From Methanotrichaceae archaeon (lineage in GTDB: Archaea > Halobacteriota > Methanosarcinia > Methanotrichales > Methanotrichaceae): 38,857 nt of DNA. Positions 1-38,857 of this stretch are shown here, one piece after another (within the stretch, counting starts at the first letter, position 1; each line of letters opens with the position of its first letter). Both the position numbers and the translations under genes were made by a program. The notes under the pieces are model-generated. The model was not told the origin of the DNA. It saw only the letters and a list, made by a program, of their open reading frames with translations, and did no database searches. The stretch spans positions 1 through 38,857 of the forward strand of contig JABLXE010000019.1 of NCBI GenBank assembly GCA_013178225.1, given 5' to 3'.

Positions 1-1
1 A

Positions 2-1465
2 GATAAGAACGTGAGATGGGGAGCAGCTGAGGCTATCGGTTCGGCTTTCCAGCACCTGACTGACAAAGACCAGGCCTGGAAGGATCTGCATAGGCTGACC
101 CAGGATCAAGATAAGAACGTGAGATGGAGATCCGTTTGGGCTATCGGTTCGGCTTTCCAGCACCTGACTGACAAAGACCAGGCCTGGAAGGATCTGCATA
201 GGCTGACCCAGGATCAAGATAGGAACGTGAGATCTTTGTCCAATTTCGGCCTTGGTCGTGCTTCAATCCTCAAAGCAACAGAATCTATAGACATAAACGA
301 TTTCAGGTCCAGACTGGATGAAGCTATCGGGTTCTTCGAAAGATCCTCAAATGATGCAACATATTATCGCCCTGGCGCATTCTGCCTGCCATTTTACCGC
401 TCGCTTCATAGTATCCTATTTACAGAGGCATCTAGGGATGCTGAAATCCAAAAATATCTGGCCGAGGCAAAAAATGCTGCATCCAATTCAAGGAGCCGAA
501 GAGCCCTCTTGGAAGCAGTTGAGAATCTCGCTCAGGCCCTCCAGGAAGTGAGGTCCTACACTCTCGACGATATAGTTTCATGCAAGCGAGATCTCAAGGC
601 CTATACCCGATACTGTTTCAAGGCTGCAGAGTGCCTGAAGGATGTAAGAGAAGATGCTCCTTTCGCCTCCAAAATAGTGGACGCCGTAATGGTCGATAAG
701 AGCTTGCCGATCCTGGACAGAAGGATCAAAGCCCTATTCCAAGAAGTCGAAGAAGCAACTGGAAGGCTCTGCAAAAACTCCAAAGGAACGGAGCTTGAGG
801 AGTTCGGCAGGTCTGCTTATGAGAGCACCAAGGGCCTAAACGAGGTAAAATCCCCCATAGCTGCTGAACGGCATTTAGAGGACCTAGTTCCCCTTCTCAA
901 GGCTAATTGTAACAGGCTTCCAAAAGATGCCCAGGATTATCTGAGATCTCTGATCGAGTCCATGGATTCTGCCCCATTGGAGCAGCGATTCGGAATCCTG
1001 AAGGAGGTACTGTGGGCCACCCTGGTCCAGGGTGGAAATGACGACGACCGGGCCAAAGAGCGGAAAGAGCTTTTGGGCCTCATCAGGAATCTTGATCACA
1101 GCATCTTGACCCTGAAAATGAGTGCCGGACTTGCTCGAAAGGATCTCTTTGACCTTAAGACGCAGATCGATAGCTTCCAGAAAAGAGCGGAAGCCGAAGG
1201 CCTCAACGAGGACGATCTGAACTCAATTCTGGAAGAAAAAGACCGTGCCATGATAAAGAGCCTGGAGAAGACCAGAGACGAACTGCTCCGGGAGGTTAAG
1301 TCTTCCGCACAACGCCAGGCCAGCAGAGAAGATGCCAATGCCAAGATGATTTTAGAAAGGCTTGAAAAACAGGAGCGTATGAAGGCCAAAGACTACCTGG
1401 GAATTCAAAGCGATATCTCTTCGATCGCTGGATTGGCTCTTGGAGTCGGCGCAGTACTTCTTTGA
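2..1465 (+). CDS. HEAT-repeat protein, 5'-truncated by the window edge
   Basis: The frame is open from base 2 (D-K-N-V-R-W), so the true start lies outside the window; the GTG at 11 is inside a repeat. The N-terminal part has 36-residue helical repeats (core: AIGSAFQHLTDKDQAWKDLH), two nearly identical and a third one decayed. HEAT/PBS-lyase-type repeats form alpha-solenoids that bind other proteins. The remaining ~400 residues are helical and charged, with a long coiled-coil-like stretch near residues 370-460, and end in a hydrophobic segment (IAGLALGVGAVLL) that may insert in the membrane. No catalytic motif is visible. Arrays of such repeats are common in Methanosarcinales genomes. The partner is unknown. 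Confidence 0.85.
   Translation, partial: DKNVRWGAAEAIGSAFQHLTDKDQAWKDLHRLTQDQDKNVRWRSVWAIGSAFQHLTDKDQAWKDLHRLTQDQDRNVRSLSNFGLGRASILKATESIDINDFRSRLDEAIGFFERSSNDATYYRPGAFCLPFYRSLHSILFTEASRDAEIQKYLAEAKNAASNSRSRRALLEAVENLAQALQEVRSYTLDDIVSCKRDLKAYTRYCFKAAECLKDVREDAPFASKIVDAVMVDKSLPILDRRIKALFQEVEEATGRLCKNSKGTELEEFGRSAYESTKGLNEVKSPIAAERHLEDLVPLLKANCNRLPKDAQDYLRSLIESMDSAPLEQRFGILKEVLWATLVQGGNDDDRAKERKELLGLIRNLDHSILTLKMSAGLARKDLFDLKTQIDSFQKRAEAEGLNEDDLNSILEEKDRAMIKSLEKTRDELLREVKSSAQRQASREDANAKMILERLEKQERMKAKDYLGIQSDISSIAGLALGVGAVLL
3..218 (+). repeat. Two tandem 108-bp coding repeats
   Basis: Bases 3-110 and 111-218 are near-identical 108-bp units (36 codons); they differ only in a short stretch after GTGAGATGG. 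A third unit starts at 219 and diverges after about 15 bases. The near-identity at DNA level implies recent expansion or gene conversion inside the HEAT-repeat gene. More copies probably lie upstream of the window. Confidence 0.9.
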
Positions 1466-1474
1466 GATGAACCA

Positions 1475-1735
1475 TTACCCGAGCTGCCCAGCTGGCCTGA
1501 TCAAATCCCTAAAAGCCTTGATGTGCTCCAGAGCCTTTATTCCCTTCTCGGTGGTCTTATATGTGACTATCTGAGCGTCCAATATTTCGAGAAGGCCAGC
1601 CATTATCAGCATATCCAAATGAGGCATCACAGTATTAAAATTGAGATTGGCTTGATATACTATCCTGGTTTTGCTAGCTGGCTCCCTGCAGATCTCCAAG
1701 ATTTGCTCTGCAATCTCCTCCCTACTTCTTTTCAT
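1475..1735 (-). CDS. Winged helix-turn-helix regulator (archaeal, ArnR1-like)
   Basis: An 86-aa protein with the layout of a small archaeal winged-helix domain: helix 1 (RSREEIAEQILEIC), a helix-turn-helix (SKTRIVYQANLNFNTVMPHL), then a wing with the typical ending YKTTEKGIKALE. Proteins of this type bind DNA as dimers and act as transcription factors; the target is unknown. A TATA box (complement of 1759-1766) lies about 26 nt upstream of the ATG, so the mRNA is probably leaderless. It is convergent with the HEAT-repeat gene, 9 bp apart. Confidence 0.85.
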   Translation of the reverse strand: MKRSREEIAEQILEICREPASKTRIVYQANLNFNTVMPHLDMLIMAGLLEILDAQIVTYKTTEKGIKALEHIKAFRDLIRPAGQLG

Positions 1736-1758
1736 AATCTTATGTCAGTAGCTAAAGT

Positions 1759-1766
1759 CATATAAA
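1759..1766 (-). promoter_or_regulatory. TATA box for the winged-helix gene
   Basis: The minus strand reads GCTTTATATG here, a good archaeal box A. It is centred about 27 nt before the ATG at 1735, the spacing of a leaderless transcript. Confidence 0.6.
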
Positions 1767-1902
1767 GCAATTTTCTATTGTTTTTCGTTCCCATTGGCAA
1801 CGATCTGGCGAGAGAATCTATGGAGCAGATTGAATAAAATTCAAATGCTATTATAATAGAGCACAAACCGAGCAGTCAATAAACCGTATACTAGAGCTGA
1901 CA

Positions 1903-1922
1903 AAAGGCCAATTTTGACCTTT
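1903..1922. promoter_or_regulatory. Palindrome, possible operator
   Basis: AAAGG-C-CAA-TT-TTG-A-CCTTT forms a dyad broken only at one position per arm. It lies in the 220-bp gene-free stretch between the winged-helix gene and the 3' end of the next minus-strand gene. It could be a regulator binding site; no T-run follows it, so it does not look like a terminator. The rest of 1767-1957 shows nothing recognisable. Confidence 0.35.
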
Positions 1923-1957
1923 CTTAAAGCTTCAATCTCAACGCACTATTTTGATCA

Positions 1958-2641
1958 TCAATGTCCTAATTTCAACATCCACCTCCTTACCCCAAATTGA
2001 ACATTATTTGTGTCATCCAGGGCAGACCGTTGCCAACTGTTACGATACACATCCTCTTTTCTGATTTCGCTATCACTAAGTTCATCAGCTTTGGCCGTTA
2101 GCCTTATGGTCCTACGGCCATCGTTCGGTGTATGACCGCAGTTCATGGCGGGACAGATCTTCTCAGCTCTTCTCAATGCCCTGATGGCATCCCTACGGCT
2201 GGGCGGTTTCCCTTCTTTGCCTGCCAGGAAGTCTCTGGCCTGGCTGGAGTTGAAGGCGATCTCCTTCTTTCCTCCGGCGATGATCTTTAGGTGATCTACG
2301 ATGGCCATGGCTCTCAGTTGGATCTTTGTGACTGCCTGTCTGATCCGGCCTTCTTCTGCAGAAGATGCAGGAGGATTGGCCTTGAGGGCATCCTGGATTA
2401 TCTTGATCTTTTGTTTGATGTAGGCATTGAGGAGCATGAGCTTGCCCATGGGCGATTTCTCGGCTTTGATGCCACTGGTTGCTCTGGTGTTCATTTCGGC
2501 CAGCTTGCGGCCGCGTAGTATTCCTGACTCCTTGAGGACGTTGGTCAAGTTGTTGTAAATCTGAGTCAAATCGACAAAGAAGGCCTGCAGCTCAGAGACT
2601 GGAATCTCGATGACTTCTTCAGCTTGGCCAGGCCCCATCAT
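1958..2641 (-). CDS. Unrecognised helical protein with possible HTH segment
   Basis: A 227-aa protein with no family I recognise. The N-terminal 70 residues are amphipathic helices (ELQAFFVDLTQIYNNLTNV), the middle is basic and helical. Residues about 132-165 (SSQARDFLAGKEGKPPSRRD onward, then AIRALRRAEK) could be a DNA-binding helix pair. The last ~50 residues are low in order and may be a frameshifted or eroded end. GGAGGCGG sits four bases before the first ATG, which supports this start. It lies next to two small-RNA-like cassettes and an RHH gene, so it may belong to the mobile region. Confidence 0.6.
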   Translation of the reverse strand: MMGPGQAEEVIEIPVSELQAFFVDLTQIYNNLTNVLKESGILRGRKLAEMNTRATSGIKAEKSPMGKLMLLNAYIKQKIKIIQDALKANPPASSAEEGRIRQAVTKIQLRAMAIVDHLKIIAGGKKEIAFNSSQARDFLAGKEGKPPSRRDAIRALRRAEKICPAMNCGHTPNDGRRTIRLTAKADELSDSEIRKEDVYRNSWQRSALDDTNNVQFGVRRWMLKLGH

Positions 2642-2746
2642 AAAACCGCCTCCGCGAGGGTGCGTCCTTCAACCTCGGGAAGGGCATACAAAATAGTGTG
2701 TTCATGCGGCGGCACGGCATCCGTGATTGGCCCTATATCCGGCACA

Positions 2747-2866
2747 GATGCAAAGCTATTTATTCCAGCTAAGGCTATTCCTAACATAGACGTTTACTCC
2801 TGTGGTGGAGCTTTCCAGTCCAGGTGTTGCGAGCACCTGGGCCGGACCCAGTTTTTTGCTTCTTTA
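2747..2866 (+). ncRNA. Small-RNA-like cassette, copy 1
   Basis: The unit starts with a shared promoter-like block (GATGCAAAGCTATTTAT, a BRE/TATA-like pair). About 25 nt later come a shared GACGTT block and a hairpin: GTCCAGGTG (2818-2826), 7-nt loop, CACCTGGGC (2834-2842), followed by a T-run at 2849-2854. A second copy with compensating stem changes lies 256 bp downstream. The predicted RNA is roughly 75-85 nt from about 2784. The overlapping 87-aa frame at 2624-2887 shows no protein family and is not conserved in copy 2, so an RNA is more likely. Confidence 0.5.
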
Positions 2867-2914
2867 ACTGACCGTGATGGATTTTAGATAATTATGATTC
2901 ATGAAATGGGCTTT

Positions 2915-2972
2915 GACCTTATTCTCGAAGGTCGCGACTTTGTAATTTAATACTTGAAGTCGCGAGAATAAG
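2915..2972. other. Bulged inverted repeat with alternative pairing
   Basis: CTTATTCT (2918-2925) and CGCGACTT (2933-2940) pair with the contiguous block AAGTCGCG-AGAATAAG (2957-2972), leaving a 7-nt bulge on one side. The 5' arm can instead fold on itself: GACCTT (2915-2920) with AAGGTC (2928-2933). It lies between the two small-RNA-like cassettes. The function is unknown; a mutually exclusive pair of stems is what a regulatory RNA or an eroded palindrome would show. Confidence 0.4.
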
Positions 2973-3002
2973 CGCTTCCATAATTTGGAATAAAGCGAGT
3001 CC

Positions 3003-3118
3003 GATGCAAAACTATTTATGTTAGCTAAGGCTATTTTATGCATAGTTGACGTTCCTTCTACGGCTTTTCTGGTCCAGGGGTACCAGCCCTGGACTAGACA
3101 GTATTTTATTTCCCCTCT
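3003..3118 (+). ncRNA. Small-RNA-like cassette, copy 2
   Basis: Repeats copy 1: GATGCAAAACTATTTATG, then TAGCTAAGGCTATT, a GACGTT block, and a hairpin GTCCAGGG (3072-3079), loop GTACCAG, CCCTGGAC (3087-3094), followed by a T-rich tail (TATTTTATTTCC). Relative to copy 1 one inner pair changes from T-A to G-C and a T-G wobble becomes T-A. The structure is kept while the sequence drifts, which is the main support for a transcribed structured RNA. Confidence 0.5.
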
Positions 3119-3175
3119 TTGTAGTATGATCTTAGTTCATGGGCTATAGCCGAAGCTTGGGGGTCAGATGATAAA

Positions 3176-3331
3176 TCAAGTTGAAGACGCCGAACTCTCT
3201 CTCAGCTTGGTAAGCGCATACTCTAAGGCATGAGTTCGAGTTGCAAAACGACTCTTGTCAATCTCCTCGTCCATCCAAGTTACGAGATCTTCCTTGATGG
3301 AAGCTGTAACTTTGATCTTTGCTACACCCAT
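3176..3331 (-). CDS. Ribbon-helix-helix (CopG-like) DNA-binding protein
   Basis: A 51-aa protein. It begins MGVAKIKVTASIKEDLVTWM and continues with DEEIDKSRFATRTHALEYAL: a beta strand (KIKVTASI), helix 1 (KEDLVTWMDEEID), a turn (SRFATR) and helix 2 (THALEYALTKLRE). That is the complete RHH/MetJ-Arc fold. Such dimers bind short direct or inverted DNA repeats and often control mobile elements or toxin partners; no toxin gene is adjacent. The TATA box (complement of 3354-3361) is about 26 nt before the ATG, giving a leaderless mRNA. Nearby repeats or palindromes are candidate targets. Confidence 0.8.
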   Translation of the reverse strand: MGVAKIKVTASIKEDLVTWMDEEIDKSRFATRTHALEYALTKLRESSASST

Positions 3332-3630
3332 GAAGATAACAGCGTATTATGTCGTATTTAAGTCTATTTCTAAATTAATTATAAGGTTCTGGATATAAAA
3401 TATTATTATTATTAAAGTTTGAGGGCCGATCTATATCTCGAAACAGGCCACTAAGTTTCGATTTTATACCCGGCTCGTTTTTTAATCAAAAAATTTTATT
3501 GTAAACCTGCCTGTAATAAAGAGAACTTGAGTTATTGAGTTAGCAATAAGATGCGCGAACTAGGCCATCCAGCACAGCCATCATCAACCAAATCTGCTGT
3601 CTTTGCAGGATTTCGGGAGCCCTCTCCTCT
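3332..3630. other. Gene-free AT-rich stretch
   Basis: Contains the RHH gene's TATA box (complement of 3354-3361, TTAAATAC). I see no coding frame, RNA fold or repeat in the rest. The minus-strand gene that follows ends at 3631. Confidence 0.5.
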
Positions 3631-5151
3631 TTAAAATTTTCTCAGATGGCGGTCCAGGCGGCTCAAGGTGGAAGGCGCCGTCGTCCCCATTTGGGAGAAT
3701 GCAGCCGGTCTTCTATTCAGCTGTTGCTCGATGCCGGATAGCCATCTCTGAGTATCCTGTCTCTGTTGAGCTTCTCTCTCCAGCCTTCTCAAGGCATCCA
3801 TGGTATCGAACGCTGGCACCCTGGTCTCAGGAGTATAGGTCTGCCTCAGATGGTCATCCAGAATGCGGAGCGTGGAAGGCGGAGTTCCAGCAGCGCCTGT
3901 TAGGGGCCGCCTGTTCAATTGATCAGAAGTACGCTGCAGCCATCTCTGGGTATTCTGCCTCTCTTGAGCCTCTCGCTCCATCCTCTTCAGAGTGTCCATG
4001 CTGTCAAATGTCGGCATCCTGGTGGGCGGATCGGGAGTCCTCATAAGTTGCTGATTCAGGAGGCGGAGCTGAGAAGGAGGCGCTGCCTGAGGTGGCGAAA
4101 ATATCCTGGTTAGGTGCTGATCTAAAATGCGAAGCTGTGAAGGCTGAGAAAAGGCATTCCCCCTCTTCGGCTGGTTAGCATTGAAGGCATAGGGTGGGCG
4201 GAGGCTCTTGGGAATCCCTATCTTGGTAGGCACGTTTATGGTCTGTCCTGGCCGTAGAGAATTGACGTTGATATCGGGGTTGAGCTTCTTCACGTCTTCC
4301 GTGAATCGCTTTCTGTCGTTGTAGCCGTAATCCTCGGCTAAATACCACACTCTGTCTCCGGGACGGATTTGGTGAGCAGTGTAATGAGTGGCATCAGTCT
4401 CTACTTTGGGTATGCGCCGGTAAGGCACGAATACCTGTTCAGGCTCGAAGAAATCCTTCGAAATCATTTGCTCGACGAAATCCTGTTTTCGGCGGTACTG
4501 GACCTGGTCCCGGCCTGAGATATTGCAGTCGCATCCGGCGCATCCTGCTGCCCTCCCTGGCTTGAAATCATCCATTGCGTATTGCATCATATAGCGAGCG
4601 CCAATGGTGGGTCTCTGTGGTGTACTTAGCCAGCTTTCGTTGATCCAGGTGTAGGTTTCATCCGTCCTATCCATTGAGCCATCTTCCAGCAGGCCGGTTA
4701 TAGTGTAAATAGCAGGATTCTTGTAGCTCATCTTCTCTCGCCAGCGGTCTTCCGCCTTTCCGCTGCCGCAAGAGAGGATGGCCAGGGAACGGAGGTTGGG
4801 GCCTGATGGGGGAAGGTCCTGCGGCTTCAGGATATACGAGCTATGCCGGTAATCGGCCGACGCCGCCCAGGGATATCCTGTATTGGGATCTCCATGCGAG
4901 TACCAGAATATCCCTACGGTCCGGTCTTCCTTCCAAATCTTCAGGAAATCTTCCTTGGAGCAGTTCTGCTTCTCAATCAACTCAAAAGACCTTTCCGAAA
5001 ACGGTTTTTTAAATCCCAGTATATATCCCGGAGCCTCGGCTTTGAAGACGCTCTTCAGATTCTCGAAATAGGTTCGGGAGAGATCCTGCTCCGGGCCGGT
5101 GAGGTAGCCGCTTATAAAGTAGATGTACTTGGGGCTCGCTTTTTCGCTCAC
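3631..5151 (-). CDS. Caspase-like (clan CD) protein with LysM domain and C-terminal repeats
   Basis: A 506-aa protein. Residues ~8-130 fit a caspase-like fold: a hydrophobic strand ending in SHGD (His86), then a second strand ending in LAILSCGSG (Cys128), the His/Cys dyad spacing of clan CD peptidases and CHAT-type domains. A Cys cluster CAGCDC is at 204-209. Residues ~257-308 are a LysM domain (HQIRPGDRVWYLAED ... LRPGQTINVPTK), a glycan- or wall-binding module. The last 180 residues hold ~70-residue repeats built on PSQLRILDQHL and FDSMDTLKRMEREAQERQ, probably coiled-coil. No signal peptide is seen. The GTG start overlaps the TGA of the upstream gene, so they are co-translated. Protease activity is inferred. 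Confidence 0.6.
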   Translation of the reverse strand: MSEKASPKYIYFISGYLTGPEQDLSRTYFENLKSVFKAEAPGYILGFKKPFSERSFELIEKQNCSKEDFLKIWKEDRTVGIFWYSHGDPNTGYPWAASADYRHSSYILKPQDLPPSGPNLRSLAILSCGSGKAEDRWREKMSYKNPAIYTITGLLEDGSMDRTDETYTWINESWLSTPQRPTIGARYMMQYAMDDFKPGRAAGCAGCDCNISGRDQVQYRRKQDFVEQMISKDFFEPEQVFVPYRRIPKVETDATHYTAHQIRPGDRVWYLAEDYGYNDRKRFTEDVKKLNPDINVNSLRPGQTINVPTKIGIPKSLRPPYAFNANQPKRGNAFSQPSQLRILDQHLTRIFSPPQAAPPSQLRLLNQQLMRTPDPPTRMPTFDSMDTLKRMEREAQERQNTQRWLQRTSDQLNRRPLTGAAGTPPSTLRILDDHLRQTYTPETRVPAFDTMDALRRLEREAQQRQDTQRWLSGIEQQLNRRPAAFSQMGTTAPSTLSRLDRHLRKF

Positions 5152-5876
5152 ACCCCCGCCCTCCTCGATTCGTCTTTCGACTCTTCAGAGGCAAAGCTGA
5201 GCTGCGAGTTGACAATAATATCGTCCAGCAGAGCCAGGTTGAGGTCGATCTCGTCGGCTATCTCGGTCAGCTCCTGCAGGGTGATTCCGGCCTCCTGGCA
5301 GAACCTAATAACTTCAGGCTCGGCAAGCTCTATGGGCATGTTGGTGGTATTCTGCAGCCAGTGGGCCAGAGCCAGCTTGGCCTGATCGGATGGTATTTGG
5401 TCGAAGGAGAACTGCTCGATTAGATGGTTCAGCATCTGCTGGCCATATTGGCGCAGGCAGTGCTGGACTTTGCCATTGTGCTTCTCGGCAAGGACCTGGG
5501 CGGCTTGGGCGATGGTCAGAGCTGCTTCTCGGGACTGATCCGGAGTCATGCCCATTCTCTCCAGCAGGGTGTGCATCAGAATTATATCCGGATGCTGCTG
5601 GGCTTTTCCCTTCTCAGCCATCGCTCCGGCCAGGGAGCTTACCTCCAGCAGGTTGAGATCGGCCAGCATCTGCGTCATGCCCCTTGCTCTATCCGCCTGG
5701 ATCTGAGGCTGGCCTATTCGGAATAGCAGACAGAAGACCAGCTCATGCCAGCGTGCAGTCTCCACCGGCCACTGGTATACATTGAGCGACGGGGCCAAAG
5801 CCCTTCCATATTCTACGAGTAGTTTCCTTACTGCATCCTTTCTATCCTGGTTTTGGGCTTGCGTTTCTTCTGTCAT
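5148..5876 (-). CDS. Helical protein, possibly a divergent HhH-GPD-like fold
   Basis: I chose the ATG at 5876 because GGAGGAAG lies 6 nt before it; a TTG at 5900 would add eight residues. The 242-aa protein is all-helical. The order WHELVFCLLFRIGQPQIQAD, then SREAALTIAQAAQVLAEKHN, then LAEPEVIRFCQEAGI loosely follows the endonuclease III/HhH-GPD fold. There is no clear helix-hairpin-helix or catalytic Asp, so enzymatic repair activity is unlikely and the resemblance may be chance. Its stop overlaps the GTG of the caspase-like gene (GTGA), so the two probably act together. Confidence 0.45.
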   Translation of the reverse strand: MTEETQAQNQDRKDAVRKLLVEYGRALAPSLNVYQWPVETARWHELVFCLLFRIGQPQIQADRARGMTQMLADLNLLEVSSLAGAMAEKGKAQQHPDIILMHTLLERMGMTPDQSREAALTIAQAAQVLAEKHNGKVQHCLRQYGQQMLNHLIEQFSFDQIPSDQAKLALAHWLQNTTNMPIELAEPEVIRFCQEAGITLQELTEIADEIDLNLALLDDIIVNSQLSFASEESKDESRRAGV

Positions 5877-5909
5877 ATGCTCTTCCTCCGAATAGTCCAA
5901 CTGAGCAGT

Positions 5910-6461
5910 TCACGGTTTAATGGATCCCGGATTCAATTCGAATACCCTTTCTGCGGTATGAGGCGTGAATTCGTCATACTCAAAGACAGCGTGAGCCAGC
6001 ACGTATCTGATGGAGGCTGGGATCATGGTTACATAGGTTAAGACCTGCTCTACGCCTGGTTCGACGAAGAAATAGTTGTAGCCCTTCGGTATGACACTTA
6101 CGTCATTGAGGACCTTCTTGGGGAAGGAGAGTCTTGGTTCATAGCCTTCCCAATAACAAAGGGCCTTTCCGCTCTCGATGCCTCTGACCCGGAGGACTAT
6201 ATTCGTGAATTTGTGCTGCACATCTCCACGATTATGGATATCGAGCAGAAACTCAGTCAGGTAATAGCCTTCCTCCGGCCCGTAAACATTGCAGTCGATA
6301 TGAAATTCAATATGGGGAACATTCTTTCTCTCTCGTTCCCTGATGAGGTCCTCGCGCTCGAGCTGCTCTCTATGAGCTTGCCGATTTAAGAGCAGGGTGG
6401 CTATGGAAACTGTTGCAGTCGCTAAAATTCCGGCAAGGGCAATCCAGTTGCTCGCTTCCAT
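5910..6461 (-). CDS. Membrane-anchored protein of unknown function
   Basis: A 183-aa protein. One N-terminal transmembrane helix (WIALAGILATATVSIATLLL) is followed by a short basic coiled-coil stretch (RQAHREQLEREDLIRERERK). The rest is a beta-rich domain (~50-183) with several aromatic strands, for example GYYLTEFLLDIHNRGDVQHK, resembling small immunoglobulin-like folds. The charge pattern suggests a single-span protein, but its orientation is uncertain. It lies 33 bp upstream of, and co-directional with, the HhH-like/caspase-like pair. No family recognised. Confidence 0.65.
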   Translation of the reverse strand: MEASNWIALAGILATATVSIATLLLNRQAHREQLEREDLIRERERKNVPHIEFHIDCNVYGPEEGYYLTEFLLDIHNRGDVQHKFTNIVLRVRGIESGKALCYWEGYEPRLSFPKKVLNDVSVIPKGYNYFFVEPGVEQVLTYVTMIPASIRYVLAHAVFEYDEFTPHTAERVFELNPGSIKP

Positions 6462-6515
6462 AGCTCTCCAACTCTCCTTAGATTAAGTATATTTCATCAC
6501 GATTAATTAAACTTG

Positions 6516-6542
6516 TTTATATCAGGAGTCATGAATCTCCTG
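6516..6542 (+). promoter_or_regulatory. TATA box and small hairpin ahead of the nuclease gene
   Basis: TTTATATC (6516-6523) is a fair box A. CAGGAG (6523-6528), 8-nt loop, CTCCTG (6537-6542) forms a 6-bp stem right at the expected transcription start, so it could be an operator or mRNA 5' structure. Confidence 0.4.
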
Positions 6543-6568
6543 GCCAAAAACCGCTTACATCTCCCTCT

Positions 6569-7333
6569 ATGATACAATCCTTCGCCTATAAATCGATAGC
6601 TTTAAAACCTGTATCTCCTCTCCCTTCTCTCAAATATGAGGAGGGATATAATATTAAAAATTTAAGCATCTTTCTGATGCTAGCCTTGCTGCTGCCTGTT
6701 GCCCTGGCCGCCCCTGATGAGGCCAGCGGCGTAGTAACTCGGGTCATCGATGGTGATACCTTCGAAGTCCAGGGCTTCGGCACCGTCAGGCTGGCGGACA
6801 TCGACTGCCCGGAGTTGGGGACGGCAGATGGGTCTAAGGCTCATGCCTATGCTACATCGTGGCTGCAGAGCAATCTGGTATATCTGGATGTGGACGACAG
6901 GACCGGCCAAGACAAGTACGGCCGCTGGGTCTGCGTGGCCTACCTGGCCAAGCCGGACGGCTCCATCAATTTATCCCGGAACTTCAACCGCATGCTGGTG
7001 GATGTGGGCCAGGCCTGCTTGTGGGACTTCTCCAATAACGAGTTCGATCCAGCCAGTTGGTGGGGCGGCCAGATCCCCGGTTCGGCCTGCGTGAAGGTCA
7101 ATTCGGGATCGACCACTACTTCTGCAGCCCTATTCACGACGCCTTATTCTTCCGGCTCTGGCTCTTCTTCAGCCGGCGGGAAGTTCGTGGGCTCGGTGAA
7201 GAGCAACAAGTATCATTATCCCAGCTGCGAGTGGGGCCAGAAGATCAGTCCATCTAACGAGATCTGGTTTTCATCCTCGGCCGACGCCCGGGCGCATGGA
7301 TATGTGCCGTGCAAGGTGTGCTGTCCGCCGTAG
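6569..7333 (+). CDS. Secreted thermonuclease (SNase) with C-terminal Ada-like metal-binding module
   Basis: The SNase domain runs from about residue 54: GVVTRVIDGDTFEVQGFGTV, then RLADIDCPE, and DDRTGQDKYGRWVCVAYLA with the family's Asp and Arg. It is a Ca-dependent, staphylococcal-type nuclease that cleaves DNA and RNA. The C-terminus (YHYPSCEW ... DARAHGYVPCKVC) is a zinc-binding Ada-type module seen in many secreted SNases. The hydrophobic segment NLSIFLMLALLLPVALA is a signal peptide. It sits awkwardly 30 residues in from the ATG at 6569. A strong GAGGAGGG (6638-6645) precedes an in-frame ATT at 6653, which would give a normal signal peptide, so a non-AUG start is possible. Confidence 0.9.
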   Translation: MIQSFAYKSIALKPVSPLPSLKYEEGYNIKNLSIFLMLALLLPVALAAPDEASGVVTRVIDGDTFEVQGFGTVRLADIDCPELGTADGSKAHAYATSWLQSNLVYLDVDDRTGQDKYGRWVCVAYLAKPDGSINLSRNFNRMLVDVGQACLWDFSNNEFDPASWWGGQIPGSACVKVNSGSTTTSAALFTTPYSSGSGSSSAGGKFVGSVKSNKYHYPSCEWGQKISPSNEIWFSSSADARAHGYVPCKVCCPP

Positions 7334-7416
7334 ATCCTTTTTTGGAGTATGCAGGTCAGAAGCGAGAACAATATAAAGCTCCCGAACCCTTCCCGCCTGA
7401 AAGTGAGTGCTCAAGT

Positions 7417-7572
7417 ATGCTCTTCAAACCCGAACACGTAGAAGAGCACATCATGGAGCTGGCGGAGGCGGCAGTGGAGCGGCTATCTCAGAGGGAGGTT
7501 GTGGAGATGCCTGTTCCTCCGGTGCTGAAAAGTACAGTTAGGGGAAGAATGAGGCAAAGAGAGAGGAAGTAG
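7417..7572 (+). CDS. Small helical protein, unknown
   Basis: A 51-aa frame, MLFKPEHVEEHIMELAEAAV followed by a basic tail ending RGRMRQRERK. A TATA-like AATATAAAG lies at about 7366-7374, and a weak GTGAG precedes the ATG. The same frame stays open back to 7309, overlapping the nuclease end, but the upstream part looks non-coding. It is convergent with the DUF333 gene. No family recognised. Confidence 0.4.
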   Translation: MLFKPEHVEEHIMELAEAAVERLSQREVVEMPVPPVLKSTVRGRMRQRERK

Positions 7573-7606
7573 AAATTGAGACGTCCTCTCTCGATGGTGT
7601 TTGTTC

Positions 7607-9121
7607 TTACTGGTTTCTGAGCGGCCAGTTCCCAAACTTTGTTCTTGACCAGTCCACATCTCTTCCCCATCCCGTGAAACTATCGTCCGAAGTCCAGGGT
7701 GCATCTGCAGCAGAGCTATCGCTCGTTCCATGCAAGGACTCACACGTGCCTAAGGGAGATCCAGTCCTCTTTGGTCCTTCGACTGTTCCATCTTCAAGAA
7801 TCCTGAACCTATCTTCTTCAACCACTCTATCCAAAAGCACCTCTTTGTGATTTATGTCGTAAAATACAAGCTCGATAATGGCATCGTAACTACCGGTAGG
7901 AACCTCATCCAACCGCTTCTGAAGGGCACTGCCTGCTGTAAACCATTCTGTGCCATAGACCAATTTGCTCTTTACAGCCGGAGAAAGCGGGCTTCCTCCA
8001 TGAGGCTGCACACAGAATTTTACGGTAAACTTCGGATCGGTTCCGCAGTCAATATTCCTCACTTGGACATCAGCCGTTATGGTCTGGGGTAGGGTGTAGT
8101 CTCCTTTACTGATGCAATAAGCTGTAATCTTCCCCTCACATTTCGGCGTGCCTTCGCTCACGCAATTGCAGCCATCGTAGTCTACACATTTCTTGGGTGG
8201 CGAGTATTGATTGCAATCCCTTATAACCTCGGTATATGTTGTGCAATCTGCTCTCTGGTAATCCAGCACGATCTTGTTATCCTGACAACGACAGCTGCCA
8301 ATGGGACCTTCAATGCATTTTTGACCATTGCCATTTGATCCATCTGAGCCATCGGAATGGTCCGAATCGGGGCATGCCATCAGAGTGGGATAATGGCCTT
8401 TGCTTCTAAACTGCCATAAAGCATCATTCATCCAGGTTCCAGGGAACTCATAACACCTACCTACCACACAATCATGGAGCGTTGCGTATTCATCGGCTCG
8501 CACCATAATTCGGGAGCCTGGCATTATTACAGATGCCGGATTCGCCCTCAGGACATCGATTAATACGTAATTGTTGTTGCTGGTGGGGCCTGCCATATTT
8601 ACGCGGACCACTCTTCCCACTACAATCACATCAACGCCATCTGTATTTGGTTCTGGGGAATCATCCGGCCCTGGACTGGGACCGCAGTCCCCACGATAAA
8701 AAGCCCATTCCTCGCAAACTGTTCCATCAGGCAGAATACAGTAGCCTATTTCACCTTCAGGAGTCTGTCTGATCTCTAGTCGGCCGCCCTGTCTCTCGCA
8801 ATAAACGGATGCGGGATTGGCGAGGCCGATGAGCTGCTCTGATTTGTCCTGGTATGTGTTCCTGAACTGCTCAAACGGTGGCTGCTGCTGGTAATTATTT
8901 ATTTCAGGTAAGGTTTCTACGTATGATTCGTATTGGGATATCTGACTCTCCAGATTCTCCGGAATGAGGCCTTCAAATCCTTCCATGGGATTGAAGCCTG
9001 AAGCAGTTCCGACAGTCAGAACAAGGAGAATGGCCAACAACGGTACGGCAACATATTCAAAAGGTGAGCCGTTATCAGGTTTTATTCCTGAAATAATTTT
9101 GTTTATTTTTTCCTTATACAA
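7607..9121 (-). CDS. Secreted or membrane-tethered cysteine-rich protein with DUF333 domain
   Basis: A 504-aa protein; the TTG start has GGAGGGG 6 nt upstream. The N-terminal transmembrane/signal segment is YVAVPLLAILLVLTVGTASG. Residues ~102-147 match DUF333: NPASVYCERQGGRLEIR, then GYCILPDGTVCEEWAFYRGD. A beta-rich domain (~165-260) precedes a Ser/Gly/Asp linker (SDHSDGSDGSNGNGQ), a short Cys-dense section, and a C-terminal beta-sandwich-like domain (~355-450). DUF333 occurs in bacterial and methanogen secreted proteins; its role is not established. A paired-cysteine extracellular architecture suggests cell-surface binding. Divergent from the second caspase-like gene. Confidence 0.7.
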   Translation of the reverse strand: MYKEKINKIISGIKPDNGSPFEYVAVPLLAILLVLTVGTASGFNPMEGFEGLIPENLESQISQYESYVETLPEINNYQQQPPFEQFRNTYQDKSEQLIGLANPASVYCERQGGRLEIRQTPEGEIGYCILPDGTVCEEWAFYRGDCGPSPGPDDSPEPNTDGVDVIVVGRVVRVNMAGPTSNNNYVLIDVLRANPASVIMPGSRIMVRADEYATLHDCVVGRCYEFPGTWMNDALWQFRSKGHYPTLMACPDSDHSDGSDGSNGNGQKCIEGPIGSCRCQDNKIVLDYQRADCTTYTEVIRDCNQYSPPKKCVDYDGCNCVSEGTPKCEGKITAYCISKGDYTLPQTITADVQVRNIDCGTDPKFTVKFCVQPHGGSPLSPAVKSKLVYGTEWFTAGSALQKRLDEVPTGSYDAIIELVFYDINHKEVLLDRVVEEDRFRILEDGTVEGPKRTGSPLGTCESLHGTSDSSAADAPWTSDDSFTGWGRDVDWSRTKFGNWPLRNQ

Positions 9122-9416
9122 TAATAACCCCTCCTAAGACGTAGCTAAAGACATGTAATTGTATGCATCAATCTATTTCATTTTTTGGATAATCTGCTAA
9201 TAACATGCTATACTGATTATAATTCAATATCGAATTATGCTATCTAGGCGAGATCTTTCATTATAAAATAAAAATGAACTCCGCCAACTTATGGATTTGA
9301 ACATCTCGCATTTGATTCACCACGTCTTGCACCTCCATTAATTATCATTAACTATATTATCAAATACTGCCAGACTACGCTAAATAACCAATGTCTTCCT
9401 CGGAGGTAGAACATTC
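9122..9416. other. Divergent promoter region
   Basis: 295 bp between two divergent starts. The leftward gene has GGAGGGG just before its TTG. The rightward one has GGAGGT at about 9401-9406, and a TATA-like AACTATATTATC near 9350-9361. AT-rich; no other gene seen. Confidence 0.45.
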
Positions 9417-10151
9417 ATGGCCACCAGAAAAACCACAGCTGGCAAACAGCCAAAGCCGCCCCAAAAAGTAAGATCCGCTGAGCCCGCCCGTCAGGAGAAG
9501 AAGAAAGAGAAATCCTCTCAGCGCAAGCTGGTGGTCATCCGATGCAAGGGAAGAAGAGTGGCCGCAGCTCCTGTATTCAATAAAAGCGAGCTGCAAAAGA
9601 CCGGAACCACTCTGGAAGAGTACCAGGTATCCTCTTCTAAGGAGCTGAATGAGGCCTTCGGACGCCTGGAGGATGGAGATATCCTGGTCCTGAATGCCCA
9701 CTCCAATCAGAATCTATTTGCATACCAAGACGGGGGAAAAGAAAAGCGGGTAAACTGGGGAGACCTCTGGAAGCATGTGGGAAGAAAGACCCCACCGAGG
9801 CTGGCTGGGACAATACTGGCCGGTTGCACAGTGCCTAAGGATACGCTGGACAGAAAGAAGCTCAGAGACATTAGAAAGGTCCTCAATAGCACCATATTTG
9901 CGGCTCCGTATGCCAGTGCAAAATACGAGGTCTCCCCCTGCGGAGATATAGACAATGAGATCGCCAGGGATATGGGAATGGCCATCGCCAAGTTCTATGC
10001 CGGGCGGATCAACAAGGCGGACCTGACAGAGAATCTCTTCGGGAAGCAAGAGCGGTTTGGGGTAGTGTACGGCTGCAACGGGTACAATCATCCGCTGGGA
10101 TGCGGCTGCGGGTTTGGAGCACCGCACCTTAATATGCCTGGGTCGAAATGA
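9417..10151 (+). CDS. Second caspase-like (clan CD-like) protein
   Basis: A 244-aa protein. A basic disordered N-terminus (1-36) is followed by a compact alpha/beta domain. One hydrophobic strand ends in His (ILVLNAHSNQN, His95), and the next in Cys (GTILAGCTV, Cys137), the same dyad layout as the 506-aa protein at 3631-5151. A C-terminal cysteine set follows: PCGDID (about Cys164), VYGCNGY and GCGCG. These may bind metal or form disulfides. GGAGGT lies before the ATG. It sits head-on against the provirus structural operon, ending 60 bp from it, so it may be provirus cargo or a host response gene. The fold and activity are inferred from motif spacing only. Confidence 0.5.
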   Translation: MATRKTTAGKQPKPPQKVRSAEPARQEKKKEKSSQRKLVVIRCKGRRVAAAPVFNKSELQKTGTTLEEYQVSSSKELNEAFGRLEDGDILVLNAHSNQNLFAYQDGGKEKRVNWGDLWKHVGRKTPPRLAGTILAGCTVPKDTLDRKKLRDIRKVLNSTIFAAPYASAKYEVSPCGDIDNEIARDMGMAIAKFYAGRINKADLTENLFGKQERFGVVYGCNGYNHPLGCGCGFGAPHLNMPGSK

Positions 10152-10211
10152 TGCTCGTATTTCATGCCCTAAATATGAGTTCTCAACGTCTCCCACTTAG
10201 CCATTTTCCAT

Positions 10212-12038
10212 TCAGTGCCTGATCACATTCACTCCCCCCATCAAGTACGAACAGCTGGCCTCCTCCAGCAGGCTTCCGCCCGCCCTGGCCGCATAGATGA
10301 ACCGCCACTTTCGGGCAACATCAAAACCGCCCTGGGTGAGCGTGGCCAGCAAGTTGCTCCGCCCCGAATCGCTGTAGATCCGCAGCTCTGCTGTGTCCAG
10401 GCTTGCCTGCCGCAGCAGCTTGCAATAATAGACAGTGCCCATTGCGATCTCGAAGTTGGGCCCTTCGCCACCATTGAGCCGGTCCAGCTGGATATAGCAA
10501 TGCTGCATCTCCCCATCCAGGAAGTCCGTCCGCAGCTGCACCGCCAGATCATCATCGACCAGAGACTTTGATTGCCGATCTCTGCGGTTGCTGAAGCACA
10601 GCGTACCGTGCTTGAGAATCCTCGTCTCGGCCAGGGGCTCATAGCTGGCATCGATCAGCTTCACATAGAAATCGACCTCCAGTTCGTGAAAGGCGTCGAA
10701 GCCATAGCATCGGTATGCATACACATCGACATACTGGGGAACGTTTTCTACTTCCACCCTATCGGGATAGAGGTCCAGCGACCCGGTTCCCCAGTTGATG
10801 GCCGCATACTTGCTCAGGTCCTCGGCCCCAGGCTCCAATGGAGTCTGACTGGCACATAGAGGCACCCGCACCCGCAAGACATTGCCGTGCTCTCCGATCT
10901 CCATGTTATCGTGAGGGGCGAAATAGAAATACTGGGGATCTGCGGCTACACCCTGGTAACCCTGGGTGTCCATGATGCCGTCGCAGTTGCAGGTGTCCTT
11001 CACCGTCCAGGCCTGTGGATCGGTGAAAGGCTTCTCGGTATTGTAAGAGAGGATATCCCTTTTCAGCGGCCCGAAGAGCACGTTCTTCTCGAAGAAGAAA
11101 CAGGAGGAGTGCGGCATGGGATACGGAGTCAGGTTTCGCAGGTCGAAGATCTCCCAGGCGGAAGGGTCGTTGAAGGCTCTGGCCTTGTGGTATCTGACCA
11201 CGAACAGCTCGAAGGGATTGAAGCTCTTCTCCGAGGGAGGGAAGTAGATGAACTGCAGGTCTCCCGCCGGTGTGGCGAAGTTCTTGCAGTTGCTGTGAAG
11301 AGCAGTGAGATCGAAGACCTCCCAGGCTGCTGCATCTTTGAAGGGCCGGGTACGGTTGTAACGTAGTACTCGACCGTGCCGGCTCTCGCTGTAGGGCGAG
11401 AAATAGATGTAGTCGCCTTCCACAAGGCCACCCCACCAGCCTTTGTAGCTGCTGCTCACCCCCTGTTGAGCATCGAAAGCCGCCCAGCTGGCTGGATCCT
11501 TGAAAGCTCCCTTCGTATCGTAACGCAGAAAGACCGAGTGGTAGGCGGTTGAGTTGTTTGTCCGGTAGGGCATGAAATATGTAAACCTGCCATCGAAGAC
11601 CGCTCCCCGATATCCCCGGCATGTCAGTCCATCTGTGGCCGAGGCGTCATAAGCTGCCCAGCTGGCCAGCTCTTTGAAGGGCTGGTAGGTATCATAGCGC
11701 AGCACGTTGCCATGTGCGTAAGGAGATATGCGCATCTCGCCCGGAGCAAAGTACAGGAACCGGCCGTCGAAGGCCAGCCCCCAGTACTTCATGGTTCTCA
11801 GCCCGTCGATGTTCCCGACATCAACGGAGTTCCAGGCTGATATATCCTTGAAGGGCTTGGCGACGTTGTAGCGCAGCGCGATCCCGTGATCCTCGGCCTG
11901 ATCCCAGGGGCAGTAGTAGATATACTGGCCGTCGAAGAGCAGGTCTGAATAGCCGCAGCAGAAGAGCATTGGATGCTCATCCTGCTCCAGCTCCAGCACA
12001 TCGAAGGCAGAAAGCCTGCCAAAGCAATTTGCAGTCAT
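10212..12038 (-). CDS. Beta-propeller virion adhesin or tail-fibre-like protein
   Basis: A 608-aa protein. Residues ~25-390 hold about seven blades of a repeated motif: FDGRFLYFAP, then HGNVLRYDT, then PFKDPASWAAFD. That is a beta-propeller. The remaining ~200 residues form a beta-rich domain with a jelly-roll/LamG look (YVDVYAYRCYGFDAFHELEV ... MGTVYYCKLLRQASLDTAEL). It is the last gene of the structural cassette, 5 bp after the Ig-domain gene, where adhesins usually sit. The inferred role is binding of the host surface or sheath. It has no signal peptide, as expected for a virion part. Confidence 0.65.
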   Translation of the reverse strand: MTANCFGRLSAFDVLELEQDEHPMLFCCGYSDLLFDGQYIYYCPWDQAEDHGIALRYNVAKPFKDISAWNSVDVGNIDGLRTMKYWGLAFDGRFLYFAPGEMRISPYAHGNVLRYDTYQPFKELASWAAYDASATDGLTCRGYRGAVFDGRFTYFMPYRTNNSTAYHSVFLRYDTKGAFKDPASWAAFDAQQGVSSSYKGWWGGLVEGDYIYFSPYSESRHGRVLRYNRTRPFKDAAAWEVFDLTALHSNCKNFATPAGDLQFIYFPPSEKSFNPFELFVVRYHKARAFNDPSAWEIFDLRNLTPYPMPHSSCFFFEKNVLFGPLKRDILSYNTEKPFTDPQAWTVKDTCNCDGIMDTQGYQGVAADPQYFYFAPHDNMEIGEHGNVLRVRVPLCASQTPLEPGAEDLSKYAAINWGTGSLDLYPDRVEVENVPQYVDVYAYRCYGFDAFHELEVDFYVKLIDASYEPLAETRILKHGTLCFSNRRDRQSKSLVDDDLAVQLRTDFLDGEMQHCYIQLDRLNGGEGPNFEIAMGTVYYCKLLRQASLDTAELRIYSDSGRSNLLATLTQGGFDVARKWRFIYAARAGGSLLEEASCSYLMGGVNVIRH

Positions 12039-12043
12039 GTCCT

Positions 12044-13702
12044 TCAGGTGATGGTGTAGTCCAGGGTTAGCTCCCGGCCCGTGGTATCGCCATCATCCCA
12101 GTTCTCGGGATCGTCCACAACCTGGCACTTTACCTGGTTACTTCCAACGTCACAATAAATCGTCCTCCATTCCCAGGAGTTCTGCTGCTTCCAGCCGCTC
12201 ATGTCCCGCCAGACGTTGGCCGTTCCCGGCCCCTTCAGCCAGAAGCGGTAGTAGATATTGGCGGTCTTGTTGGCGGTAGCAAGAAAGGTGATGGTGGTCT
12301 CCTTCAGCTGGGGGGATTCAGGGGTCGGAACCAGCGAAGAGAGGCTGGCTCGTGAGACAGAGATGGTGGCTGTGGCCTGGGCATCGTAGCTCTCCACTCC
12401 GGAGTGTTTTCCGTCCCTCACCCAGCAGCGGATGTCGATTGAGTCATAGTCCAGGACCTGCAGATTGTACTCTGTCCAGTTCCTGGGCTGCCACTCGGTG
12501 AGCGCCTCCCACAGGTTGGCGCCGCTCCTCTTGACGAAGAACTTGTGGAGGACGAGGTCTCCCTCGGCATCTGACGCATGGGCGATCAGGTGCACCTTTT
12601 GATCCACGAAATAGGGAGAGCTCTCCTCCAGGGAGACACTGCTGATGGCAGGAACGGTATTGGGAGAGATGGTATAGCTGAGGGTGGCGTGTTCATCAAA
12701 ACCTCCCGCGCTGGCGTGCTTGGTGTCCCTCACCTGCACTTCAACGGTGTTCTCGCCCACATCAGCCAGGGCAGGCACCCAGGACCAGGAGTTCCGGCCT
12801 GACCAGTCCCGGACTACCTTGGGCTTTCCATCTGTTGCCGGCCCGGTGAGGATGAAACGATACAGCAGGGGATCGTTCTCCGGATCGGAGGCCACGCAGA
12901 TGAACTCCAGAGCGGTGCCGATTCCACGCGGGCTGGCCAGGCTGGGGTAGAGGCCGGTGATGACAGGCAGCTGATTGGAGCCTCCTCCGCCTCCTGAGGG
13001 CACAGTCAGGGTGAAATCTGCCGAAGCTTCGGCGTCGGCAGCCGCCCGGTTCCTGCCGCCCCTGATTTGGACCTTCACGGTGGAGTCGCCTATATCCTGC
13101 TCTGAGGTCTGCCAGGAAAAGGAGTTCTTTGCAGACCATCCGGTCATATCCCGCCAGGCGTCTCCGGTTCCAGGACCATTCACCAGAAAGCGGTACTGCA
13201 GCCCCTCGGCAGGCGAAGCGGAGGCAATCCAGACCACCTTGCTGCCAGCCTCTTGCGGAGATTCAGCGCTGGGAGAGAGGCTGAGTGTATAGTTGGCTTT
13301 GATGTGCCCGTGAACCTCAAGACAGCAGCGGTAGGCCACGATGGCCTTGTCGAACTTCACCTCTCCGGAAATCTTGGAGACGGCCACAGCTGTCTCTCCC
13401 TGGCCGAAGCCATCCTGTAAAAGCTCCTTGATGGCCTGCACGATCTCCGAGCAGTACTCAGCCCCGTGGTCTGGCCCATTTTTGCTTCGGATGTCCACGA
13501 TGAAGACCGGATCGGAGGAGATCCGCCCTCCCTCCCAGTCCTTGACCTCACAGGATATGAGGCTCTTGTGCTCGGTATTCCTGAGATCCGGGCCGGACTG
13601 CTCCAGTGCCCGGAACTTGTAGATCCTGCCGTCCACCATTCCGGATACGCCGGTATCAGCGGACAGAGCATCGGCCAGCGCCTGTAAATGAGGATGGCTC
13701 AT
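12044..13702 (-). CDS. Tail-terminator-like domain fused to Ig-like domains
   Basis: A 552-aa protein. Residues 1-~135 resemble tail-terminator/neck proteins (DUF3168-like): LQALADALSADTGVSGMVDG, GRIYKF, PVFIVDIRSKNGPDHGAEYC, then IVQAIKELLQDG. Four Ig-like domains of 95-110 residues follow, each with a YRF or HKF strand and WRDMTGW/W..RNSW motifs, spaced by linkers such as PSGGGGGSNQLP. Terminator proteins cap the tail or neck; Ig domains on virions usually help surface attachment. The ATG overlaps the holin stop only by ATGA geometry with the upstream gene, showing one operon. The N-terminal match is moderate. Confidence 0.55.
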   Translation of the reverse strand: MSHPHLQALADALSADTGVSGMVDGRIYKFRALEQSGPDLRNTEHKSLISCEVKDWEGGRISSDPVFIVDIRSKNGPDHGAEYCSEIVQAIKELLQDGFGQGETAVAVSKISGEVKFDKAIVAYRCCLEVHGHIKANYTLSLSPSAESPQEAGSKVVWIASASPAEGLQYRFLVNGPGTGDAWRDMTGWSAKNSFSWQTSEQDIGDSTVKVQIRGGRNRAAADAEASADFTLTVPSGGGGGSNQLPVITGLYPSLASPRGIGTALEFICVASDPENDPLLYRFILTGPATDGKPKVVRDWSGRNSWSWVPALADVGENTVEVQVRDTKHASAGGFDEHATLSYTISPNTVPAISSVSLEESSPYFVDQKVHLIAHASDAEGDLVLHKFFVKRSGANLWEALTEWQPRNWTEYNLQVLDYDSIDIRCWVRDGKHSGVESYDAQATATISVSRASLSSLVPTPESPQLKETTITFLATANKTANIYYRFWLKGPGTANVWRDMSGWKQQNSWEWRTIYCDVGSNQVKCQVVDDPENWDDGDTTGRELTLDYTIT

Positions 13703-14130
13703 CTCTTCTCTCCAACCTGAGTGTTATGCAGCTTCTCCAAAGCAGCTTTCAGAAACTCAGGCAATGGCACGCCGAGACGGCCCATGTTCTCCAGAGCGCT
13801 CAAGGACTCGTTGGCGATGAAGAACATAATCACAGCCGTCCGCAAGTACGGCTCTTCCAGGCCGGTGGAGACGTCAACGATATTGGCCACCGCCACCATC
13901 AAAAAGATGCAGACCTTTTTGATGATGCCCTTCATGCCGATCTCGGAGTTCAGACTCTTCTCGACATAGGCTGCCATCACCCCGGTGATGTAGTCGATGA
14001 CCACCAGGGCGATTAACGCCTGCAGAACCGCATCCCATCCCCCAAACAAGTAAATCCCCACCGTTCCTGCTCCAGCCAGGCCCAAACGGCCCAGCTCGGG
14101 CAGCTTCTCAATTATCAATCCTTCCGCCAT
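13699..14130 (-). CDS. Phage holin, toxin-secretion/holin-4 type
   Basis: A 143-aa protein. Hydrophobic spans are LGLAGAGTVGIYLFGG, VLQALIALVVIDYITGVMAA, CIFLMVAVANIVDV and TAVIMFFIANESLSALENM, ending in PEFLKAALEKLH. The motif IDYITGVMAA ... GMKGIIKK ... ANESLSALENMGRLGVPLP is diagnostic of the Bacteriophage_holin_4_1 family. Holins oligomerise in the membrane and time lysis or let lysis enzymes out. I prefer the ATG at 14130; a GTG at 14139 is also open. It lies between the connector and tail-terminator genes, an unusual place for a lysis gene. No endolysin is recognisable in the cassette. Confidence 0.85.
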   Translation of the reverse strand: MAEGLIIEKLPELGRLGLAGAGTVGIYLFGGWDAVLQALIALVVIDYITGVMAAYVEKSLNSEIGMKGIIKKVCIFLMVAVANIVDVSTGLEEPYLRTAVIMFFIANESLSALENMGRLGVPLPEFLKAALEKLHNTQVGEKR

Positions 14131-14506
14131 ATCCCACACCCCTGTAGAACATCGGCTCCCGGCTCAGCGCCTGGCTGCTGTAGCCAGGTGAGGGTGGAGC
14201 CTCTTCGTAAACCTCTTCTCCGATCTCACTTCTCAGCTGCACTGCCAGCTTGAGGTAGTTCTCCGACTTCTTGGCAGGCGAATTGTTCAGATCCCCCACG
14301 TACTCCACCGCATCTCTGGCGAACCGGGCCGCCAGAGCCTCACAGGCCTCGATGGATGCCAATAGGATGTTTCCGGAGTGCTTTTCCAGGAAGTACTGCA
14401 CCTCCTGGTCGGATAGCAGGGGATCGTCCTGCCTCACGTCCCCGATCTTGAGACGGAGGGCATCTCTCGGCGACCCGGCTGGGTCATCGGTATAGGTCCA
14501 GGTCAT
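14108..14506 (-). CDS. Head-tail connector (gp6/gp15-like adaptor)
   Basis: A 132-aa protein that starts YTDDPAGSPRDALRLKIGD, then DDPLLSDQEVQYFLEKH and ACEALAARFARDAVEY. This is the helical head-completion/adaptor family (HK97 gp6, SPP1 gp15), which binds below the portal and joins head to tail. The gene order capsid then connector is standard. It overlaps the holin gene by 23 bp. The C-terminal ~30 residues are Pro/Gly-rich and probably disordered. Confidence 0.8.
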   Translation of the reverse strand: MTWTYTDDPAGSPRDALRLKIGDVRQDDPLLSDQEVQYFLEKHSGNILLASIEACEALAARFARDAVEYVGDLNNSPAKKSENYLKLAVQLRSEIGEEVYEEAPPSPGYSSQALSREPMFYRGVGYGGRIDN

Positions 14507-14530
14507 GAACCTCCAAAAATGGAAAAGATC

Positions 14531-15505
14531 TCAGGCGATCACGCTTGCAGCGTAAACGCCCAAGTCGGCAGCCACCTGCTTGCAGTCAAAGGCTATCTCG
14601 CCCTCAATTCTGTCGGACTCCACATTCTCCATGCGGAACTTCTTGATGCGTGCTCCGAACTTGTCGGCCCCTGAGTAGCCCTTCCAGCTGAATATGTACC
14701 CAGCCGACGGGTTCATAAGAGAGGGCTTGTCAGGTGCATAGCAGAGCAGGATTTTCTTGCTGACAATCCTCTGGAAGGTTCCTGCTTTGCCTTTGGCGGC
14801 AGTATTCACCACGCCACGTGGCACCAGGAACTTTTGCACACCGAAGAGCTCGGCCAGCAGCTTTTCGGTGACCACGCCCTTCTGGGTGTACTTGATGGTG
14901 TCCTTAATTTCCTGACTCACTTTCAGGGTAGCCAGGACGTCAGGGGCGCAAACCAGGATGGTGGGCTCATAGCCCGTGACACTGGCTATCTGTTCCTTCC
15001 AGTCCTCGACGTTTTTTAGGATGGTTGCAGTCGAGTTATCCCATTGCTTGAACTCCCCAGCTCCCGGCGTTCCGGAGACGCCGGTCAGGTTGGACCCCCA
15101 AACATTGGTCATGTAGGTGCTGGCCCAGATTCTCTCCCTCTTAAGGAGCATCTTCTGGGAGACGAAGAGCGTGCCGTCCCGGTCGGCATCAATGGGCTTG
15201 TCCTGGTTTGCCCTGGTATCATCGTCGATGTCCTTGTGGAAGGCATACTTTCGACAGAAGAAGTTGGGAGTTGTGTCTATCTCATAGCTGCCGCCCGCGC
15301 TTTCGGTTCCGGGTGCCCTCTCCTGGGCCTCGTCCCTCATCCAATCTTCTTTGGAGTACACAGGATAACGGTCGCTCTTATTTTCCACAGCAACTACTGG
15401 GAAGGCGTCGGCGGCCACGAAAGCAGTCTGCTTCTGGATATAGACAGTTTGGATGTTCCCAAGCAGTCGGTTTACGTGAACGTCACCAGCGGTAGGTTGA
15501 GGCAT
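14531..15505 (-). CDS. Major capsid protein, HK97-type
   Basis: A 324-aa protein whose position, size and sequence fit an HK97-fold capsid protein. The N-terminus VNRLLGNIQTVYIQKQTAFV leads to the E-loop-like part. The middle shows ERIWASTYMTNVWG and a P-domain strand set, GYEPTILVCAPDVLATLKVS. The A-domain stretch is VTEKLLAELFGVQKFLVPRG, ending EGEIAFDCKQVAADLGVYAA. It assembles the icosahedral shell after protease maturation. The ATG follows a strong ribosome site (GGAGGTGA, 8 nt away), which matches the high output expected of this protein. It has no long N-terminal scaffold; a separate scaffold gene is upstream. Confidence 0.85.
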   Translation of the reverse strand: MPQPTAGDVHVNRLLGNIQTVYIQKQTAFVAADAFPVVAVENKSDRYPVYSKEDWMRDEAQERAPGTESAGGSYEIDTTPNFFCRKYAFHKDIDDDTRANQDKPIDADRDGTLFVSQKMLLKRERIWASTYMTNVWGSNLTGVSGTPGAGEFKQWDNSTATILKNVEDWKEQIASVTGYEPTILVCAPDVLATLKVSQEIKDTIKYTQKGVVTEKLLAELFGVQKFLVPRGVVNTAAKGKAGTFQRIVSKKILLCYAPDKPSLMNPSAGYIFSWKGYSGADKFGARIKKFRMENVESDRIEGEIAFDCKQVAADLGVYAASVIA

Positions 15506-15522
15506 TTTTCATTCACCTCCAT

Positions 15523-16248
15523 TTACATCAAAACGACTAGCAACACGCCTTCGCCCTCCGCAAAGGCGGTGACATTCGAGGCCTCAATGCTGATGGTATC
15601 GTCAGCATCAAAGACGTTGTTCCCGGTGATGGCGGTCGCATTTACCACCGTTCCCAGGGTTCCGCAGTTGGCACTGGTGAGAGCCAGCACTCCGCCCGAT
15701 ACATCGGCCGAGTTGATCTCCAGGTTGAGCGTTGCCGCCTTGTCTGCTGTGGTTACCGGATCGGTAACAGCAAGCGAGGCCTTCACGATTCTCCCCGGAA
15801 ATCCCGGCGTGAAGCTGGTCAGCAGATCGCCGTTGGCAACTTTGGACAGCTTAACCGGAATGGAGAGAATGCTCTTCTGAATGGCTCCGGAAGTGGCCCG
15901 AGATAACACATAAACGCTGCAGATATCTCCGGCCGATCCGGATTCAGCAGCTACAGCCACCACAGCATCGTTGCCAGTTGCCGGAACCAGCCTGCCATCG
16001 GCATCAGGTGTCAGGTTCTGGCCTGGAGTCACAATGGCTCCAAGAACGGCCATGCTCTTTCCCAGTCCGCAAACTGCTCCCACCTGGCCGAGGCCAGGCT
16101 TGTCCTGCAAAATGCCCAGGGCATTTTCCCCGGCTCCGGAAAGAACGGCATGACCAGAGGCATTGAGCTTCACGCAATGGAACTGCCTGGCCGAGAGGTC
16201 GGCGCCAGCAATTACGCTGGTATTATAGACGATCTCCTCGACGGCCAT
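15523..16248 (-). CDS. Capsid decoration/cement protein (DUF2190 plus C-terminal domain)
   Basis: A 241-aa protein. Residues ~1-120 match DUF2190 capsid cement proteins: AVEEIVYNTSVIAGADLSAR, then NALGILQDKPG and VTPGQNLTPDADGRLVPATG. A second beta-domain follows (~125-241; VNATAITGNNVFDADDTISI), resembling trimeric capsid-surface domains. Such proteins bind at threefold sites and stabilise the expanded shell. The start is the ATG of a TGATG junction with the scaffold gene. The two-domain form is longer than the usual ~110 aa. Confidence 0.75.
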   Translation of the reverse strand: MAVEEIVYNTSVIAGADLSARQFHCVKLNASGHAVLSGAGENALGILQDKPGLGQVGAVCGLGKSMAVLGAIVTPGQNLTPDADGRLVPATGNDAVVAVAAESGSAGDICSVYVLSRATSGAIQKSILSIPVKLSKVANGDLLTSFTPGFPGRIVKASLAVTDPVTTADKAATLNLEINSADVSGGVLALTSANCGTLGTVVNATAITGNNVFDADDTISIEASNVTAFAEGEGVLLVVLM

Positions 16249-17105
16249 CACTTTCCACTCCTCTTTTTAAAAGCAGCTTCCCGTTCTTCCTCATAGCGAG
16301 AATAGAGCTCTGGATCATCCTCCAGAACCTTGCAGATCGCTTCTTCCTGGGTAAGACTGGCATCCTTTGCCACCAGGCTCTTAGCCCTGGCATAGACCTC
16401 CGCTTCAGCACTGGTCTCGCCGGCACCGGACTTGCCGATCTCCCGGAAGAGATCCGACTTCTCCAGGGCAGCATCGGCAGCCTTGAGAACCTTGTAGATC
16501 TCCCCAAACTCGCCGGGATGGCTCTCGCCCAACGCCTTCAGAACCAGCCCGAACTTTTGCGGGTCGATGGGCAGATGGGGGAGTGCCTCTGCCTTGGCCA
16601 CGTACTCTTTGAGGATCTTCTCCTCCTTCAGCTCCTTGGCCACCTTCTCGGCCGCCTCAGCCTTGGCCTCGGTGGCAGCGTTCTTTTCCAGAAGCTCCTT
16701 CACAATGGCCTGAGTGGCTGGATCCATCTTGGCAATGGCCTCTTTGGATAGTTCGCCCGCAGCATCTTCCTCGGCCTTCTCTTTCCCGCCTTTGCCTTCA
16801 TTTTCGGGCTCGGGCAGCCCGCAGGCCTTGGCCAGAATCTGCAGGCTCTCTTCGGGCAGCTCGTCTTTGTAGGCCTTGAGCAGCTTTGCTGCAGCCTCCA
16901 TGACCCCGGCCGCCTCGCCCTCCAGGTTGGCCTCTTTCAGGATCCTGGAAACCTCGCCCTCATCGGTCTCCAGGATAGCCTTGATAATATCATCCTTCAA
17001 CTGTCTGTCCTCCTTCACCAAGAAGTACTTCTTCCGGTTCGCCCCACGCGGAACGAACGAGATGAAGTCCACTTTCACCTCACGCAAATCGAATTCTCGG
17101 GACAC
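16248..17105 (-). CDS. Prohead scaffold protein
   Basis: A 285-aa protein. The N-terminus VDFISFVPRGANRKKYFLVK matches the segment (...VPRGAN...) that normally follows an XkdF-type protease. The remainder is Ala/Glu/Lys-rich coiled-coil (EKNAATEAKAEAAEKVAKEL), typical of scaffolds. In many phages protease and scaffold form one chain; here they are separate frames overlapping by 26 bp, with a GTG start inside the protease gene. It probably fills the prohead and is cut out by the protease. Confidence 0.75.
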   Translation of the reverse strand: MSREFDLREVKVDFISFVPRGANRKKYFLVKEDRQLKDDIIKAILETDEGEVSRILKEANLEGEAAGVMEAAAKLLKAYKDELPEESLQILAKACGLPEPENEGKGGKEKAEEDAAGELSKEAIAKMDPATQAIVKELLEKNAATEAKAEAAEKVAKELKEEKILKEYVAKAEALPHLPIDPQKFGLVLKALGESHPGEFGEIYKVLKAADAALEKSDLFREIGKSGAGETSAEAEVYARAKSLVAKDASLTQEEAICKVLEDDPELYSRYEEEREAAFKKRSGK

Positions 17106-18561
17106 GCAAACCGCGCCCTCCGATGCTGAAAGACCGATATTCTCCGGACTTCACCTTAGCCCAGATACGGTCTGCAAAGACCTTCACGCCCATGACCCAC
17201 GAACAGGCTTTGATCGCTTCACCAAGAAGGATCGTAGCCTCTCGCTGAATCCATGATTCGACTGGTACAGCATCGACCGCCCTCCAATCATGCCGCTCAT
17301 CGAACTTCCTGGAGTTCAGCATATAGTTGTGGGCCATCTCTTCGATGGTCTCTGCAGTCATTATGTCACCTTGAGCATCGACGGTGTCAGGCTCGGCGAT
17401 CACGCTGTAAACCAAGCGCCTCTCCACATCGGCCTTGAAAATCGGACAGCGGATCTCCTCCTTTCCGACGAATCCCCTTTTACATCCGCAATTATTTAAC
17501 CCCTGTGCAGTCAGCGCTTTACCTAGCAGCTGAGCCTTCCTAAAGACTTCACCAGAGTCTCCATGCTTCAGAACAGCATGCGGATGGGGCATGGCCAGAT
17601 CGGCCAGCTCCCCCAGAGCCTCTCCGGCCTGCTTTCCGAGAGCCACCACCGTTTGGGGGCTGAGGTTCTGCAACTGCATCATCAGCCACGGTCTCCAGGC
17701 TGTCACTTCCTCAGCTTTTGGCGCTCTCTTCAACACTCGGGGAACCAGATAGAGGAAAGCTGTCTCGTCTTCCTGCAGGCCAGCGGGCTCCAGGTACGCT
17801 TTGCGGAAGAACCTCCGGCCCTCACCGGCCAGGGGCACTCCTCGGGCCGCCTCAATCTCGTTTGGCGAGCTGGCGATGAAGACGACCTTGTTATTCTGCT
17901 GGCCGATCACCGGGATGGAGAGGCGTGGCAGTGTCTCCTTTCTGACAGAGGAGGCTTTCAGGGTTGCCCAATCCTCTGAGCTGCCCTTCTGTCTGGGTTT
18001 CAAGAGGTCCTTCACCATCAGTCCCTCGGAGCCTGAGCGGGATAAAGCCCAGCGGCTCACTATCTCCAGCTCTTTTCTGGAAGAGAACTCCCTTTGCGGA
18101 GTTAGCCGGATCAAGGGACTATCGATATCGTGAACCGCAGCCTTCAGGATCTCCCGGCGCTCGCCAAGCGGCCTCAAGCTCAGGTCCTGGTCCAGGAAGA
18201 GGCAGTCTGAGGCCACGAAGAGGGCGGGAAACCCTGGCTCGCCAGTAGGCAGAGCTGCCAGGTGATCTTTGGACAGGACTCTTCCCTCGGCAACGGCCAA
18301 AGCGACTCCATCCAGAATCAGCGCCTCGAATGGTGCCTTCCTGATGGCCTCGGCCAGCTCTGGATGTTGCCTGGCCAGGTCCTCGTCTCCTTCGAATCTG
18401 ATCCTGGCATCATCTGAATACTTGGAAAGCGAGCACCTGCAGCCATCGAACAGCGGCTCTGCAGCCAGCCTGGCCTCCTCCTTCTTACACCACTGCCAAA
18501 GCTCCTCGATGCTCTGCATATCCCGGCCAGGGGTCTGGGGCGGTGCTTCTGGCAGGTTCAT
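17080..18561 (-). CDS. Triple fusion: inactive DNA-ligase-like domain, UDG-like domain, XkdF prohead protease
   Basis: A 493-aa single frame. Residues ~15-205 follow an ATP-dependent DNA-ligase adenylation domain: PLFDGCRC (motif I with Leu37 in place of the catalytic Lys), ILDGVAL (Glu replaced by Val86), SDCLFLD, SEGLMVKD (178-185), WATLK (198-202). Residues ~215-335 follow a family-4/5 uracil-DNA glycosylase: VVFIASSPNE, RGVPLAGEG, LSPQTVVALGKQAG, PHPHAV. Residues ~365-493 are the XkdF/herpes-type protease: DTVDAQGDIMTAETIEEMAH, FDERHDW (His), VESWI (Ser), GVKVFADRIWAKVKSGEYRS. The start ATG overlaps the portal stop (ATGA). Protease matures the capsid; roles of the two DNA-enzyme-like domains are unknown. 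Confidence 0.7.
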   Translation of the reverse strand: MNLPEAPPQTPGRDMQSIEELWQWCKKEEARLAAEPLFDGCRCSLSKYSDDARIRFEGDEDLARQHPELAEAIRKAPFEALILDGVALAVAEGRVLSKDHLAALPTGEPGFPALFVASDCLFLDQDLSLRPLGERREILKAAVHDIDSPLIRLTPQREFSSRKELEIVSRWALSRSGSEGLMVKDLLKPRQKGSSEDWATLKASSVRKETLPRLSIPVIGQQNNKVVFIASSPNEIEAARGVPLAGEGRRFFRKAYLEPAGLQEDETAFLYLVPRVLKRAPKAEEVTAWRPWLMMQLQNLSPQTVVALGKQAGEALGELADLAMPHPHAVLKHGDSGEVFRKAQLLGKALTAQGLNNCGCKRGFVGKEEIRCPIFKADVERRLVYSVIAEPDTVDAQGDIMTAETIEEMAHNYMLNSRKFDERHDWRAVDAVPVESWIQREATILLGEAIKACSWVMGVKVFADRIWAKVKSGEYRSFSIGGRGLRVPRIRFA

Positions 18562-19937
18562 GCTTCCGCCTCCTCGGCATCATCCAGCTCGGGCTTCGCT
18601 CCCTGCCTCTGGTCCTGCTCGGAGAAGGCTGGTCTCTCTTCGGTCCTGGCAGGCTCATGCTTGGTGTCACGGATAGGCAGATCGGCCAGGCCCCGTAGAT
18701 GATTCTCCAGCCGCTCGTCTGGGAATAGCTTAATGCCAGCCTTGGTGAGCTTCTGGATGTACTCGCCCAGGACTTCCAGGTTGGGCAGCTCCACCTTGCC
18801 GTGAGCAATGTAGGATAGCTCCTCTAAATCCCACCAGGGATTGAGTTCGAAGAGGGTGGGCACCGCCTGGCTGTTTATGGTCTCAGCAATATTGTCCAGC
18901 ACCGATGTCAAGGCCTGGTAGAACATCCTGGCCTTGGTCTCTGAAAGTGCATAGGATCCTTGCTTCTGCTGGCCAAGCAGCAGGAAGTCGGCCATGATGG
19001 TCAGAGCAATTCTGGTGTCATATCTGCTGATTATCCGGCTGGTATCGAACTGACGAACACCGGGCGAGGAAGTGAGCTTGAACTCGTACAGCCTGTTGCC
19101 ATGATCGTCAAACACTGAAGGCAGCAGCAGCCCTTCCGCCTCATCCCGCCTGACATTGGTGATCAGGTCGAAATACTCTTGGTAAGCCTCTTCGGCTTCG
19201 GGAGTTTCTCGCTTCATGATCTCCAGCGGGAGGTAAAGCGTCGGATATCCGACCATGTCCCTCTCCAGGCCCATTCCTTCAATGTCCTCGATGTTGGTCT
19301 TCATGTACCAGGAGCGGTAGGAGTTCCTCAGGATCGACCGTCCTTCTGGATTGCCTTTGGCCGAAGTAGTGACGAAGTGCAGCGCTTTGTCCAGAGGGAT
19401 CCTCCTCTCCTGATAGTCTGGGGCCGGTGTCTGGCTCAGGCCCAGGAGCTGGTCGGTCTCCTCATCGTAGATCCACTGGTTGAACGACTCTTGGGCACGA
19501 GGAGCCCATTTCAGCCAGCCGATTCTGCCATCATTATACTGGCTCCTGTATTTGGGAGACTTCTGTTTCGGCCCCCGGCGGAACTTGAAAATGGTCTCCA
19601 GATAGGCCCAGCCGAATGGCAGCATAGATAAGATTTCATCAACGGTCGAGGGCCAGGGGGAGGCCATGTCGTACAAACACGATTCTAAGAACTTGGCCGC
19701 CTCCAGGTCCTCGGGCTCGTTTCCTGCCGGAACCGCAAACCAGGGTGCAGATTTGCATATCTCCCGAAAGGCGAACAGCATTCCGCCGATGATGGCGTCG
19801 CTGTCGGCCATCTTCTTGTAGATCAACGCTCCTTTAGAGCCCTGCAGTTCGGCCAGCCATTCCTCGTAGATGTAGCCTCCGAAACGGGTTAGACCAGTTC
19901 GGCCCAGTTCGATCAGATGACGATTTTTCTTGCTCAT
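18558..19937 (-). CDS. Portal protein, DUF935 (Mu gp29-like)
   Basis: A 459-aa protein. Family features: MADSDAIIGGMLFAFREICK, then VDEILSMLPFGWAYLETIFK, LHFVTTSAKGNPEGRSILRN-SYRSW, GLERDMVGYPTLYLP, and the C-terminal QQKQGSYALSETKARMFYQA. The portal is the dodecameric ring through which DNA is pumped and to which terminase docks. I chose ATG at 19937, just after GAGGTAGA; a frame opening at 19985 runs into the terminase end. The C-terminal ~40 residues are acidic and disordered. Confidence 0.85.
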   Translation of the reverse strand: MSKKNRHLIELGRTGLTRFGGYIYEEWLAELQGSKGALIYKKMADSDAIIGGMLFAFREICKSAPWFAVPAGNEPEDLEAAKFLESCLYDMASPWPSTVDEILSMLPFGWAYLETIFKFRRGPKQKSPKYRSQYNDGRIGWLKWAPRAQESFNQWIYDEETDQLLGLSQTPAPDYQERRIPLDKALHFVTTSAKGNPEGRSILRNSYRSWYMKTNIEDIEGMGLERDMVGYPTLYLPLEIMKRETPEAEEAYQEYFDLITNVRRDEAEGLLLPSVFDDHGNRLYEFKLTSSPGVRQFDTSRIISRYDTRIALTIMADFLLLGQQKQGSYALSETKARMFYQALTSVLDNIAETINSQAVPTLFELNPWWDLEELSYIAHGKVELPNLEVLGEYIQKLTKAGIKLFPDERLENHLRGLADLPIRDTKHEPARTEERPAFSEQDQRQGAKPELDDAEEAEA

Positions 19938-19938
19938 T

Positions 19939-20523
19939 CTACCTCTTCCATTTGCTCCTACCTTTGGACACGCCAGGTGCGACAACCGGCGCAGCTGCCT
20001 GGAAATTGTTCAGCAATTCGACACAACCGCAAACGGCATCCACGATGTCATCGTGTTTTCCGCCCGGAAAATTCACGAACTCTGAGATCAGGGTCTCAGC
20101 CCAGCTCGAGCCCCGGGCGTAGTACAGCTTACCGTTGGCCCCACGGGAGGAAACCAGCAATGAGCGACTCATTTTGTCCGTGCTAACCGGGACAGGAAAG
20201 AAGGCGATCTTCTTCAGCCGGTCATTTCGGATCAATTCCTGGAAGGACGAGAGTTGAAAGCCGTTAGTCTCGCAACCAGCCAGGCGTACATTTTGCTCCA
20301 GAAGCTCATCCACAATGTAGCCATAAGCATCGGGCCATTCCCACCGGCCACGCAGGATGTTGAGAATGAAAATGTTCTGCTTCCCATCGATACCGACAGT
20401 GGCCACCACCGTAAAGTCGGCGCGGGTTTTGGTGCTGGTTGCTAGGTCGATGAAGCTCCCTATTTTTAGGCGGCTACGTTCTATGATCTCAATTTTCGAT
20501 GTGCTGCCGGCTTCGACATCCAT
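19939..20523 (-). CDS. Terminase large subunit, C-terminal nuclease half
   Basis: A 194-aa frame matching the RNase-H-like nuclease domain of large terminases: IGSFIDLATSTKTRADFTVV (Asp26), GCETNGFQ (Glu85), GGKHDDIVDAVCG (Asp158/159/162). It cuts concatemeric DNA at start and end of packaging. It should be fused to the ATPase half but lies in another frame, separated by an 85-bp AT-rich gap. The ATG at 20523 is weak (no clear ribosome site); the frame is open seven codons further upstream. It may be expressed separately, joined by splicing, or be a pseudogene half. Confidence 0.7.
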   Translation of the reverse strand: MDVEAGSTSKIEIIERSRLKIGSFIDLATSTKTRADFTVVATVGIDGKQNIFILNILRGRWEWPDAYGYIVDELLEQNVRLAGCETNGFQLSSFQELIRNDRLKKIAFFPVPVSTDKMSRSLLVSSRGANGKLYYARGSSWAETLISEFVNFPGGKHDDIVDAVCGCVELLNNFQAAAPVVAPGVSKGRSKWKR

Positions 20524-20608
20524 CCATAGCCTCAGGTACTTTTAAGTCAAAACGAATTAAATTAAAATTAATCAAATTAATTCATAAACCAGGCATGAAA
20601 TCTGCAGC
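20524..20608 (-). other. AT-rich insert splitting the terminase gene
   Basis: 85 bp between the ATPase stop (TGA, 20609-20611) and the nuclease ATG. About 50 bases are very AT-rich (AATTAATTTGATTAATTTTA) inside a ~52% GC gene, and the two halves are in different frames. CCTGAG occurs just before and just after the AT-rich part (about 20609 and 20530). It could be a small intron, an insertion relic, or an intergenic gap of a truly split terminase. Confidence 0.5.
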
Positions 20609-21451
20609 TCAGGCGAGGACCTCGACAGGCCGGAAGTACTCACGCCTGAACAGGGCGCCAGCCTTGAGGATTGGGGATTGTTGATATTCTGCTTCCCAAT
20701 CATAGGGGCTTATGTCCGATTTGATAGAGAGCAGAAGCTGCAGAGGATATTTCTCGGGCCAAAGGGCCTCCCCAGGTTGACGGCCAAGGGCATCGTTTTC
20801 CAGGGCAATTGCTGGCAGACGGTATTCGAACCAGGGAAGGGCATATTCGTCGGTAGCGTCTACCTTCCTGGCCAGAAGCCGACCGGGGAGATCATCGATG
20901 TGCCACCTTGTGGCCATGGCGATCACTACGCCATAAGGGGCCCAGGGTAGAGGGTTGAGCCTCGTCCTGGCAGTACCACTCCACCATTCCCAGGTCTTCT
21001 CTCGGTAGGTTGGAGACTCGGCTTGCTCTCGGTTCTTCACAGCATCATCTATAATGAGAGCGTGAGCCGGCTTGCCCGTGATTGCTCCCGAGACGCCCGT
21101 AGAGTTCATGCCCCCTCCATCGGTTGTCTCCCAATGGTTGGCTGCAGCTGAATCGTCGGAGATTCTAACTCGGAGATGATCCGGGTTAGCTTGTATGGTA
21201 TTCCTGACCTTCCTACCCCACGAGGCAGCATAATCAGCCTCATAGGATGCCAGGATGATGGACAACCAGGGGAACAGATCTAGCAGCCAGACGGGAAACC
21301 AGTGCGAGACAAGCTCCGACTTCCCATGCTGTGGCGGCATCGAAATTATGAGGCGAGGGTACTTACCGGCTATCGCCAGGGCCAGGATCAAAGAGAGACT
21401 TTCCAGGTGGCGGTATAATCTCCACCGCCCTTGGCTGAGGTGCTCCGCCAT
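20609..21451 (-). CDS. Terminase large subunit, N-terminal ATPase half
   Basis: A 280-aa protein. Walker A is MPPQHGKSEL (~38-47), followed by FPVWLLD and IILASYEADYAASWGRKVRN. Walker B is ALIIDDAVKN, coupling motif VIAMATRWHIDDLPGRLL, and the closing LPAIALEN, GEALWPEKYP, WEAEYQQSP, all typical of the Terminase_6 ATPase. It ends at FRREYFRPVEVLA, where the nuclease domain should begin. The start is uncertain: ATG 21451 lies about 13 nt after GGAGGAG inside the small-subunit gene; the longer frame to 21916 is antisense-like sequence in the small-subunit reading frame's shadow. Confidence 0.75.
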   Translation of the reverse strand: MAEHLSQGRWRLYRHLESLSLILALAIAGKYPRLIISMPPQHGKSELVSHWFPVWLLDLFPWLSIILASYEADYAASWGRKVRNTIQANPDHLRVRISDDSAAANHWETTDGGGMNSTGVSGAITGKPAHALIIDDAVKNREQAESPTYREKTWEWWSGTARTRLNPLPWAPYGVVIAMATRWHIDDLPGRLLARKVDATDEYALPWFEYRLPAIALENDALGRQPGEALWPEKYPLQLLLSIKSDISPYDWEAEYQQSPILKAGALFRREYFRPVEVLA

Positions 21452-22052
21452 GTTCCCGGGCGTACTCCTCCAGGCGTTTTGCAAGATCTGCTGCTGCCCG
21501 TAAGGCATCGGAGTCTCCGGTGGTGATGATCTGCTCAATGAACCTGTACTCCTCGTGGGTGCTGGTCTCTTTAACGTCGAGTGTTTGCTTTGGCTTGCCA
21601 AGTCCTCGATCGAGGATCTCCTTGGAGTAGGCAAGGATGAGATCCGGCCGGGAACTAGGAAGGTTCTTGAAAGTTCTGATGAGCTTGTCTGCAGCTTGTG
21701 GCGCAAACTGCTCCAGTTTCGCCTTGGCCTGGCGAGCTGGCCGGTCGTATTGAGATCCCACTGAATTTCCCGGCAAAAATTTTCCCTGAGAATCCCGCTG
21801 GCCCGCTGGCTCGGGTTTGCCTCGCGTTCCCGACTGCTTGTGGTTGCAAGCTGTTTTGCCACCTGGACATGGCCCATCCTGTGGCCAAATCGGCCCATCG
21901 GGTAAACCCTTATCAAGATACCTCATCAGCGAGGCTTTGGGCAATCCGACCTCCTGGGCCGCCTTGGTCTCGCTCAAGCCTTCGCCAATGAGTACAGTGG
22001 CACGTTGACACTTGCTGCGGATTTCCGAGTAATCCTTGATCTTCCGGAACAT
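21363..22052 (-). CDS. Terminase small subunit
   Basis: A 229-aa protein. The N-terminal helix-turn-helix reads AQEVGLPKASLMRYLDKG (residues ~33-50), the DNA-recognition element. A basic linker with zinc-like residues follows (CPGGKTACNHKQSG) and then a helical core (ADKLIRTFKNLPSSRPDLIL) for oligomerisation. The C-terminal Pro-rich tail overlaps the ATPase gene by 89 bp. Small terminases bind the packaging site and load the large subunit. The position just before the ATPase gene supports the call. Confidence 0.7.
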   Translation of the reverse strand: MFRKIKDYSEIRSKCQRATVLIGEGLSETKAAQEVGLPKASLMRYLDKGLPDGPIWPQDGPCPGGKTACNHKQSGTRGKPEPAGQRDSQGKFLPGNSVGSQYDRPARQAKAKLEQFAPQAADKLIRTFKNLPSSRPDLILAYSKEILDRGLGKPKQTLDVKETSTHEEYRFIEQIITTGDSDALRAAADLAKRLEEYAREHGGAPQPRAVEIIPPPGKSLFDPGPGDSR

Positions 22053-22076
22053 GGGCCAGAAGGCCTCCCTACTGGC

Positions 22077-22349
22077 CTAGAGATGCACTAACACGTCTCC
22101 CGGTATTGGTCCATGCCCCATATCCGTGAACCAGATCACAGGATCAACGGTTTTTCCTTGCTCAGTTGACCAGTCTACGAACTCCTTTCTCGTCAGCCAC
22201 TGGTTTGTAGTATTCTTGTACTGCCTCTCCTGGCCCGCAAGCTTTCGGGTTCCGCAGGGGATAACACGGTGGCCCAGTTCTTGAGGCAGGCACTCGCAGG
22301 CCTGCTCTCCGCTTCCTTCTCCTCCGCAGCATCCAAATCCTTTAGACAT
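22077..22349 (-). CDS. Small Cys-rich viral protein, unknown
   Basis: A 90-aa protein starting at ATG 22349, 3 nt after GGTGAGGTG. A Cys-rich N-terminus (GFGCCGGEGSGEQACECLP) is followed by GHRVIPCGTRKL, a likely metal site. Then comes a small domain with WLTRKEFVDWSTEQGKTVDP. It lies 24 bp upstream of the terminase small subunit. No family recognised. Confidence 0.55.
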   Translation of the reverse strand: MSKGFGCCGGEGSGEQACECLPQELGHRVIPCGTRKLAGQERQYKNTTNQWLTRKEFVDWSTEQGKTVDPVIWFTDMGHGPIPGDVLVHL

Positions 22350-22370
22350 CTTCACCTCACCAGTTTTTCC

Positions 22371-22886
22371 TCAAGCCCTCCACAGGAGGGAGCTGTTGAT
22401 CTCGAAAATACCTGTATGATAGATGGAGCCCAGCTCCAACGGTCTGCCCTTCACGCCCTCGATCAGGAACCTCTCCCGCACTCCTCCGCTTCCCTCGGCG
22501 CTGTACCTCGAATAGACTTCTTCGGAAGAGGCCTTGATATTGGCCGTGGCATTGAGCCCCTGCAGTTCGGATAGCTGCAGGAAATGCTGGCCGCTGGATA
22601 CGGCATAGCTTCCTGGCCCTTCCAGGATGAAGCCGGAGAAGAGCGATGAGCTGTTGGGCTCGCTGCTCAGTATTCGTCCATAGATTATGCTGCTCTGTTC
22701 TCCCAGGTTTCCTCCTTGGGCTCTGTCGAAGAGCGGTCCCGAGTCGGTAAAGCTCTGGAACTCTCCATGGCCCAGGAAGTCCTCCTTCAGCTCCACGGTG
22801 CCCTCAGCCGTGATGCAATCCAGGAGTAAAGCAGCAAACGCCAGCAGCAAAAGGCTGCCAGCTGCCTCAAAAAATCTTCTGTCTAT
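22371..22886 (-). CDS. Secreted protein of unknown function, probable ATA start
   Basis: The frame reads DRRFFEAAGSLLLLAFAALL then LDCITAEGT, a complete signal peptide with charged n-region, hydrophobic core and an Ala cleavage site. There is no ATG in frame. GGTGAGGTG, the same ribosome site used by neighbouring genes, lies 5 nt before an ATA at 22886; the first TTG is at 22850 and would cut the signal peptide in half. The mature part (~140 aa) is beta-rich, Ser/Gly-rich (GQHFLQLSELQGLNATANIK) and has no recognised family. It may be a surface or virion protein. Confidence 0.5.
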   Translation of the reverse strand: MDRRFFEAAGSLLLLAFAALLLDCITAEGTVELKEDFLGHGEFQSFTDSGPLFDRAQGGNLGEQSSIIYGRILSSEPNSSSLFSGFILEGPGSYAVSSGQHFLQLSELQGLNATANIKASSEEVYSRYSAEGSGGVRERFLIEGVKGRPLELGSIYHTGIFEINSSLLWRA

Positions 22887-22895
22887 ACGATCACC

Positions 22896-23069
22896 TCACC
22901 AATGTAGGACGCCTGAAAAAGCATCCAGGTCCGGGCAGTGGCAAAAGGATTGAGTGAGTGTTTTGAAGGGAGAGAAAAGGGTGTAAGGGAACCTTTCGCC
23001 TCTGCAATCCGTTGGAAGCTTCAGAGTCTCTGCTGATGTGTGGAAATCGATTCCTCTAATTGAACTCAT
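22896..23069 (-). CDS. 57-aa small protein, unknown
   Basis: GAGGTG sits 5 nt before the ATG. The frame reads MSSIRGIDFHTSAETLKLPT and ends SGVLHW. Its TGA lies inside the next gene's GGTGAGGTG ribosome site and its ATG overlaps the stop of the upstream mini-gene (ATGA). The tight coupling supports a real gene despite the size. Confidence 0.45.
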   Translation of the reverse strand: MSSIRGIDFHTSAETLKLPTDCRGERFPYTLFSPFKTLTQSFCHCPDLDAFSGVLHW

Positions 23070-23155
23070 GAGAACACCTCTAAGTCAAGGAGATTCCGGC
23101 CTGCTAGAATTCTAGTCAATCGTGCAGGTGCAGGCCGAATGTCTGACAAACGCAT
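23066..23155 (-). CDS. 29-aa mini-gene, unknown
   Basis: MRLSDIRPAPARLTRILAGR then NLLDLEVFS; its stop overlaps the next ATG (ATGA). It has no good ribosome site and could be a leader peptide or chance. The surrounding 23156-23268 shows no gene. Confidence 0.25.
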   Translation of the reverse strand: MRLSDIRPAPARLTRILAGRNLLDLEVFS

Positions 23156-23268
23156 ATTTTCAGTCCTGGGAAAACGGTAGATCGCCTCCGGTAACGTTCA
23201 ACTATTGCAGTCTCGAAACGGCTAATTTTTGTGCCTTAACCTATTGACTCTTAGGTCAAAAAGGCTGA

Positions 23269-23718
23269 TTATAATAATGCTTGTATTTCTTCTCTTAACT
23301 GAGTTGAGGCCATGCTGAGAGAAAAGGCTCTGTAGCCTGATCTCTTGCGGGTCTTCTGGAAATTATCGAACCTGGCCTGTAGATCCGAGGAGATTTCCAG
23401 GGGGAGGCCGTAGCGTGACCTATAATTCTCCCTGTTCTGGATATAATCGGCCAGCCAGCGGTCGTAGTGGCATCCAGGAACCCAGGTGGTACGCAGCCTG
23501 GGGCCTTTGGGATTCTTTCTGTACGATCGTCCATCGCTTCTCAGGATACCGCAATCGTTCAGCTTGGCAGCCAGGCCTTGGGTTGGAAATCCCAGTTCTT
23601 CGTAGTCTGCGCCCTCAAAAGTGAGCATGGCCAGCCGGTCGGGATCGGCACCGGCCTTTACCATGCGGTCAATTACTTTGCCAGAACCTCCTCTCATCGT
23701 CTCGTCCCAAATAATCAT
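23269..23718 (-). CDS. Unknown viral protein (149 aa)
   Basis: A basic alpha/beta protein with SDGRSYRKNPKGPRLRTTWV, a motif CHYDRWLADYIQNRENYR, and a C-terminal Arg/Lys-rich helix. The N-terminus MIIWDETMRGGSGKVIDRMV and the LAAKLNDCGILRSDGRSY segment resemble a winged-helix, so DNA or RNA binding is possible. It is 9 bp downstream of the zinc-finger gene. No family recognised. Confidence 0.55.
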   Translation of the reverse strand: MIIWDETMRGGSGKVIDRMVKAGADPDRLAMLTFEGADYEELGFPTQGLAAKLNDCGILRSDGRSYRKNPKGPRLRTTWVPGCHYDRWLADYIQNRENYRSRYGLPLEISSDLQARFDNFQKTRKRSGYRAFSLSMASTQLREEIQALL

Positions 23719-23727
23719 GCGGCTTGC

Positions 23728-24069
23728 TCAACATCGACATCCATGAATGATTCTTGCCCTCTTGGCTGCCTTTAGCCTCCTGTACTTCTCTATCTTCTCG
23801 CTCTCTTTTCTGGGTTCTTCGCCTTGAATCGTCCCACAGCAAGGGCAAAGGGGCTCATCTCGCTTGTTGAAGACGAATATTTCCCGGCACTGTGGACACT
23901 GGCGAGGGAGGAAGTGCACGACTCCTTCGATTTCCGTCCTGTCAAACTTCCAGACCCTGCCCGCTTTGCCTCCATGGTGCTCTTTGGCGAGCCTGGTTCC
24001 TGGCTTCTTCAGGGGATCTGAAAGCTTCAAAGAACCGGCCTCCCTATGAACCTCGATAAAGGCCTCCAA
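23728..24069 (-). CDS. Zinc-ribbon-like protein
   Basis: A 113-aa frame from a TTG at 24069. The C-terminal half has CPQCREIFVFNKRDEPLCPC, a four-cysteine zinc ribbon, then a basic helix (KIEKYRRLKAAKRARIIHG). Upstream of the TTG the frame stays open 18 codons and still looks coding (QSLAGRLFLEAFIEVHREAG), so the true start may be earlier with an unusual codon. A role in binding nucleic acid is likely. Confidence 0.55.
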   Translation of the reverse strand: MEAFIEVHREAGSLKLSDPLKKPGTRLAKEHHGGKAGRVWKFDRTEIEGVVHFLPRQCPQCREIFVFNKRDEPLCPCCGTIQGEEPRKESEKIEKYRRLKAAKRARIIHGCRC

Positions 24070-24145
24070 GAAGAGTCTGCCTGCAAGCGATTGGCCCAGG
24101 CATTGTCTTTCTTTTCTACTTCAGAACTATAAAAGGCATGTGCTA

Positions 24146-24328
24146 TCAAGCTCTGGCCTCCAGGTCCTCCAGAGCAATGCAGGTTCTGCCTCCCTCCAGA
24201 GCTGAGAGCTGCTGGCTGATCTTTCCGGTATCTGGCCAGGGTTCCGTGCTCAAATCCAGGGTCAAGCAAACTCGTCCCATCATGATGAAAGCGGAATGAA
24301 GCCTGTCCTCAATCTTAAAGGGCTTCAA
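24146..24328 (-). CDS. 60-aa small protein, unknown
   Basis: It starts at TTG 24328, which overlaps the TGA of the upstream mini-gene (TTGA). The frame reads MKPFKIEDRLHSAFIMMGRV and continues with a helical part. No family recognised; the coupling supports expression. Confidence 0.45.
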   Translation of the reverse strand: MKPFKIEDRLHSAFIMMGRVCLTLDLSTEPWPDTGKISQQLSALEGGRTCIALEDLEARA

Positions 24329-24429
24329 GCCGTCCCCTCCCAGTTGGGCCGATGATCTTCATTATTTTGGATGCTTGGACCATGCAGGCCAATTTGAATA
24401 AGAGGCCTATACTCAGCTAACTTAGCCAA
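24325..24429 (-). CDS. 34-aa mini-gene, unknown
   Basis: GGTGAGGTG lies 6 nt before a TTG start; the frame reads MAKLAEYRPLIQIGLHGPSI then QNNEDHRPNWEGTA. Its stop overlaps the next TTG. The ribosome site and the coupling are the only evidence. Confidence 0.35.
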   Translation of the reverse strand: MAKLAEYRPLIQIGLHGPSIQNNEDHRPNWEGTA

Positions 24430-24501
24430 TTATTTCACCTCACCATTTACTCAAATAGATCGGTGGGCGGAAAGACGCTATTTGCATATAGATTCATTAA
24501 T

Positions 24502-24549
24502 AATTGCCTAATTTGTGGAATCAGGAAAATTTGCTTACTTTAGGCAATT
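24502..24549. repeat. Perfect 10-bp inverted repeat
   Basis: AATTGCCTAA (24502-24511) and TTAGGCAATT (24540-24549), spacer 28 nt. It lies between two minus-strand mini-genes, near the head of the provirus operon. It may be an operator or an attenuator. Confidence 0.4.
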
Positions 24550-24551
24550 GG

Positions 24552-24674
24552 TCACGATGCAGCCTGAACTAAAGCCTTAATACTCCGCAGCTGATCCGAA
24601 TTCTCGGTATTCTCTGACCCTTTGCATAACAAACTCATGCATCTTCTGCCAAGGCCCTCAACCTTTGGCAGCAT
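24552..24674 (-). CDS. 40-aa mini-gene at the head of the provirus operon
   Basis: GGTGAGGTGG directly precedes ATG 24674; the frame reads MLPKVEGLGRRCMSLLCKGS and ends ALVQAAS. A second overlapping frame (MHEFVMQRVREYREFGSAAE) is also open, so which one is translated is unclear. Confidence 0.3.
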   Translation of the reverse strand: MLPKVEGLGRRCMSLLCKGSENTENSDQLRSIKALVQAAS

Positions 24675-24706
24675 CCACCTCACCAAAATAAGGATTGAGT
24701 AGATCT

Positions 24707-24715
24707 AATATAAAT
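24707..24715 (-). promoter_or_regulatory. TATA box of the leftward provirus operon
   Basis: The minus strand reads AAGATTTATATTAG, a strong archaeal box A. Transcription should start near 24685, 11 nt before the first ATG. The next 14 kb are all minus-strand genes with short gaps, so this probably drives the packaging and capsid cassette. Confidence 0.6.
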
Positions 24716-24891
24716 CTTATCTTTTTGTCGCGATAATCAAATTAAGCAAGCGTCCTTCATTCGTGGCCAATGCTAATTGATTGTTTTAGTTGATATTGAT
24801 TTTTGACTAATTACGAAGAATCACTTTCGCGATCAAGTCAAAAAGAATAAATACAGTATCCGTGTTACGAAATAAAAGTACTGAGGAGGGA

Positions 24892-25296
24892 ATGAGATGT
24901 CTTTTGCCTAGCGAGGAAGCTCTAGAATCATGCGCCTGCAGCAGAATGTTTGAGGGCGTCCTGCTGCAGGTGGTGGTATGGCCAAACACTGGTGAGGTGA
25001 AGGCCGTCAAAACCGCCCGTATAGTGAAGGAGGACTTAAGCCTCAGGAGGGCAGTCATGACCAGGTATACGTTAGCCTATGTGCAAGATTTAAGTTTTTC
25101 TATGCCTGTATACAGTTGCTATGCTATCATGTTACACGATTTAATTATCATTTTAAAAATAACTTGCCAGATAAGTTTTATGCAGAGCGCTCTTTCGAGC
25201 ACTCTGCCTGCTGAAACTTGGGAGGTTACAGCAGCCGATGCGCCGCCGTTGCCGCTGGGAGAGCGGCAACAAAATGGGGGCGAATCGCTACGATAA
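24892..25296 (+). CDS. Uncertain ORF in the rightward control arm
   Basis: The ATG at 24892 follows GAGGAGGG (24883-24890) closely; a GTG at 24862 also lies in frame. The first ~60 residues (MRCLLPSEEALESCACSRMF, then VVVWPNTGEVKAVKTARIVK) look like a small protein. The rest runs through AT-rich sequence and a hairpin and reads poorly, so a frameshift or an RNA is possible. No family recognised. Confidence 0.3.
   Translation: MRCLLPSEEALESCACSRMFEGVLLQVVVWPNTGEVKAVKTARIVKEDLSLRRAVMTRYTLAYVQDLSFSMPVYSCYAIMLHDLIIILKITCQISFMQSALSSTLPAETWEVTAADAPPLPLGERQQNGGESLR
24935..24970 (+). repeat. Perfect 10-bp inverted repeat
   Basis: CCTGCAGCAG (24935-24944) pairs with CTGCTGCAGG (24961-24970) across 16 nt. 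It lies inside the uncertain ORF; such a stem would hinder translation or mark an RNA or binding site. Confidence 0.45.
25182..25207 (+). promoter_or_regulatory. Strong leader hairpin
   Basis: GCAGAG-C-GCTC-TTTC-GAGC-A-CTCTGC: ten pairs with one C/A mismatch and a TTTC loop. It lies just upstream of the coiled-coil gene and has no T-run, so a leader structure or protein-binding site fits better than a terminator. Confidence 0.45.
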
Positions 25297-26024
25297 AAGT
25301 AGCCGCTGGAACTATAAACTCTTTTCGAAGTGCTGACGAGCTGGCGTCCACCGAGCCCTCCAGACTGAAGAGAACCATTCGGGAGCAGGAGGGGCAAATA
25401 GATTCTTACCGCAATTTTATAGAACGCCAGGCTGATCGTATCCAGGAGCTGGAGCAGGCCCTTGATTTGAAAAATGGAGAGGAGGTAAGGTCTCATGCCT
25501 TCAGCGGCCTGGAACTGGAACTCAAGCTGGAGCAGTATGCAAGCGCCTTCATCGATCTTTATGAGTCTGAGGAAGATCTGATTTCTGAGGCCTTGAGCTA
25601 CATCCAGCAGTTGCCTGCTACTCCCCAGGCCAGGGAACTGGCTGGCAGGTTGATGGTGAAGCCGGGCCAGCTGAGGAATGCCAGGATCAGAAAGCAGATC
25701 GATCCATTTAGAGCCTATGAGGAGCTTCGGCCCCTCTCGGCAGAGGCCCTGCGATTCATCTGGCAGCATCCCAAGGCGGCTGAGCCGCTGAAAGTGGAGG
25801 TCTTCCGGGCTCAGATCCTGCTCGAATCTCTGCACAATGGCGTCAAGAGCCTGGACACCCAGGAAGTTATCAAGTCCCTGACCATGATCGAGAGCCGCAA
25901 GATCGATCGCAAGCAAGCGCTGCGGGCTATGAGGCGGGCGGCGGCACTGGATCCGAGAGCCAGATTCGAGCAGAGGGCCAGACGCAAGGCGGTTCTGTAT
26001 CTCACTAAGGAGACCGGTGCATAA
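25218..26024 (+). CDS. Coiled-coil protein of unknown function, probably with a frameshifted 5' end
   Basis: The solid coding part starts near FRSADELASTEPSRLKRTIR (about residue 36) and contains a coiled coil (QEGQIDSYRNFIERQADRIQ) then a helical core and a basic end (KQALRAMRRAAALDPRARFE). The frame has no ATG near its 5' end, only a TTG at 25218. A different frame offers ATG 25275 (MGANRYDKSSRWNYKLF) and would continue into this one if a base were skipped at the TTTT at 25320-25325. It is the only sizable gene of the rightward arm and is followed by the palindrome array, so it may be the regulator or an early gene. No family recognised. Confidence 0.55.
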   Translation: MGGYSSRCAAVAAGRAATKWGRIATIKVAAGTINSFRSADELASTEPSRLKRTIREQEGQIDSYRNFIERQADRIQELEQALDLKNGEEVRSHAFSGLELELKLEQYASAFIDLYESEEDLISEALSYIQQLPATPQARELAGRLMVKPGQLRNARIRKQIDPFRAYEELRPLSAEALRFIWQHPKAAEPLKVEVFRAQILLESLHNGVKSLDTQEVIKSLTMIESRKIDRKQALRAMRRAAALDPRARFEQRARRKAVLYLTKETGA

Positions 26025-26277
26025 TGACAGACTGTCACGGAGGATATGATTGTGACAAGTTGTCACTTTCGGGCCGAAGCTCCTTGGGTGGAGCATTAAA
26101 GATTACTCGTTTCCCAGGGGGGATGAGCAGGATCGTCGACTAACCCGGAAAGATAAATTAAAGCTGCTGTATCATAATGACAGTTTGTCACGGTTAGCTT
26201 TGCATGTATATTTTGCGGGACAGATGCGTGTTTTAGTGACGGAGGCTGTAGCTGATGGGTGTCGTGACAGGCTGTCA
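26025..26277. promoter_or_regulatory. Four-copy palindromic operator or iteron array
   Basis: TGACA-N3-TGTCA occurs at 26025-26037, 26053-26065, 26178-26190 and 26265-26277 (N3 = GAC, AGT, GTT, GGC). The arms are perfect in all four, and two extend to GTGACA...TGTCAC. A degraded version (GTGACGGAGGCTGTA) is near 26236. Centre spacings are 28, 125 and 87 bp. Binding of a dimeric regulator or an initiator is the simplest reading. A 39-aa frame from ATG 26024 spans the first two sites but has no other support. Confidence 0.75.
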
Positions 26278-26305
26278 CTAACGGGGGCTCAGGATCTATT
26301 ACCGG

Positions 26306-26322
26306 AAATGCCTTCGGCATTT
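26306..26322. terminator. Short perfect hairpin after the operator array
   Basis: AAATGCC-TTC-GGCATTT: 7-bp stem, 3-nt loop, followed by TGCGCCC rather than a T-run. Possibly an end-of-transcript structure for the rightward arm. Confidence 0.35.
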
Positions 26323-26452
26323 GCGCCCTCCGGGCTGGGATCTTGAAGGCAATAAATGCTCAGGGCCATCTGTAGGATACTGCCCTATTCCAGCCTGAGC
26401 ATTTCCTTTCCTCGTCACCTCCCCGGCAGGTCCCAGGCCCGCTATAGCCATC

Positions 26453-26588
26453 CGTCTGGGCAGATCAAGGCCGCGGCCCTTTGGGCTGCCCTTCGGCGCG
26501 GCCATGATCAGCCCATCCGGCGAAACCGATTTCGGCGGGCACTGGGAATGTCTGCCGGGGCGAAGGACTCATTGCACGGAAATGCTCG
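26453..26588 (+). repeat. Inverted repeat, left copy (flanks ArdC module)
   Basis: Reads CGTCTGGGCAGATCAAGGCC, then GCGGCCATGATCAGCC and GGACTCATTGCACGGAAATG. It aligns in inverted orientation with 28989-29131 at roughly three of four bases. Reading frames are not kept between the copies, so they are not a protein-coding duplication now. The ~440 bases around it (26323-26756) otherwise show no gene. Confidence 0.65.
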
Positions 26589-26756
26589 ACGGCTGGAGAA
26601 GATAGGGGCGCATTTAGGGGCCCTGGGGGCACACAGATCCCGATCCAAGGCGGCCGAGGTGATTCAGGCTGCATCTTCCTGGGCGGCCTTAGGCCCGATA
26701 TATCTCATATTTTATAAAAATAAGACGAACTCGCAGATAAACCCACGCAAAAAAGC

Positions 26757-26789
26757 AAAAGGCTTGAGGCCTTAAGCCTCTCGCCTTTT
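26757..26789 (-). terminator. Terminator of the ArdC operon
   Basis: AAAAGGC-TTG-AGGC-loop-GCCT-CTC-GCCTTTT, a near-perfect stem. On the minus strand it is followed by GCTTTTTTGCG, the T-run expected for termination after ArdC. Confidence 0.65.
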
Positions 26790-26852
26790 CCTCCGGAGAC
26801 TACCAGCCAGGGCGGAGTCCTGCGATCTAGGCTGACAAAAATGGAAGGGGCC

Positions 26853-27731
26853 TTAAGCGGTGGCTGTTGCTGCTGCACTGGCGGCTCCCTCCCTCACAGG
26901 CATCTGGCCGGTTAAAATGTACTCGACGGCAGCACGGGCCTGCTTGCTGGCCTGCAGCACCCAGCGCGGGTTATCTTTCAGGGGCTTCAGCCAGGACTGG
27001 ATATAGGCGGACGAATTCTCCACGGTCTCGGGGCTGTCCAGGGCGCATATCTGGCAGAGGAAGGCGGCGCCCATTTCTGCGGTCAGCTCCTCGCGGCTCC
27101 TGGTATCGACTGCCAAAATATAATCTACGATCTCAGAGCGGGCCAGCCTGGCAGGGCCTCCGGTCCAGTGGGTCAATTCATGAAAAGCCGTCGAATAGTA
27201 TTCAGCGGAGTTCTCGAACTGCTGCAGGCCTGGCAGGTAGATGGTATCATCGAAGGGCGAATAATGGGGCTGGCTGGAGTGGTAGCCTATCTTTGGATTC
27301 CTGCGCCTCAATACCTCCTCGGCCTCGGGGATGGTGGAGTTCATCCTCTCAACGGGCACCTTTTCGGGCAGGTTCTGGGTCTGCTCCCAGTTGAAGACCG
27401 TGTAATATTTCAAGAACGGTATTAGGCGGACGATGACCTTTCCATCTGCCGTTTTTTCTTCCTTGGCAAAGCGGTCCACATAAACAATTGGTGAGCCCTT
27501 CTCTCTTGCCTTGACGTGTCCTCCCAGTTTCTGACATTGGCGGAAGGTGAGCCAGTAGGGGCTCTCATAGCCATCTTGCAGCATCAGGGCGTTGATTCCC
27601 TGATACTCTTTCAGGGTCACATAGCTGGTAGGTCCATTGCGGGAACTGGACCAGGTGCGGCGCCAGGGGATCACGCCTTTCTGGAGCTGGCTTAGGATCC
27701 GGTTGGTTACTACCTGAAAAACGTCTTTCAC
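26853..27731 (-). CDS. ardC: ArdC-like antirestriction protein (zincin metallopeptidase domain)
   Basis: A 292-aa protein. The N-terminal DUF1738/ArdC single-strand DNA-binding domain starts VFQVVTNRILSQLQKGVIPW with WRRTW, GINALML and PYWLTFRQCQKLGG, ending YYTVFNWEQT. The C-terminal zincin domain has HELTHWTG (His184, Glu185, His188) and RSREELTAEMGAAFLCQ for the third ligand. ArdC proteins on plasmids, ICEs and phages protect incoming DNA from restriction. The GTG start overlaps the stop of the 48-aa gene (GTGA). It is the last gene of a four-gene operon, with a terminator 64 bp after its stop. Confidence 0.88.
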   Translation of the reverse strand: MKDVFQVVTNRILSQLQKGVIPWRRTWSSSRNGPTSYVTLKEYQGINALMLQDGYESPYWLTFRQCQKLGGHVKAREKGSPIVYVDRFAKEEKTADGKVIVRLIPFLKYYTVFNWEQTQNLPEKVPVERMNSTIPEAEEVLRRRNPKIGYHSSQPHYSPFDDTIYLPGLQQFENSAEYYSTAFHELTHWTGGPARLARSEIVDYILAVDTRSREELTAEMGAAFLCQICALDSPETVENSSAYIQSWLKPLKDNPRWVLQASKQARAAVEYILTGQMPVREGAASAAATATA

Positions 27732-27874
27732 GGCAGTCCCCTCCCCAGCTGCTTTTGATCCGGGCAGTCATACTGCAGCCTTCCGAGGACCTCGAAGCCC
27801 AGGACCTCGGCGACCATCTCCAGGGCAGGAAGGGGAAGCTTGCAGGCCTCCCCAATAATATCCTCTGGGCTCAT
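27728..27874 (-). CDS. 48-aa small protein of the ArdC operon
   Basis: Reads MSPEDIIGEACKLPLPALEM then VAEVLGFEVLGRLQYDCPDQ and ends GRGLP. A helical N-terminus and an LGFEVLGRL segment are visible; no family recognised. It starts 2 nt after the upstream stop and ends in a GTGA overlap with ardC, so it is co-translated. Confidence 0.65.
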   Translation of the reverse strand: MSPEDIIGEACKLPLPALEMVAEVLGFEVLGRLQYDCPDQKQLGRGLP

Positions 27875-27876
27875 GG

Positions 27877-28176
27877 CTAACACCCAAGGGCATTGCAGAG
27901 CCTGGTTTCCTCTTGCTCCAGGTCTTTGTACTCACGGGTCTCCCACTGGTCGGCGTCGCCCAGCGTCTTGAGACGTTGCTGGAGCCTTTCCAGCCTGCTG
28001 GAGGCTCTGCAGAATTGCCTGAATCCTAGGGGTGATCTGCAGCGGCCGTTCATGTGGGGGGCGTAAGGATTCTGCAGGTATTCTTCATAATCTCTCAGCC
28101 TGCAGGGGCTTGCCAGCGCAGGAAGGAGGCCCAGCCTGGCCCTCCTCTCCCTGATCTTTTGGCCCAGTCCGTTCAT
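27877..28176 (-). CDS. 99-aa helical protein of the ArdC operon
   Basis: Starts at ATG 28176, overlapping the SWIM gene stop (ATGA). It begins MNGLGQKIRERRARLGLLPA and ends in a long coiled coil (SSRLERLQQRLKTLGDADQW). Two short Cys/His clusters (SPCRLRDY, MNGRCRSP) might bind metal. The longer open frame to 28284 lies in the SWIM gene's shadow. No family recognised. Confidence 0.65.
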   Translation of the reverse strand: MNGLGQKIRERRARLGLLPALASPCRLRDYEEYLQNPYAPHMNGRCRSPLGFRQFCRASSRLERLQQRLKTLGDADQWETREYKDLEQEETRLCNALGC

Positions 28177-28688
28177 TGGGCAGCCCTCCTGCTGGGCTCG
28201 GTCTTCCTCTGGGTCTTTATCTGCTCGATTCGCCTGGCGTTCTCGCTGGCGATCTCCGGAAAGGCCAGGGTGTGGTGGCGGCACTTGCCGATGCCGTAGC
28301 GAACATTCGACCAGTACCAGCCCTGGCAGGGGCAGAAGGACGCCGTCACGCGGTAATAGAACTGCTCGGTGCTGCTCAAAACCAGGGCCAGGGGCTCGAA
28401 CTTCTCGGGCTCGGGCATACGGATCATATCCGGCTTGGCGATGGTGGCCCGGCCGGTCATGATCTCAACAAGAGCCTGCGCAAAGCGGATCTCGAATTTT
28501 CCTTCAGTCTCTTGAGGCTGGGGCATCTTCCGGGCCTTTTCGTTCAGCCTGCAGGCCTCTCCCATGGCCTGGGCTGCGGTCTGGTCTGCTGCGGCTTTGA
28601 TGCTCTCCGCTTCGGCTCTCATCTGTTCGACCATCCATGAGGGCTTTCTCCCAAAAGCCTCTGGATGGCTATCAATAGCGCTTTCCAT
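28173..28688 (-). CDS. SWIM zinc-finger protein
   Basis: A 171-aa protein. Residues ~108-138 read YYRVTASFCPCQGWYWSNVR then GIGKCRHHTLA: the CxC...CxH pattern of a SWIM zinc finger, which binds nucleic acid or protein. The N-terminal half is Ala/Glu-rich helix (EQMRAEAESIKAAADQTAAQ). It is the first gene of the ArdC operon; GGGAGG is placed 8 nt before the ATG and a TATA-like AACTATAAG is about 45 bp upstream. SWIM proteins often accompany ArdC-type DUF genes on mobile elements; the role is unknown. Confidence 0.75.
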   Translation of the reverse strand: MESAIDSHPEAFGRKPSWMVEQMRAEAESIKAAADQTAAQAMGEACRLNEKARKMPQPQETEGKFEIRFAQALVEIMTGRATIAKPDMIRMPEPEKFEPLALVLSSTEQFYYRVTASFCPCQGWYWSNVRYGIGKCRHHTLAFPEIASENARRIEQIKTQRKTEPSRRAAQ

Positions 28689-28807
28689 TCTCGTAACCTC
28701 CCAAGTTACTAAAGTAATATAGGCGGTCTTTCTACTTATAGTTAAAGACAGCGGGGAGAAAGTAATCTAATTAAGGATGATTGAATTAAATTTGGGCTCA
28801 ATATAGG

Positions 28808-28827
28808 ATATATTAAACTTAATATAT
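28808..28827. promoter_or_regulatory. 20-bp AT-rich perfect palindrome
   Basis: ATATATTAA-AC-TTAATATAT. It lies between the ArdC operon promoter and the right inverted repeat. It could be an operator or recombination site; chance is not excluded in AT-rich DNA. Confidence 0.4.
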
Positions 28828-28988
28828 GCCATTAGTGGGAATTTGTTTGGCCTTTGGACCAGGGGGTGCAGGGCACCGTCTTAATGCTTGCGCAGCATTT
28901 TCGGTTTAGATCCCGAGCCCCCGCCAGCCCTCCGCAGATCCAGCGAAAAGACCAGGGCGAGAAAATGAGGCTGCGACAGACAGGACAG

Positions 28989-29131
28989 CGCAGCATTTTC
29001 GTACATGAGTCCGTCGCCCCGCAGGCATTGCCCAAGCGCCCGCAAGAACAGGGTTCGACGGCTGGCCTGATCATGGCTAGCGCCGCCGCAGCGGGAAGCC
29101 CGAAGGGCCGCGGCCTTGATCTGGCCAGACG
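28989..29131 (-). repeat. Inverted repeat, right copy (flanks ArdC module)
   Basis: The minus strand reads CGTCTGGCCAGATCAAGGCC, then TAGCCATGATCAGGCC and GGACTCATGTACGAAAATGC, matching 26453-26588 in inverted orientation. With the left copy it encloses 2.4 kb holding the whole ArdC operon. The 245 bases after it (29132-29373) carry no gene beyond the DUF72 promoter. Confidence 0.65.
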
Positions 29132-29337
29132 CCGGCAACTGGCGGGCGTTGGGCCCCTGCGGGGCAGAAAGGTTCGAAAATGCCTGGCCTGGGGTCAAGG
29201 CCGACCCGTCAAACGCTGCAAACGCCCTGCAGTTTTACGCGGTTCTCCATCCCTTTCCCGCCCCTGATTACAACAGCACTAGCCTCCCGCCGCCTGTTAT
29301 CTGGCCTTTCAGAGAGTTCTGCCCCTCCTTTTGAGCA

Positions 29338-29348
29338 AATCTATATCC
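29338..29348 (+). promoter_or_regulatory. TATA box of the DUF72 gene
   Basis: AAATCTATATC, about 28 nt before ATG 29374, spacing of a leaderless transcript. Confidence 0.5.
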
Positions 29349-29373
29349 TTTCTCTCGTCGATATCATGGATGA

Positions 29374-30261
29374 ATGACCATCCTGGTAGGCTGCAGCGGT
29401 TGGTCCTATGATGACTGGGTGGGCCGGTTCTACCCCATGGAGCTGGCCCGGAAGAAAGGCGAGTGGTTCTCCTACTACGCACAGTTCTTCAAAACGGTAG
29501 AAATCAACAGCACCTTCTACCGGCCGCCGGGCGACAGGCAGGTCCAATCCTGGATAGAGAAGGCCCGGCAGAGGGAAGGGTTCGAGTACTCGGTCAAGGT
29601 GCCGCAGCTGGTCACCCACAAGTCGCTGGTGGAGGGCGATGCGGAGAAGGCCATCTTTTGGGCCACTTCCTTTGAGAAGACCTGCGTGGATCCTCTGGCT
29701 GAGGCCGGCCTGATGGGCGGTGTCCTGCTGCAGCTCTCTCCCTACTTCAAGAACGAGGACTCCTCCCTGCAGGACCTTGAGCGCGTGCTGGATTCGGTCT
29801 CTGTCGATAAGCACAACTATGCAGTGGAGTTCAGGCACCGGAGCTGGCTGGATGAAAGCCGAAAGGGGATAGACCCTTCTGTGCTCGATGCTCTGGAAGA
29901 GAGGAATGTGGCTAACGTCCTGATCGATGGCCCTGGCCCGCACGTGGGTACCAGACAGACTGCCGATCATGCCTATTTGCGTTTTCACGGCAGGAACTAT
30001 GATATCTGGTACAGAGGAGAGAAGGAGGACGACCACCGGCTGGATAGGTATGATTACCTATACAAGAAAGAGCAGCTGGATCCTTGGGTACCTCGGATCA
30101 AGGAGATTGAACTGGCGGTAGAAAAGGTGAGGGCCTTCTTCAACAACCACGCCCGGGCCAAGTCTGTCAGGAACGCCTTCCTTTTGATGGACCTGCTGGC
30201 CATCGAGCACAAGTCCAAGGAGGTCCAGCTGCAGGACCAGTTAACTCTGGGGGAGTTCTGA
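29374..30261 (+). CDS. DUF72 (YecE-like) TIM-barrel protein
   Basis: A 295-aa protein of full family length. It opens ILVGCSGWSYDDWVGRFYP, then WFSYYAQFFKTVEINSTFYR, SVKVPQLVTHK, GGVLLQLSPYFK, YAVEFRHRSWLDE and AYLRFHGRNYDIWYRG, all hallmarks of DUF72. The family has a TIM-barrel fold close to xylose isomerase-like proteins; its reaction is unknown. It looks like an ordinary chromosomal gene and may mark the host side of the mobile region. A leaderless start fits the TATA box upstream. Confidence 0.93.
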   Translation: MTILVGCSGWSYDDWVGRFYPMELARKKGEWFSYYAQFFKTVEINSTFYRPPGDRQVQSWIEKARQREGFEYSVKVPQLVTHKSLVEGDAEKAIFWATSFEKTCVDPLAEAGLMGGVLLQLSPYFKNEDSSLQDLERVLDSVSVDKHNYAVEFRHRSWLDESRKGIDPSVLDALEERNVANVLIDGPGPHVGTRQTADHAYLRFHGRNYDIWYRGEKEDDHRLDRYDYLYKKEQLDPWVPRIKEIELAVEKVRAFFNNHARAKSVRNAFLLMDLLAIEHKSKEVQLQDQLTLGEF

Positions 30262-30754
30262 AGGTCTTGGTACGGGTGCTGCCTGAAAATTTAATATAAA
30301 TCTTCAGTATATATCAATTATGGGTCGAATAAGGATCCTTTTAGGTTTTTAAATACTGATATAGATAATTCTCTATAAAATAAATACCTATCGAACGTAG
30401 AGCTAGGATTGGTGCTAAAAAACGCAGGAAGACTTGCTCTTAATTTGGAGCTTTTTATAATCAAAAAATTAATATAAATAAATATCCCCAGACAAATAAA
30501 ATAAATGTGATTGAAAACACAAATTCTCCAATTTAGGGCTAAGCAATGAAGGCGTTATTGATATATCTTTAGATAATTTTATGGACCGAATATTTTATTT
30601 TAAGAAACAAGCACATGGTTACTGTAAAAGTAAAAATTAACAATTTTATTTTTATATGTAAGTTTAAATAGTATGTAAGGTCAGTAATACTGTTCAGGAA
30701 AAAGAATATATAGCCAAAAAAATATCAGCGGCATGCTGAAGGAAGTGAAAAGAG
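30262..30754. other. AT-rich stretch without a gene
   Basis: About 490 bp rich in A/T runs, several TATA-like boxes (for example TTAATATAAATC) but no open frame with coding character or structured repeat that I can support. Confidence 0.4.
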
Positions 30755-30910
30755 TTGACTCGAACTAAACATATATTATTAGTATTTATATTTATAATAA
30801 TTTTTCCTATTGCAGCAAATGAGGTACATGGTTGTGTCTCTCTGAGTAGTTCCTTCAAAAACCTTTCATTTAAGAAAAGAAACTTTAATATTTCTGAAAG
30901 AAATGGTTGA
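30755..30910 (+). pseudogene. Truncated secreted-protein relic
   Basis: From a TTG after GAAGTGAAAAGAG the frame reads MTRTKHILLVFIFIIIFPIA then ANEVHG, a clear signal peptide, and stops after 51 codons. The mature part is too short for a surface protein. It looks like the front of a larger secreted gene that lost the rest; the giant surface protein starts 78 bp downstream. Confidence 0.4.
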
Positions 30911-30987
30911 TTTTTTTTAATTTTATGGATTAAGATCGTTACAGGATTTTTAAAGAGATGTAGGGGAATAAGGAGGGATAAGAGCAG

Positions 30988-33900
30988 ATGAAAAATATTC
31001 GCAGAAGTAGCAGCAAGAGCGTTGGTTTAAGGCAACGCCTTTTGGAATCTAAATCATCAGTTGATTTGGATAATGATTTAATAAATAAAAAAACCAGCGG
31101 AAGAAAGATGGGAACAAAGATTATTATTGGATTGCCTATAATAATGATTTGTCTTATATCGTGTGCTTTCTCTCAAATAATAAGCATAGATCCTGCTTTG
31201 CCGGAGCGGGCTTCAAACAATGGAATGGGTATAGTTTCAATTGAATGGAATTACCCATATGACAAGTACACCGTCAAAGATTATGATTTGGTTATTTATT
31301 TTTTAGGAGCTGATGGCAAGAGCAAGAAAGAGTTCTTCTCAAAGCCGTATAATGTAGGTGATGAGGATAAGGGACAGCACAGTCCTCTGATTGGCAAATA
31401 CGTGTGGAATGTGCCAAAAGATCAAACAGAAGGATATTATCAGGCAGAATTGCGGATTAACACGGAAGAGACAGGGGAAGTCTCTGGTGGAGCATATTGG
31501 CCTTTTGGAGTAGCTAGAATTACAGGATCTCTTCACATCTTCAAATTTGAAGACTTTAATGGCGATGGCACGTTGGATACAGGTGAAAAGGGATTATCAG
31601 GTTGGGAATTCAAGATCACAACTCCTGAAAATCAGGACTATTCCAGGATTACAGCATCAGATGGCTGGATTAGGTTGGATAAGCTCCCAGTCGGTGAGTA
31701 CAGGATAACGGAGATTGTGCAGCCAGGATATAAAGCTACAACTCAGAATCCGCAACAGGTCACTGTTTCAAAGGATACGGTGTCAGCAGTAGAGTTCGGA
31801 AATAAACCCCTTCCCACAACTCTGCAGATTGTGAAGTTCCATGATTTTGATAGAGACGGCAGCCAAGACGAAAATGAGCCTCCACTTTCTGGATGGGAGT
31901 TCTCTGTACAGGGTCCCAGCTCTTTCACAGAAACTACTGATTCCATGGGGGTGATCGTAAAAGAAGTGATTCCAGGTTCGTACACCGTACGTGAAAAGCC
32001 TAAATCCACTGAAGAGTGGTCGGCAACGACTCCTATTGAGCAAACTGTTACGCTTAAAAAAGGTGAGACTAGGGAACTCAAATTCGGCAATTGGGGGATT
32101 CCACCTGCGAAATTAACGGTAATAAATTTCGAAGATTTAAATGGCAATGGTGTCTACGACCCCGAAGAGAAGGGCTTACCTAACTGGGATTTCAGCATTG
32201 AGGGAAAGGAATCTTTTAAGGATAGAACTGGACCAGACGGCTCAATAACTCACGTGGTGAAATCGGGGACATATACTGCCAAGGAGACTCTCAATCCCGG
32301 CTGGATCAGCACCACTAGAGCAGAACAGAGTGCGATCCTTGCTTCCGGCGAGGAGAAAACACTATACTTTGGCAATAGAGGACCTCAGTTGATCTACAAG
32401 TTCGAGGACTCAAATGCCAATAAAGCCTTGGATCCTGGAGAGCGTGGACTTGCTGGTTGGACCTTTGATATCAAAGGACCGGTAACCACTATCAGGACTA
32501 CCGATTTCAACGGTCAGATCAATATCAACGATCTGCCTGCAGGAAAATACGTGGTAACTGAGAGGCAGACAGATCCCTCTTACTATAGCACTACTTCTGC
32601 AAGTCTTAATGTTACAGTGCCAGGGCCCAGTGTTTATTTTGGTAACGACAGGTATCGTACCTTGAAAGTCTTCAAGTTCAACGATATAAATAGAAACGAA
32701 GTATATGATCAGAATGAATCCGGTCTCGCTAACTTCGAATTCCAGGTAAGCGGAGTAGCAGATCCGAATCTGACTGATTCCAAGGGAGTGACTACCTTCA
32801 AGGTAAAGGCAAACCGGAAGTATATTGTCAGTGAATCCCTTAGAGTTGGATGGTTGAACTCGACACCTTTGGTGGTCGAGGTCTTGATCGATCCAGGCAA
32901 GGATGTAACCGAGGTATTATTTGGAGACTATCGTTATCCAGATTTAATAATTGAGCCTACAAAGACCGTGATCGCCGTGCATGCTTTCAATGATTCTAAT
33001 CATAACGGCGAGTTGGATGCGAGTGAGTCAGGGCTGCCGAATAGAGAGATCAGGATATCGGATATAAATGATACATCCAGCACTTACGAATCAATAGTAA
33101 CGGATAAAAATGGGGATGCAGAATTTATATGTCCTTCAGCCGGAACCTACTGGGTTGAGCAGGTGCTTCCAAGTGACTGGTGCAGCAATGGTGATATAGC
33201 CAAAGACGTCATGGTCCAGGAAGGTGGTCGTGCTAATGAGAATTTCGGAAGTTATCCGTGCATTTTCGATAATTGTTCTTATAGGTATAAGCCTCCATGG
33301 CGTGCTATAACCTTAAGCTTAGAGGACGAGAATCTTGTAGTCAAGAAGACGGTTAATCCCTATGTTCTCTCTATGGCTGATCACGACATGGTTAAAGGGA
33401 CGCTGATTAACTATACCATCACTGTCTGCGCCAAGCCTAAGATTGGGCCTACAGATCTCGTACTGGCCATCGACACATCAGGTAGCGTAATTGAAGACAA
33501 CAAGGCTGCCCTCACTGATATTAGCAGGGGAATATCTGGATTTGTCGAATCCATGAAGAAATCTCAAAATGCCAATCTAAGAATTGGATTGGTTAGCTGG
33601 GACAGAGATATTGACGAGATCGTAAAACCGACACTGAACTATGATGATGTTGCCAATGCCTCGACCAGGCTCAGTGCGAACTTCCAGGAGCTGACCATGT
33701 ACCATGTTGGCATGAACGGAAGCTTGGCTGCTTTTGATGCTGCTCCCAGAGAGGACGCAAGGAAAGTAATCGTTTTCGTGACTGATGCTAGAAATGAATA
33801 CGAACCATTCCTGGGCATGCCAGATCCTGCTAAATACACAGTTTATGTTCTCCTAATGGGTCCCCCACAGGTTGGCGAGACTTACGAGATGCTGATAGAT

Positions 33901-34437
33901 TCAGCAAATAGGAATAATGGCAGGCTGATAAAGGTGAACAGCTCGAGTGAGATCGCTTCTGCGCTGAGGTCTCTCACTCAGACCAGCTTGGTAGCCACAG
34001 GTTCGGTTAACGATATCAAAGTCGTGGACACCTTACCCAGTTACCTGCGACCGATGAACAATGGCACCAAACCAGGAATCATCATCAAGAATTCAGATGG
34101 AGTTGAGTGGAAGACCACCTCTTTAGCTTGGTCGATACCTTCATTGCAGTATGGTGATTGCTGGAGCACAACGTTTTCGACAGTTTTCTGCTGGAAGCTA
34201 CAGGCTAATGTGTTCACTCCGGACGATAGCACGAAGGCCACATCTCAGGTGGATTATGCCGATCCGGATAAGGCGGGGAGAAGGGTAGTGCGTCTGCCAG
34301 AGGGCACAATCTGGATCCTGTCTGCTAAGGAAACGGAAAAGGAGGAGCCATCCGCTCCTGGTATTGGAGCGCTTGCAGGCTTGGTGGGATTGATAGGTGC
34401 TGCTTGCATATTGAGAAGGAGGTCAGGAGAGCGTTAG
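30988..34437 (+). CDS. Giant surface protein: SdrD-B repeats, VWA domain, PGF-CTERM-like anchor
   Basis: A 1149-aa protein. A signal segment (IIIGLPIIMICLISCAFSQ) follows a 40-residue polar N-terminus; GGAGGG precedes the ATG by 10 nt. After an N-terminal beta-domain (~65-175) come six SdrD-B/Cna-B-like repeats (~180-780), each with a F.D.N.DG..D..E.GL..W motif and an FGN end. A VWA domain follows (~830-1005; TDLVLAIDTSGSV has the MIDAS DxSxS). A further beta-domain precedes the C-terminus APGIGALAGLVGLIGAACIL then RRRSGER. That tail is a hydrophobic segment plus basic cluster like PGF-CTERM, a target of archaeosortase. Its likely role is cell-surface adhesion. Confidence 0.88.
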   Translation: MKNIRRSSSKSVGLRQRLLESKSSVDLDNDLINKKTSGRKMGTKIIIGLPIIMICLISCAFSQIISIDPALPERASNNGMGIVSIEWNYPYDKYTVKDYDLVIYFLGADGKSKKEFFSKPYNVGDEDKGQHSPLIGKYVWNVPKDQTEGYYQAELRINTEETGEVSGGAYWPFGVARITGSLHIFKFEDFNGDGTLDTGEKGLSGWEFKITTPENQDYSRITASDGWIRLDKLPVGEYRITEIVQPGYKATTQNPQQVTVSKDTVSAVEFGNKPLPTTLQIVKFHDFDRDGSQDENEPPLSGWEFSVQGPSSFTETTDSMGVIVKEVIPGSYTVREKPKSTEEWSATTPIEQTVTLKKGETRELKFGNWGIPPAKLTVINFEDLNGNGVYDPEEKGLPNWDFSIEGKESFKDRTGPDGSITHVVKSGTYTAKETLNPGWISTTRAEQSAILASGEEKTLYFGNRGPQLIYKFEDSNANKALDPGERGLAGWTFDIKGPVTTIRTTDFNGQININDLPAGKYVVTERQTDPSYYSTTSASLNVTVPGPSVYFGNDRYRTLKVFKFNDINRNEVYDQNESGLANFEFQVSGVADPNLTDSKGVTTFKVKANRKYIVSESLRVGWLNSTPLVVEVLIDPGKDVTEVLFGDYRYPDLIIEPTKTVIAVHAFNDSNHNGELDASESGLPNREIRISDINDTSSTYESIVTDKNGDAEFICPSAGTYWVEQVLPSDWCSNGDIAKDVMVQEGGRANENFGSYPCIFDNCSYRYKPPWRAITLSLEDENLVVKKTVNPYVLSMADHDMVKGTLINYTITVCAKPKIGPTDLVLAIDTSGSVIEDNKAALTDISRGISGFVESMKKSQNANLRIGLVSWDRDIDEIVKPTLNYDDVANASTRLSANFQELTMYHVGMNGSLAAFDAAPREDARKVIVFVTDARNEYEPFLGMPDPAKYTVYVLLMGPPQVGETYEMLIDSANRNNGRLIKVNSSSEIASALRSLTQTSLVATGSVNDIKVVDTLPSYLRPMNNGTKPGIIIKNSDGVEWKTTSLAWSIPSLQYGDCWSTTFSTVFCWKLQANVFTPDDSTKATSQVDYADPDKAGRRVVRLPEGTIWILSAKETEKEEPSAPGIGALAGLVGLIGAACILRRRSGER

Positions 34438-34451
34438 CTCTCCTGTAATTT
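34424..34451 (+). terminator. Terminator of the surface-protein gene
   Basis: CAGGAGAGC-GTTA-GCTCTCCTG, a perfect 9-bp stem whose loop includes part of the stop codon, followed by TAATTTT. Confidence 0.7.
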
Positions 34452-34482
34452 TAGCCATAAGAATGAACTAGGGCGACTATTT

Positions 34483-34872
34483 ATGTCTAACTTTATGCAA
34501 GAAATAGACTCAATTTATAATATATTAGTTGTTACTTCACTGGTTTTGGGTATTATAGTCTCTTTGATTGCGATTATCCGCTTTGGAGGAGACAGTAATA
34601 AGAATACTGGTTGGGTATATTTAATCTCATTATTTGGTGCGATGATCATAGCGTTTTTTTCATTATTGGTCCTCCAAGATAGTATATTTGACTTTGATTC
34701 GTATAAATATTATGCAATTATTTCTTTATTTATCTTCTCTCCAATTTTTGCATATAATATCTATGCGAAAACTTGCCAATACCATTCGGTTCTCAAATAT
34801 GGACTTCTAACAATTTTGTTTATTTTTGCAGTTATTTCCATAGTTCATATTTACATAAATCTTTTTATTTAA
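34483..34872 (+). CDS. Four-helix membrane protein, unknown
   Basis: A 129-aa protein with four hydrophobic spans: ILVVTSLVLGIIVSLIAII, VYLISLFGAMIIAFFSLLVL, YAIISLFIFSPIFAYNIYA and GLLTILFIFAVISIVHIYI. Only polar loops connect them. It is AT-rich compared with the neighbours. No family recognised; no ribosome site is obvious. Confidence 0.6.
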   Translation: MSNFMQEIDSIYNILVVTSLVLGIIVSLIAIIRFGGDSNKNTGWVYLISLFGAMIIAFFSLLVLQDSIFDFDSYKYYAIISLFIFSPIFAYNIYAKTCQYHSVLKYGLLTILFIFAVISIVHIYINLFI

Positions 34873-35020
34873 CTGCGTTATATATAAATTTGGCACAAGG
34901 TGTTAAAGTATCATGCTATAAGTCGACTCAAATCGCTACCTTTCGGCCGGGTTATGTAATAGGCCTTGGGTGTGAGCATGACCGATAGAAATTCGTGTAG
35001 CATTAGCAGCTAAAAGTCCA

Positions 35021-35049
35021 ATGTCTCTTTTCCACTACAAAAGAGACAT
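35021..35049. promoter_or_regulatory. Perfect 11-bp inverted repeat before the integrase
   Basis: ATGTCTCTTTT (35021-35031), loop CCACTAC, AAAAGAGACAT (35039-35049). A TATA-like CATATATAG begins at 35051 and the integrase ATG at 35084 is about 30 nt on (leaderless). The dyad thus abuts the integrase promoter and may be an operator or recombination-site element. The rest of 34873-35020 holds only a TATA-like box near 34879. Confidence 0.55.
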
Positions 35050-35083
35050 CCATATATAGCACCTCTGCGAAATTAGCTCTCGG

Positions 35084-35656
35084 ATGGACTCCATTAAGTA
35101 CCTAGATACTATGGGAATAGAATCCCTCTTTTCCGTGGCCTCGGGGAGAGACCGTCTTATCCTCCTTTGCCTCTACGATCTGGGCTGCAGGGTGGGGGAG
35201 CTGGTGACCACCCGCGTCTCAGACATCGATTTTCATAATGGCTTCATCCGGATCCAGAGCAGCCGAACCAAGACCCGCCATTTCCGGGCCGCCAGGGTGA
35301 GCCAGGCCACGCTGCAGGCCATCCGGGAGAACCTGCAGCTGGGCCAGGTCTGGCTCTTTCCCGGCCGGTGCGACGGGCATCTGAGCACCAAGACCGTGCT
35401 CCGGACCATTGACCGCCTGGCTGAAGAGGCCGGGATCCAGGAGGTCTCTTCCAGGAAGAAGCTCTCCCGCCGGAAGGTAACACCTCACATACTCCGGCAC
35501 AGCCATGTGGTAAACGCGCTGATGGCTGGAGTCCCAGTACCCATGATTCAGAAACAGGTGGGGCACAAGAGGCTCTCCACGACCGAGATCTACGCCACCG
35601 TCGCCCCGGCGCTGGTGAAGGAGGCGTATGATGGAAGGGGATTCGGGCCGAGGTGA
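35084..35656 (+). CDS. Short tyrosine recombinase (integrase)
   Basis: A 190-aa catalytic domain without the usual N-terminal core-binding domain. The complete active site is present: Arg36 (LGCRVGEL), Lys63 (SRTKTR), His135-x-x-Arg138 (PHILRHSH), His161 (VGHKRLS), Tyr170 (EIYATV). These enzymes cut and rejoin DNA at short inverted core sites. It resembles archaeal XerA-type integrases. Whether it belongs to the provirus, 10 kb to the left, or to a separate element is not shown by the sequence. GC-rich, unlike its AT-rich surroundings. Confidence 0.9.
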   Translation: MDSIKYLDTMGIESLFSVASGRDRLILLCLYDLGCRVGELVTTRVSDIDFHNGFIRIQSSRTKTRHFRAARVSQATLQAIRENLQLGQVWLFPGRCDGHLSTKTVLRTIDRLAEEAGIQEVSSRKKLSRRKVTPHILRHSHVVNALMAGVPVPMIQKQVGHKRLSTTEIYATVAPALVKEAYDGRGFGPR

Positions 35657-35679
35657 AGATGAGGCGATTTCGGAGCCTA

Positions 35680-35730
35680 TTTCTTATATGTAACAGCAAA
35701 GTCGGTGTGCATTCAATTACATATAAGAAA
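35680..35730. repeat. Perfect 14-bp inverted repeat after the integrase
   Basis: TTTCTTATATGTAA (35680-35693) and TTACATATAAGAAA (35717-35730) with a 23-nt spacer, starting 24 bp after the integrase stop. Without a T-run it resembles a recombinase or attachment site more than a terminator; two ATGCAG direct repeats follow. The rest of 35731-35840 shows nothing. Confidence 0.6.
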
Positions 35731-35875
35731 ATGCAGAGAATGCAGGCGTTGAATTCAATAGTTGCATCTTCCGGCTAATTGTTAGTCGATTTGCATTGTA
35801 TTGATCTAAAGTTCTGACTAATCTTTCAGTGTTGTTTTATTAGTATAAACATTTAATAATATTATGGGTGGTATT

Positions 35876-36244
35876 ATGCCTAAACCAAAGAAGCCTAAGA
35901 AGGATAAGTACAGCTGGATTTTGTCACCTAGCGGAGTCAAATGCTTCAAAGATAAGAAGGGAGGACAAGATATACTCAAATTATGGGAAGCGGAATATCA
36001 AACAGCATGGCACGATAGTACCTTAGCACGGGCCACAAAAGAGATCAATGCCATTCTGAGAAAAATTGACGAAAGCAACGAAAATCCAAAACGTAGACTC
36101 AGTTTCATCGAGTTCCGCAACCGTCTGTTTTTGGTGTGGTCTGAGTACGATGTTGTGGGACCTGAAGACGACGACGATGAGATTGCAAGAGCATTAGGCC
36201 TTCCTGCATTGGAAGAGATAGAGGGAGATGAAGAAGGTCAATGA
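35876..36244 (+). CDS. Tandem paralogue A, unknown small protein
   Basis: A 122-aa protein from ATG 35876 (a GGGTGGT lies just upstream; ATG 35864 would add four residues). A basic, Lys/Pro-rich N-terminus MPKPKKPKKDKYSWILSPSG leads to a helical domain with LWEAEYQTAWHDSTLARATK and an acidic C-terminus (GPEDDDDEIARALGLPALEE). No family recognised. It ends one base before the ATG of its paralogue, so the pair is one transcript. The TATA-like AGTATAAACATT is about 30 bp upstream. Confidence 0.65.
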   Translation: MPKPKKPKKDKYSWILSPSGVKCFKDKKGGQDILKLWEAEYQTAWHDSTLARATKEINAILRKIDESNENPKRRLSFIEFRNRLFLVWSEYDVVGPEDDDDEIARALGLPALEEIEGDEEGQ

Positions 36245-36622
36245 TATGGCTGCGCTTGACAAGGAAAAGAGGCGAAAACCAAAGCCAAAGCCACCAAAGT
36301 ATACCTGGATTCTGAGCCCGCAAGGCATGCTTTGCTATAGCGATCCTCTTGGTGGACAAACGATTGGGCGCTTATGGGAAGCGGAATATCAAACAGCGTG
36401 GCACGATAGTACCTTAGCACGGGCTACCAAGGAGATCAATTCCATTCTGAGAAAAATTGACGAAAGCAACGAAAATCCAAAACGTAGACTCAGTTTCGTC
36501 GAGTTTCGTAACCGACTTCTCTTGGTGTGGGCTGAATATGATGTTGTTGGACCTGAAGACGACGACGATGAGATCGCAAGAGCATTAGGCCTTTCTGCAT
36601 TGGAAGAGATGGAGGGCGATGA
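35981..36622 (+). repeat. Recent tandem duplication
   Basis: Bases 35981-36231 and 36372-36622 are nearly identical over ~250 bp, the 3' two thirds of the two paralogues; their 5' parts have diverged. This implies a recent duplication or ongoing gene conversion of the common domain. Confidence 0.8.
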
Positions 36623-36626
36623 GTGA
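36246..36626 (+). CDS. Tandem paralogue B, unknown small protein
   Basis: A 126-aa protein starting MAALDKEKRRKPKPKPPKYT, one base after the stop of paralogue A. From LWEAEYQTAWHDSTLARATK on it is nearly identical to A; the variable N-terminal ~45 residues (ILSPQGMLCYSDPLGGQTIG) differ. A shared body with different front ends suggests the same partner bound through the body and different recognition through the N-terminus, an inference. Confidence 0.65.
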   Translation: MAALDKEKRRKPKPKPPKYTWILSPQGMLCYSDPLGGQTIGRLWEAEYQTAWHDSTLARATKEINSILRKIDESNENPKRRLSFVEFRNRLLLVWAEYDVVGPEDDDDEIARALGLSALEEMEGDE

Positions 36627-36797
36627 TCCTGCCATCGCCAATGATGACGCTAGTGATATCGAAATGCATGGACAAATGTAACAAATGCTTAGGATACATC
36701 AAGTGGAATAGAGGCATCTACTTTTTTCCGCTCTCTTAGTCCTCGTTGCCGTGGCTTCAGCATGTATCCCTTATCCCTTTTGCAGTCTTCGTTTGCC

Positions 36798-36938
36798 CTA
36801 ATTTCTCGCCGCCAGCTTGGCAATGGTGGCCTTGCGCCGCTCCCACTTGTGCGCCTGTTTCTGCAGATCTTCTTGCTCTATGGCCTGTCGCCCTGCTCTC
36901 CCCAGCAGGCCCTCTCTATTCTTCCTCGGACGGCCCAT
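36798..36938 (-). CDS. 46-aa basic protein with AT-hook-like start
   Basis: MGRPRKNREGLLGRAGRQAI, then EQEDLQKQAHKWERRKATIA. The GRPRK core is an AT-hook and the rest a basic helix, so DNA binding is likely. GGGGAG lies 4 nt before the ATG. The convergent 36627-36797 region is without a gene. Confidence 0.6.
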   Translation of the reverse strand: MGRPRKNREGLLGRAGRQAIEQEDLQKQAHKWERRKATIAKLAARN

Positions 36939-36967
36939 AATACTCCCCTATCCCGCACAGAATATTC

Positions 36968-36984
36968 TTCGGATTATGTCCGAA
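36968..36984. promoter_or_regulatory. Palindrome upstream of the AT-hook gene
   Basis: TTCGGA-TTATG-TCCGAA, 30 nt before the ATG at 36938, a good position for an operator, perhaps self-regulation. Confidence 0.4.
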
Positions 36985-37069
36985 TTTGTTTCTAAAAGCT
37001 AAAATGCCGTTAAGCTAACACTTTATGATATGACAGCTATTCTATATATAACAATTGCTCTCTTATTGG

Positions 37070-37306
37070 ATGCACGCAACAGCTTTCGAGATGAAAGAGC
37101 TCAAGACTCAGGCAATTGGGCTGAGGAGCTGCGGGCCTGGCCAGCTATCAAGCCCCATCACTCCGATCTTTTGCCTCCTCCTCACTAGAGCTGGCTTTCC
37201 GGGCAATTGGGTTTGCCAGGAGGAGATATTAAGGCTTGCCATAAGCATCAGCGCTGATATAACAAGCTTAGGAGGATGGCTCAGCCTGATCCGAGTATTG
37301 GATTAG
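37070..37306 (+). CDS. 78-aa possible protein, leaderless
   Basis: CTATATATAAC at 37041-37051 lies ~25 nt before ATG 37070, as expected for a leaderless mRNA. The frame reads MHATAFEMKELKTQAIGLRS and later LAISISADITSLGGWLSLIR. No family recognised; coding character is modest. Confidence 0.35.
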   Translation: MHATAFEMKELKTQAIGLRSCGPGQLSSPITPIFCLLLTRAGFPGNWVCQEEILRLAISISADITSLGGWLSLIRVLD

Positions 37307-38135
37307 AAGGAGGGAGGCAAAAGTCTCGGGTGTAGGAGGGGGAACGAAAATCGATCTCGACTCTTGCCAATGAATCATCGTCGATTGCCGAACATATATA
37401 GTTTGCGCCATTGAAGCATAAAGCAATCATGTCCAAAGAAGCTCTGATAAAAGCAAATCGAGTTGCAGGCAGGTCAACGCCGATCCACAGCGCCCCCATC
37501 TGAGGAGCCCTTCACGCGGTGGTGAAGGCCTGACCCTGCCCGGAATCTCGACACAACAGCCGCGCCAGAAAGGCAGCACAGCACTGGAATTTCACACAGC
37601 GCCCCTCTCACAAGGACCCGACATCTTCTCGATGTAAGGTCTGCACTTTGCCTCTTAGCCGACAGCTTGTGCCGCGTCCCGCCCAAACTGCTTTGCGAGG
37701 ACGTATTCCGGATCCAGGGCTGAGCAGCGACATGCTACGCCCGTAACAGCGTGCATTTATCTGGTCGCTTGATACTCATCCTCCCCGGTGGCTTTCCGGA
37801 TGCCATGCTTTCGAGCGGCACAGCACCTCTTAAGGCTTCTTGGAGACGAAAATCAAGCGGGTCCACGAAGGATCTGCCTGACCGAACTCCTCATCCTTTT
37901 CGAGCTTGGCCGGTGAGCCTGCCCTCGCCTCTACAGCGCAGAACGCGGCAAACCATCTATATAATCATTATAGATACAAATAGTTTGCGGTTGATCGATA
38001 GGACGAGAAGGATTTTCCGGATAGAATTCAAAGCAAGGGATTTGATCGCCACGCATTTTGTTGAAATTTTAACAGATGTGTATAGCTGGAAGTGTCTATT
38101 AATAATATGAAGGATTTCAGGCTTCTGAGGATAAA
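37307..38135. other. GC-rich region of gene relics
   Basis: Roughly 37480-37940 is clearly more GC-rich than its AT-rich flanks, yet no long frame with family features survives on either strand. Minus-strand fragments such as LDPEYVLAKQFGRDAAQAVG (37660-37725) look protein-like but stop soon. A 24-aa frame (MSKEALIKANRVAGRSTPIH) starts at 37429 about 30 nt after a TATA box. Best read as decayed or transferred sequence; certainty is low. Confidence 0.3.
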
Positions 38136-38510
38136 ATGAGATTCAGAGTAGTTAGTGCAAGAAATGAAATTCCGGATTTAAACTCGAATGAGAAGGCTAT
38201 TCACCTGGCTTTCAGAGCTTCGAATGTGGATTTCCTGAACCTGATGCAGAGATGTCCCCGATTGAGAGTGGTTCAGACTCCTCCTTCTTACAAGAAAACC
38301 ATGTCCGATGCCATCAAGGTGTTTCTGGACATGCAGGGCATAGAGCTATTGGAAGGCGACGTGTGGGGTCACAGAAAGGACCTGGACGAGTACTACACCG
38401 TGGACGATGCTACAGTTGAGGAGATCCACACCCTGGCCGATAGCGGCGCAAGCCTGGATGAGGTCGCAAACCAGTCCATGCGAAGTCCCGGATGGCTCCG
38501 GACCTGGTAA
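38136..38510 (+). CDS. DUF1699 family protein, C-terminus frameshifted
   Basis: Begins MRFRVVSARNEIPDLNSNEK, then AIHLAFRASNVDFLNLMQRC, SYKKTMSDAIKVFL and EGDVWGHRKDLDEYY, the family signature restricted to methanogenic archaea; function unknown. After QSMRSP the frame ends with GWLRTW, whereas the neighbouring frame continues MAPDLVKYIARTKVSA and stops at 38542, which is the normal family end. One base is probably lost or gained near 38480-38490, by mutation or sequencing error. Confidence 0.88.
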   Translation: MRFRVVSARNEIPDLNSNEKAIHLAFRASNVDFLNLMQRCPRLRVVQTPPSYKKTMSDAIKVFLDMQGIELLEGDVWGHRKDLDEYYTVDDATVEEIHTLADSGASLDEVANQSMRSPGWLRTW

Positions 38511-38558
38511 AGTACATCGCCAGAACCAAAGTAAGCGCTTGAAATTGATCACCCCCCA

Positions 38559-38580
38559 GAGCCAGCAGCTGAGCTGGCTC
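38559..38580 (+). terminator. Hairpin after DUF1699
   Basis: GAGCCAGC-AGCTGA-GCTGGCTC, an 8-bp perfect stem between C-runs. Position supports a transcript end or 3' stabilising structure; no T-run. Confidence 0.5.
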
Positions 38581-38678
38581 GTCCCCCCCTTTCCTGCATC
38601 ACTTTTTGGTTTCGCTGCCATCTGCGAAGAATTTAATAAGTTAGCCTGCTATTATTAGCGCAAACTTTTACTGCACCC

Positions 38679-38857
38679 ATGACCCAGGGAGGGGTCCCGG
38701 TCCTGAGTCGGGCCGGGTGGAGATGGGGAAATTTGGCGAGGAAAGCTAAGAAGAACGACGCCGTTATGACCGGCATCCTGGTCACCAGGTTCAACCCACA
38801 TTTCGCACTTTGCGCCGGAGGATTTAGTATTTTTTCAGCTATCGATTTCGTAACATA
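38679..38857 (+). CDS. Start of an unrecognised gene, cut by the window
   Basis: From ATG 38679 the frame is open to the window end: MTQGGVPVLSRAGWRWGNLA, then KAKKNDAVMTGILVTRFNPH and FALCAGGFSIF. TTG 38733 (with GGTGGAGATGGGG upstream) is an alternative start giving a basic N-terminus. An 8-bp hairpin-forming GC-rich block lies inside the first 20 codons. Too little is visible to name it. Confidence 0.35.
   Translation, partial: MTQGGVPVLSRAGWRWGNLARKAKKNDAVMTGILVTRFNPHFALCAGGFSIFSAIDFVT

Follow-up and report, generated by a model that had tools for sequence, protein, structure and literature searches.

Head proteases of the XkdF kind work inside proheads. In polyvalent proteins, assemblin-like peptidases always lie at the C terminus and have been assigned a role in virion processing; the proteins themselves are predicted to be packaged into the virion and injected (PMC5512222). 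Few of them occur in archaea, and those above 1000 aa are almost all bacterial (PMC5512222). Here we analyzed a stretch of 38,857 nucleotides of a Methanotrichaceae archaeon (GCA_013178225.1, contig JABLXE010000019.1), referred to below as the window, in which a capsid protease is joined to two folds of DNA repair enzymes.

A three-domain protein in a head operon

The original prediction, made from the DNA letters and their open reading frames, had placed a ligase-like region, a uracil-DNA glycosylase (UDG)-like region, and an XkdF-type protease in one frame. The gene, its domains, and its neighbors are listed below.

17080..18561, minus strand: whole gene for the dead-ligase/UDG-like/XkdF protein, including the stop; 493 aa (open reading frame list, Pfam, AlphaFold2)
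17959..18495, minus strand: DNA ligase adenylation-like domain, aa 23-201 (DNA_ligase_A_M, E 2.3e-12; Foldseek PDB match 4eq5, E 3.5e-14)
17545..17904, minus strand: UDG-superfamily domain, aa 220-339 (Pfam PF03167, E 9.8e-15, 55.3 bits versus a cut-off of 24.3)
17110..17442, minus strand: XkdF-type head maturation protease, aa 374-484 (Peptidase_S78_2/XkdF, E 4.1e-29, 101.6 bits versus a cut-off of 24)
18569..18575, minus strand: Shine-Dalgarno-like GAGGAGG, seen in the sequence; the ATG shares ATGA with the portal TGA
18558..19985, minus strand: portal protein (Portal_Mu, E 1.9e-25; phrog_113, E 7e-71)
16248..17105, minus strand: scaffold-like protein; its frame and the 3' end of the protease gene overlap (acidic by eye; same place in relatives)
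15523..16251, minus strand: decoration/head protein (phrog_673, head scaffolding, E 4.7e-15; phrog_766, head decoration, weak)
14531..15505, minus strand: major capsid protein (phrog_1005, E 1.8e-73)
19939..21916, minus strand: terminase large subunit in two open reading frames, nuclease (19939-20523) and ATPase (20609-21916) (phrog_38, Terminase_6C/6N)

The 493-aa frame contains no internal stop, and its N terminus is well supported by the GAGGAGG box and the ATGA overlap with the portal stop; a hidden longer N terminus was ruled out, since the open frame leaves only 6 extra codons. The portal, scaffold-like, decoration, major capsid, and two-part terminase genes around it mark the locus as a tailed-virus head operon. 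The product of 16248-17105 matches phrog_17741/13547 (function unassigned) and, over a short N-terminal stretch, phrog_3017. The same head-gene region of this archaeal virus encodes a protein of a phage holin family (13699-14139, minus strand; PF05105, E 1.2e-43). Elsewhere in the window, the product of 26853-27731 (minus strand) has an ArdC-type look by eye, with the zincin motif HELTHW; this is another hallmark of polyvalent proteins.

The Pfam matches of the ligase, UDG, and XkdF domains all exceeded the gathering score, and AlphaFold2 returned three folded domains (mean pLDDT 79, pTM 0.44, small alignments), with low confidence at residues 206-214 and 354-371, the loose linkers. When the model was searched with Foldseek, archaeal ATP-dependent DNA ligases were the first PDB matches (E 3.5e-14), and in BFVD a phage UDG (E 2.6e-8, rmsd 2.1) and XkdF proteins were found. 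The proposed joining of three domains in one frame is thus borne out by profiles and by predicted folds, the adenylation and UDG folds included. Identity to long Methanothrix-type forms was 48-54% for the ligase, 47-52% for the UDG, and 41-50% for the protease. Since homologues share the order and are about 48-50% identical to the window protein in each of the three domains, the ligase and UDG domains are not chance matches. Chance similarity or a mis-framed reading frame was ruled out by profile scores, folds, and homologues, and an unrelated scaffold-like extension at the N terminus by homology to full enzymes. In the protease domain, His424 and Ser479 (FSIGG; FSxG) were invariant in family alignments; we infer from S78-type proteases that they would be the catalytic pair of the predicted protease.

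Catalytic motifs of the ligase-like and UDG-like domains

In the ligase part, Leu37 (18451-18453) replaces the nucleotidyl lysine of motif I (KxDG) and Val86 (18304-18306) replaces the DGE glutamate, exactly as had been claimed, and motif III FD reads SD (F118S). SEGLMVKD, said to persist, is intact. The same had been said of WATLK, where the last motif V lysine survives; relatives read DDWAKFK, and the K-to-T change at 200 has already damaged the motif. An OB domain is absent after the adenylation domain, where the alignment has a gap, and no OB match was found in six frames. A six-frame search of the window for NTase, PE, and OB parts as separate genes was negative, and the PE profile had no match anywhere in the whole genome. 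The domain therefore has the fold of an ATP-dependent DNA ligase and lacks the KxDG lysine, the DGE glutamate, the FD of motif III, the KxK of motif V, and the OB domain of a catalytic one. Profile matches, structure prediction, and intact relatives agree on the predicted loss of ligase catalysis.

The best NCBIfam models for the ligase were those of LigD/NHEJ ligases (E 2.8e-12 for the window, 4.9e-24 for an intact relative). A family HMM built here matched the ligase part at E 3e-69, the window sequence being one of its rows. The motif I lysine is kept by every near-full-length ligase in the alignment except that of the window, and this one sequence is the only full-length dead ligase; no second copy was found in IMG/VR.

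The UDG-like domain is altered as well. In the phmmer alignment to T. thermophilus UDG (1ui0; also 4zbx), Glu41 corresponds to Ser231 and Asn80 to Tyr270, and Glu47 is kept as Glu237; Glu41, Glu47, and Asn80 are catalytic residues of family-4 UDG. His326, the equivalent of His155, is also kept, the N and H motifs having been placed by family alignment. No cysteine occurs between residues 121 and 357 of the protein. The domain thus matches the superfamily profile and lacks three features of family-4 UDG: the glutamate of motif A (GExPG), the motif asparagine, and the four Fe-S cysteines. NCBIfam models of family-4 UDG match it, but far below their own cut-offs. Tyrosine replaces asparagine at this catalytic site throughout the Methanothrix-type clade, including members with an intact ligase. 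Judged by its sequence, the window protein unites a conserved protease with a ligase fold that is dead and a UDG fold that has been altered.

Intact, shortened, and rearranged relatives

A search for the same architecture elsewhere was rewarded. A provirus in a Methanothrix MAG of the same family as the window genome (JAAZNX010000012) encodes a 1035-aa relative (L044) at the same gene position, with matching neighbors (portal, scaffold-like, decoration, major capsid, and terminase genes). Its order is helical N-terminal part, NTase-like region (GS..DxD), LigD-type ligase, OB, UDG, PE-like domain (HxDLR), and XkdF, and its ligase has KFDG (KxDG) and DGE intact. In IMG/VR, about 20 contigs encode such long polyproteins (990-1405 aa). 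Between the NTase-like region and the ligase, a methyltransferase is present in L082, L084, and L133-L135, and a metallo-beta-lactamase in L146. The gene order on a Bacillota MAG contig is terminase-portal-MuF-polyprotein-scaffold-decoration-major capsid, and on a Micrarchaeota MAG contig terminase-portal-NTase+ligase. The NTase-like assignment in the long forms is based on its motif, the region having matched no solved structure convincingly. Sequence support for PE is weak, most XkdF-clade domains scoring no better than E 0.01 with LigD_N; the three top-ranking profile hits of the PE-like domain in the PDB (E 0.04-0.19) are LigD-PE-type chains. A LAGLIDADG intein-like insert of ~350 aa lies in the ligase of L072:4416-8603, next to motif V.

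Shorter forms also exist. UDG and XkdF alone are found in L028, L059, and L062, and the two together with a short ligase scrap in L048 (348 aa) and in the L052 group, which begins with a MuF-like cysteine tail (by eye). The L048 terminase has an insert with an intein-like look. Broken copies of the window gene occur in two other genomes of the family (L045:5965-6825 and L046:5867-6715), both near a katG-like gene; one of the two adjoins a transposase-like gene. In the tree of the UDG and XkdF parts, the window protein groups with L052/L048, with full-length forms branching to either side of this group, so domain loss is the simplest reading. Among the long Methanothrix-type forms, conservation is highest in the ligase (73-75% versus 65-72% for the other parts). 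In the window, the ligase may be slightly accelerated, yet it does not appear to drift freely. The dN/dS of the UDG domain is 0.06-0.26 in the sister clade, the same range as for the protease, which indicates that the UDG fold is kept there although the asparagine is gone; Ks to the window sequence is saturated.

The ligase block is also found outside the fusion. In ANMV-1 (KP703175; L229:1913-5800), a named virus of methane-seep archaea, the gene labelled MutT-like hydrolase is in fact a portal (PF06381, E 3.2e-22) and is followed by a gene for an 866-aa protein that matches the profiles built here for NTase-like (4e-7), ligase (5e-21), OB (3e-8), and PE (4e-12) parts; its ligase block has KKFDG, and there is no protease fusion. 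L225:6873-10622, from a second member of this archaeal family, joins ligase-OB-PE to a protease of a different Pfam family, DUF2213, and has the N-terminal part of the ligase in a reading frame of its own; in L226:4209-9292, from elsewhere in the phylum, genes for ligase-PE and for DUF2213 are found close together. The ligase block thus accompanies the portal and the head protease in several arrangements that are independent of one another.

Other XkdF proteins carry different cargo at the N terminus. L153:2-2107 (IMG/VR 3300035130_000086) combines Acb1 anti-CBASS (PF23474, E 2.8e-33; both HxT motifs present by eye) with OB, PE-like, and XkdF domains. InPase (L124), histidine phosphatase plus NUDIX (L174), D12 DNA methylase (L103, L121), and 2H phosphoesterase (L169) precede XkdF elsewhere. 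Acb1, InPase, NUDIX, and methylase are types of activity useful just after entry. Helices like those of encapsulated ferritin (PF22277) front XkdF in L173:3758-5014, L162:4230-5339, and L175:4122-5354. Two further XkdF polyproteins (L181:3192-5945 and L196:3792-7694) have an N terminus resembling tRNA-guanine transglycosylase (DSGGF, by eye), followed in L196 by a ligase; a PDB sequence search with this N terminus of L196 gave no match. In Synechococcus phage Ssp-JY39 (L232:1636-3582), an Acb1-like match at the end of the portal gene suggests a portal-Acb1 fusion. The 'Acb1 labelled prohead protease' of Roseobacter phage DSS3P8 was set aside, its gene of 150 aa being too short for a fusion.

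Interpretation and comparison with known systems

What is established is the architecture, the damage to the motifs, the existence of intact relatives, the slot after the portal gene, and purifying selection on the sister-clade UDG, and of the identity and descent of the window protein we have very little doubt. The most fitting description is a shortened archaeal polyvalent protein, eroded in its catalysis, with a capsid protease at the C terminus. Overall, the best explanation, to which we give a probability of roughly 0.6, is that XkdF is the working part and that the N-terminal two thirds are the eroded remainder of a large capsid polyprotein.

The gene would then encode the protease that matures the heads of a tailed virus whose host is a Methanotrichaceae archaeon, and its ancestral type would be an NTase-like/LigD-type DNA ligase/OB/UDG/PE-like/XkdF polyprotein. 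In the intact form, the C-terminal protease would bring the polyprotein into the prohead and cut it at the linkers. The freed repair domains would remain with the DNA and, after injection, may mend ends, nicks, and deaminated bases by healing and sealing, counter host defense, or do both. The window lineage would have lost the NTase, OB, and PE domains together with ligase chemistry, its two remaining folds perhaps being kept as non-catalytic parts (DNA-binding or prohead-filling). Loading of the repair domains into the prohead is somewhat probable, and capsid delivery appears plausible, as it fits the C-terminal protease, the position of the gene in the head operon, and the anti-defense cargo in relatives. 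DNA sensing at the packaging stage, the other role named in the original prediction, found no support. We infer linker cleavage, a repair role of the intact forms, and a residual role of the window folds; that this role is structural or DNA-binding, and the folds more than a pure relic, we propose only tentatively. The intact long relatives suggest that such viruses load DNA-repair tools into the particle via protease fusion. A broader proposal, which we hold at well below even odds, is that archaeal and bacterial tailed viruses use fusion to a head protease to load a LigD-like end-healing and end-sealing machine (NTase, NHEJ-type ligase, PE, and UDG) that acts on the injected genome before viral expression, the window protein being this machine turned into a dead but retained structural part.

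The stepwise shrinkage from 1035 aa (L044) through 493 aa (window) and 348 aa (L048) to UDG-XkdF only (L028, L059), the damage to four ligase motifs, and the broken copies in genomes G040 and G025 could mean that the N-terminal domains are pure relics heading to loss, without present function, and that only the protease matters. We consider this rather unlikely, because the ligase has diverged from its intact relatives (48-54%) no more than the UDG (47-52%) or the protease (41-50%), and a compact fold is predicted throughout a frame that is open for 493 codons. The persistence of both folds without key catalytic residues would also fit a role inside the prohead, as its scaffold or as a platform for DNA contact, enzyme activity never having been the point in the window lineage; purifying selection on the UDG part of the sister clade and the clade-wide tyrosine for asparagine, found even where the ligase is intact, point the same way. 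However, a separate acidic scaffold-like gene follows (16248-17105), most long forms keep the ligase motifs intact, and the very different N-terminal enzymes of relatives are unexpected from a shared scaffold role, all of which makes such a platform unlikely.

Given that the gene sits in a late head operon, the fused enzymes might instead act late in the infected cell, for example on nicks before packaging, a known need for ligase action in phage T4, with the fusion setting only their stoichiometry. Yet the Acb1 of one relative targets immune signals during infection, the host supplies UDG and ligase, and the protease would bring fused enzymes into the prohead; we regard late action in the cell as distinctly unlikely. 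Hardly any weight can be given to the idea that the ligase- or UDG-like domain is still catalytic through other residues. SEGLMVKD, Glu237, and His326 are kept, and UDG folds can change chemistry, as in UdgX-type proteins, but lysyl-AMP cannot form without the motif I lysine, nor can nicks be sealed without OB; both are absent, and the DGE glutamate and one motif V lysine are gone too. The reading of XkdF as the working part of an eroded polyprotein is the one we retain.

What emerges is a concrete and widespread architecture that couples a virion protease to enzymes of DNA repair or anti-defense, and it includes archaeal viruses, where such large proteins were thought rare. It opens to testing the ways in which tailed viruses, as they enter and with no new synthesis, protect or circularize their DNA. 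Misleading labels are corrected as well, such proteins being annotated as 'DNA ligase,' 'DNA methyltransferase,' or 'hypothetical.'

Among single systems, XkdF of PBSX and ORF12 of psiM2 are of the same protease family and occupy the same slot between the portal and major capsid genes; psiM2 ORF12, however, has only 73 residues ahead of the protease and no repair domains. In phrog_1530 (DNA methyltransferase + XkdF) and phrog_14859 (RNA ligase + XkdF), the label likewise names a nucleic-acid enzyme and XkdF matches the profile in its C-terminal part, but the enzyme is another one and the ligase-UDG pair is missing. The ANMV-1 protein AJP62006.1, annotated as 'ATP-dependent DNA ligase,' has NTase-like, ligase, OB, and PE-like parts in one gene directly after the portal and differs from the window protein in its intact KKFDG and in having neither protease fusion nor UDG. 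Bacterial LigD, the NHEJ ligase, gives the best NCBIfam models for the ligase part and shares the PE-like domain of the long relatives, whereas its domain order is different and its AEP polymerase was not detected in these relatives; of PE, ligase, and AEP, the window protein has the ligase core only. Type-4 UDG and UdgX are matched by profile and fold, but the window domain has no Fe-S cysteines, and its motif A glutamate and motif asparagine are replaced.

The original prediction knew of no described protein with this domain order. Searches of named phages gave no full-length match, and among the papers searched none joined XkdF, DNA ligase, and uracil-DNA glycosylase. Nevertheless, deposited nameless BFVD entries span the whole protein (A0A516MCN4, 478 columns, 28% identity), and the class was published in 2017 (PMC5512222); the window protein is new in description rather than in deposit. 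Polyvalent proteins, too, unite several catalytic domains in a single product of a late operon, an assemblin-like peptidase coming last (PMC5512222). The window protein has at least two catalytic-type domains and belongs to the late operon of a terminase-portal virus, two of the three domains having lost catalysis, and the peptidase is C-terminal (XkdF at 374-484 of 493) if XkdF is taken as assemblin-like. Polyvalent proteins carry Pol-beta NTase, InPase, and 2H-type cargo, as do the XkdF relatives, and include inactive domain versions, such as PBECR of phage Mu (PMC5512222). In contrast, DNA ligase, UDG, and LigD-PE-like cargo were not found by a term search of the main text of that study (PMC5512222), and the archaeal Methanothrix form reaches 1035 aa. 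We conclude that the class itself is already known, and that the ligase-UDG-PE set, the archaeal spread, and the stepwise decay are new.
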